Position numbers and translations under genes: made by a program
The notes under the pieces: model-generated
The model's input: the letters and a program-made list of their open reading frames with translations, nothing else
Told to the model about the DNA's origin: nothing
Databases searched by the model: none
Assembly: GCA_034509925.1 (NCBI GenBank)
Contig: CM067529.1
Coordinates: 6,083,001-6,147,000 of the forward strand
DNA length: 64,000 nucleotides
From: Hirudinaria manillensis
Lineage: Eukaryota > Annelida > Clitellata > Hirudinida > Hirudinidae
Direction: 5' to 3'
In this document: piece after piece, positions 1 to 64,000 of the stretch
Layout: each line of letters starts with the position of its first letter
How positions within the stretch are numbered: the first letter of the stretch is position 1

Positions 1-36
1 AATGGTTTTATGACACATCGTGATTTTCTGTGACAG

Positions 37-845
37 TTGAAGAAAGATTACTTGGATGGTGTTGGAGATACTATGGATCTTGTAGTAGTTGGAGGATTTC
101 ATGGTACAGGCAAAAGGACAGGAAAGTTCGGAGGATTCTTGTTGGCATGCTATAATCCCGATAACGAAGAATATCAGACGATATGCAAGGTATCCTTAAG
201 TCATAACCATTTAAAACAACTTTTTCATAAGCTGTTTTTTTTAAATTTCAAGATCGGAACGGGATTTACAGACACGGACTTGGACAAACATTCCGATTTC
301 CTGAAGAATCACATAATCGACAAGCCAAAGAACTATTACAGGTTCGACTCGAGCCACTGTCCCGACAAATGGTTCGATGCCGTCCAAGTCTGGGAGGTGA
401 AAGCGGCCGATCTGTCGTTGTCTCCCGTGCATAAGGCTGCCATTGGCCTGGTAGGCTCTATAATTCTTTATTTGCTTTACAAGGTTTTTTTTATTGATTA
501 TAAATGTCATTTAATGATTTTAAAAAGTTTTAAAATATCTTTTAAAACGTCTTGTCTAACGAGTCTTGAAACTTATTCTTCGATCGATAAGGTCGATGCC
601 GAGAAAGGCATTTCTCTGAGGTTTCCGCGTTTCCTGAGAATTCGCGAGGACAAGAAGCCAGAAGATGCGACGAGCAGTTCCCAGGTTTGGAATCGAATGC
701 AATGTTCAACGTTGTTGTTGCTGATGTTGTTGTGCATTCAGTTTTGTTTTTATTTAATATTCGACAGATTGCAACGATGTACAGATCGCAAGATCAGATT
801 GCGGGTCAGTCGAAGAGTAAAAGTGATGATGAGGACATGTATTGA
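37..845 (+). CDS. LIG1: DNA ligase 1, C-terminal part (5' truncated by window)
   Basis: ATP-dependent DNA ligase that seals Okazaki fragments and repair nicks in the nucleus. Four exons are visible (37-189, 253-450, 592-684, 768-845), all in phase 0, giving the last 173 residues. The reading begins [20 protein letters not shown], a stretch characteristic of the adenylation/OB-fold boundary of ligase 1. It continues through [12 protein letters not shown] and the C-terminal motif [16 protein letters not shown], where the RFPR...R.DK residues belong to conserved motif VI. The protein ends in an acidic SDDEDMY tail, close to the vertebrate LIG1 ending. An acceptor CAG sits directly before position 37, so earlier exons lie outside the window. 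Ligase 3 and 4 have different C-termini (BRCT), which supports ligase 1. Exon borders follow the family reading frame across all three introns. Confidence 0.95.
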
Positions 846-2801
846 TTCAATGTATTGATTTGGGTCAATGTAATCATTAATTACGATCAGGTTCATATTT
901 CTGATATAATAATGCTTAAATATAATAATTGGTTCATTTTTCACTTTGTTGATATGAAATTTCTGGGGTTGAGAAGTATTTTGAAGGAGGAGAGTTTTAT
1001 GTTACTGACTTAGTGTTGTGGATGGGGTGTGGTTTCATGACTGGATTTCATTACTGTTTTGACTGAATGGGAGTTGATGCTGTCAAGACTGCCTTGTGTG
1101 GCTGGTGCCAGGGAGGAAGTGAATCAGACTCCGTCCCTGAAAAATATTTTTGGGATTTCTCTTACATAGGCTGAGAGCTTTTCACCATATTTCAAAAGAT
1201 TGAGATGGATTGTTTTGTTACAGTCCTTCACATTTCTGAACGCGGACGTTTTTGTGGTTTGGCCCCGCCACGTCACTGTTAGTTAACAATGTACGTTAAA
1301 AACCTGCGTGCACGGGGGATTGTTTGGTTCCGGTACGGATCCATCACTCCAAAGAGTGAAATGGCCTGCGAAGGTACCGGAACTATAATTTTATTGCTGA
1401 CAATATGTGCTGTTAATTATTCTTTGCTCACTAGGTGCTTATGAAATCATTTGACATTATTAAAATCTGTAAAATACGCAAGGAACTAAAATGTTGTTAG
1501 AGTGTTAAAGCATCGTTCTTAAGAAACTGGGAGTATAGAAAGTGTCTTATTTCATATTAGGAACGTATGCATTTAAATAACTTGCAATGCTAAAGTTCTT
1601 CTTTTGTGGGAATAAGATGTTTGTTCTACTTAAAAACTTCTATTATGTACCTACGTAGCGATCAGTTTATGTAATCAGATGTGTACATATCATAGTGATA
1701 AATGACGAATAGTTAGTCGGGCATCAATCAGAAAACATTTGGCCCTTCACTGATTTAATTTTACATCCCTGTTCTAGACCTTGTTTGTTTTTTATCATTC
1801 CGATAAAATCTTACAAAGTGCCACCTCCTTAAGATTTAAATCAATATTTAACAACTTAGTCCTGAAATCAAGCTTCTTGACTTGGAACCTTCGATAGCAT
1901 CGCGTTTTTAGACTGAAAATCACCACGTTTTGTCATGATTGAAACGCCATCTTGTATCTTTTTTCGAACAATTGTAAATGAAAATGTCCAGTTAATGAGT
2001 GGCTTTTCTAAAGTTGAAAGGATTCAACTCCAAACAAATTTAATGTTAACAATGTCTTACATAACAAGATTCCCCATAAGGCAGAAGAAGATCTTCAAAA
2101 ACTTTGATGAAATCCGCTGAAGATAGTCATCCAGTTAAATTAATCATTCACTGGAAACTCCTCAAAAACAAACTGCTAAAAACAAATTCAAAAATTTCTT
2201 CGTCAAGCCCCAATTTCGGTTGTTTTTTTGATATTTTTAAATAAATCGTGAAAAAACAATTTTCTAAATTTAAAAATAGCAAAAAATTCGATAAATTGGA
2301 ATAAATTTTTCGCCGGCCGACTATTCCTGCCTAATTGGTTGATATTCAGTGCCACCTTAAGGAGAGGAGGATTATTGCATTAATCAAAGTCATTAATTAC
2401 TTCGCAAATTGGGCTAATTCCTTCTCGTAGCCCGAGGATTCCGCACGACTTCGCGAGTCTTTTAATCACAATTTCTTGGAGTTGTTTCAATGATTCTCAC
2501 AAGGCCCGATAAGGATGGCTTTATTTAATTCTCTGACAGTGGATCTCCTAATTGAAGAAATTCAGGCGTCGTCATGGAAACTGTAATAGATTTGAGTATC
2601 GCCTTCCACAAAAACAAATAACGTTGAATATTTTATCTGCAAGTAATGATGCCATTTTAAACCATTTTCAAATTATCTAGTAAATTATCTAGTTTTTTTA
2701 GCCATTAAGAGACCAAGAAATGCACAAAGCAGTTTAACTGCAATGGTTTTTAAAATTAAACACAAAACCACCGTCAAGAAGTTGTCCATATTCGAAATCT
2801 C
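846..2801. other. Intergenic region, nothing coding recognised
   Basis: About 2 kb between the LIG1 stop and the homeobox promoter. The open frames here are short and have no recognisable motif or splice context. The first few hundred bases are presumably LIG1 3' UTR. The 3' half could hold enhancers of the homeobox gene, but I see no specific motif cluster that proves it. Confidence 0.5.
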
Positions 2802-2886
2802 ATTGGACGATTCCACTGAAACTCCTCTCGTGATTGGACAGTTTCGCAGCCTCCGCATCCGCTGAAGATGTAAGGTCCTATAAAAG
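2802..2886 (+). promoter_or_regulatory. Core promoter of the SHOX-like gene: TATA box and two inverted CCAAT boxes
   Basis: A strong TATA element (TATAAAAG) lies at 2879-2886, about 105 bp before the ATG at 2989. Two ATTGGAC elements, inverted CCAAT boxes, lie upstream at about 2803 and 2833. The spacing (CCAAT about 45-75 bp before TATA, start expected near 2910-2920) is that of a classic regulated RNA polymerase II promoter. The transcription start itself is inferred. Confidence 0.6.
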
Positions 2887-2988
2887 GTCTTTACATCAAG
2901 CTGCCCACAAATCTATGACAAGCAGTTTTAAAAAAATAGTTTTAAAGCTCAACAAATTAGTACAAATAATTATTATTTAACGAAAAAA

Positions 2989-4219
2989 ATGAAAGTCAAC
3001 GAACATTTCAATTATGTCACCACACCCAGACCCCCAGAAATATGTGTTGAAAAGGGACATCAAAGACAAAACGACACATCATCGTCAGCATCAACATCGT
3101 CAGGCGACTGTTGTAGGATCAAACAGAGGAGGAGTCGAACCAACTTCACCTCAGATCAACTGGATGAACTGGAGAAACTGTTCAGAGACACTCACTACCC
3201 CGATGCTTACCTGAGGGAAGATGTTAGCAACAAACTCGGTCTTTCGGAAGCCAGGATTCAGGTCGGTTTGAGAGGGAAACTATCAAACATTCCGACGATA
3301 TTTTCGGGATCGAATTCACTTTTAATATCACCAAAAATTCGATCAAATTACATCTGAAAAAAGAATTTGAAAAGGAATAATTTATTAAAAAAATTCAGAA
3401 TGTTTAATTGCTTACATATTATGATAGATGAATTATCCAATTACATCCATATTACTAAGAATATGTAAAGATTTAGTTCCTAACACGAGATCCATTAAAA
3501 TCAGGTTTGGTTTCAAAATCGTCGAGCAAAGGCGAGGAAACAGATGTCATTTGACAGGAACATCACAGGTAATGAGATGAATATAATAATAATAATTATT
3601 ATTACTAAAATGACAGAATAATAACAGATGTGATAGTGCGATATTACAAAGTAATAATATAATAATTATATAATTAATATTAAATTATTAAATAAATAAT
3701 ACTAGATATTATAACGTAGGTCTTCCATTCAACGTTCTCAATCCATCAACATCACTGATGGAAGACCTGCTTCACCGAGAAAAGTCAAAGCTGTCTTTCC
3801 TCTCGACTCGTATTTTCGCCCAACTTCAGAAAACTTCCTTCGAATTCTTCACTGCTGGACCTGCAAACCCATTCCATCACCTCATTGGAACCTCATTCTC
3901 AACGCCGTCGTCGGCATCTGCCCCACCGTCGTCTTTGACCTTTCCAGTGGTCTCCGCGCCGATCAAGTTTCCGTTTCGCGAAAGGAGCACAAACGAACTC
4001 TTCCGAAGTTCGCTTCCAAACTGCAGCTGTTCGGGGGTCATAAGACCGAGACCCGTGAACGTATTCGGCAAGAAATCTTTTTCCCCGTTTCTTCATCCGA
4101 ACAACAACTTAGAAATGGGCGTCGATCGTCAGTCGAGTTTGGCATTTTTGAGGATGAAGGCGCAAGAATACATGAAAGTCAATGGATTCGCCAACGCGGC
4201 TTTCAACAACACGGAATGA
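2989..4219 (+). CDS. Paired-like homeodomain transcription factor, SHOX family
   Basis: Three exons (2989-3261, 3505-3568, 3720-4219; phases 0 and 1) give a closed 278-residue protein. Residues about 46-105 are a complete homeodomain: it starts [20 protein letters not shown], contains [10 protein letters not shown] and LGLSEARIQ, and after the intron gives [13 protein letters not shown]. The intron falls in helix 3 between Q and VWFQ, the usual position in paired-like genes. The text QRRSRTNFT...LF..THYPDA resembles SHOX/SHOX2 most closely. The C-terminus carries [15 protein letters not shown], a recognisable OAR motif (SHOX ends with a similar block). The middle is rich in Ser, Pro and Phe. 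Expected role: sequence-specific nuclear regulator of patterning. The start was chosen because the ATG follows the TATA promoter and an A-rich leader. Assignment to SHOX rather than another OAR-bearing paired-like gene rests on remembered homeodomain text. Confidence 0.88.
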
Positions 4220-5295
4220 ATATGAAATGAAGTCGATGATATCTTTTACAAGCTGCCATTGCAATGAATAGTTATCATCTCGTCTTTCAATTTCATGAGA
4301 TCAGTTGCACAGTTTTGACGATGATGATGAGGAGATAATGCTTTTCTTTGGTTTTAAAACTCGCTAAATTACATTCATTAATTCTTTCCTGGAGATGAAT
4401 TCGTTGGACCCGAAAGAGAGTTATTTGCGAGTAAGCTCTGCCTCATCAAATCAAAGTTTTTCTAATTCAATTCAATTTAGAATTCGACCAAATAAAACGA
4501 AATTGAATTGAAATACGTTAATGATTGAAGGTTTAAGGATTGAAGGTTGGTGCTCAAACATCAATCAATCATTCAATCAGTTAAAACAAAAAAAAAATCA
4601 ATTCATGGTCACTGCAATGAATGGCGAAAGGCAACTTCATGCATATTCATGAATACGGTTCATACACCGAGCTTTTTAGGAGAAATCGTTCAGTTGAAGA
4701 TGTTCAGTTGAAAGTTGTCTCAGTGTTCGACAACTTCTCGATTATTTTCGCAACTTGTTTTTAGATTTTCAACGAAAAGTTAGGAAATATATTTTGACTC
4801 TTTGATGTTCTGCTGGTTCACATTTGACGTTACAATTTCAACAGTTGAGTTCAAGGTGAGGACATCAAATTGGCGGTGAGATAAAACAAAAATTTTTTGC
4901 CGAAAAATTACCGAATGCTTCGCGTTTTGACATTTCTCGAGGGTCATTGTAACAATGTTACAAGAACTGTTACTATCACTAGCACTACTCGTAATAACAA
5001 TAAAAATAATAAAGTGTCACTAGCACTAATCGTAATAACAAAGTAATAATAACGGATCGATAGTCCCGATCCAAATAGTCATCCAACAAATTTAATACGA
5101 AACGAAAAAACACGCAACAATAATAATAATAATAACAATAACAATAAAAAAAATAATACTAATACTAATAATAATAACTAAAAATATAACAAAGTTACAC
5201 AAACAATAACATAACTTAATAAATACAATAGCCTAAAAAGGCATAATTTGGTAATATAAATAAATATTTTTTTAATCATTTCAGAAAAGTTCAAA
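4220..5295. other. Intergenic region and possible 5' leader of the first ZIP gene
   Basis: No coding frame recognised. From about 4980 to 5280 the sequence is dominated by imperfect AAT/AAC-rich simple repeats. A possible untranslated exon of the following gene ends near 4856, where TTCAAG is followed by GTGAGG, and the acceptor just before the ATG (5284-5285) would fit it. This leader exon is a guess. Confidence 0.3.
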
Positions 5296-6568
5296 ATGTC
5301 TGAAATGTTGACCAACAGCTCAGCAGATGATCCTCACTTCTGCCAAACTTACAGGGATCTTTGTGACAGTCGTTCAAATTTCCTGTCAGCAACACCTTTG
5401 CAAGGCTCTTCTCCACCTAACGATTTACAAAGTACGAAGTTGTCAATTTATTTATTTACTTATTTATTTATTTGTAAATATTTTTATCTTGTCGACGAGT
5501 CGAAATTATTTGGAAATAATATAGAGGTTGTTGTCTTTAGTCGGTTATGTTCGACTGTCTTTTAGTCACCACGACAATCATGACCAATGTGATGATATAT
5601 TTATTTATAAATTTATTTCAATTCAATCAACTAATGCTCGTAGTCTTACGATAAATTTATGGAACCCTGGACCACCAGATCACAGGCCCACACCATGGCC
5701 CACACCATGACCCACACCATGGCCCACACCATGGCCCACACCATGGTCCACACCATGGCCCATACAATGGCCCGTAACCTTTTTTTAAGTCCATTCGTCA
5801 TAAAATCGTAAATATTGAGTTAACATTTGATTAAAAGTTAACTATCGGCGAATATTTCCTTTCAGAGTATGGATTTGGAACACTGGCAGTGGCCATTGTC
5901 AGCATCTGTCCCCTCGTCTCGGTGGCAATCGCTGCTTTCAGGAAGAAGTCCTCGTATAAATTCATCATCACCGTCATGTTGGGACTTTGCATTGGATCGC
6001 TGTGTGGAGATGCTCTGCTGCATCTCTTGCCTGTCGTGAGTTTGTCGACGTCACACTCGTCGTCGTCGTCGTCTTCATCGCCAGCAGATCATCATAATCA
6101 TCATCGTCCTAGTCGTCATCATCGTAGCTTTCTAGGGTCGAGTAAGTCTGATTCCGATGAACAGACTTTTTTTTTTTATAAATTGATGTCACTTCAATGT
6201 TAGTTTGAAGTGGGAACAACAATGGTTTGACGATCCAAAAAAGAAATCGTGAAGCGGATATTTTACAGATAGAATTAAGATAAATTAAGATAAATTAAAA
6301 TAAATTAAGATAAATCCTCAAGTTCAATCGGAAGAAGGTTAGAATTACATTGTAATTCAGTTTATTTTAGATTATGGTGTTATGGTTAGAAATCTTAACT
6401 CAGAAATGATCAAATACGATGCATGTAGTCAAAATAGTTTAAGTACTTATCGAGTTACTTACGGTTGCCTGTGGTAAACTTTTCAAGATTTTTGGCTTTT
6501 ATTATTATAAAATGAAATTGAAATGTAGTGATTCTAATAATTAATAACAATAATAGTGAATAATAGTG

Positions 6569-6637
<69 letters not shown>

Positions 6638-6887
6638 GTAATAATAATAATAATAATAATAATAGTAATAATAATAATCTGCCTATTAAAATATGCACGG
6701 GTATGAAATATTGCAACATCTCTAAGAGGAAGTTTTGATTGAATTGTAATTTCAACTCGATTTGATGCGCTTTGTTGCTAATTAACATAATAATCAAGAT
6801 AATAATACCTCTCGAGGAGGGTAAGAGGGTATCACGCCGTTAAAATCCACTCGAAGTCGATGGGTTCAGGAATAATCAACACTTCTT

Positions 6888-6936
<49 letters not shown>

Positions 6937-9900
6937 TCTATTTTTTAATTTTAATAAATAATCCTGTGTCTACTGTCAACATTTACTCTAAATTTTAATC
7001 TCCCGAGCACCTTGTCGCATATTGAAGACAATCTAAGTACAAATAGAAACGATAATGCGATGATTGTGGTGATGATGACGATCGAAGTAATGGTGACCTT
7101 GAAAAGGACACACGATTGAATGTTTGCTCTCGGTCTGTTATGCACTTTTTAAACCTCAAGTGCTTTAAATAAAGAAGTCGGAAAAATGTTTTTGAACAAT
7201 TTTTCCACAAATTCGAAATATTAAATTAGAAAATATTTATTAAACGCTTAATAAATATTTTAATAAACTTTTAATTGATGCCATATAAATGTCAACAAAC
7301 AAAATGCATTTTCAGGTCTTTGGACTCCACTCCCATTTGCCTGCAGCTCCCGGCAATCAAAGCCACGATCATCACCATGACAATCACCATCACCATGACA
7401 ATCACCATCACCATGACGACCACCATCACCACGACCACGATCATCATCACGATCATGACCATGACCACGACCACGATCATGGTGATGACGATGGTCACAA
7501 GCACGACCAATCCCATGTGTGGAAGATGCTGTGCGTCTTCGTCAGTCTCTGGGGATTCCTGGTCCTGCAGATGGTCATCCAGGGTTTAGGGAAGTTCATT
7601 GAACGAAGGAAGATGACAAAAGTGAACGTTCTTTTATTCTTCGAGTACTGACGATGTCAGAGGGTGTTGATTAATTTTGAGAAGAAATAGGCGAGAACCG
7701 ACTACCTGGCAAGGATAATTTAATCACCCTTGAACGTGTCCTACCCTACCCTAAAACCCTACACCACCCTAATTCACACTACCCATTGATTCTATAAATC
7801 CATGGAAAACTGATAAAACCTGCGCCTGCGAGCCGGCCTTACCTGTCACTTCTCCGGGGACCAATAATTCGATGTCAATTCTGATGATTTATAATTATTA
7901 AATATATATTCATAAATTATTGCATTTTCAATTGATAATCATTTAAATGATTTCTATTGTTTGTTGTTCGTTAAAACAGAAGGTGGAACTTGTTTATTTC
8001 GATAACGTGGCCGCTTCCATCGACCAGCCTAATGGTGTGCAGGTAATTCATTCATTCGATCGTTACACATCCGTTAAAACAGTAACAACAACAATAATAA
8101 TATTCACTTTTTATATTATTACATATCTTGTTTTATTACATATTTATATTTATTCAAATTAATATATAACATAATAAAATGACGTCATGACATATCAATA
8201 AACTGCACATAAAACAGGTGCAGTGGTGTTTAAAACCTTGTAAAAAATGAAATTCGAGGAATGAAAAACGATCCAATATTATCATCGACACGCCTCACTG
8301 AAAGTCTAGAATTTCTTTTTCATGACAAGCAATTCTTGTTTTATAGGAGTTGATTTTTTAACTTTAATTAAAACATGTTTAGGTTCACATGAGTGAACTG
8401 CAAACGATGACAAATGTAAGGAATTCTATGATGGAAGCGATCATAGCTTTTATCTCGAATTTATCACATGATCACATTTTGCATCGGCATTTTGCAGTCA
8501 GCATCAGTAATATTGCTACCGTCAGTAGATATTATTTGTGACATTATTGTAATATTTTAAAGTCAACTCGGAATAGAAATTTTGTTGTTGTTGAAATATT
8601 TGAAGAACATTTTAAACTTGGAAGCCCATAGTTAATGAGTCCTTAAGACTTGTTACACGAAAAACATTTCATGACCGGGGACAAACTGAATCATCTCGAC
8701 AAACATTTAAATAACAGTCCGTCGTCGTCGCTCATTTCTCAAGCAATTCGTGTTTTCCCGTGTTTTTCGTTCGATTTCAATGTCAAAATGTGCAAATGGC
8801 AAAGGGAAGGTTGGAATGAATGCCAAAAGGTTTGAAGTGAATTTCTTAGACTTTCAAAGTGATAAGCTCTCTCTCGATGTTATCACAGACTGTCAGTGAC
8901 CAGACAAAGGAAATCAACAGTCGATCCGATGATTTGAATTTTTCCAAAGAAAGTTTGGCAAGTGACGCCTTGAAAGTTCATGGTAATAATGATGATCAAG
9001 AAAGCAATGTTTTTTTTTCTTCAAATTTTTAAATTTTTGTAAGTTAATCTTATTAGATCTTATTATTAAACAGTTTAAATACTTGTTTCAGATCAAAATC
9101 ATTGTTGTCACCAATTATAAACGAACATTTTTCCAGCTCATTCCTCGGTGGCGTGGATGGTTACCATTGGAGATGCACTTCACAACTTCACAGATGGACT
9201 GGCAATCGGTGCAGCGTTTACCCAATCACTTTTCTCTGGACTGTCGACTTCCATCGCTATTTTCTGTCACGAATTGCCACATGAATTTGGTTGGCTTATT
9301 ATTATTATAATAATAATAATTATCATTATTGTTGTTGTTGTTTTTATTATTATTATTAAGTGGTTCTTAATGAATCTCAAAGGAAAAAAAATGACGATTT
9401 GTGTTTATTTATAAGCACTCGTTTGAAAACAATAAAAAAAAATTGCCCTACTCGAGAAATTAATGGCGCTGTAATAAATTATCTGTTAATGTAACTAAGT
9501 CAAGCGATGATTCCGTCACGTCATCATCGTTCTAATTGGTGTCATTTATGCAAGCGATTCGAACAAAAAATCGTCTTCTTACAGGAGATGCTGCTCTGAT
9601 GTTGTCAGCAGGCTGGTCCTACAAACTCGTCCTCCTTCTTCAGTTTCTGGCTCAGTTGACTGCCTTCATTGGTCTCTACATTGGAATTGCACTTTCCAAT
9701 GCCTTCGAAGAAGCCCAGATATGGATATTTGCCATGGCAGCCGGCATGTTTCTCTACGTGGCACTTTGCGACGCGGTATGTTTTCGTCAGCAGTGGTCTC
9801 AAATCATGAAATTGAACTTCTATAAATGAACTACGTCTTAGAATTATGTTTTGAAAATGTATTACAAATGAAAATCTATTGATTATTGTAAACCTAATTA

Positions 9901-10058
9901 TTGAAACTCGAAAGGTTCCAGAAGTTCTAGAGCTAGCAAACAGTTACGGTACGCTGGTCATAGGCCTGCTCTCTAATCTAGGGATTGGTTTGGCCTTAAC
10001 AGTAATGATACTTCTATCAGTCTATGAAGAAAAAATACACAGAGGCTTTCAACATTAA
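5296..10058 (+). CDS. ZIP metal transporter (SLC39, LIV-1-like), long His-loop copy
   Basis: Predicted zinc/iron/manganese importer of the ZIP family. Eight exons (5296-5431, 5866-6035, 7316-7621, 7980-8042, 8889-8982, 9137-9289, 9585-9775, 9915-10058) close in phase to 418 residues. The N-terminus is a short Ser/Asn-rich ectodomain, then [12 protein letters not shown] begins the first membrane span. Exon 3 encodes an extreme His/Asp loop (about 28 His), followed by [14 protein letters not shown]. Exon 6 holds the metal path: [10 protein letters not shown] in span 4 and the LIV-1 signature HELPHEFGD in span 5. The last exon ends in a hydrophobic span and a short tail. The first HELPHE residue is His, not the Glu seen in ZIP8/ZIP14, so subfamily within LIV-1 is left open. 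A second copy follows at 11457. Cell-surface or vesicle location is family inference. Confidence 0.9.
5687..5770 (+). repeat. 12-bp minisatellite, 7 copies, in intron 1 of the first ZIP gene
   Basis: Seven head-to-tail units of CCCACACCATGG, with single-base variants in copies 2 and 6 and a more diverged last copy (5759-5770). It lies entirely in intron 1 and is far more GC-rich than its surroundings. Confidence 0.9.
6570..6678 (+). repeat. (AAT)n microsatellite in intron 2 of the first ZIP gene
   Basis: Trinucleotide run broken by a few AGT units. It generates long artificial poly-Asn and poly-Leu open frames on the two strands. Confidence 0.95.
6894..6935 (+). repeat. (ATT)n microsatellite in intron 2 of the first ZIP gene
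   Basis: About 14 uninterrupted ATT units, the opposite sense of the (AAT)n run 220 bp upstream. The pair could fold into a cruciform or hairpin in the intron. Confidence 0.95.
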
Positions 10059-11456
10059 GAAGAACGGCATTTTTATTGAGAGTAGTTTTTTCTTTCTTAT
10101 TTTAGCCGTGATTTTCTTCGGTTTCAGAACTACGTTGACTCAAATAAAATGCTTCTTCATCGCGTTGATGTGAATAAACTTCAAATAACTTCAACGGAAG
10201 TGCTGATGGTAATTAATCATTCAGAAAGCAATTCGTATGTTTTATATGCCTTTACATATTTTGATCGCTTTCGAGTATCGATTGTTTTGTTTTGTTTTTT
10301 ATTTAAATGTTTTAATAATTGAAATAGTTTCAAGTAAATTACCTGATTAATAGTCATCTTGATTATTAATCTACGGAATGGTCACATCGAATGACTGATT
10401 GATTCAATTGGCTTGTAATGCTATTAGTTAATTGATTGAATAAATTGGTCGTCGAAGTTTACATTTGAAATATTTAGGAATAAAAGTAAAGAACCAATGA
10501 AAGACATTTTTGGGATTTAAACTTTAGCCATTAATCAACCAATTGTTGTTCAAAAATGTCGGCATTTGAAACGTGGCACAACAAATCATTTCGAAACATT
10601 TTCAACCAGAGTTTGATTTAATAATTGGCTTTTCAATCATTTCAACTATTTTTCAATGCTTCGGTAATCAATAATACATTATAATATATTACCTTGAAGG
10701 TAATTGTATAATATATTATAATATATTACCTTTAACTGCTTACGTTTCGAAAGGTTCTTGATAAATGGATTGCGATCCGGGTTAAACCATCCTTTTGTAA
10801 AGGACTGCTTCATACAAACTTTAATTTATATCTGTATTAATTTATATTAAGATCTTTGCTCTGTAATGACTAAGGAAGTGCTAAGGTCTGCTAATAATTA
10901 ATTGAACCGCCTAGACGCATTTAGTTATTAAAGTCCTACCTGAAGATACGACAAGATATTCTTATCACTTACCTTAAGTGAATTGCAGAGTTTCTAACCT
11001 TCAAAATAATAAGACATTATTCAACATAAAGAAGTTTGCATCTGAGCTATACAAACCGTTGTTGTTTGGGTAGGAAATACTGCCTTAAACATTCACATCC
11101 TCGATGCCGAAATATGAGCACGAAACGAATATGCAAATTAATGTTATGTACGTAATCAAGCATAGCAGTCTACCTCTGCAAGTAAAATATCTTTCTTGAG
11201 AATATCTTGGAACGATTAAACCTCGAGTTGCACGGTGTTTCAGGTAAAACGGACGACAAGGCAGCGACTCGTCAGAGGACTCGTCGGTGTCACTCTAAAA
11301 ATTCTTCTAAGTTGGCAACAATGGGGCCGGTTCAATGTAGAGCTCACGGCACTGCTGTTAGCATTGAGACCGGTGGATGATTTAAGCTCGGTAGAAATAA
11401 CTACCGTGAGGTCACTTATTTTCTGAACAGGAATCAAAAAGGATTTATTCGTCAAA
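10059..11456. other. Spacer between the two ZIP genes
   Basis: AT-rich, with a short local tandem repeat near 10675-10732 (ATAATATATTACC repeated). No coding frame recognised. The last part is presumably the promoter and 5' UTR of the second ZIP gene; an acceptor-like AACAG at 11430 just before the ATG suggests a leader exon. Confidence 0.4.
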
Positions 11457-14268
11457 ATGGAAACGAGTGAGGAATACTTTTCTACTTTACTTGAATTAAT
11501 TCAACCATTTGAGATGAATTTATAAATCATTTAATCTTAAGCAACGTTGGCGAATGTATTTACAACTGTAAACGGAACAAATTCAACAAATTCAACAAAT
11601 CCAACTCATCCAACTTCTCTGGTACCTACGGATGCTCAAAGTATTTCAAATTTACTTTCTTCTGATGAGTAATTGTAATAACTTTCAGCAATTTTCGTTT
11701 TAAAATTTCGACTTTATTAAAACATTTAAACGCTGCTCCAGAATACGGTTTTGGCACCTTGGCAGTCGTCATCATCAGTATTTGTCCCATCATCTCGGTG
11801 GCAATTGTCGGATTCAAGAACAGCTTCTTGTATAAGTTTGTCATTTCGGCAATGCTCGGATTGTGTGTCGGATCGCTTGTCGGAGATTGTTTGTTGCATC
11901 TTGTGCCGGAGGTAAAGTTTCGTGGACTCATTTGAAACATCGTTAAATTATCGTGATTGTAGAAGAACTAGTAAATTGTATTATTAATAATCATAGGCGA
12001 ATACAACTTTCTCACCATTTCGAAAGTGATGTTTAGGATTTCTGTTTGAAACTAACTCTAACCCTAACCATGACTTTATCTTTTCCCACTCAAAAGCATT
12101 GTAAAGCAGTCCTTTTATTCGCCCTTAGGTTTTAGTTACGGCTTATTCCATGCACCTTTTCCAAGATATCCAAGCCTGTTTATGTCATTGATAAGCCTCT
12201 AAGTGTCACAATGGATCCTATTGGCTACCGAAGGCGTCTGATGAGAATACGCCGATCGCCTAAATAGAGTCGCCTGTTTATTTTTATTACTTGTGAAAGC
12301 ATTGTTACAATTCAATGCAAATTTGACTTCATGTAAAGAACGTTAGAAAATAAAAATGTTATAAATGATTTGCAATGTTCTATGTTGATTGATATGCCTT
12401 CCACTTGGAGAATCCAAGTAAACCAAATATTTTTTAAGTTTTAAAATTTTTGATTTTAGATTTTAGGAGTGCACGGCCACGAAGAAGCTGTTCATGAAGA
12501 CGGTGAACACGAAGAAGATGGACATGAACACGCCGACGATAAGGCATACGTCTGGAAAATGCTCGTCTCCTGTGTCAGTGTTTGGGCATTTATCATCTTG
12601 CAAATGGTCATTCAGGGTGTGAGTCAACTGATTGAAGCCAGAAAAGAAAAAAAGGTTGAAACGTCAATCATTCGATGTTCTATCCGCAATTTGTTAATGT
12701 ATTTATCCTTTACGAACTGATGTTGAGGATATTACAAATTAGTTTTAGTTAACTGACGATTAATTACGCCGAGCCATTTTACTCAGGAAATGACAAACAG
12801 CAACCTGAATGAAGTGGTTTTTTCAAACAATGCACTGAGCGTCGATACCATTGATTACGATAAAAACACGACAAACAGCTTATCTCAACAGGTCTGAGAA
12901 GTTCAATAGTTGCTTCATTTCAATTAATTTGTTAATGAATGAACTGCAATTTAAGATGAATAGTGGATCATATTTTCACGATTAACTTGTTTATAAACAA
13001 CATTTAACATAGGTTATTTAACGTAGTTTATTTATAAATGGCATTTAATTTAACTTTTTTACCTTCTAATTCTTAATTATTTTCTAAGATCGATAACGAA
13101 CCAACTGAAGACATTGACAAAGACACTGCTGACGAAGATCTTCACGTCCACGGTTAAGAAACAACCAAACTTTACTTTCAATTTAAAAGTAAAACTAATA
13201 CTAAGTTGCTCTTTTACGTATATGTTTTAATATTCATTAAATAAATTATTATTATAATTAAGAAATATCTGCTAAGACGTGACATATGAATGCATTAAAC
13301 AATTCCTTTCACCCTAATAATAACAACTCTTCCAGCACATTCCTCGGTGGCCTGGATGGTTACCATTGGAGATTCACTTCACAACTTTACAGATGGACTG
13401 GCAATCGGTGCAGCTTTTTCCCAATCTCTCACTTCGGGACTTGCGATATCCATTGCTGTTTTGTGCCACGAATTACCCCACGAATTCGGTCACTAATTAC
13501 CCTGTGCGATGTTTAAACGATAATTACACTCTACGATGTTTGACTGTTCATTAATTTTACTAATTATTTTAAGTAAAAAAAAGATTTATGGTATGAAACA
13601 AAAGATAATAAAAAAAAATCATTCGAACAAAAAATCGTCTTCTTACAGGAGATGCTGCTCTGATGTTGTCAGCAGGCTGGTCCTACAAACTCGTCCTCCT
13701 TCTTCAGTTTCTGGCTCAGTTGACTGCCTTCTTTGGTCTCTACATTGGAATTGCACTTTCCAATGCATTCGAAGAAGCCCAGATATGGATATTTTCCGTT
13801 GCGGCCGGCATGTTTCTCTACGTGGCACTCAGTGACGCGGTACTGTTTTTATTCATTTTCTGCGGTGATGAATTGAAGAAAATATCATAAAACATAATTC
13901 GACAAAAAGCATTGTTGATATATAAATTTATGATTACTTTGCGATATTGGTTAACGCAAATATGTAAGTCGATGTTATTCGGTGTTGAGCAACTATAATC
14001 TATACAGAAATCGTTCAAATTTTGATTTGCGATAGACAATTTAATTCCAGTCGTTTATATTTAAATATATTAATTGACGTCAAAGTAAAGTTTTTCATTG
14101 TAAGTGCTTTGAAGGACAATTTGGTTTTTTAAGGTCCCAGAAATCATGGAATTGGTTCGTCATTACAAGAGCGTCGTCATGGCTTTGTTAGCCAACCTTG
14201 GCGTGGCAGTGGGATTCGTGATAATGATTCTGTTGGCCTTGTATGAAGAAAACATTGTCATTCAATGA
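11457..14268 (+). CDS. ZIP metal transporter (SLC39, LIV-1-like), short acidic-loop copy
   Basis: Tandem paralogue of the gene at 5296. Nine exons (11457-11466, 11542-11640, 11742-11911, 12460-12654, 12787-12891, 13089-13152, 13336-13488, 13649-13839, 14134-14268) close in phase to 373 residues. The first exon is only 10 nt, so the start is the weakest part of the model. The ectodomain is a Thr/Asn-rich repeat with N-glycosylation-type NST sites. Span 1 begins [14 protein letters not shown]. The loop in exon 4 has Glu/His pairs ([20 protein letters not shown]) instead of the long His tract. [10 protein letters not shown] and HELPHEFGD are intact, so transport should be retained. Exons of 170, 153 and 191 nt match the first copy exactly in length. 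The divergent loop suggests altered metal sensing or affinity, which is inference. Confidence 0.88.
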
Positions 14269-14939
14269 CGTTCACTCAGACAAATTCATTCCTGCAAAAT
14301 CTGACTTTAAAACTTCACCGGTGCTTTTCATATTATTTTCCACAATATATTCATCGCATGTTGCAGTTTTCTAACTAATGTATTAACTCTAGCCCGACTT
14401 TTGTAAATAGAAATGCCTTGAATTGCAATCCATTACTATATTTTTGATAGATTCAATGGACTTGGGTGGTTATGAACTCACATTAACTTTTTCTGGGATG
14501 CATCATTCATTTTTATTATTTTTAAAGAAGGAAAATTGTTGGGCATTATCACAAAAAATTACTTCATTTTTATTCAAAATCATCATTTCACGCCCTTAAT
14601 TTTCAACAAATAAATTGTTAACAAATTTTAACAATGAAAGCGCTGCTGTTTCTCAACAAGTGCTGTGCTAGACACTTACGCACATGTTGTAAACCTTGTA
14701 TTAATTACAGCTGGATTGTAATAATATGTCATTTTAAATTGAATGATTTGAAAATATTTTTTAAAAAAATCGCAAAGCCATAATTAAAATGAAATATTTT
14801 TCATGGCAGATAACATTGGATAAGGAAATAGTCAGACGATTCGAAGTAAAAGAGCTCTTTGTTTTTCAAGAAGCCCTCTTGTTTATTCTTAATAGAATTA
14901 AAGTTAGAATTAAGAAACACATCACGATTCAATTCAATA
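14269..14939. other. 3' flank of the second ZIP gene
   Basis: Presumed 3' UTR and spacer. No feature beyond AT-rich sequence. Confidence 0.4.
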
Positions 14940-15345
14940 TTGTTTTGTTGTTTGCCTTCTCATCATTCACAAGCCTTTATTGTGTAATTATTGTTCATAA
15001 GCTCTTTTATTGCGGCTGGATCAGCAGAAAACTTTATAATGAGTCACCACGAGACAGGCTACAGTTGAAAATTAGTAAAGGATCAATAAATATTTTAAAA
15101 TAATACCCTTAAATTTACAAATTATGAAAATAAGGCCAAATTAACAGAAATAAATTAAATTAACTTTAAATGTAAGTAAATAAAATTATTAATCGCTGAG
15201 AACATGGTTAATAAAATGGAATGATCAGACACCTTTTTCGAATCTCAGGGTGAAAAGCTTTTTTCCCACATTTTTGAGTTTATTCCAGTAAAGTTTTTGT
15301 CAAATGGAGCTTTCAGCTCATAAACAATTTCAGCCCTAGCGCGGC
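14940..15345 (+). repeat. Diverged direct repeat, copy A
   Basis: Matches copy B at 18425-18795 in the same orientation over several separated blocks, including CATAAGCTC, AAAACTTTAT.ATGAGTCACCA, GGTTAATAAAATGG and CTTTCAGCTC.AAACAAT.. CAGCC. Block order and spacing are kept, so this is a segmental duplication and not simple AT-rich resemblance. Confidence 0.75.
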
Positions 15346-16181
15346 ATATGATATTATTGGTGTTTATAACAAATATTGTTTCTTTGTAGTATAGTATACA
15401 ACATGAGACAATATGCAAACGAAGGCTATGGCGCGAACAAGCTACGGAGGCCTGGTTGTTTCCCTTCGTCCCGCCGGCAGGCTATCGAGTCATGAACCTT
15501 TCGAGTTTTCCCGAACGTGGTAGTTGTTTCTGCAGTTGTTTCTAAACGCATTCATTGTTTTCCGTGATACCGATACATTGTCGAACGTCAGACTAAACAG
15601 TAGTCAAAGGTTAATGATTATTAAATCACTGTTTTGTTTTCCTCGTCAAGTAAGGGAAACCAGAAGAGCGGCATGACTGGCTCTTGTTCCGCAATTTCCG
15701 GAGCGGCATTCGACGACTTCTGAGTCCACAAAGAACCTCATTATCGGGAAGAACCTCTGCTTATCCTGTTAGCTAACTGTGAGTTCCTTGAGGTTTGTTT
15801 TGAGGTTGGAAAGGCGTTAAAAGGTGATTAGAAACCTTATTAAAAATCAATTTCCTAATCACAAATAATAATCTAATAAGACAAAATATTTTTAAGTTTT
15901 CAGATCCCCCTAATAATTAGCTTATTCACTATTTTAGTGAATTTATAAGTTAGCATTGCTATAATTATTATTAATATATTATCATTAAATTAACTAATGA
16001 ACACTTGTTAAGTAATGTTGTTCCAAGACTAACAAGCATATCTTTGATGGCAACATCACCATACTTCAAAATGAGATGACGGTAAAGGAGTTTGCAACTC
16101 TCAATCCATGAATCATCATTATCATCACCATAACATTTTACAGGCAAATAAAAGTGCCAATATTTCTCATTCTAAGACTTA
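15346..16181. other. Non-coding stretch with a GC-richer island
   Basis: 15410-15730 is clearly richer in G and C than its flanks and has several CpG sites, compatible with a promoter, but no convincing start codon or exon follows on the plus strand. The rest is AT-rich without recognisable content. Confidence 0.3.
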
Positions 16182-17030
16182 AGGAGCATAATGGTCATTG
16201 TCTTTGATGGGCAAAAGTAATGGATCCTTTTGTTGAGATGTTGTCTCTGCCTCTCTCACGATGAGGTTGTTAGACACACGCAAACGATATATATTCAATG
16301 CTGAATCCAGAGACACCCATCCCTTAGTTCTGGGTTGCAGCACCAAATTATTAATTATAATCATATTTTCAAGAAATTCTTAAATAAACCAGACATTTGT
16401 ACTCTTATAATTTCATCTCTTCTTCTGTTTAAGTCTAAATTCTTTCCAATAGACTGCTTTCCATTTTTAATGACTGCTCATTGAATACTGTTGGTTTTAA
16501 AAACTTTCAATACTTTTCATTTCATTTGTTAATCTTTTTGGAGTCACCAAAATAAAACAATACCACAAAATTGGAAAGAAAAATAAATCAATGGTGGTAC
16601 TGAGGATGCCCAAAAGGAATTATTCTCTCTAAGGGGGCAACCTATTTAAAGTGATATAATTAGATCGATTATGGGCAACAATAACATTAAGTTAATTGCA
16701 GTGGTTTATGAGAAATCAGGTGTGACTTAAATAATTTATTGAATATGGCTAATGAAGTGGATGAATTAATATCGATTGGTATGTTAGAATAAGTTCGTGG
16801 ATCGGTACATTTAATAGAAAATGATTTAAGCGTTGATCTGGCAGGATCAGACTGAAACTTGTTTTTGTTTTTCGGCCAATCTTTTGGTGATGATGTTCGT
16901 CAACTGTTGTTTTTCTTTTGATTTTCCTGTAGTTTCTATGGACTACTTCATCAAGTTCTCTCCTTGGAGATTCCGGGACATTCGTGGGCCCAATTTTGAG
17001 GACATTCTTGTCAGAATCTTGCTCATCCAT
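16182..17030 (-). CDS. Possible exons of a minus-strand gene (unresolved)
   Basis: Two minus-strand frames look coding in composition. One runs 17030 to about 16832 (starts MDEQDSDKNVLKIGP, then a basic region RNYRKIKRKTTV). The other runs about 16330 to 16182 behind an acceptor-like CAACCCAG and ends in KDNDHYAP and a stop. Neither matches a family I know. They lie 3' of the zinc-finger-like exon at 17485 and may belong to the same gene, but I could not join them in phase. Confidence 0.25.
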
Positions 17031-17484
17031 TGTTTATGAAGCTTTATAAACAGGGCATGCCTTCTCATGCTTTAGCATGGCACTTGATGTTTTGTGGTTT
17101 TGAGTGCATATCCTCCAATCTAAACTGCTCCAAGTGCTCAACTCTATAATGCCTATTTCTTTCAATTCAATTCCGCAAATATTTTAAGTGCCTTTTTTAT
17201 CCAAGTCCTAGGATGTCAAGGCACTGCCAACGCACATTAGCACAGACACAATCGAGTACAATAAAATGAAATAGTGAGAATGAAAGATGATTTAAAAAAA
17301 AAACAAAATAAAATATTTAATTAAGAATAACATTGATTAAAAAAATGAGTCTTTAAATTGGCATGAAAAAGCTCAGGTGTGGCAGCTTTCTGAATGTGAA
17401 TGGGGAGTTTCTTTCTACTACATTTTTAAATCTGAAACCAAAGGCAATTATTATGATTCAACAAATCACAACAAGTGAAATTAC

Positions 17485-17720
17485 GTTAGTGAAGTACATT
17501 ATTTCACAACTAGAACAACAAATATCTTTGATATGTCTTTGTTCATGGAGCTCCAAAGCTTCCTTATCATCATGAATGAATGGACAATTCCTATAAGCAC
17601 ATCTGAGGGAGAAAACATGGTCTTGTCTTTGGTGCTTATACAATTTAATATTGTGCTGTAAAAGATTGGATATCTTCTTCAAACTCTTAAAAGCTGCTGT
17701 GAACAGTGAAGTGTAAATAC
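17485..17720 (-). CDS. Candidate C2H2 zinc-finger exon (partial gene)
   Basis: A 236-nt minus-strand exon bounded by an acceptor (TTGCTTTCAG) and a donor (GTAATT). Its frame contains LRCAYRNCPFIHDDKEALEL followed by HEQRH: two Cys four residues apart, then the hydrophobic-spacer-His-His pattern of a C2H2 finger. The upstream part (FTAAFKSLKKISNLLQHNIK) could be helical. No further complete fingers were found nearby. Another minus-strand stretch at about 17040-17130 contains LKHEKAC, resembling half a finger. The whole gene could not be assembled, and it may be a decayed copy. Confidence 0.4.
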
Positions 17721-18424
17721 CTGAAAGCAAATAGAAAGAATTGACCCTAGAGGAGGTATTCCAAGAACAGGATGCATCATCCCGTGCCAGACTCGGCACG
17801 GCACTCGACCAATGGGTAAAATAAGTAACATTCAACCAATAAATAATAAAGTAGTATCTGACATAAGTAATATTCTATTTCAGTCTGCAGTTTTCTCTTC
17901 TCATTTAATTTGGTCAATTATCAATTCTGAATATTTTGTTCCACTTTTTCACTGAGTTACATTTTGTAGGCTGGAAAATACTTGAAGCATGTCATTTTAT
18001 TCTTTGTAAATTAGCATGAAATGGTTTGATTTTTTTAAATTAAACGGACAAAAAAGAAATTAATTAAAAGAAGAGATTTAAAAAGCAACTTTAATATCAA
18101 GTTTAAAGGAATGCGTTTAACCATTAATAGCAGAATATTAAATCACTGATTGCTAAATAGGAGAATCAGCTGGTCGAAGATTTGTAGGTCAGGTGCCTTT
18201 GATGAATTCAGATGACAGGAATGCAGAAATGATGTTTGACAAGACAAGGCAGAACCTTTCTCTTCTTCCTCATCATCATTGTAAGATCTCCAAAATGTAT
18301 GCTGTTAAAGTGATTACCATCCGTCCAAGCATAATCAGTATGGATGTTGATGATGATAATGATGGCAATGATGTTACCGGCTACGATGATGATGAGGGTG
18401 GTGACCATGACTCAATTCAACATT
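17721..18424. other. AT-rich spacer, nothing convincing
   Basis: Contains a GATGAT-rich patch near 18340-18400 that opens frames on both strands with Asp- or Ile-rich translations. These look like simple-sequence artefacts. Confidence 0.4.
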
Positions 18425-18795
18425 ACTTTTTGTTTATTTGTTGCTTTTACATTGCATTCCAATTCTTCTTCGTTCACAGGCTCCTATTGTGCAATTATTA
18501 ATCATAAGCTCGTTTTAATGCGGCTTGATCCTCACAAAACTTTATGAGTCACCATAAGGCAGACACCATGTCAGTTGAAAAGTATTAAAGGACTGATAAA
18601 TATTTACAAATAATAATAATAAGCTTAAAGACGTAATGAATCTGAATTAAATTGATATGGGCAAATCAAATCATTAATTGCTGGGAAAATGGTTAATAAA
18701 ATGGTTAACAGCAGGAACGATCAGACAACATATTTGAATGAGAGTCTTTTCAAATGAGGCTTTCAGCTCGCAAACAATGACAGCCTGTGGCGAGG
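18425..18795 (+). repeat. Diverged direct repeat, copy B, at the promoter of the RING gene
   Basis: Counterpart of 14940-15345. It ends about 85 bp before the ATG of the RING/propeller gene, so it probably supplies that gene's promoter region. The copies have many small indels, indicating an old duplication. Confidence 0.75.
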
Positions 18796-18878
18796 TGCTT
18801 GTTGGGCGTTTTTAAAAAAAATTGTTTTGCTGCAGTTTTGGAACGAAATATTCTAAATCTAATTTCATTGAAGTTAAA

Positions 18879-21445
18879 ATGGCTAGCATCAGTCGAAGCA
18901 ATGAGACAAACACGCATCTTCCCGCCGCATTCAACCTGGTACCTCCCACTTCAGCCTCTGATTTTCAATTTCAATTGAACAGAAGTCAGAAAATCTTGGA
19001 ATTCTACGAACGCAAAACGGTCGCTCATCGCAGAAGCCCTCTGGCGGGTTCGAGTCCTGCCTCGGAAATTTTCAGGACTCAGAGATTGCAATCGGAACCT
19101 ACAACGTCCAGTGACGGAACGGTCGTATTGAGTCCTTATCCTTCGACTGTCAACCAATTTGTTGGGATTCCTTGGGTTCCAAGACAGCCTGTCACTGAAT
19201 TAGTGCAATGGAGTGAGTGCTTGAATTTATTAAAGAAATAAATTATATTTTTGTAAGAAGAGGATCGAGCATTAGTCGAATGAGTGGAGTACAATGTCAA
19301 TGTCAATTATTAATAATTAATAATCATTGCAATTATCAAATATATTAAAACAGCTTCAAGTAATCCTGTGAACAACAGAAATGGATTTCAAAACGTTCAA
19401 GAAGCGAATGGGTCGTTCGGTAGTTTTGTCTTGTTGCAACCTTTGGTGGTTGGAGTTCAGAGGTCGGAGGTCGGATCACCTCAGATGGCAACCTCCAGTG
19501 GAGATGGACAACACCATCACCATAATCTGACCAGAACGATTACGTTGCCGGAAGCATTTGTGGATCGAGTCGATGATTCTCTCTTCGTAAATCTACAAAT
19601 TGTTGATGGTCCGAGCCCTGGATTTCCTACGCCTTTTGAGGTTGTCTTACTTTTTTAAATATTTATTTTATTAGTTTACATTTACATGTCGTTATGAATA
19701 TTAATGAATTAATATCTTTAAGAACTCAATCTTTTGTGATGTAAACAGAATGAAATCTACGAACCTCTTCCTGAAGCGGACGATGAAGAAGAAGTGAAAG
19801 GTGAGTAAAAGTTTAAGTTGTAAATGAGTACAAGTTATGAAATAAATGGATACATATTTTAAGATAAATACCTCTGACATCATCAGTTACACTTTCGAGT
19901 ATTGTTTTTCCAGCTCCCGACGTGTTCGGCGATGATGCTTCGTGCACGATTTGTTCCGGAATCTTCAGAGATCCGCGAGTTCTCGGCTGCGGCCACACGT
20001 TCTGCCTGAAATGCCTCGTTCGGTTGCACAGACACGCGAGGCAAGCCGTTTTAGTTTGTCCCATTTGCAGGGAAGAAACCGTCGTTTACTCCAACGACTT
20101 GAAGTACCTAACGAAGAACTTTGTCGTAAAAAATCTGGTGGAGACGATCAAACTTTCCTCTAAAAATGGTGATTTTTTTTAGTTTTTAAAGTTTAACAAT
20201 AATAATATTATTACTATTTCTATTGTTGACGTTAATATTTTTTATTACTTGTTGTAGGTAGAAACAATTTAAGCTAAAATATATCATTCAATTCGGCAAC
20301 TTAGAATCAGTATCATGATATGAATATCATATCATCAAATACCAAACTTAAATAAATAAATAAAAACAACCTTTCCTTTCAGAGAAGCAACTGAAATCAC
20401 AACTAAAAGCAAGTGCTGAAAATAAGACTCAGATGTTTGATGCTAAAACGGCAGTCGCAAAAGGTGCGTATTCGACAGCTCAAAATTTTATGATGATTAA
20501 TTCTGTGTTTATTTGCTATTATTATCAATATCATATTATTATCAATATCTTATTATTATTATTTATTTCTTATTCATTTCAACAGAACCCAGGAAAATAA
20601 AAAGTTTTCTGTTAAGAGAAGGGCAAGTGAAGGGAGTGACATTCTTGAAACAGAAGATTTTCATCATCTTCGAGAGGAGCAACCAAATTCTAACCATTTC
20701 GACCAAAACGTTCCTCTTGGGGAACCCGAGAAGAGAAGAAATCATTTTGATTAAAGAACTTTCCAACCCGCTCGGTATAACTTCGAGAGCAGAAAGAAAT
20801 GTACTCTTTATCCTTGACTCGTCGTCTAAAAGCAGCAAAGACGTTTTCAATTCCTCGGTTTGGAAGGTCGTCCTTCCAGATGGTAAATCTAATCGATCGA
20901 TGAAGAACTGCAAATGGCTGGACGGCATTCGGACGAGGGAAAGTATAGTTTCCGTTTCAGACAGTCCCGTGGTGATGCTGCTCGTTTTTGAGGGAGGAAA
21001 ATTTTCCATAAATTTCTATTTCACAGAGAAAGAATTTGGGGAAATGGCCAAGACGATACGACTGGATGGAATCGTTCGTCCCGTGCAATTCTCGAGAATG
21101 CTCGGAGGCACGGAAATTGCGATCTCGCATTTTGATGAAAGTTCTAAAACGTGGACATTGAGTCTGATTGATTTGGATGGAAATGTTGTCAAAGAAGTCA
21201 ACTTCGATGACGAAGTGCAGCTTTCCAGCCTGACTTCGGATCATCTGAAAAATGTCTATTTTATCGAAAACAAGAAAAATCAAGTTTTCAAAATGGACTC
21301 GAATCTCGAGGAGAAAGTCACGCTAAAGTTGAAAAATTTGTCATCAGAGACTTTAAAATACTTTGAAGTTGTGGACGAGAGAATGTTCGTGGCATGTTTT
21401 GATCAACAACAACAACAATGGCAGCTGTGCATTTTTGAGTTTTGA
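18879..21445 (+). CDS. RING-finger protein with C-terminal beta-propeller-like region
   Basis: Likely E3 ubiquitin ligase. Six exons (18879-19212, 19354-19640, 19749-19800, 19914-20168, 20383-20463, 20586-21445) close in phase to 622 residues. Residues 1-225 are low-complexity (Ser, Pro, Thr, a HHHH run) and end in an acidic patch. Residues about 234-275 form a C3HC4 RING: CTIC, then CGHTFCLKC, then CPIC. Exon 5 adds a short KEKQLKSQLKAS-type helix. Exon 6 (about 286 residues) shows repeating beta-rich units such as NQILTISTKTFLL, NVLFILDSSS and NVYFIENKKNQVFKM, resembling an NHL-type propeller. No B-box is visible between RING and propeller. The layout recalls TRIM-NHL or related RING-propeller proteins, but the N-terminal extension and missing B-box set it apart. 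Substrate unknown. Confidence 0.8.
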
Positions 21446-21599
21446 TCTGTTTGTGCTTCTATCCTGATGTCCTCAATTTGCTTGCAGTTGTTTCTGTTAT
21501 TTTCTTTTTTTTTTTTATAAATGCATTTTAAACAATTTTGTTATCAAATTATGAATTCCAAGAAGTTTCATGGTTTTAACCTCTCCAATTAGTTCTTTT
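21446..21599. other. 3' flank of the RING gene
   Basis: Short T-rich 3' UTR-like sequence. The direct repeat described next begins here. Confidence 0.3.
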
Positions 21600-21730
21600 G
21601 GCTTTGTTGATATGCCTTGTTGGATTTTTGTTGTTGTGCACTAAAGAATGTTGAAAGGAAAATCAAATCAAGTTCTTTATTATTTGATTTCCTGGGTAAT
21701 AAGCCTTTACAAGTAGGAGAAATGCCTGGA
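21600..21730 (+). repeat. Direct repeat flanking the C1GALT1-like gene, left copy
   Basis: Shares GGCTTTGTT, TTGTTGGATTT, TTGTGCACTAAAGAATGTTG, TTTATTATTTG.TTTCCTGGG and GTAATAAG with 24441-24570 in the same order and orientation. Confidence 0.8.
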
Positions 21731-22160
21731 GGAGGGAGGAACAAAAGCCAATCAATGACCAAAACGTAAAAGTTCATAGAACTTAATTTTAAGAACGACT
21801 CGTTCAATTTTAGCTGTTGTGTAGAAAATAAATTGACTTATTTTGTGATTACAAAGAATGCTTTAATAACGAAGAGAATTAAAAAAAGCATCGTAAATGG
21901 ATGTGGGTGTCTGCACGTTTAGGCGAGAGTTCAAAGAAAACGAAGTTGATTATCACGAGCAGATTGCAATTGATATCAACATTCAGGGTGATATCACACA
22001 CCCATGCACGAAACTGCTGCATTGATACTCAGCGAGTAAGTCTTGGCTTAACGTGAGGAGGCTGCTTTAATCGACACCTTGATCCCTCGAGTGTTTGGGG
22101 CAAGATTAATGTTGAAACAAATTCTAGATTTCAAAAAACGTATTTAGAAATACTTTTAAA

Positions 22161-24400
<2,240 letters not shown>

Positions 24401-24440
24401 ATAGGAATGTTTTTAGAAATTGTCTCGTTACAACATATAA

Positions 24441-24570
24441 TTTGGCTTTGTTAATACTCTTTGTTGGATTTCACGTTGTTTTATTGTGCACTAAAGAATG
24501 TTGAAAAAAATCAAGTAGTTTTTTATTATTTGGTTTCCTGGGTAATAAGTCTTAACCAGTAGAAAAAGTG
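24441..24570 (+). repeat. Direct repeat flanking the C1GALT1-like gene, right copy
   Basis: Counterpart of 21600-21730, starting 40 bp after the C1GALT1-like stop codon. The two copies bracket the whole gene. Confidence 0.8.
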
Positions 24571-25298
24571 CCCGGATAAGTAAGAAGCAAAAACCAACTC
24601 GCGGGTACATTAGAGGTTTCCGTGGATTTTCAATGAGAAGGTGAAGGATGGTTAGGGTATGGTTGTCAACTAGAGAGTGACATTGGGAACAGAAAACGGG
24701 AATCTCAACATAGACCATTAAAAAGGTAGCTTAGTGTAACAGCGAACTAAATATCTCGTGCCATAAATATAGTAGTAAACATTGCGTTACCAATTGTTTA
24801 CAAAGTTGTTATTTTGAAACATAATTCTTGATATCAGGGCAAATAATGATCATTCGAATGAACGTCATAATGAAACAGTGACAAACAAGTATTTATTATA
24901 TAAATCCAGGACTAATTTAGATTATAAATAAATATTAAAAATCTAAAAATTAATTTATTAGTAGTTACAATTAATGAATAATTATTAGAAATATCAAACA
25001 ACATTTACGCACATCAGTCACAAATTGTGGCTTCTCCCTTCATGAATATGCAGCATCTTAAAAAACTGAAGTTTTAAAAAATGGCCGTAGAATGCATAAA
25101 GAAATAGTATTTTAATTCTACGGATGAATAATAAAAATAAGAAATTTTACAAAATTTACTTTGGTTTATAAAATTTACGATAGTAAAGTTTCACTTTTTG
25201 ATTGTGTTGACGTTCTCAATATTTTTGTTTGGTTGCTCGAGTGGATCCTACGGCGTTGGCCGATTAACGGTATATTTTGAGATACAATTTAATTAGAA
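24571..25298. other. Spacer before MED7
   Basis: AT-rich, no coding content recognised. The last 100 bp, including the less AT-rich stretch at 25237-25265, are the likely MED7 promoter and leader. Confidence 0.35.
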
Positions 25299-26642
25299 AT
25301 GGCTAGCTCGGAGCCGAATTCAGTCAGTCCTTTTCCTGCACCACCTATGCAGTACATAAGTAAATATTCTGACGACAATGTCAGGCTCGGACGGGCACCA
25401 AAGCCACCACCACCGATGAAGGTAATGATTAACCATTTCAGGTCGGACATTGGCTTCAGCTTAATAATAGTTAATAATTTTAGCAATTTATTTTATACAA
25501 AATCTCATCATTTATCTAGAACAAAAAAAAAATGAATAAAACAAACTTTCTGGACAAACACCTTTCTTTTCATGCTTTCACCAGTTTCAGGCTCATATAG
25601 CCTTTGTGATCTCTACTATTGCAAATTTTTTAATTATTTTCTCCTGTAACTTAATTATGCAATCTTCATGCTTTAGGTTGAATATAAATGCAAGTTAAAT
25701 TTTGTAGATGAACTAAAGTTTAAAATGATATTTTTAAATTGTGTTAAGGATTCCTATTTCATGTTTGGAACTGAATACAAAGCAGACGATCACATAGTTA
25801 GACCTCTCGAAAGCCAGAGCTTGCTACGCTTACATCCACACAATTATGACCACAAAAGGGAACTTAAGAAGCTCAACTTCTCCATCCTGGTCAACTTTCT
25901 TGACCTTCTAGATGTTTTGGTGAAGGCTCCACTTTGCAGGAGAAGATTAGAAAAGATTGATGACCTTACACTCCTCTTTATTCACATGCACCATCTCATC
26001 AATGAGTTCAGACCTCATCAGGTAATTCAGTGGTGGTGCTTACGGCACAGACTTGTCTTTAAACACTGATGTTGAAAGTTATTTGTCTAACAAGAGCTTC
26101 TGTCCTTAATTTTTATAAGCTTTGATATTAATTGAGCTATTGTTTATTTTGTATAAACATATGATAAAACCGCCACATTTTCAGTCTTGCCCTCATCGAT
26201 GAAAATCAGTTTGCTCGATGCTTTTCAAAACTAATTCAAATGCAAAATATCCTGTGAGTTTTTTGATAAATTCTTAATTTGTGGATATTTTTAGGCTCGT
26301 GAGACCCTTAGAGTTATGTTAGAGAAACAGAAGCAACAAAGGCTAGAACAAGCAGAGAAGATTGAGAAATGTAATGATCAAGTGAGGGAGCTACTCAATG
26401 CAACTGTTTCATCCCTCCCAGATGATTCTCAACTTCAATCAAAACTCCTTGTGAGCAAAAACCTTCCCATCCAAAGTGAAAACCAACCATTTGAAATGAA
26501 CACCTACCCCTTCCCAAACACTGTACATTCGTCTTCACTCAAGTCAGAAGTCAAAGTTAAGCAAGAGATTGTGGAAGATATGGAGGTCGACAGAGACGTC
26601 AGGGATGAAATGATGTGCAGCATCGTCGACGCCTTAAACTAA
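25299..26642 (+). CDS. MED7: Mediator complex subunit 7
   Basis: Subunit of the Mediator middle module, which links transcription factors to RNA polymerase II; MED7 pairs with MED21 and MED31. Three exons (25299-25421, 25749-26021, 26295-26642), all phase 0, give 247 residues, close to the human 233. The N-terminus has the conserved [15 protein letters not shown] and APKPPPPMK blocks. Exon 2 contains [39 protein letters not shown] and [16 protein letters not shown], all family landmarks. Exon 3 begins [16 protein letters not shown] and forms the coiled-coil, followed by a diverged acidic tail. A poly(A) signal AATAAA lies at 26676-26681. Convergent with GTPBP2. Confidence 0.97.
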
Positions 26643-26675
26643 ATAAGTTTTGTTTTATTTGTATTTTTGTTCCTT

Positions 26676-26681
26676 AATAAA
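26676..26681 (+). terminator. Poly(A) signal of MED7
   Basis: AATAAA 34 bp after the MED7 stop codon, in a T-rich 3' UTR. Confidence 0.6.
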
Positions 26682-27056
26682 TAATATTTGACAATTGACA
26701 GAACAGCTTTCAAAAAAGCTATTTGTTTTAAGATCTGATTCAGAGAAGATGTAGGATAACTAATAATTACTCTCCCCAAGCATGTTTGTTTATTTAGGTT
26801 GCTCACTCATAAAATAAGTAATTATTCCACTTTATGGTCTTAGTCAATCTATAGTCACAACAAGTAATCCAAAGCAAAACAAATTTGGATATCAGGGCAC
26901 TCTGAGATGTTTAAAAACTTGCAATTGCATCAATTTGTAGCATAAAAGAAGTCAGCATTCTTGCCTATTGTCAATTGACAACAACGGGAGGGGGGAGTTA
27001 TTGGGAGAAAATTGTAGTATCAGTCACCTAAAACACACTTAGATGTGATGCAAGTC

Positions 27057-30000
27057 CTATATAATCTTTGTAATTTCGCCCATTCCTTTGGTTCTGCCCT
27101 CGCGAAATAGGAGCCTCGATCCGACTCTTAGATATTCTGGCCTGTTGATGAAGCGAAAAGTCACCACTGCCTTCTCATTCATTTGTATTCCATTCTGGAT
27201 AAAACAAATTGCCACAGGGTTCAGAGTGTAATGAAATATAAAAAAAAATAGACATTCTACCTTGTTCATCCTTATGATTCTAGCAGTTTGTCTCACATTC
27301 CCTACGTGGACAACAGCTTGGAAACCTCTGCAGATGATCTTGTTGTGATAGAGAACACATATGTCTGCTTCAAATTCAAGGCAGGCATGTGAATTTTTCA
27401 ATGGACTGATGAGAACCTGACCCTAAGAGAAACAACAATCATAATTTGGAATTTTATTGCATGCAAAGAATATTCCAGTCCTGGGGGCCAACTATATACT
27501 TATAATCAAACAACAACTGAAAATATGGCAAAGGGTTTTCAGAAACTTCTTTTTTTAGTTACCAGTGCCAACATCTTGAAAATTTTTACAAGAATTCTCA
27601 CTTAGGTGTTCAAAGAGCACAAAAATTTACCCTTCTCACGATAAACTCTTCAAACTTTCCAATGGAAATGCAAGCAGTTTGCCCGGCTCCGACCATCCTG
27701 CACGGAAGTCGGTTGCGATGGATCGACATGACCTTTATCTCTGCAAATTGACCTTGATGCCCAGGACCAATCATCAATCTATCTCCTTCCTTCAACGATC
27801 CTCGCAACATGGCACCTCCCACGATGGTTCCGACTCCCGAGAGGGTGTAGACCTCGTCGATCTGAAGCAGAATGACGAGCCATAGATAGGGAAATTACCT
27901 TTGAAAAATTATCACCAACCTGAAACTCCGCAAGATCGTTGGCGAGTTTTTCTCGGTCGTGGTTCGATGGCGGAAGGACTTGAAGGAACTTTAATAAGAG
28001 GTCGAGGTTGTGACCTGTGACGCAGGATATTGCAATGATGGGGCATATCCTAGGACATCAGATTTATGAATCACTGACATTCACAAAAACTATGTTTAAA
28101 ATATAAAAAAATGACGTTGAGACCTCTCCAGATTGAAATTATGAGCTGTGGCAATAGCATCCTGTTCGTGTTCGACCCTGAAAGGTATCTTGCCGCAGCC
28201 GGGCCCCTTGATCAGGCGCTCGAGTTGAGCGAGCGTGCGTTCCAACTGGGCAGGTTTTGAAACGTCGACCTTGTTCACCACCACGAATGCAGGAAGCTTT
28301 AAAGCGAGAGCGTATCCGAGATGTTCTTTAGTCATGCCGACTGGATCGAACGAAGGCAATCGTGACGTTGATAAAATGTAATTAATTAGTTACGACTTAT
28401 AATAAAATTGCAACTTCTTATTATGAGTTATGTTTACATAGAATGATAAAACATTTGGAAAATTCAAAATCAGTCGACCTAGTCCCGTGTTGGCGCTGAC
28501 AACGAGAAGAGCATAATCAGGGGAATATCCAGTGAGACCAAATATCGTTGTTTTGAGATACTTGTGATGGCCACAAAGGTCAATAAAAGAAACAATCTTG
28601 CACGACCCGTCTACGATATCCTCCACTGTCCTTGACTCGCTGTAATTCACGACCTAATGGCATAAAACTTTGCCGTTAAAATTAAGTAGAAAATGAAGAG
28701 GAAATCCGAGCACATCTTATTTCTATGGAATGTAAGACTTAATTCGATAATGATTAATGGAGATTGTAATCATCCGATGGCTCTCACCTGGTCCTGAGGT
28801 CCGAATCCAAGGATTTCATGACTGATGCTCGAAGTCCGACCACTCTGGATTTCGTGAAGATGTCTGAAGAGGTTCAACCTGCAATTTCATTATATTATGA
28901 AATAAACAAGAAATGCACGCTTCAGATTCAATAAGTTCCAAGCAAGAGCTCATTCAACAGCACTTATTAACCATGAGTTTAGTTTTAAAATAAACTTTTT
29001 GGTATTGTTTATTATTGTTTAATAATTAATGAACTGGAAATCGGAAATCGACTTTAATCGGATTGCGTAGAAATTTCCTAGCACACTTTAAAACCAGCTC
29101 ATATAAAGAAATATCACAAAAAACAAATTAATTCAAAATCGTAATTAGTCATTCAATTAAAGTACTCTCTCAACCACACCTTGCTCTTCCTCTCCCATTA
29201 TCAAGTTCTCCTTGAGTCAGAACTCCAAGTATGGTACTTTTTCCAGAATCAACATTCCCCAAAACTGCCAATCTCAAATCAACAAGCTGGAACAAAGATG
29301 TGAAACTAATTCATGCAAAGCATATGATTTAATTCTATTGGATTTTTTTTGTCTGAAATTTCTTCAATTTACTTTGTGATCTTCTTGGATTTTTCTCACC
29401 AAAACTTCAACAACCCTCTTTCTCCTGCTACCCTCCAAGAACTTTTCCCGTATCACAGAAACCGAGGCACCCAACCTGGACGAATGCAGTAACAATGTAT
29501 TTAACTTCATTTATACCAAATACTAATAAATTTATGGCACTAACAACAATTTCTGCAAGCAGCACTTAACAAGATTCAGAAATGTAATAGCATTAGATTA
29601 ACTATTAAATGTAAACCTGGTTGCCATGTTATTAATTGTTGTCAGAGAAGCATCCATTTCATCATCATCAAGTCCTGCCAATCTTCCACAATCCTCAACT
29701 CCTAATTCATAGAGTGCCTCTCCATTACCTGTTCACAATGTCTTCATAATTGTACATAGCAAATAATTACATATGGAAATATATATATAATTTTAAATAT
29801 ATATCATATGAAATGTGTCTTTACTTAGCATTCAATTTCTTATATTCAAAGAGCATTATTCAGCATAAAATATAAATAATGAAATCCATAAACAGTCAAT
29901 CATAGACAGCCTTATTTCTGCCATAATGGAAAAAAATAAGGACCCATTTCTTGCATAAACCTTTATAAATATTACATAAATATTTCATCCTAATTGCAAA

Positions 30001-30627
30001 TTAACTATATCATCACATTAATACATCAAGAGCAAGTAATTAAAAATTCATTAATTTTTAGTTTTAATATGTCAGCAAGTGTGTCATCCTTAAAGGACGA
30101 ATACAAAAATACATTCTAAATATAGCAAAACCATCTTTAATTAAACTCTAAATCTGTCATTTACATTACATCAGCAGTTTAATAAACATAGAATTTTCCC
30201 ACAAATTAACTTGTTTCACATCACAATGTCTGATATCCTAATACAATTAACGTTAAATTACCTTCTTGTAATCTATACTTCATTTGAGTGACCAAGTGTT
30301 CCAATCTGATATCAGATTGATTAACAAGTTTCCTCTTTGAATGCAAATGATTAATGCATTATATAATGACAATTGGCATTTCTACAGTTATAATGATAAT
30401 TAAAGCTTTCTTTTGTCAAGTAAATCACATAATTTACACTCACCTTGTATTCTATATTACCTTCTTCTACCTTTAAAAAGAACACAAATCTGACTGAGCC
30501 AGTAATAGTAATTGAATAAAAATAAGACCCAATATAATCAATTAAAAAAAATAACCTCTGGAGGGAGGCTCTCGGGCATATCCTCCATCGTCGAATTATC
30601 AGAATTTTTTATCTCGTCTACGTCCAT
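27057..30627 (-). CDS. GTPBP2: GTP-binding protein 2 (translational GTPase of the GTPBP1/2 group)
   Basis: GTPase related to elongation factor Tu and Hbs1/Pelota; family members act in rescue of stalled ribosomes. Thirteen exons read downward: 30627-30556, 30470-30444, 30334-30262, 29728-29617, 29475-29373, 29286-29180, 28878-28788, 28653-28479, 28340-28124, 28049-27920, 27861-27631, 27422-27261, 27194-27057. All phases close to 545 residues. The P-loop is GNVDSGKST (about residue 140), followed by [20 protein letters not shown] and [15 protein letters not shown]3 reads [20 protein letters not shown] and G4 is NKVD. The C-terminal beta-barrels include [15 protein letters not shown] and [19 protein letters not shown]. 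The block [11 protein letters not shown] and the VYEIG-like N-terminal text match GTPBP2 better than GTPBP1. The C-terminus ends right after GEITKII, shorter than in vertebrates. Confidence 0.95.
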
Positions 30628-31704
30628 AGCTTGCCTATTCCGATAATGCATGACACAATCATGTTTTTCTGCTTTTCGACTTATAGTTAAATATTAATTA
30701 CTGGATTATCACAGAACTTTCGCTGGTAAAAACCTACTTTATTACATTATAATATGTTTACCGCTAGCATTCACTTTGTTTACAAGTAGGTAATGATAAT
30801 GATATGAGATGCGTTGCCACATATCTTACATTTTTGCGATTATTATTTTTTCATTTTAATATCTACACGAAACGACGTTTATGACATGTGTATAAATAAG
30901 AAATGGAGATAAATCTTTACGTTTCATCATCTTGTGCAATTTTAATTGATATGCGCTTTCGAAGCCGCTTTATAAAATTGTTATAATGTTATAATCATAT
31001 AAATATTCATGCATTTTTTGCTAGTTTTTAAAAGTGTCTGAATAATATAATACGATTTAAGTTAGCCCGCTTCATATCTCAAAACAACCAATTGGTTTCA
31101 TCATCATTACAATAAAATAATAATAATGATAGTGATAACGATAACAATAAAAGTTTAATTGCGATAATAATAATAACAATAGTAAAAATAGCATGCAGAA
31201 TGTGTTATGACCAGGTTGAAAGGATCAACGTTGTGGTACTATTGTATACAATGTAAGAGGGAAGAGGTACACTGGGTTGGCTATAAGTGATGGTGTGGTA
31301 GGTGGCTGTGAATGGCAAATGATGAACGAAGATGTTTGAAATAACGGAGATAAGGTGCTGAGAAAGATTGTCCTTGGGGAGCGTAAATATTACCTATAAT
31401 CCAGTCAATCACTAGAGCCCAACCCCCACGTCTCAGGGCCCGGACAGAACAATAGCAGATGATTGATAACTATAAGATAAATAATTTCGTAATATTAGTA
31501 GTTATGTGCCTATATTCTAATTTATGTCATTTGCTTGGATACCGATGAATTGGCCATTCCATATTTTTGAAAAAATATTTTTAATACCTAATCATCAATC
31601 GTACGACTAAAGTTAGATTCTCTTATCGTTTCACGATAAATTTCAAGTTTCAGTTAGAAACATCATTCGGATCAGAGTCAATCAATTCTCTCATATGGGC
31701 TTCA
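30628..31704. other. 5' flank of GTPBP2 and spacer
   Basis: Contains the GTPBP2 promoter region next to the start codon, then AT-rich sequence with AATAAT-type runs near 31090-31190. No coding content recognised. Confidence 0.35.
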
Positions 31705-31712
31705 GCCAACAG
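31705..31712 (+). repeat. hAT target-site duplication, left
   Basis: GCCAACAG, identical to the 8 bp at 32868-32875. Eight-base duplications are typical of hAT transposition. Confidence 0.9.
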
Positions 31713-32867
31713 TAGTGATCGACCGGGGCGACAATTTTAGCCGGGACCGGGGCCGGGACCGGGGTAGGGGGAGCGGTTGCCGGGGCAGCCGGGGCCGGGG
31801 TTCAGGCGGGCCGGGGTTAGCCGGGGCCGGGGTTGAAGCCGGGGTTGGGGAGGCCATCTATAATAACGTTAACTAACGGTGCTTTTATTCTCTGAACATG
31901 TTGTAAACGTCAAATAATATATAAGTATGCTTATTATGTCAAAGAGATTCTGTAAAACCTATAATAAAAAAAAATTTTCACAACGACAACTTTTCCACGC
32001 TCCGTTGCAAAAACTTAGAAAAACATTAAATCGTTGATGGAATCTCATGAAAATCAAATCTTTTTGAATACTAATCGATTACTGTTTTGTGAAGGCCAAA
32101 GTGATGAAAGTTAAACGGTAATTTTTTTAAAACTCATAGTTTTAAGGACATCATTCCAGGTTCAAGCCGATGATGTTTTTAACTCCATCGAGTTAAGGCA
32201 ACTTTCTCGGGCTCATTTGGATGGGAGGGTGCCTGCTTCTTGTTCAGGAACAGAGGAGGGTCATTCAAGCAAGGACAACGACCTGTGGGAAGAAGTATTG
32301 AGAGAAGAAGCTTCCGAAATTACGGGAAAGAAAGCACCCGAAGCAGAGAGGGAATTGGAGGCTTACCCTTCAAAAAAGCGCATAAATAGAACGGATGACC
32401 CACTGGCCTACTGGAAAATTTACAGGAGCGAGTTACCAGGCTTGGCGAAGCTAGCAAGGATTTACCTAAGCCCACCTCCCAGTTCAAGTGATAGTGAACG
32501 GGAGTTTAAAGTGGCACAGTCTATTCAAAAAGGGAGAATTAGACTGTTGCCCAAAAATGTTGAAACTTTAGTATTCATTAAGTATAACTTAAGAGCTCTA
32601 TCGTACTCCACTAATTTGCCGGCTGTACCTGAGGACTTTAACTCTCCGAACGATATATTTTATGATTCGTCGGATGATGAATACATTTTATCTAAGTTGA
32701 CAAAGCTAAAAATTAGACTTTTGTTTACCCCCGGCTAAACCCCGGTTGAATTTAAGCCGGGGCGGGACCGGGGCCGGGGAATGTTAAAAAGCCGGGACCG
32801 GGGCCGGGACCCCGGTGGTAAAAAAGGCCGGGGTTCAGCCGGGTCCGGGGTCCCCGGTCGTTCACTA
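31713..32867 (+). mobile_element. Non-autonomous hAT DNA transposon with GC-rich subterminal repeats
   Basis: 1,155-bp element with near-perfect terminal inverted repeats: TAGTGATCGACCGGGG on the left and TAGTGAACGACCGGGG on the right strand-reversed end, one mismatch in 16. It is flanked by the 8-bp duplication GCCAACAG. Both ends carry dense subterminal arrays of CCGGGRCCGGGG-type units (31733-31855 and 32745-32855), which stand out sharply from the AT-rich surroundings and are likely transposase binding sites. Only the C-terminal part of a transposase is left inside, so the copy cannot move by itself. Exact TSD copies and the clean ends suggest a fairly recent insertion. Confidence 0.93.
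32159..32738 (+). pseudogene. hAT transposase remnant: C-terminal dimerisation domain
   Basis: An acceptor-like CATTCCAG precedes 32159 and the frame stays open to the stop at 32738. It contains RTDDPLAYWKIYRSE, LPGLAKLARIYLS and PPSSSDSEREFKVAQSI, then RLLPKNVETLVFIKYN, the pattern of the hAT C-terminal dimerisation region (W, LA..YL, SSER-like, LLP.NV..L.F.K.N). The BED finger and most of the RNase H-like catalytic core are missing. It is described as a pseudogene, though the remaining frame is intact and could in principle be expressed as a dimerisation-only peptide. Confidence 0.85.
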
Positions 32868-32875
32868 GCCAACAG
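32868..32875 (+). repeat. hAT target-site duplication, right
   Basis: GCCAACAG, exact copy of 31705-31712. Confidence 0.9.
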
Positions 32876-33612
32876 TTAAGGTTTGTGCGAGAGTCCCCCC
32901 ATTTTAGTGAATTGCCCCAAAATATAAAATGCGATTTTTCTGTCCTATCAATGATATTTGTTACATCACAACAGCGAGGTTTCTCTTGAGACTTTCGTAT
33001 CAATTATTAAGTATTAATCAACAACTCCAACCAGTCATCTTCAAAGCAACAAGTGTTTCCGTCCACGCACAAAAGCAACCCTCTGGATCAAACACACAAA
33101 CGATAATCTTCAGCCGATGACTCATCCAGCAATTTGTTCGATCCATCTGGATTCCATATCCTGACTAACTCAACTGTTTTTCTTTCGATATCTTGACTAA
33201 AAGTTTCCATCTGTTGCAAAGAGTCTCAATGAACAATCTGTACTCTACACCCATTCCCCAAAATGTTCATTTCATTAAAGCAAAGTTAGTCCCGAAGTTG
33301 CACGCCTCCCATGCCGCTGAACATTAAAATAAAAATCTCAGCCCACGGAAGTTTGAATTGCCTCCATGATAACGATTGCCAACGATGAACCAAAGAATAA
33401 CAAAAAATAAAATTCTCGACAGGGGAGGTCAACAAGTGATTTCACTTTCTTACTTCTTAGTTTGGTAACTTTGTAAACTTTCTCGAAGTATTATTTACAA
33501 GGCAAACGTACAACGGAACAAAATGGAAAACTTCTGTACAAAATGTTGTTTCAACAAGTTTTCATTTGAAACATGGAACAGAAACCCTCAAAATTTTGGC
33601 CACTTGAGTCTA
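32876..33612. other. Spacer between the hAT element and 4E-T
   Basis: Probably 3' UTR and downstream sequence of 4E-T. A 63-codon plus-strand frame at 32929 has no recognisable content. Confidence 0.35.
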
Positions 33613-36600
33613 TCACTGTAGTTTTACCTGAATAAGAAAAAAGTATTCGAGTTTCATACGAGATTTGTCACGCGCAACTAAAAAAGCGCGTCCAACCTGA
33701 TTGGGTGTCCGTCCAACAGAAGAGCCATTGACAGAGGAAGCCCCGTTGTGCCAACCCTCGAACCCTGAGTTGGGATTGTGGCGCTTTGAAATTAGGGCCT
33801 GCTGGAGAGCTGCAATGACGTCTGCTGGGGACGACTGATCCACTGCCAAAAATGAAAGTAAAATTTGAAGAGATCATCAAAGGCCAGCAAATATGTTAGC
33901 ATTATCACCGTTTTTGAACACAAAATTTTACTTAATTTCCTTTGTTGAACATAAAATAAAAAAAAATAAAAATTAAGTATATTTATATATTTAAGCAATT
34001 AATTTATGAAAAAACCTTGAGCATTGCTCAAAACTTGTCCATGTTGCAAGGCCACAAGAGATAAATTTTGCTGGTCTGGTTGAATGGATGAATTGTTAGC
34101 TCCTGTTTAATTTAAGTAAAACTTTAATTCAAAAGTTCACGAAACTTGAACCAACAACGGTCATCCTTGCCTTTGACAATGGCCCTTTTGGCAGGCATGG
34201 TGTTGTTGACCTGGTGCTGAAGGAGAGGGTGGAGAATCTGTTGTTGCTGGGGCTGTTGAGGAAGGGTCCTACCTTGTTGCAAGCATTGCAGGAAAGAAGC
34301 GACGCTCGGTTGCTGGGGGGGCCGAGCAAAAACCGACACGCAAGGAGGGTGGAGCTGATTGTGGGGTGAAAAGTTGTGCGGAGCCTGGGCATTGTAGAGC
34401 TGCGGCTGGAAGACTGCAGTGCTTCCCTCGTTTCCCGCGTTCGACCGAAACATGGCCCACGTCGCATCTTGCTGGACGACTTTCGGACCTAGATTCGAAA
34501 CTCAATTCTGAATTCGAGGCAAATAAACTCTGCTACGATCTTGAAAAACTTAGCTTAATATTTCAGAATCTAAATTCATGCCCATTGACTAGAAAATAAT
34601 ACAGAATTATAATAATTTTAAATTTATCTGTATTTACCACTCCATGAATCTTGTCAAGGAATGGCACCAGTGTAAGTCACTCAAAGAATAATTTTAACAG
34701 CAAGATTTTAGTCTCAATGTGAAATAAACAAGCAACATTAGCAATTATTGAGATTTATAGGCCATTAGAACATAGCATGTGAGGTACTACATACAGGAGA
34801 AATATGCAAGTGAGCAACAATGCTTGATAACCTGATGAAAATACATCTGGACAGAAACTCTGTGCATCCAATTTAAGACATCTTTTCTTTTCTAAAAATT
34901 GTTTCATACTCAATGGAACGGACATGAAAAATGATCAAATGTTCCACCTGCTTTGCAAACATACCTGCTTTATCTTGCACCATCTGCCTGATGACGGCAG
35001 TTGGCAGAAATGCCGGATGCATCCTTTCTACACCTTGTGAGGTAATTGCTGCTTCTTTTGATGGGTGATCAATACTTCAGAACAGAAAAAGAAAATTATA
35101 ATTATATTCTTCTAATAGGACATAAATTCAAGAGCAGAGGTTACTCTCACCTGTTTTGAGTCCCATACTTCAGAGAAGGATCAAGACTGTTAAACTGAAC
35201 TTTTGCACATTGATTGCCCTATAATCCAGCATAATCAGCAAAGAGTATAAATTGTGAAAGAGAGCATAATTTCAAATCATTTAAAGATGTATCTTTCAGA
35301 ATAAAACAAAATAAGGTTTAACCAACATTGGAGACAAATTGGTTGATAAGTTGTCCTGCATGGATGGGCATCGGAGTTGCAAGATTAGTGGGAGGACATG
35401 TTCCAAAGGCTTCAAAATTTATGAAAATATTAATATTAAATATAAAAAGAAATAATACATAATAACATACGTAACATTCCATGTTGTTAATAATTTTCAC
35501 TTTTTAAAAAATGGTTACAAATAATGTAGTTAGCTTAACATAAAAATAAAACTATTGCAAGAGTATGTTATTATCTTAATATCTCTTTTAATTTTAAATT
35601 GAACGTAATTTTAATTCACATCAATTAATCATTCTATAAAAACCATCGGTGCCGACAAAACGTGAAACTCGACTGACCAATAGGAGACGACCTGACGTTG
35701 GGAGAATTGGCATGCCTCTTATCATTGCTCACGGACGAAAGCATCGCGTTGACGTCGGAAGTCACAGTCGGACGATAGGAAGCGTCGGACATCTTGAGGG
35801 GAAAATTCGGACTGACGCTCACCGGGTAAGAGGACTCGTGATAGTTATGTTTTGCAAGAGAATGATTCTGAAGACCCTAAAAAAAGATCAACCATAGTTG
35901 TCTAGAGATTCAAATACTCTCTAATTTATATCTAATATTATTGCAATAGAAAAACAATTTTCATTCAAATTGTTTGTTTAATACTTATAAAGCAAATAAA
36001 TTCAAGTAAGAAACATAAATAAAAGTTTTAGGTAAAGGACTGAAATGAAATCGTGGAAGCAACCTTCTGTGCCACGAGTCCGAGCAGTTTGTTGTAAGCA
36101 GACATGTCGTCGGGATCAGAATTTTTCTCGCAACGAGAAGCTCCTTCGTTGCATGCCAAGGACTCGTTCTGAAGAGAACCTGCCTCGAGGTCCGAAACAC
36201 GAGTCACCTTCGATCCCACCGGCAGAGGTTTGTGACCGAGAAACAGGCCCCTGTTTGTGGCCGAAGAAGAAGGAAAGACTACGTTTTCCTCTGCTTTGTT
36301 GCCATTGTAAACCGGTCCGTAGTACACTCCCGAGGCGCAGTTAAGGGGCTTCCCGTCTGCAGATGTAAAAGTGAATCTATTAATATTTAATCATTGTGAT
36401 GTAATTTAAAGTTAATTATAAGATACGTGATATAAATTAAAAGAAAGAATCGATCGACATCAAACCCGAAGTGTCCGGATTGACTTTCAGCATGGCCTTT
36501 AAGTCTGACTCCAATTCTTTCAACGAGGCTAAAGTTATAACGACACGTGAAGCCAATTCGATAATTTTAATTCAAACCATGCTTTTCATACCGGGCTTTT

Positions 36601-39539
36601 GGTTGAACGAACCGACGCCGTCCGCGGAGGGGGTCCTGGCCGAATTGGGACGAACTTGGGCATGATTCTGATAGGATATTTGGGCCTTCTGCAGTATTTC
36701 CAGGAAATTTTTCTTTTCTTCGTCAGGATCGACAAACTTCTCGATCGAGTGACCGTAAACTGGAGGTGGGGGAGGAAGGATCGAGGCCTTCTTGTCCGGA
36801 TTGATACCTAAAAATGATGCAAAGTATGATGCTAACCCTCTGAACCCTCCTTTATCATTTAAGAAAAAAAATGGTTGAGCCAATCCTCAGGTTGAGCAGT
36901 GCATTAAAGCTTATCAAATACCATTTGTTTGCAAATTTTAGCTAGGAAGCCCAGGCTTTAAGGGTTTAAGTTTCTCAGGAGCCAAGGACTCAAAAGGGTT
37001 AATATCAAGCTTTCTTGACAATATACATTTAACACTTCAAAAATTAAAATTATAAAAGTCCAAAAAACTGAAAAAAAGTCTCTCAAACCATTTGCAAGAG
37101 AATCCTGACCGACTTGAGTTTGGAAAAATTGCCTAAAGCGACTTTCACGAGAATCTACTTCCAAATCCTGATTAAAACCACAATTGATTTCAATTGAATG
37201 ACGGCCCATTGATTTTCAAACGACCGTCGTTAACGACACCTCTTTCCGTCGCGGTGAATGTTAAAAGCACGAGAAAAACAATGGAATCAATAATCAGAAA
37301 ATAAAAGTTCGTAAACTCACTTGGTTGTTGGGATTGCTCACTGCTTTTGCGAACATGGCGAAATCGAATGAATTCGCGGCAGAACCTTCGCTCGACTTTC
37401 CCTCGCAATCGTTCTTCGATTCTTTGACGTTTTCGCTCGGGATGGTCGGCTCTTTGATTTTGCCGTCCGTAGCATTCGGTCCGACATCATTTTCGGCTGT
37501 GTCGAATTAGTTGCAATTGAATTAAGTCTGAACTTGGTATCATTCCATAGCAATACATTTTGGTTTCCAAAAGCAACTAAAGATTTAAACCCTGAAAAAC
37601 TAAATTCACCTCTCTTAACTTTCTTGTCCAACTTGCAGTGCTCCTCAACTTCTTCATCTATTCTCTCCTCTTTCAACTTTAGGTTTAATTTCCTGCTCCT
37701 GTCGCTGGGATGATAATCATCCAATCTCTCATTAAAACCACGCAGTTCTATGGTATCATTCTGGCTGAGAGGACCGTCCCTGTACCACAGCGGTTCCGTT
37801 GACTGAGCTTTCTTTGCGTCCCTGGCATTCGATTTATATTCGGGCCGACCTAAAGATGAAATTAAATTTTGCAAAATCGACAGACGCTATATCTTTATTC
37901 AAATGAATTAGGTTAATTCCCTCCATACTAACAGCCTGGTTCATATCTTTTGTCGACACCCTTCTGAAAAATCCATTTACAAACATTAAGAACCTTAAGC
38001 CATTTATTCCTCAAATTAAAAACCATGAAACAAACTCCTCTCGGACGACCGGAATTGAGACCCGGTCGTTCACTCCAAACGTCAGAGGAGTCGTCCGACG
38101 TCCGTCCCTTGAATCTGTCCACCACCGGGATCCTGCCACTTCCTACAACTCTCTGACTGAATCTCTGATCTCTCCTTCCAAGGACACATCATCATGGTCA
38201 ACATTTTTCATATTTGATCCGATTCTAAATTCACGCAATTCCACCAAAAAAATAGACAAAACACCGAAAAGTCCCTCAAAGGACTAACATAAAGGACAGT
38301 TATTTGTTGCAAAAGAAAAGTTATAATTAATTGGCTCAAACATAAAATTAAATATAAGAGCCAATTAACAGCAATATTAAAAATAATTCCTGCGATCGAA
38401 AACCGAGATTAGTAATTTTAAAGACATAAATAGTCCTTATCATCATTTGGATCATCTCCGCATGAATAACTTCAAATTACAAAACAAGTGGAGCGAGACA
38501 TAATAAACCTACCCATCTCTTCTATGCTGAGCATCACCGTTGCTTATATAGCAACCACCATTAAAATTTCTCTGAGGCATGAGAACAACGTCTGCATCTC
38601 CGACGTTTTGCTTAAAGCCGGGCCCTTTATCTGGTTAAAAAAAATCATCAGAAGGGTGACAATTGATGTAGTAAAGTATCCCAAAGCTGAGGGATCTAAT
38701 TTTAAATCCCACAGAATGTAAAATTGAAACGACAAGGCTATGAAGATGTAATATGGTACGTCTGCATTTAATAAACATCAAGCAATAAAATCTGCTTATA
38801 TCGACGATTAATATCTTATGCCGATACTCTTATCGGCGGATGTTCTTAAATTATAACAATTTGTAGTCGCAGACCATTGACCATCTTGCTTGCAGTTCTT
38901 CTTGGTCCTTCGTCCACATCCCACTCGGGTTTCCTTCCCCTCGAATACATTTTCTCTCCGGCCGTGAAGTGAGAATTGTAACCGCTGGTGGCGCCCGAAG
39001 AGCAGTCTCCAATCGTGCCGTTGAACCATTTTTCAGGGTCCCAGATTCCTTCAGACCTGAAAAAGTTTGAAAACACAATATCATTGGCTTTTGACATCTA
39101 GAAAATTCCATACGATCGACGGTAATGATAAAGAATTCTTCCTAACGATTCATAGTCTCTCGACATGGAAGACGGCTTCAACCTTGAGCATCGTACGTCC
39201 CTCCAAGCTAAGAGCTGGTCCTTGAGAACCAATAAGAATGTTTGTCAATCAGTATATTAGCCAAGTAGTTAAAATTTGAGCAAATTTCAGATTTAGTTTG
39301 AATTTATTAGGTCGACAATTAGCCTAATTTGATAGCACCAAATAAAGTCTCAAGTTGACAAAATAAGAAGCTTCAATTTAACAACAAAAGCAAATAGTCT
39401 CAACCCTGTTATATTGGTACTTTGGGAGTTTTAGGGACTCAGATGAAGTTTGATCTGTTTTTATATCATTTTCGCTTCCATCTGCTGAGACAGTTTCTGT
39501 GTTGGCAGGTGACTCACATTCATCCTTCTTGTTATCCAT
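33613..39539 (-). CDS. EIF4ENIF1: eIF4E transporter 4E-T (eIF4E nuclear import factor 1)
   Basis: P-body scaffold that binds eIF4E, DDX6 and the CCR4-NOT machinery to repress mRNAs. Twenty exons, read downward from 39539-39405, 39220-39147, 39056-38875, 38630-38513, 38174-38036, 37963-37933, 37849-37610, 37496-37321, 37167-37089, 36807-36592, 36528-36466, 36356-36064, 35867-35678, 35409-35327, 35218-35151, 35074-34965, 34488-34273, 34102-34016, 33842-33697 to 33627-33613, close to 886 residues (human 985). The eIF4E-binding site YNRDQLL (Y-x4-L-L) starts at Y43 and spans the first intron. Other landmarks: SEGIWDPEKW, DADVVLMPQRNFNGGCY, VVGSGRIP, YRDGPLSQNDTIELRGF (the region that binds DDX6 in 4E-T), EILQKAQISY, DPDDMSAYNKLLGL and FLPTAVIRQMV. 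Less certain: the ends of exons 3, 5 and 17 (an in-frame read-through of exon 17 is possible) and the tiny last exon, since reading straight on from 33697 meets the same stop. Confidence 0.92.
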
Positions 39540-41481
39540 TAATCTAGAAGACACCGTGAATACAAATTTTAAGAAATCATCTTCTCTTATCCACAATTTT
39601 ACCTATTTTTTATTTATTTAACTTGACAAATTCAAGGGCCACCCAATGACCTCTTGCACAAATTTATATAATGACCAGAAATGTGAAAATAGAGTGCAAC
39701 TAGTATGAACACAAAGTAACAATTCAAATATTAATTTTCATTCCTTCAAATATATTCAGCAAACTTCAACAACAGGGAAAGGGAAATTAAGAAGCTACAA
39801 TCAAAACTTATGTAAAGCACAACAATACTGTGAGAACTTCTCCAAAGAGAATATGGAATATACCAAAGTATCAAACTGACAAAGTGATTCCCAACATTTT
39901 GAATTTACGTGCTTTGGTTTTTTTATAGTTCGTATCATTGCATGTTTTTAATGCGTCGAAGTCTCCCATAAAGTTATGGTTATAATATTTTAAATAAACT
40001 TTCAAGAGGTCCTGTAATCACAAGTAATAATACAAAATATTTAACAAAGGTGTTTCTTGGTTACGCGAACATATCTTAATTTATTAATAAAAACGCACGG
40101 TATATAGTTTTGTGCTTACAGTCAGAAAGCAGTTTTTATCGCCTTTATGTCTTATAGCAAAAATCTTAAACATAAGAGCAAATAAAAAACACCTTGAGTG
40201 AAAAAATGGTCCACAGAACAAAGGATTATGTGTAAAAGACATGAGTAACTTATGAGCAAGTGACAGACAAAACTTTCTGTACTAACCACAATTTAAAAAG
40301 TGGGTGACAATTCTTTCGAAAACTGACGCTCGACAAATAGGTAAACAACCCCAGCAACAGAATATTCACGAGAAAACAACGAAGCAGCCTCGCAGCAAAT
40401 AGTGAGAATCCTATGCCATGTTTAAAAGTCTTTATTATACTTTTTTTTATATAGACTTATATAATCTTTGTTGTATATTTAAAGTAAAGTATGTAATTGC
40501 TTAAATTAAGTGTATATCCACAAAAATGAAACAAAATTAAGGTAAGTCAAATCGCCTGAGCAGTTTTAAATTACCTACGATATTTATCTAAAATTTAATT
40601 TAGCTGGTTTTTAAGTTGTGTTCTTTCAACTTGAGATATATTTATCTTAATCGACATTGACATTTCCAATTAAAACTCATAAATCTATTTTTAAATCTAT
40701 TTATAGAAATAATTATATTCAATCATTGACTAAATTTTACGGTTTATATTAACTAAATTTTAAAGCTTATGTCGAAATACATTCTAAATTACTTCCGCCT
40801 ACCCATGCAAGCACCAGATAAGTTTGTAAACTTGATCTCTTTTTTCTCTTCAAATCAAAATTCAGGCGCATCTATCTAAAAGTGGGGTCCATCCTAAATT
40901 TCAAAATCTTTAAGCCCATACGTAGAAAAAAGTCAGCATTAGGATGACATTGCTTACTGACACTCCGATACTGGAGTATAGACCATATATGATTCATATT
41001 AAAGAAGTTGAAAGTTTATAATAATCATTTGTGATCTGTAAAAAGAAGTATAAAATCAAACCAAGAATATATTTTTGCAGACGAGGGTTAAATTTTTGAC
41101 AAAAACCTTTTGTCCTCTCCCTTAATATTACTTGGTACAATAAAATCCTTCACCCCTCAAATTGTTAAGGCTGAAAGAAAACCTGATTACAACCCACACC
41201 AACTCCCATCATTTCAGCTTTCAGTTGGGCAATCCTCTGACTGATGACTTTTATGCTTCATATCAATAGCCAGGGGATGCAGCAGCCATCTAAGAAATCC
41301 GTAATCAATCAGGCTTCATCCTCCTCTTTTCCCGCCCTTGGGTTATACGTAAAAAATCTTGAGTTAAACTCCTAATGGAAATCGGCACATATCTTTTACG
41401 CAGGAACTCAGCATTTATTTGATATCCCCACGTTACATACACACAATTTGTTCTGTAACTTAAATTTAAATTAAATAAAAT
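39540..41481. other. Intergenic, nothing coding recognised
   Basis: 5' flank of 4E-T, then about 1.8 kb of AT-rich sequence without a supported exon, RNA gene or repeat. Confidence 0.5.
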
Positions 41482-42070
41482 TTAATTTGGTAACACGTTA
41501 AAAATAAAAATGTAAAGGAACAACAACACTATAAACAGAACAATCGTAAGAGCGATTGTTGACCTAAGTTCAGGACATAAAAGAATCAATATTTGAATGA
41601 TTACACATGCCAGGGTCAAAAAGATGACAAGGATATAATAAACGTATAACTTGAGAAAATTTCGTCCTTGGATACGGTTGACATTTTCTTTCAATTGAAC
41701 CTTTAATAAACAATTATTTTGGATTTATTAATGAAATACTAATTAAGTTGGCCAAATGGCATATGACGTAATCATATGAAGTTTATTTATAAACAGGATT
41801 ATAAGGTGCACCGTATTTTAATACGAACCAAAATAAGTATTTTCTCAGTTTGCAAGCATACAACCACTAATAGTATATATAATCACTAATAGTACTAATA
41901 GTATACAGAGAGCAAACAGCCCCAATACGCAGAGGGGGTACCTGATATGTAAAATCGAATACAACGCGCATTACATAGAAGAAAATACAGTAATATTACA
42001 TGTGGAACTACAAATGACTAACGCTTTCTTCAACTTCCTTATAAAATTCTTTGGAATTAATTATCTCAAT
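41482..42070 (-). CDS. C-terminal exons of a two-membrane-span protein, possibly TMCC-like
   Basis: Two exons join in phase 0: 42070-42023 (IEIINSKEFYKEVEES) and 41700-41482 (VQLKENVNRIQGRNFLKLY, two membrane spans, stop after FNVLPN). The architecture is a charged helical segment, then two hydrophobic segments split by a short PELRST loop, ending abruptly in VLPN. This resembles the C-terminus of the TMCC (transmembrane and coiled-coil) family of ER proteins, which ends in two spans and VLLPS. The similarity is architectural and short. Upstream exons were not found, so the gene is incomplete or truncated. Confidence 0.4.
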
Positions 42071-43344
42071 CTACAAAAAAAAGAATGACAATTTACTTTT
42101 GTAAATGTTTTTTGTCCTATCCAACCATTACAACCTTAATGACTCATTTAGACTTAAAATTTCATATTTTGTTTCATATCTTTTAAAATTTTACCCCCCT
42201 CAAAATGCTTCCCGGGAAGGTCCCCCAGCCTTCCTAAGCCATTGCTTTTGTCTGAGGAAAAGCAAAGCCCAATTGACATACACAATGTACATGCACCCTC
42301 TACCGCCAACGGATATTTCTCAATATTCTACGACACAAATTGCAATCTGTTATTTGCAACAGTTACGATCGCAGTTTTTCTTAATTTTTGCAGTCAGTTT
42401 TGATATCAAGACAGCATTTATCAAATGAAACTTTAAAATTATAGTTTATCTTAAGTTCTTGATGTGAATTTTACAATTACTTTTGAGGAGAAATTATCGC
42501 CAGAAGAAGGTTCATAGTGAATATTTATTTTCGCGAGGCCCACTTCGATGTAAACTAGACAAACTATCGCGACGAACATAGCTTTTATTTATGTTGAGAG
42601 CGTGAATTGAACTGTTAACGGAATTAGTAATTTAGCATGTGAGTTGAATAAGTAGTTTAACATAAATTTGTGGCAAGATTTTTATGAACATTTCTCGCCT
42701 CTTCCTTTTACTGCACTTTCCAAATTATCGTGGTGAAAATATGTTTATTCCAGCTTGATTCGTATTTCTCATGGGAGGGTGAGGGCCCCAGAAGAGATAC
42801 TTAAAACAGTGCTAAGCTCATGATTAATAAAACATTAGGATGGAGTTAGTTACATACAATTAATATTGGTATACTACTTTCTTTGATGTAGCAGTCCACT
42901 ATTTTCCAGGTTATTTTAAAATTAATTCTATTACGTTACAACCGCATAATGAACCATTACAATCAAGCAGGAAATGCCAAAGATAATAAATATCCACATC
43001 GTACAATAAAATTGAACGCTTCTTCGATAATGTTCCAAATATCATAATGTTAAAAATCTTAATGGAGACAAAATCTGAATCAAATCGACATCTTTCTCCT
43101 CATGTTTGAATACTTTCACCAAAAAGGGACATTAGCTACACAAGAGCAGCAACCTTAACACGTACTATGAACTAAGTCTAGCCCTCATTTATACATAACA
43201 TATGAATCTTCTAAAACATACTTACCTACTTAACTATTATCTCATCAGGGAGTTCCTAAAACTATACTCAAAGAACAACCTGACTAAATATTTTATTTTA
43301 AAGAAAAACAAAACAAAACTGTGAACAGCACTCAACTGCATCAA
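42071..43344. other. Spacer, nothing convincing
   Basis: A 107-codon plus-strand frame at 42105-42428 has no recognisable motif and no splice context; it looks accidental. No other content seen. Confidence 0.4.
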
Positions 43345-45037
43345 TCACTGCATGTCAGAGTTTTGTGGAGGTGGTATCTGATTGAGTAAATCAAGAAGCA
43401 GAATTTGATCATTTTGTTGGGGAGCATGACATTTTGTGGTGCCTGCATTCAGGAATTCTGGCTGGTTGTGTGTAGCCACCTGGCTACAACTTACTGAAGA
43501 CTGAAGATCTTTTTGTTGTACTTCCTGCAATCGCGATTCCTGGATTTCTGCAGCATTCTGGTGTAGTGCCGGTTGTTGCGTGCCAGATTGCTGAGAGGTT
43601 TGTTGCAGTTGAACGAAATGGTGCTGTTGGGTCAAGTACTCATTCTCTTGTTTGAGTTGGTGAATGATTTGAAAAACTGTGCTCAACTCCTTTTGGAGCC
43701 TGTTAATTTCTTTTGATCTCTCAATGATTGTTGCCCTTAGCATCCTTTTCTCTGCATCACAACTCATGAAGTTCATTTCCAAGAGCCTCCCCTCGTCATC
43801 CTTTTGAAGTATCTCTCCCCATTCGGGCATTCCGACACCAAGTAAAACTTGACCCTCTACATGTTCTAAGTTCAATACGTTTTGATGATTTTCTGAGCAA
43901 TCCAATTTATTTACGAATTCTCCTGCTTCCAAGGAATCGCTCCGATCAGCAAGTTCTTGCCACGAGGAAGAATCAGACTGAAGTATATTCCCATATGAGG
44001 ACACGTCTTCGTTTCTGTAAAAAATGTGCACTTTACTCAGAAAAGAATACTAGAATTAGTTATACCAATAAGTCATCAAGTAAAGCTTAAAATATGCTAT
44101 TGCTATCAGTAAATGATTGATCCAAATCACAAGCAAGTGCTGCTTTTGGATGCTGAATATATAGCATCCTCCCAACTAATATCCAAGCCAAGATATTCAG
44201 ATTAAGACTTGACATTTCCAAAGCACATTCTGTAATGGACATTTTTATCTGATACCCATTTTGATTACAAAGTTCATGTTTGGAACTTGTATGGAAAGGA
44301 ATAATTTTCAGTTGAAGGCATACAAAGATAATTTGCTAGTTTAGTATAATGTTATGATTTTTGGACTGGGCATTATTGGCCTTTAGAATAAGGCAGACTT
44401 ATTGTCTTTATAACAGCAATGTATGTATAGATATTTGTCTCAGGTCTGAATGATGCACTTTAAAGCCTTAAGAAAGTTTTAACAAGCTGTTTATACCTTG
44501 TTGATGTGTCATTCATATTCACTGCTCCTTGATTTGTTTGTTGCTCATTAACATATGTCATAATTTGCTTGCTATATCTTTCCAAAGCTTCTTCAGAAGA
44601 AACCTTAAAGCAGTATAAATAAATCTGTTCATAATAAAAGTATTAAAAAATAAAATTAAAAAGGACACATAGTTGTTTCTGCTTATTTTTTTATATAGGT
44701 GTATTGATTTTATTCCTATTTCATGTTATTTACAATAAATTAGCACAATTACATTGGCCATAATTTCCAGGAATAAACATAACTTGTCAAGCAATAATAT
44801 GATTAAAAGTTCGATATGACTAACCCACATTCCAAAAAAATAAGGATCGCTTTTACCACATGTAATAATATAACTAACCATTCGGGAATAATTAGTGGAT
44901 TGCATGCTTAAAGCATGTTCAGTGTTTGGTTTCATTTTGTCTGTTTCATCACATTGCGCAACGTTACCAGTTGCATCGGACTGAATAACGTGCATGAAAA
45001 CAGTTTCGGACGTTACTAAAGGGTTAGAAATTTCCAT
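43345..45037 (-). CDS. Unrecognised acidic/Gln-rich coiled-coil protein
   Basis: Three exons (45037-44879, 44603-44497, 44014-43345; phases 0 and 2) close to 311 residues, which supports a real gene. I do not recognise the family. Residues 1-90 are polar and include a helix EEALERYSKQIMTYVNEQ. About residues 165-220 form a likely coiled coil or leucine-zipper-like helix: EKRMLRATIIERSKEINRL, then QKELSTVFQIIHQLKQENEYL. After that comes a Gln-rich segment (LQQTSQQSGTQQPALHQ) and a C-terminus ending LLLDLLNQIPPPQNSDMQ, whose LLDLLNQI could be a short interaction helix. Composition resembles a transcription co-regulator, but no DNA-binding domain is visible. The start ATG at 45037 is preferred; an in-frame ATG exists at 45121 in what looks like leader sequence. 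Confidence 0.7.
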
Positions 45038-46848
45038 TCCCCATAAAACAAAAAACCGACGGAAAATCCGGAACTGCCGCGGCGCTATATCCCAACAACA
45101 CAAACAATAAGGGGCCTGCAATTAAGGCATGTCGACCGAAACGCTTTCATCGATGATAAATTTTTCTACATAACATTACAATCACAGTTACATAAAAACT
45201 GCCGAATTTCAAAATAACTCATAAAAAATGATCTAAGCTGAAAAGTATTTTTTTTGCTACATTTCATGATTGATCCAATGAATCTTTGTCACGCTTCTGT
45301 GGCAATTCGGCAGTTTTACAATCCATATTAATCCGTTTGATAACCGTTATCTCCGGCCGCCCATAAGTTTTACTGCCATAATTGAAATGAAAATTTTGAA
45401 TCTTATTACGAATAGAAAAGTCACCTTTTCTAACTTCATGTCGTTACGGAGTAGCGGCTACACTCTGACGTGTTTTCACTCTTTTGTAGATTTCACGACG
45501 ATCTTCGGGGCATTGGCTAAACCTGATCTCAAATTTCCAATATCAAAGAAAAAGACTGTTTAGCTTCACTCCAACCAGCTCTAAATTCGATTTCTTAAGC
45601 GTTTTATTTGTCATGAAAATTTTCTTTAGTCTATAGAAACAAGTATTATTGGGCCAACAATAATATAACACATTGTTATTAGCTTGGCTAAATGATGGAT
45701 TAGCACATGCAAGTAGGGGGGTCCATGTGAAAGATACATATGGTTTTGCTTTTATCTAAGGATTGTCAAACTACTAACTACTAAGGATTGTCTGACGATA
45801 AGATCATTCCATGTCAAAACCTCCACACATACGTATCATCACGTTGGATTTGTTTGAAACTGAGCACAGTTCTCAGATGGGTTAGTGTAAAACAAATTTT
45901 AGACTTTTTTGTCAGTCAGCGTCAGAATAATGCGCGTCAAATTCTTACCAAATGTCATTGTCAAGAAGCTAAAAATTTGATTCTACCTAAAAGGACAACA
46001 TTTATAACAACATAAAGATAATTAAAGGCTTTATTTGAGCAACCCATTCATGCTTACATATGTTAAGATACCTGCCTTAGAATAATGAATGAGTAAATTC
46101 TTCAATATGGAAATATCAATCAAAAATTATCAATTATCAAAATATAACTCTCACCAGATTTCCTCGTCTGATGAATGGAAAATATTTAAAAGGGAGTGCG
46201 ATTCCAAAATAAAGTAAACGTTTATGTCATTCAATGTGTTGTATAGGAATGAGATAGGATGTTTGAATGGATCGGTTTAAAGTTCAAAATATGCAAATCA
46301 ATATCAAATTTTTAATAATAATAAAATTCGTAATAAAAAACAAAAGAATAAATATCTTTTAGCACGATGTTAATACATAAAAATTACATCTAATAATCTT
46401 ATTCTGAAATAAATTTCTTAAATAATTCGTAAATATCCCAGGCTAAATAAACTCAATAATCAGACAAATTAATTATTCCAGTCAGTAAAAGATTCTGCTG
46501 CATGCATCGTGACTAATTTCCGGTGCAGGTGACATAGAAATGCACACCTGTTCAATGCTATGGCAACGAAATTACACATCCACGATGAACTTTCGATAAA
46601 TTGTTAAGGTTGCAGAATTTGTTGAAATGAAAATCTAATTCTGTTTTATAGTTTCAAAGCAAACGTCATAAAAGCAAATTATGATTTCCGTGTCGAGGAA
46701 GTTGGAACTGAGTAGTTTGCTGGCCTCGCCACAGTCGGTCTCATATAAAGATGAATGGCTGATGGTAAACTTTGCAGATCTTCGGGAAGCAAGAAATTAA
46801 CGTCTTCGACCGACTGTCGTGCTGCAATTCATTCATGTCAATTCACTC
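45038..46848. other. Head-to-head spacer between the coiled-coil gene and the claudin-like gene
   Basis: Includes both promoters. Repeated inverted-CCAAT-like motifs are not evident. A 75-codon plus-strand frame at 45788 is without recognisable content. Confidence 0.35.
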
Positions 46849-49021
46849 ATGGAGTTGATGAGGAGGCTTAGGGATGCATTAAAATCCAAACGTATTCGAA
46901 GACCAATCGCATCCGTTCTTTTGAGTACCTTACTTTCCTATACTCTGACTCTGGTTGTCATAACGACTGACCATTGGGAAGTAACAGAATTTTGTGGCCT
47001 GGATACCTTGCCAAATCTCTTGAGGAACGACTCAATCATGGATGAAAGTAATGGATTTTACAGTCTCAAGTTGCTCAGGATCAAATCACCCTTTGTATCT
47101 ACCAACTACCAAATATCTTGGTCTGCGCTCACAAAACAAAGCAAGTTTAGATTTATAAATTGAGTAATTTCGTCTTAATTGATTTTTTTTTTATTTTCAC
47201 AGATGCATTTTTATATATTGGCCTTGTAGTTGTACATCAGTTTCTCTAACAAAGATTTTACAAAATCTTGTTATCAGGCATTCTATCCATTGAAGAATCC
47301 GACAATACGACTCAGAATATCTCGACGTTGTCACCGTTTGCATCATCCAACAACATTCGAATCGTGCACGTCCTTCTCAGGAGCAGAAGCGGAGGCATTT
47401 GGCAGATTTGTGATCGAATTTCAGGTCAGAAGGCACACGTCTCTTCAATTGCCGTCACAAAATTATTGTTCAACATAATAAATGTTTTAACCGGTCTAAA
47501 GTGTAGTTGCGGCTATTTGGGGATTTTGTTAAAGATCAAACAAGAATTACGACACATTTTAGAGCAGGGGCCGACAACTTAAGGAGCGTGTGATTTGGCA
47601 TGCGTTGTAGTTTTCATTGGCATGAGGAAGGCGAAGAAAATATTATTAGACAATTTAAATATCTGCCAGACAGGCGAAAACTGCTTGGGGTGTCTTAAGA
47701 GCTTCATCTATTCTCTCGATCTTGAACAATTAATAGAATTGGCATGTTCTTTAGCCATTCACTTTGGAGCTTTTGTAAATTTGAACGCTTGATAACTACA
47801 CTATATATCGACAAAGGTACAGATATGGGTTGTTTGTTTGTCGAACGACTAATTTACAACTTGGGCAAACATACATCATCAAAGTGTTGTCGGGCCCTGT
47901 TTTACAGAAAACTCTCGATATATGAAAATCGTTCTAAGTTTTTAGTTTTTGAATATTTTATTTTAATAGTATAAGTTAGAGTTTAATTTTTAATTAAGTT
48001 ATTGTTCTCAAATAGTTGATTTATTTGAGCCTTGAATATTATTTAGTTAACGTTCACAGATCAGTTCAGGACAAGTTCGTTCTTCAGAAATGTCATCAGG
48101 AGTATGCCTTCGTTTCGGACATCTTGTTACAATTACATAAGAGATTATGAAAAGGCCAACATGACAGAAAAGGGAATAGCAATTATACGTGAGTATTATT
48201 ATAATTCATCATCACTTGATATAGTTTTAAATAGCACGGCTCTTGTTAAGACATGCGACGACCGCGGTCTCATCTGGAATGAAAATGGTTTCTCTTAATT
48301 GAAGGTCTTTGACATTTGCAAAATCCGTAAATATTATTACTATGGATAATAATAATAATAATAATAATAATTATTATTATTTATAACCATTTGGAAATTC
48401 ATAACCCGATGATTAAAACAATATTATTATTTAATGTAATTTAATTTAATCCCAGTTATGCGTGTGAAGCGATGTTTCAGTTTTTCAGCAGCTTGCACAA
48501 CTATTTTTTTAAATAAACGCTATTCATTTGCTATAAAAAAATGTTTAATAAATCTCAATTAAACACATCCAGGTATGCAAAATTCGGCGGTATCCTGCGT
48601 AATTGTCTGCGTGCTGTGCATGGCAAGTTCGTTGTGTACAGGAGCTTTCAGTATCTGGAAAGAACAGGTGGCAGTGTGCATGGTAACGGGCGTTCTCAAC
48701 TGTGTTTCCGGTATGTTCCATTTGAATGGATAGAATGACTACGGTTGTCGTGGTATAACCGTATGTTACTATTTTCTCTTCATAGGAACATTTCTATGTT
48801 TTGCTCTCACCATAATGGCGACGAAATTTAGGTACATGTCAGGAGATTGCTTGACCATCGATACAACACTCCCAACGGAGGTGTGCAGATTGACCGACAT
48901 CCAAATGTCATGGTCCATGGCTTTGGGGTGGCTTTCCCTGGTCGTAGTCGTTTTCAATGCAATAGTGTGGCTCTACCTTAGCAGATGCTATCGATTAGAG
49001 AAATCGAAATCAATTGTTTGA
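46849..49021 (+). CDS. Claudin/CACNG-like four-span membrane protein
   Basis: Predicted PMP22/claudin-superfamily protein. Five exons (46849-47047, 47278-47424, 48060-48188, 48573-48710, 48786-49021; internal phases all 1) close to 282 residues. TM1 is PIASVLLSTLLSYTLTLVVI, followed by TDHWEV. The long first extracellular loop has N-glycosylation-type sites (NTT, NIS) and ends its second exon with SGGIWQICDRIS, the G-[LI]-W-x-x-C signature of claudins and voltage-gated calcium channel gamma subunits. TM2 and TM3 lie in exons 4-5 (CVIVCVLCMASSLCTGAFSI, then VAVCMVTGVLNCVSGTFLCF) and TM4 is ALGWLSLVVVVFNAIVWLYL, with a short basic tail. The long loop points more to CACNG, GSG1-like or TMEM-type members than to junctional claudins. 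The exon 1 donor is the weakest choice. Confidence 0.75.
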
Positions 49022-49437
49022 CTGCAATAACTTTTCCATGCCATTGTTGTAATGTCGACTTTAGACTATTCACAAGGCGGATACTTTTCGTTTTTCTCGT
49101 TATTCTCGATTTAGTTCGATGTAGGGAAGTGTGCTCGGCAAGGATATAATTCAAATAAAAAGACGTTCAAGAAACTTTATAAGATTGAAACGTCATATTT
49201 TAAAACATAGCAATTATTATCACTAATATTTCAAATAAAAGCATTTAAATTTGTTTTTGATGCAATATCACTGTTATTAGAAAAACATTCATTTTTCACT
49301 TCATGTTTTGGAGAGATGAATGTTTTATGCCAACTGCTCATAACATTTATTTATTTATCAAAGCTTTATTATTTATTTATTTATTGAACCTTATTAAAAT
49401 TATCTTATTAAAATATAATATGAATAAAGAGATTTCT
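49022..49437. other. Convergent 3' spacer
   Basis: 3' UTRs of the claudin-like gene (+) and the WSC gene (-) meet here. TTTATT elements near 49344-49382 are poly(A) signals in minus-strand sense. Confidence 0.4.
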
Positions 49438-52400
49438 TCATTTGGACGGTGATTCCAATATATTCGTTTCAAGTTCCATTTCTTCATCATCAAACTCAAC
49501 CTGCCGCAACTGGAAAAAGCAAATATTGAGAGTTTTAGGATACAATTTCAAAATTATCACAGCAGATGGTGCCGAAATGCATCAAATAAATAAACAAATA
49601 ATTAATTAAATAAATAAATTTTAGATGGTGACTTCACGGAGTCGTGACTAAAAACGAGGCAAGATTTTATAGAGCTGAAGAGAAACATGCCCACAAAGAA
49701 AGCAGAAACAAATAAAGAAAACGCGTAACATTCATAGCGTTGGCATTTGATGTAAAAAAAAATTGTTGCGGCGCAAAATAACGACGTCATTAAACGATTA
49801 CAACTGTGATAAATCAAGATTTTGAAATAAACTCTCACACATAGGATGTTATAGGAAGCCTTAGCAGTCCAATATGCCATCCAGAAAGCGTGAAGACAAA
49901 CTATGACGATCAAAAGACAAGTAAAGTGTGCCAATTTCAAGCTGCTTGGATCTTTGAGGCTCTTGTCTGTATTTAATTAAAGATTCCAATATTAAATCGA
50001 TATAATTTAGCAACGATCGAATGCAATGCTAACAAGGATCGTAATTATAATCTTCAATGTTGCAAGTCGTTCCATAGAAACCCAATTTACAGAGATTGGA
50101 TGGACACCTGCCGCTTGTTAAGCTGCAAGGCACAGGTTTCAAGCATCTGCAGCGATTTTGACATTTTCCTCGATACAAGTAGGTCCCCAATTTACAACCT
50201 TTTTGTGAAGAAAATTTAAAAAAAGCGTTTGTTTTGATAAGGTTTCGATTACAAACTTGTATAAACACTTCTGCTCCTGGAAGACGATGAACAGAAATTA
50301 TTAGAAAATTTACACCTTGGGCAACGATACTTGTTTACTACAAGACTACTAACGTCAATCAGGTCACCGCAAAAACACTTTTCAGGATTCTTGAATGTTG
50401 CATGAAAATATTTAAAAATAGGCTGCTCAGTTAAGGAGTTAATTATTACATAATGAAACATAATGATATTTCAGTTGACATTTTGGATTATAAAATTAAC
50501 CTCTCTAAAACTGATGAGAGTTTTTCCTAAGGATCGACATTTGTTGGTGCAATCCATCGAATGTGTTGATTTGTTAGAATATGATATTCTGACTTCATCC
50601 ATGTTATCATTTGAAGAAAAACATCCAAAATATGAAATCTCTTCAAAGTTCTGATATAATAGGAAATAATAATATTAGGAAAGAAATAATAGGGAATATT
50701 TTTTATGAATTATTTTATATCTCATATTTAATATAAATATATAAAATATAAAATGGCATCCAAATTTAAGGTCAAAAACTGGAGTATTGAAATACGAAGC
50801 GATAACTTCAGAAAAAGTTGAAATTTTGACACCTTTGCTGAACAGTAACAAGAATCTACATTGCTTGAAAATGCGAGCAAGAATAAAAATTTAGATTTCG
50901 ATTTGTGGAACTACAAGATCGCATTTAAATTAGGGAAACTTGAAGAGAAATAAAACAATTGGTTTTTAAAATTATGTTTAATTAATATTATTAGTTTATT
51001 ACAGAATAATTTTTATTTAAATTTGTCACTCTCGTGCAACGAGGATCAATAAGAATTGGTTCAATTATCGATTTAAATTCGATCTGTTCAAAGCTCACAG
51101 AATCGGCAACAAATTCCACATTTGCAAGTTCGTCGATAAGAACATCGAAATCTGTATCTTCCGCAAGAGATTTCACGCCTTCATGAGAAGCCCAGTCATA
51201 GAAATCTGTCAAAAATAAATTAAAATCAAAGGATTTTGATCTTAAACCCAAAATATCGGGAACATTAGTCGCAATTTCCACGAAAAATCATCAAAGGCAT
51301 ACTTTCACAGTGCTTGCCGTAAGTCTGCATCGAACATTCACATCTATAATTTGTGTTATTGATTGCAAGACATGTACCTCCGTTGTCACACGTTACATTG
51401 GCGCAAATATCTAAATACCATTGTTAAATTATTAAACGATTACTATGCAACGTGAAAACAAGATGTCTTATTTAAAGTCGACCGTATTTGTCACAACTTT
51501 CTCCGAAATAATGGGGCTGACATGAACCCTTCAAGCAGACGCCAGTTGACCTTCTGCAATGTGATTTCTCGCAATAGCAATGTTTTTCACAAGCATCACC
51601 CCAAGTCCTGCTCTTGCAAACTAAAGTTATTTAATTTTATTTGCAAATTAATAAACAAATTGGCTTGTCGACATGGTCACTAATTTTTATTTTTGTTTAA
51701 AAATCTGATGAAGATAACGCATTTTCAAAAAAAAAAAACCACCAGCAAATGATAAATATTTTGAAAGAAATAATATTAACCAGTCATCACGCGGAACGGG
51801 GTGTCCTTGGATCCAATTATTATGTTTAATTCATATGTCGATTCCGACAAATCATACGAGCTATTACATTCAGTTACTGGAGCTCTCTTGGCTCCCAACA
51901 AATCCTCTACTTCACAGAGACAAATGCATCCCGTTCCTGCAATGGCACATTTTTTTAATAAAATCGTCAAATTTATGCAGACAAATAATTTATGTATCAG
52001 TGAAATAATATCTTGAATGGGAAACTATGAATATTAACTGTGAAATACTCCAACTAAAGTCCTCGGCTTTTCGCAATTATTATATGTTGCTGCACACTCC
52101 CAAGCACATAAATCCTTGTTATAGAATCTGTTTGAAGTAATAGGGGGTCCATATTCCAAATAAGAACAGGAATAAAAACATCCGTAAAATTCGGCTGTGT
52201 CAATTTCGCGGTTGATGTCTTTGAAAAGTTTATCTTTCAGTTTTTCAGTCTGTTCTAGATACAAAGTTCAGTTGCGTTTTGAAATTCTTGCTTCAACTAA
52301 TTAAAGATTTAGAGTTACCAGCAACAAACAAGCCCACTACGAAATTAACTATTTTGTCCTCCATTCCTTTATCTGCAGGCGGTAAATACCATAGGCCACT

Positions 52401-52481
52401 CGTAATATCCAAATAATAGTCAAAGCGTCCGTAAACCGTCCTCCCGCAACATAAAAAGGCAATAGAAAGCATAAAATACAT
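49438..52481 (-). CDS. Membrane protein with two WSC-like domains and EGF-like modules
   Basis: Eleven exons, downward: 52481-52319, 52254-52039, 51936-51781, 51620-51483, 51410-51303, 51205-51030, 50650-50501, 50422-50257, 50198-50034, 49966-49638, 49509-49438. Every phase matches and the frame closes at 612 residues. A signal peptide (FMLSIAFLCCGRTVYG) starts it. WSC-like region 1 (about 73-145): FYGCFYSC..., CAWECAATYNN, then TGCICLCE. Next, Cys-rich EGF/laminin-type modules (about 180-262), including CDNGGTCLAINNTNYRCEC. A linker follows, then WSC region 2 (about 320-424): YFGCFSSND, CTNKCRSLGK, KCFCGD, and the SVY ending. Another Cys-rich module (425-478) is followed by one to three hydrophobic segments (first LAHFTCLLIVIVCLHAFW) and an acidic tail FDDEEMELE. 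WSC domains bind carbohydrate. Joining the 5' six and 3' five exons is inferred; a stop at 50991 would otherwise end a first, secreted product. Confidence 0.65.
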
Positions 52482-52896
52482 CTGTTAAAACATTAAAAAA
52501 CAGATGTTAACAGATGAATTCCTTAAGTAATATCAACATAAATACATGTCAAAAAGACTACAGTACAATACAACGGTTTTATTTAAATTCAAATGCAACA
52601 ACAAATGACTGTTTATATTTTCAATTCTTTTAAATTCAACTTAAACGCAATATTAAATTTGCGATCAACAGGAATTCATGTTGTTTTAAAGCTATTTTAC
52701 AAATTCAAAGAATATTATTCGTTTGAAATTGGAAGTCAATTTCCTATACCCACAAATTGTAAAACAATTTTTATTTATGTTTAAAGTGTTTTTGCATCGT
52801 TTGTGTTTAGGATGTATCAAAAACAATCTTTGCGCGGTATTTACACATTTAAAATCGCTTAAATACTTTCGGAGCGGAGTTCTATGATTAGATAAC
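52482..52896. promoter_or_regulatory. Compact bidirectional promoter between the WSC gene and UHRF1
   Basis: The two start codons point away from each other with 415 bp between them, so both transcripts must start in this interval or in unseen leader exons. No TATA box is obvious. AT-rich throughout. Confidence 0.5.
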
Positions 52897-55800
52897 ATGT
52901 GGATCCAAGTTAGAAGCACAGACGGGAGTAAAACAATTAGAGTAGATGAACTATCGAAACTTACTAAGATTGAAGAATTACGCATAAGACTGACTAAATT
53001 TTTCGATGCCTCCGTTGATCGCCAACGATTATTTTGTAAGGGGAAGGAAGTAAGTTAATGGACTTACTATATTTCTGTGTTATTACAGCTCAAATGATAA
53101 AACTAATATGTCGAGACTGTTAATGATGGGTCAACTCTTTAAAGCCTTAGGCACGCTTTCAATCTCGAAATGCTGATCTGATTAAATATTTTTAATCTGT
53201 GAAAATATTTGGGTTACTTATGGTTACATCGTGACAACAGCAAAAACTACTTTAATTAACAATTTCTTTTTGTCCGGAATCTAACTTTAGTTTTTACTTT
53301 CAAACAAATTTGGACTTTGTTAATTTTGTTACAATCTGGCCTTTGTAGCTGAATTGCTCATATAAGACATGATTGATATTAAAGTTGTTAAACAAATCAC
53401 TGCCCCTTGTTTCAGATGGTTGATGGGCATACATTATTTGATTACAATGTTTCCCCAAATGAAGTTATCCTCATCCTTATCAAAAATGCCTCTTTAGTTC
53501 ATGAGCAGGGAGGCCTGAGTGAAACTCCAAAAAATGATGAAATTGATGCAGTGAAATGTGAAAATGATGTCATCCAAGAGGAAGTGAGTGCAAAAAAAGC
53601 AGCTTCTTGAGGAGATTTATATTAAACTGACATTTCTTTTTGTAGAATTGTGTCTCAAGCATCAACAGCAAATACAAAGTAAGTTTGTTGGAGCTTTTAT
53701 GGGAAATTTGCAATTTATCCTCAAAGCAGACGATTTGAATTCTGACTACATGAGGAAATGTATTTAATAAAGATTTGAGGGTTTAAAAAAAATATTTAAA
53801 AGCTTAATGATCTAAATATAAAAATTTCATTTGAAAGGTTGGAGATATTTTGGATGTTAGGGACGAGACGATGGGTGCTTGGTTTGAAGGAGTTGTGGTA
53901 AAAGTTGTTCCTAATAACAAATCTTCTGATGACGTGGGAACTGAAAATGATGACTTTATTTACTCTGTAAAATATGAAGGGTTGGTTGTCAAATATTGTA
54001 ATTTATTGTTTTCTATTCACTAGTGATGATGACAATGATGATGATTTGCAGAGAGGAAAATGAAGTGATAGAGGTGACCTACAATCATCTGAGACCAAGA
54101 GCCTGTAAGAAGGTATCTTTTGCAGAGGTGAAGTCGGGGGATAAGGTCATGTTGAACTACAACTATGATGAACCCACCAAAAGAGGTTATTGGTATGATG
54201 CTGAAATTACTGGCAAGAAATCAACCAGGACTCAGAAGGAGATATTTGCCACAGTTTATATTGGGTAGGCTATTTTTGGTGAATGTTTTGAAATTTAGAA
54301 ATTCATTTAGCATTTCAATACATTATTGAAATAAATTATACATAATAAATTATTGAAATACAGAAAGGAACTGGTTCCATTCGAGAATTGCAAGATCATA
54401 TTTATTGATGAATTGTTTCAAATAGAGAATTTTGGCAGTCAAAAAAATGCTAATTCTGGTGATGACCAAGATAAAGCTAGCCCTCCTATTCGTAAGAATT
54501 CTTTTATCGAAGGTTGTTGATGTTTGGCAGTAATTTAATCAATTTAATCGATTTAAGGTGAAACAAAGCCTGAATGCGACCACTGCCTGGATAACCCACG
54601 AAAGAAGTGCAAGCACTGCTCGTGCTGCGTTTGTGGTGGAAAAAATGAACCAGAAAAACAAATAATTTGCGATGAGTGCAACTCTGCTTATCACATTTAT
54701 TGTTTACAACCTCCGCTGACAGAAATCCCACAAGAAGATGATTGGTGCATTTTTTTAAATTGAATTCCTGTTTGAATTTAGTAAGAAAGCAGTTTGATTT
54801 ATTAAATTTTAGGTACTGTCCTGATTGTAAACTAGACACGAGCAAGATTGTTTTGGCAGGGGAAAAATTAAAAGAAAGCAGTAAAAAAAGGAAGATGGCC
54901 TCGTCACAATCAACTTCAAACAGAGATTGGGGGAAGGTTTGTCAGATCTTGGACTTATTGAATCTGTTGAATATTTTTTATCGATCTCAATCATTTTAAT
55001 AACAGGGCATGGCTTGCGTTGGACGTTCTAAGATGTGCACCATCGTTCCTTCGAACCATTTCGGTCCCATTCCAGGAATTGAAGTGGGAAATCTTTGGAA
55101 GTTTAGAGTGCAGGTTTGTGGTGCTTTGATGTTCATTGTTAATTTATTATTATTAATTTTCATAATATTGAATCATCCAGGCCAGTGAATCAGGTGTGCA
55201 TAGGCCTCATGTTGCAGGCATCCATGGCAGAGAAAATGAAGGGGCTTATTCGATAGTGTTGTCTGGGGGATATGAAGATGACATTGTAAGTTACTCAATT
55301 ACATGATTCTATGTTATGTAGAATTTTGGTTTCAAATTGCTTGTAAATTATTTATTTGTAAATTATTGAAGAGTTCATTCTTAATTTTTAGGATGAGGGG
55401 TTCGAATTTACGTACACTGGAAGTGGTGGTAGGGATTTGTCTGGTAATAAAAGGACTGCTGGTCAGTCTTGTGATCAGACACTCACTAGGATGAATAGGT
55501 TAGCCATTAATTTATTGTTGTTTACTCATTGATATAATTTGATTTTAAATTTAATAATACGAATATGATATCTCAGGGCATTAGCAAAAAATTGCGATGC
55601 TGTAATCAATGCAAAGGATGGAGCAGAAGCCAAAGATTGGAAGGCTGGAAAACCTGTAAGGGTGGTGAGGAACTGCAAAGGGAGAAAGCATTCCAAATAT
55701 TCTCCCGAAGATGGGAATCGTTACGATGGTATTTACAAGGTTTGTTGAGTGCTTCTGAACCACAGGTATTTCGATGACTCATGTGCATGGCATCCTATTT

Positions 55801-56778
55801 GATAGGTGGTCAAGTACTGGCCAGAAAAGGGCAAGTCAGGATTTTTGGTTTGGAAGTATCTGCTTAGGAGGGACGATCCATCACCGGCTCCCTGGTCAGA
55901 GGAAGGCATTAAAAGAGCCGCAAGTCTTGGTCTGACTATGCAGGTTTGAAAATCTTTGCCATTCTTTATGTGTTGGGTACTTTTTTAAAACATAATTTAT
56001 TAATGTTATAAAGTATCCTGATGGTTGGGATGAAACAAAAAAGAGCTCTGGCAGTAATGGTGGAAGCAAAAGAAAAGCTGATGATGAGAATGAAGAGGAT
56101 GAGAATTGTGAGGAAGAAGTGAAGCCTAAAAAATCTAAAAAGAGGAAGATTGATCAAAAGGATTTGATTCAGGAAAATAGTGAGTGAATATTTCGTGGTT
56201 TGTTTTTTGATTGATTTCTGTGTAATTTCTAATAATATCCATGGACTCAATTATCAAGGTGTGAATAAAAATACTTCAAATTATGAACCTGATGAAGAAA
56301 TTATGAAACTGATAAGGGGAGATTCCACAAACGAAAAAATTTGGAATGAAGCATTGCGGGAGACTGAAAAGAATAAGAAGGCATGCCACTTTTTTGTCGA
56401 TCTTGATAGTAGTATTTAAATGACCGTATTTTATATCCATGGATAAATTATTAATTAAAACAATTTCCAGGCATTTGTGGACAAAGTGGAGAGTTTGTTT
56501 GCTTGTATATGTTGCCAAGATCTTATTTTCCAGCCTGTCACAACAGAGTGCAGTCACAATTTTTGCAAAGTACCAAATTTAATGTTATTTTATTTTTTGA
56601 TCATTTTATGTAAGCCCCTTAATCTTATAATTTCCAGACCTGTCTCAGTCGATCCTTTTCTGCTGGAGTTAAAAGCTGTCCTATGTGCAGGAAAGATCTT
56701 CCTGAAAAATTAGTTGTTAATTCCAATCTGCACAGAGCTCTGCTCCATCTTTTCCCTGGCTATGATGCTGGCAGATGA
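52897..56778 (+). CDS. UHRF1: E3 ubiquitin-protein ligase UHRF1
   Basis: Nuclear reader that couples hemimethylated CpG and H3K9 methylation to maintenance methylation by DNMT1. Seventeen exons (52897-53049, 53416-53583, 53646-53678, 53838-53980, 54052-54264, 54364-54491, 54558-54744, 54813-54936, 55006-55113, 55181-55285, 55392-55498, 55577-55739, 55806-55943, 56014-56179, 56259-56380, 56471-56569, 56638-56778) give 765 residues (human 793). Ubiquitin-like domain 1-75 starts [10 protein letters not shown] and includes DGHTLFDY. Tandem tudor about 119-280 ([19 protein letters not shown]). PHD about 283-350 ([17 protein letters not shown]). SRA about 384-590 ([36 protein letters not shown]). 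A Lys-rich linker and RING about 697-735 (CICCQDL, CSHNFCK, CPMC). The border of exon 15 is unusual: the family join needs a GC donor at 56381, or a GT 15 nt later. Confidence 0.98.
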
Positions 56779-56829
56779 TCCTATGAGTTTGATGATTTGT
56801 TCACTGTGTTGACATTGTTTTTGCTTTTT

Positions 56830-56835
56830 AATAAA
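56830..56835 (+). terminator. Poly(A) signal of UHRF1
   Basis: AATAAA 52 bp after the stop codon. The MRG15 stop codon on the other strand is 278 bp farther on, so the convergent 3' UTRs are short. Confidence 0.65.
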
Positions 56836-57073
56836 TGGTTTTACCATTATATTCACTAATATTAAGAACAGTTTAAAATATTGAGTGAAAGCTTTTATAT
56901 TACACATTAAAATGACTTATTGCATAGGGTTGTGGTAATTTCTCAAAATCTGGTAATTTTGAGACCTGAGAAACCTTGTGTAATTTTAAACCTAGCTGTT
57001 TCAGGGTTACAGCAACTTTTGTGTTTTTGTTTTCAATGCATTTTATGCAAAGGAAGGTTTTGGTCAAGAACTT

Positions 57074-57079
57074 TTTATT
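57074..57079 (-). terminator. Poly(A) signal of MRG15
   Basis: AATAAA on the minus strand, 34 bp beyond the MRG15 stop codon. Confidence 0.5.
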
Positions 57080-57112
57080 TAAAAATGTTTTCATTTCAGA
57101 ATTCTAATATGT

Positions 57113-59565
57113 TTAAAGTATCTTCTTGATGTGCTCTGGGGGTGCAGCTATATAGTCATTTGCATTGAATAATGAACCAAAGTGGCTGGATAAATATCTA
57201 TAAAGAGAAAATACAATTTCAATAGTGAGGTTGCCATAAGATAAAAGCACTTGTTTTGAATTGAATTTAAGATCCGGTTAATAACAGCAATACAAACTGC
57301 AAAAAATCTTGAAAGTGCTCCAGAAGCCACTGCAAACTCTTGTTATCTTGGAAAGTATAAGCAAGCAATCCTCCAATTCTCACTACATGGTTGTGACATC
57401 ACCAAAACAGACAAATTTATATTAGTTTTAAGAGGCATGTTTTAGCAAGTAAGCTGGGAAATTAAATTTTTAATTATTTCTCATGATTAGAAATCTTACC
57501 AAACATCCTCAGCAAATGACTGGCTCCATAAATTTGAGATGGTGTGCTGTCAGGATGGCCAGTTACAGTCTACAAAAAGCATACAATTTCATAATTTGCA
57601 AATAATTACATTATTAATTATGTTCAAACTTCAGAATACTGTGGCCTCTCAAATTTGTAGAGAAGTTGATTACTGAGCATGGCATTGAAATACTCTCTGA
57701 GGCCATTGCAGACTTCTTCATAAGCATCTCTGAAATACAATTTCATTTTAAGACATATTTTACAATAATATAAAATATTGCATTCATAAATATACATACA
57801 CACATATACAAAATATTAAAATGGGATGATAAAGATGATCAATGCAAATTATATCACCTGTCAAAATTTTTTGTAGAACTAGACCTTTCTCTCAAATAAT
57901 CCTTCAAAATCATTTCAACTGTCATCTTGCAGGGTAGTTGTACAAGCTGCAACATAGATTTGATTGCAAAAAGCAATTCTTCATTTGCAAACATCACATT
58001 TTGAATTTGACACTATTTAATTAACCACCTGTCTTTGTCTTGTAATGAGATCCCAATCATCAGCAAGCCAGGCCTTTAATTCTTTAGGAAGTTTTATTTG
58101 CACTTCAATTTTGGCCAGGTAATTGTCATCCTAAGAACATCAAAGAACATTTATTAAGTGTTAATAATATATAACTACATTGGAAACTATACAACATACT
58201 GTCTCAACATTTGAAATGTCAAGTTTTGCTTTCTTTTTCTTTGGACCATCAGTAGGAGTATTCTATAAAATAATTTAGAATAATGTAATTAATTTATAAA
58301 TGTGTGATTACATATGCTGTAAAATGAATGCATATCTTGTAATAAGATATTTTTAAATACAAACACTTAACCTCTGATTGTCTCAGTCTTTTTTTCTTTG
58401 AACTTTCAATTGAAACTTCAACCTTTTCTGGTTGTTCTGCACTTGCTTGAACAAATAAGAATAATATCAAAGTACAAAGTAAACTTCATAATAACTTGTC
58501 ATTAAAATAAATGAATTACAAAATAAAACCTGTAGTCTTGGTTTCATTTAATGTGGTGTCAGCTTTCTTCTCATGTTTATTTACTTTCGAAGTCGACTGC
58601 TTTGGTTTGCTGCCATTTCAAATATGTTGTTACTAACAGATTAATTACTAAGATTAGTAAGTTGAAATGCACCACCTTCCTTCTCCAGAATCTTTTTCCT
58701 TTGCTGTAACATCCTTTTCTTTTTCTTTCTCCTTGTCTTTATCTTTGCCCTTTGAAGGCTTTGGTTTCACTCTTTAAGTAAAATTCATAATATAATAATA
58801 ATTCATATTTATATAAAACCATCATCAACTTACGCATGAGCCTTGAGAAGTTCTTTACGCTTCTGTTGACCTGCCTCGTTGAATTTCAAAACCCTTGTTT
58901 CGGGCACCCATTCGTCCCAACTGACAAAGTGAAAGTTAAATGCATAAAATAATTAAAAAGCATTCCACCCTTATGCATTACATCTGAGTCACTTACTTTT
59001 TACTCCAGCCATTGTAATGAACAAGATACTTAACTGTTTTATCTTTGATCTCACACTTTAAACACTAAATGAAAATTATTTATTAGTAGTGCAGATCTAT
59101 CAATATAGTCATAAATCATAGTACTAAATATTAAGAATAATAAATTCAGTATACATATCAAATTAAACAAAATCATTTTTAAAAATCACAAAAAGTTTAG
59201 AATAAGGACAACCTCAATTAATTCAAAATATATCATGAAATAAATTAATGTTTCCCAGCTCTTAAATCATCATCCTTATGTATGAATATTTGTACTTACT
59301 TTTGCTTCATACAATAACGGCCCGTGAAAACAAAGAATATGTTCTCCTTTGAACAAAAAATGCGGTATAAACAATTGTCTCAGTAATCATTATAAAGAAA
59401 CTTTATTCTTTTAATGTCTATCAAGTTAGTGAGTTACGGAGGCGATGGTTACGTGCTAACTCATGTTTAAAAATGGAAGTGGCCGAACTCTTTAAACAGA
59501 AGTTTCGGCCTCATATTTCCCTCGTCGGTAAACTAACCTTCCTGAAACTTAAATTTCGCCGGCAT
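57113..59565 (-). CDS. MORF4L1: Mortality factor 4-like protein 1 (MRG15)
   Basis: Chromodomain protein of the NuA4/Tip60 acetyltransferase and Sin3/HDAC complexes that reads H3K36 methylation. Fourteen exons, downward: 59565-59538, 59346-59300, 59064-58997, 58920-58834, 58771-58676, 58609-58530, 58445-58372, 58262-58200, 58130-58029, 57946-57858, 57729-57630, 57569-57500, 57382-57298, 57197-57113, close to 357 residues (human 323-362). The N-terminus [20 protein letters not shown] begins the chromodomain, which includes [20 protein letters not shown] Lys-rich linker follows, then the MRG domain: [58 protein letters not shown]. It ends [14 protein letters not shown]. Tail-to-tail with UHRF1. 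Confidence 0.98.
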
Positions 59566-60545
59566 GTTTACTATTCGCAAAGGACTTTATAATACATAAC
59601 AATAACAAGCCGAACAACTGTAAAAACACGACTAACAATGAAATAATAAAACATTTCGTTTCAATAAGATTCAAACTTGTTTTGATACATTATAAATTGC
59701 CATGCTTATAAATGTAATTGAAAATAATATTATAAGATATTAAAAAATGTATTGATTCCAATTTAATTTGCTAATCGATAAGAGAAAAACAGAAAATCGT
59801 TATTTTCGTTCCAATCACTGGCAAACATTTGAGTTATAATATTAACTCCCGGCTCTATTCATACAATTAGCAAAATAATGGTAACGCAAGGAATTGCTTG
59901 GATAATTTGCCAAAACCTTAAGCAAATTAGTCAAGTTCCAGTGTTGTTTCTAAGTACTTTTGTTTGTCCGTTCAAAAATATTTATTGAAGCGAACTCGCC
60001 ATTTCCATTATTGAAAGTAGTAAAGACATAAGGTTATTTATCTCCACCACAGGAAATTCACTAATGCTAGATTAAAAGAAAAGTCAAAAGCCGCTTCACC
60101 TCAATGCCACTACATTACATCATAAAGTCAACGCTACTACCTGAAAGGTGTTAGCACAGAGCTTTGCACAGAAAAGACCTTTGTCTGCAGCTGTACGAAA
60201 CAATAAGGCAAATTGCACGAGTCATGACCTGGGTCATTACTGAAAATGAGGATGAGTTCAAGTATCCACGCACACGTTACTTTGTATATGCACTACAGTC
60301 TCATCTGTCAAACCAACAAAATGTGATGCCACCAATACTAAATCTATGGCACGACAATTGGCATCACGTGGCAATGCCAGGGACACACTGGTTCACTAAA
60401 TGTTTGTGAATCCTATTTGAATTGCATGAAAGCCTTAAAAGGCCACTACTTAACAAATATAAAGCAAACAGGTAAGACAAGCGACTTTGATAAGACTAAA
60501 TTTTTTGTACAATAAATCAGTCATTCATAACATATTATATAACAT
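59566..60545. other. Spacer between MRG15 and KARS1
   Basis: Holds the MRG15 promoter and then AT-rich sequence. An 82-codon plus-strand frame at 60164-60409 has coding-like composition but no recognisable motif, promoter or splice site; it was not called as a gene. Confidence 0.35.
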
Positions 60546-60620
60546 TTATTTTCTATTCATCATTGGCTCCATCTTTCTTCTGCTACTCTCTGATTTCAAG
60601 GCAGGGAATAAAATAACCTC
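60546..60620 (-). pseudogene. Duplicated copy of the KARS1 last exon (alternative terminal exon or relic)
   Basis: On the minus strand a splice acceptor (ATATCAG) is followed by EVILFPALKSESSRRKMEPM, six more codons and a stop, matching the real last exon at 60879-60796 (EVILFPAMKPDGNKKKEDG) at its start. After a small indel the tail is read in a shifted frame, yet still ends in a stop after 24 codons. Phase 0 of the acceptor equals that of the true exon, so use as an alternative last exon would yield a protein with a different tail. An AATAAA in minus-strand sense overlaps its end at 60545-60550. Confidence 0.75.
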
Positions 60621-60795
60621 CTGATATTATGGAAATGTTAAAGTCAATAAGATACAGAATCATTACAAACATTATGTTAGTTCAATATGAATTAAAAGTA
60701 CAATCACCTTCTTAACTTAATTAAATAGATTAAATTAAAGAAATTAGAAATCCCAACATACTTTAATGTTGATGGAATCCATTATATATATATTT

Positions 60796-63905
<3,110 letters not shown>

Positions 63906-63908
63906 GAC

Positions 63909-64000
63909 CTGTGAAGCAATTTGACATTAGTAACAAGATATCCAGAAATAAAATCCTTAGAAATATACAGAAAGAGAGATTGTCAAAATTATGGAGAAGA
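63909..64000. other. Upstream intron of KARS1
   Basis: Sequence upstream of the acceptor at 63909-63910 (minus-strand CACAG). Probably the first intron. Confidence 0.4.

Follow-up and report, generated by a model that had tools for sequence, protein, structure and literature searches.

To our knowledge, few animal proteins that carry a WSC domain have a known role. Besides a WSC domain, polycystin-1 carries PKD repeats and GAIN and PLAT domains; it is a plasma membrane protein for which a published abstract gives 11 membrane segments and a mass of more than 462 kDa. EGF modules of the laminin/stabilin type (hereafter LE modules) are carried by MEGF10/Draper, which is defined by an EMI domain and has an NPxY/ITAM tail, and by the stabilins, which carry FAS1 and Link domains. 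Kremen is described as a Kringle–WSC–CUB protein (PMC5014086, PMC3927609), the Kringle and WSC domains of Kremen1 bind the protein DKK1 (PMC5014086), and Xenopus kremen 2 has a phase-0 intron in its WSC region (PMC3927609). WSC domains adopt the PAN/Apple fold; it is through PAN domains that contacts with protein or carbohydrate partners are made (PMC9024836). Four disulfides hold the WSC domain, two of which link the CxxxC of the helix to the CxC and are common to PAN domains, while the other two, together with a CGG motif, are WSC features (PMC9024836). The same paper describes the yeast protein Wsc1, a cell wall stress sensor of the plasma membrane that carries this fold on a membrane-spanning protein, and its main text makes no mention of EGF modules there. 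The nearest report from an annelid is that of glycerotoxin from Glycera, for which a calcium-binding EGF, two WSC domains and a CCP domain are described at the N-terminal end, followed by a C-terminus without known domain (PMC5336659).

The gene described here lies on the minus strand of the window, by which we mean the whole stretch of 64,000 nucleotides of Hirudinaria manillensis DNA that was analysed, and it has the look of an undamaged animal gene whose product is a surface protein, anchored in the membrane and made of WSC and EGF modules. It can be seen in Table 1 that the hand model comprises 11 coding exons; all have GT–AG ends and they run in phase from the ATG to the stop codon, encoding 534 residues. 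The same model was reproduced by a splice-site search in which most of each module was fixed and the exon edges were left free; with shorter fixed cores, exons 4, 5 and 6 were trimmed at their 3' ends. GC content is 0.32–0.45 in the exons versus 0.22–0.32 in the introns. The protein begins with a signal-like start and a charged stretch, which are followed by a WSC-like domain (WSC1), an LE module, an EGF module, an acidic linker, a second WSC domain (WSC2), a further LE module, a membrane segment and an acidic tail. A first-pass annotation of this DNA had proposed eleven in-phase exons, a signal peptide and a product of 612 residues. The exons are borne out by both the hand model and the splice-site search, the signal peptide was judged by eye, and the length gives way to 534 residues; the membrane exon, the frame of which is open to 49602, probably accounts for the difference. 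Its order of WSC-like, EGF/laminin-like, linker, WSC, Cys-rich and membrane parts is likewise supported, the Cys-rich part being an LE module. An acceptor-like TTTTAACAG stands directly before the start codon (window 52482-52493), and a 5' untranslated intron may therefore end there.

Table 1. Coordinates of the focal gene in the window, and genome positions of further loci with the same module order.
Feature	Position	Strand	Basis or remark
Whole gene, 11 coding exons, 534 aa	49438..52481	-	hand model and splice-site search
Exon 1: ATG, hydrophobic start, charged pre-WSC stretch, residues 1-55	52319..52481	-	signal peptide judged by eye
Exon 2: front half of eroded WSC1-like domain (first Cys, CxxxC)	52039..52254	-	
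Exon 3: back half of WSC1-like domain (CxC, sixth Cys; without seventh and eighth Cys and CGG)	51781..51936	-	
Exon 4: first LE (LE1), laminin/stabilin-type EGF, residues 179-225	51483..51620	-	Pfam and family profiles
Exon 5: EGF module, residues 225-261	51303..51410	-	Pfam and family profiles
Exon 6: acidic linker, residues 261-319	51030..51205	-	no WSC resemblance
Exon 7: WSC2 front half, then phase-0 intron	50501..50650	-	
Exon 8: WSC2 back half, 133 nt, phases 0/1	50257..50389	-	size and phases as in three paralogues
Exon 9: last LE, residues 414-469	50034..50198	-	family profile without focal gene; Pfam E 0.032
Exon 10: membrane segment	49839..49966	-	19-residue mean hydropathy up to 2.14
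Possible longer exon 10, second hydrophobic stretch	49602..49838	-	frame open to stop at 49602
Exon 11: short acidic tail and stop	49438..49509	-	
Paralogue L029	C4:0.37 Mb		order present; modelled through to membrane exon
Paralogue L030	C4:0.80 Mb		same order as focal gene; modelled through to membrane exon
Paralogue L031	C7:1.76 Mb		order present; modelled through to membrane exon
Paralogue L032/L042	C7:1.79 Mb		two overlapping stretches; order present; unspliced
Paralogue L033	C7:0.34 Mb		order present; model incomplete

When the whole protein was scanned with Pfam, a stabilin-type EGF was matched at residues 183-223 (E 3.8e-5; 24.4 bits, under the cut-off of 27) and an EGF at residues 227-253 (E 0.023, also under the cut-off), along with one further weak match. 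Hand-chosen domain pieces were also scanned in isolation; here the LE+EGF piece scored 29.0 bits with the stabilin EGF profile, which exceeds the cut-off of 27, and the last LE gave a weak match (Table 1). Family profiles built without the focal gene scored 35.9 bits on LE1, 31.2 on the last LE and 25.5 on the EGF module, where the best of 2000 shuffles against such leave-out profiles reached 12.4 bits for LE, 11.1 for EGF and 9.6 for WSC. The cysteine sets are full, with eight in each of the two LE modules and six in the EGF module. We conclude from the leave-out profile and Pfam scores that the LE and EGF modules stand, and that WSC2 is a divergent member of its family.

As an isolated piece (about residues 325-412), WSC2 scored 26.3 bits (E 8.9e-6), just under the PF01822 cut-off of 27.8, and no WSC domain was listed in the Pfam scan of the whole 534 residues. 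Against the full-length WSC profile made without the focal gene WSC2 reached 13.3 bits (shuffle maximum 9.6), and with the half-domain profiles made in the same way it did not rise above shuffles. The family WSC profile, in which WSC2 of the focal gene is one of six rows, matched six distinct PDB chains, namely four of Kremen1 (best E 4.7e-11), 7pz2 and 9n3u. We take 7pz2 to be yeast Wsc1, the entry name being uninformative, as is that of 9n3u. All eight cysteines are kept in the WSC order (329, 353, 357, 374, 376, 392, 395 and 402), following the pattern given in PMC9024836. By eye, the CGG motif of the long loop is absent from WSC2, which has CSS where its relatives carry CGG.

For WSC1 the outcome was different from what the first-pass annotation had claimed. 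A WSC profile hit at residues 73-145, named beforehand as the test of a first WSC domain, was not obtained: there was no match to the isolated piece with Pfam, nor with the half-domain or full leave-out family profiles, and hhalign gave a probability of 0.3% against WSC, the acidic linker that served as a control also giving nothing. The cysteine spacing fits six of the eight WSC places, with three extra cysteines, and a relaxed form of this pattern, which was written after seeing the sequence, occurred in 14 of 20000 shuffles. The summed alignment score of WSC1 to the eight other family WSC domains was reached by 3 of 2000 shuffles, or by 120 of 2000 when the cysteines were held fixed; the corresponding score of the acidic linker, a control that holds no WSC domain, was reached by 88 of 1000. 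The alignment table comprised 10 domains, the incomplete L030 WSC1 and L033 WSC2 being left out and the insert between the halves of L031 WSC1 removed. The three of these eight domains that lie nearest to WSC1 each come from the first WSC position of their gene, with scores that are very low (0.07, 0.05 and 0.03). Its internal intron is in phase 1, versus phase 0 in the first WSC of L029, L031 and L033. Of the four disulfide pairs, WSC1 retains the cysteines for the two that PAN domains share and for C1–C6; those of the last pair are missing, as is the CGG motif. Since six of the eight WSC cysteines are kept without support from any profile, WSC1 may be regarded, at best and short of proof, as an eroded, PAN-like WSC domain.

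A protein search of the 148 Mb genome (23 contigs) found no close second copy of the focal gene. The WSC profile gave at least 96 matches in this genome at E ≤ 0.001, which is a lower bound because 150 of the 333 candidates were scored, and in which one WSC domain can count twice because it is split by an intron; the focal-gene exons are absent from these 96 matches of the genome-wide Pfam WSC search. There was no match in 14 control genomes, which says little as eight of the 14 are prokaryotes. We looked for the order WSC–LE–(EGF/LE)n–WSC–LE in stretches around some of the WSC matches, and found it at five further loci on two contigs (Table 1). The order was not found in L034–L036, L046–L049, L058 and L059, or in the flanks L043 and L044; the stretch L045 is the focal gene itself. 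The unusual order noted in the first-pass annotation is real, but it is not unique, since five other loci share it, and its recurrence in other genes of the genome makes it a family trait and not a one-off. The best reading is that of a family of at least six genes with a common order and a variable number of LE/EGF units.

The exon for the back half of WSC2 has the same length and phases in the focal gene and in L029, L030 and L031, and when exon phases are compared with the paralogues more widely the LE, EGF and WSC2 exons agree whereas the intron of the first WSC differs. The halves of the first WSC are weak or unseen in several paralogues, with 15 and 15 bits in L030, 9 bits for the back half in L033, and a front half that was missed by the profile in L029. 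LE modules are slightly more alike when they occupy the same position in different genes than when they occupy other positions (mean normalised score 0.303 versus 0.276, for 16 LE modules from six genes, leaving out the C11 cluster of L049, L058 and L059), an excess that was reached by 61 of 5000 label shuffles, and the order therefore looks inherited. To judge from these sequence comparisons, the module order most likely descends from a common ancestor gene.

The family profiles were trained on modules of the focal gene, L029, L030, L031, L032 and L033, and most hits on these loci are consequently not independent. Outside the training set were the first WSC, the first LE and the front half of the second WSC of L042, along with L049, L058 and L059. 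Independent support for the family comes from the Pfam WSC profile, which scored 67.7 bits on the L029 model, 54.5 on L030 and 66.1 on L031; none was reported on the incomplete L033 model, so that three of the four models scanned match. None of the models of L029, L030 and L031 has a start exon: they open within the first WSC or shortly ahead of it, and that of L029 skips the linker. The L033 model probably includes a wrong exon with a long hydrophobic run, and is without the front half of the second WSC and the membrane exon.

Three of the loci that do not have the order, L034, L035 and L036 (on C12, C11 and C2), appear by eye and from weak profile hits to have at least two WSC exons, with EGF-like exons downstream; this make-up recalls the EGF and two WSC domains of glycerotoxin and is unlike the focal family. 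At C11:7.19–7.22 Mb there are five tandem units (one in L049, two in L058 and two in L059). Each has the back half of a WSC domain and a pair of LE modules, and in three of the five the pair is separated by a weak match to a second-WSC front half (11–13 bits). The WSC–LE cassette may have come from these tandem units. A plus-strand open frame of 1184 codons (L032:1999-5550), perhaps a mobile element in an intron, faces the C7:1.79 Mb paralogue on the other strand, in the interval from the second WSC of that paralogue to its last LE.

Set against the described systems, the domain content is unlike that of Kremen, polycystin-1 or MEGF10 by Pfam, and the earlier statement that the order differs from all three is confirmed. 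Kremen1/2 resemble the focal protein in being type I membrane proteins with a WSC domain, and Kremen1 accounts for most of the PDB matches given above; a phase-0 intron inside WSC is also common to Xenopus kremen 2, as far as it is described, and WSC2, as a likeness of phase and not of compared positions. However, the focal protein has two WSC-type domains around LE/EGF modules, and Pfam found neither a Kringle nor a CUB domain in it. Polycystin-1 shares the WSC domain and, by the description cited at the outset, the plasma membrane location, but its size and number of membrane segments set it apart from the focal protein, whose short model has 534 residues and a single clear segment, and neither PKD repeats, GAIN nor PLAT were found by Pfam in the focal protein, the whole-protein matches being of EGF type only. 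With MEGF10/Draper and the stabilins the likeness lies in the LE-type EGF modules, the stabilin EGF profile being matched by LE1; Pfam gave no hit to EMI, FAS1 or Link, and neither NPxY nor ITAM occurs in the exon 11 tail of the short form, a longer tail being possible. The likeness to yeast Wsc1 is that of a WSC/PAN fold on a membrane-spanning protein. Glycerotoxin is likewise an annelid protein with EGF and two WSC domains, but it fails the comparison: in the focal protein the WSC domains flank the LE/EGF modules, there is a membrane segment, and no CCP hit was found by Pfam. Among the open-access papers searched, we found no description of the order WSC–LE–EGF–WSC–LE–membrane.

We think it probable that the gene encodes a type I, single-pass surface protein in which WSC/PAN modules flank an LE/EGF rod, and which would serve as an adhesion or recognition receptor of a family of at least six genes. 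The simplest reading would be a surface receptor or an adhesion protein that has a binding module on either end of its EGF rod, and the binding role suggested for it draws on what is known of the domain families. The two WSC/PAN-type modules, of which the outer one would be eroded, would be spaced by the short LE/EGF rod and the acidic linker, and the membrane segment with its short acidic tail would anchor them at the cell surface. The membrane-near WSC domain might then bind a protein or a glycan on a neighbouring cell, the matrix or a particle. The short tail would suit an anchor, an endocytic receptor or a co-receptor and not a signalling enzyme; as it is also without tyrosine, direct tyrosine signalling is less likely than a role in uptake, in anchoring or as a co-receptor. 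The proposal in the first-pass annotation of a 'sugar or matrix sensor' claims more than the evidence allows, given that PAN domains bind protein or carbohydrate and that the WSC region of Kremen1 takes part in binding DKK1.

How often the protein crosses the membrane depends on the end of exon 10. In the short model there is a single membrane segment, followed by LRQVEFDDEEMELETNILESPSK, and the exon 11 tail of this form has no tyrosine and hence neither NPxY nor ITAM. The C-terminus may be longer and hold more hydrophobic segments: it is possible, though on balance doubtful, that the protein is multi-pass, with exon 10 continuing to about 49638 or 49602 and adding one or two hydrophobic segments, which is probably what the longer first-pass model contained. 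The open frame, with its second hydrophobic peak, is consistent with this, as is the GC content of 49838-49638, which at 0.35 is above that of all ten introns of the model. The in-frame codon score of that stretch, -0.04 per codon, is like that of exon 10 (-0.033) and lies near the top of the intron frames (median -0.330, maximum 0.004, for 96 frames that are not independent). However, a reverse-strand frame of the same stretch, with its stops included, scores higher in total (-0.9 versus -2.7), and the codon score therefore does not decide on a long exon 10. When the stretch itself was resampled, 240 of 5000 draws gave an open frame of 67 codons, and 31 of 5000 did so when the draws came from the other introns. 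Against the longer exon, moreover, three paralogues have membrane exons of 119, 134 and 113 nt up to their stop codons, near the 128 nt of the focal exon, and those of L029 and L031 carry a donor-like CAG|GT just before the stop; GTGAGA at 49838 also fits the donor consensus, although the base before it does not. We favour the short form as appreciably the likelier of the two.

Other explanations would alter the nature of the gene or its role. It is very unlikely that two genes have been joined, one for a secreted WSC-like/EGF protein ending at 50991 and another for a WSC–LE membrane protein. The frame of exon 6 does run on to a stop at 50991, and intron 6 is, at 379 nt, the longest of the model; nevertheless, exon 7 is in phase with exon 6, the linker and the second-WSC front half lie within one exon in L030, and L029, L030 and L031 hold the whole order on one strand. 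Because these three share the order through to the membrane exon, as well as the 133-nt exon, one gene is the likelier. A decaying family member of little function, in which WSC1 and the CGG of WSC2 are being lost, is distinctly unlikely. The loss from WSC1 of the seventh and eighth cysteines and of profile signal, the CSS of WSC2 and the likewise divergent first WSC of L030 are what decay would produce, but all eleven exons have open frames and GT–AG ends, and full sets of cysteines are retained by both LE modules and the EGF module. An engulfing scavenger receptor like Draper/MEGF10 or the stabilins, whose other binding domains would here be replaced by WSC, is an unlikely alternative to which the score of LE1 over the stabilin EGF cut-off in the isolated LE+EGF piece lends some weight; the Pfam hits include no EMI, FAS1 or Link, there are only two LE modules, and the exon 11 tail lacks tyrosine. 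Finally, it is an improbable idea that the dispersed and tandem WSC–LE cassette genes form an annelid-specific recognition system directed at self, partner or microbe. If it were true, the outer WSC would be eroding or diversifying while the membrane-near WSC–LE is kept, and the role would be comparable to that of other invertebrate receptor expansions. The single-pass adhesion or recognition receptor remains our preferred reading.

Taken singly, the focal gene is fairly ordinary. Together with the many WSC exons of this genome, a family with WSC domains on either side of an EGF rod would provide a defined gene set in which to study WSC binding and the recruitment of the domain to recognition in invertebrates.

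The focal gene has a plus-strand neighbour on either side. Beyond its 3' end there is a claudin-like gene (window 48563-49021; 24.3 bits, under the cut-off of 29.1), and beyond its start, at about 52900-54000 and diverging from it, a UHRF1-like gene with ubiquitin and tandem-tudor matches; no link between either of these neighbours and the focal gene was seen. Elsewhere in the assembly, a Ciona spliced-leader pattern and an 18S rRNA word gave no match. The COX1 profile matched contig C23 (15581 bases, 5000 of them N), where the COX1 frame requires TGA to be read as Trp and, judged by eye, improves when AGR is read as Ser (code 5). With the other genes of this mitochondrial contig identified by eye, the order cox1–cox2–cox3–nad6–cob … nad4 … nad1–nad3–nad2 agrees with that of annelids, which makes an annelid source likely. 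A COX1 copy is also present on a nuclear contig (L037, C9:3026446-3027786; 408.4 bits, nine TGA), with the same score and TGA count as in the mitochondrial L038 (C23), and the C9 sequence is either a recent nuclear copy or an assembly artefact.
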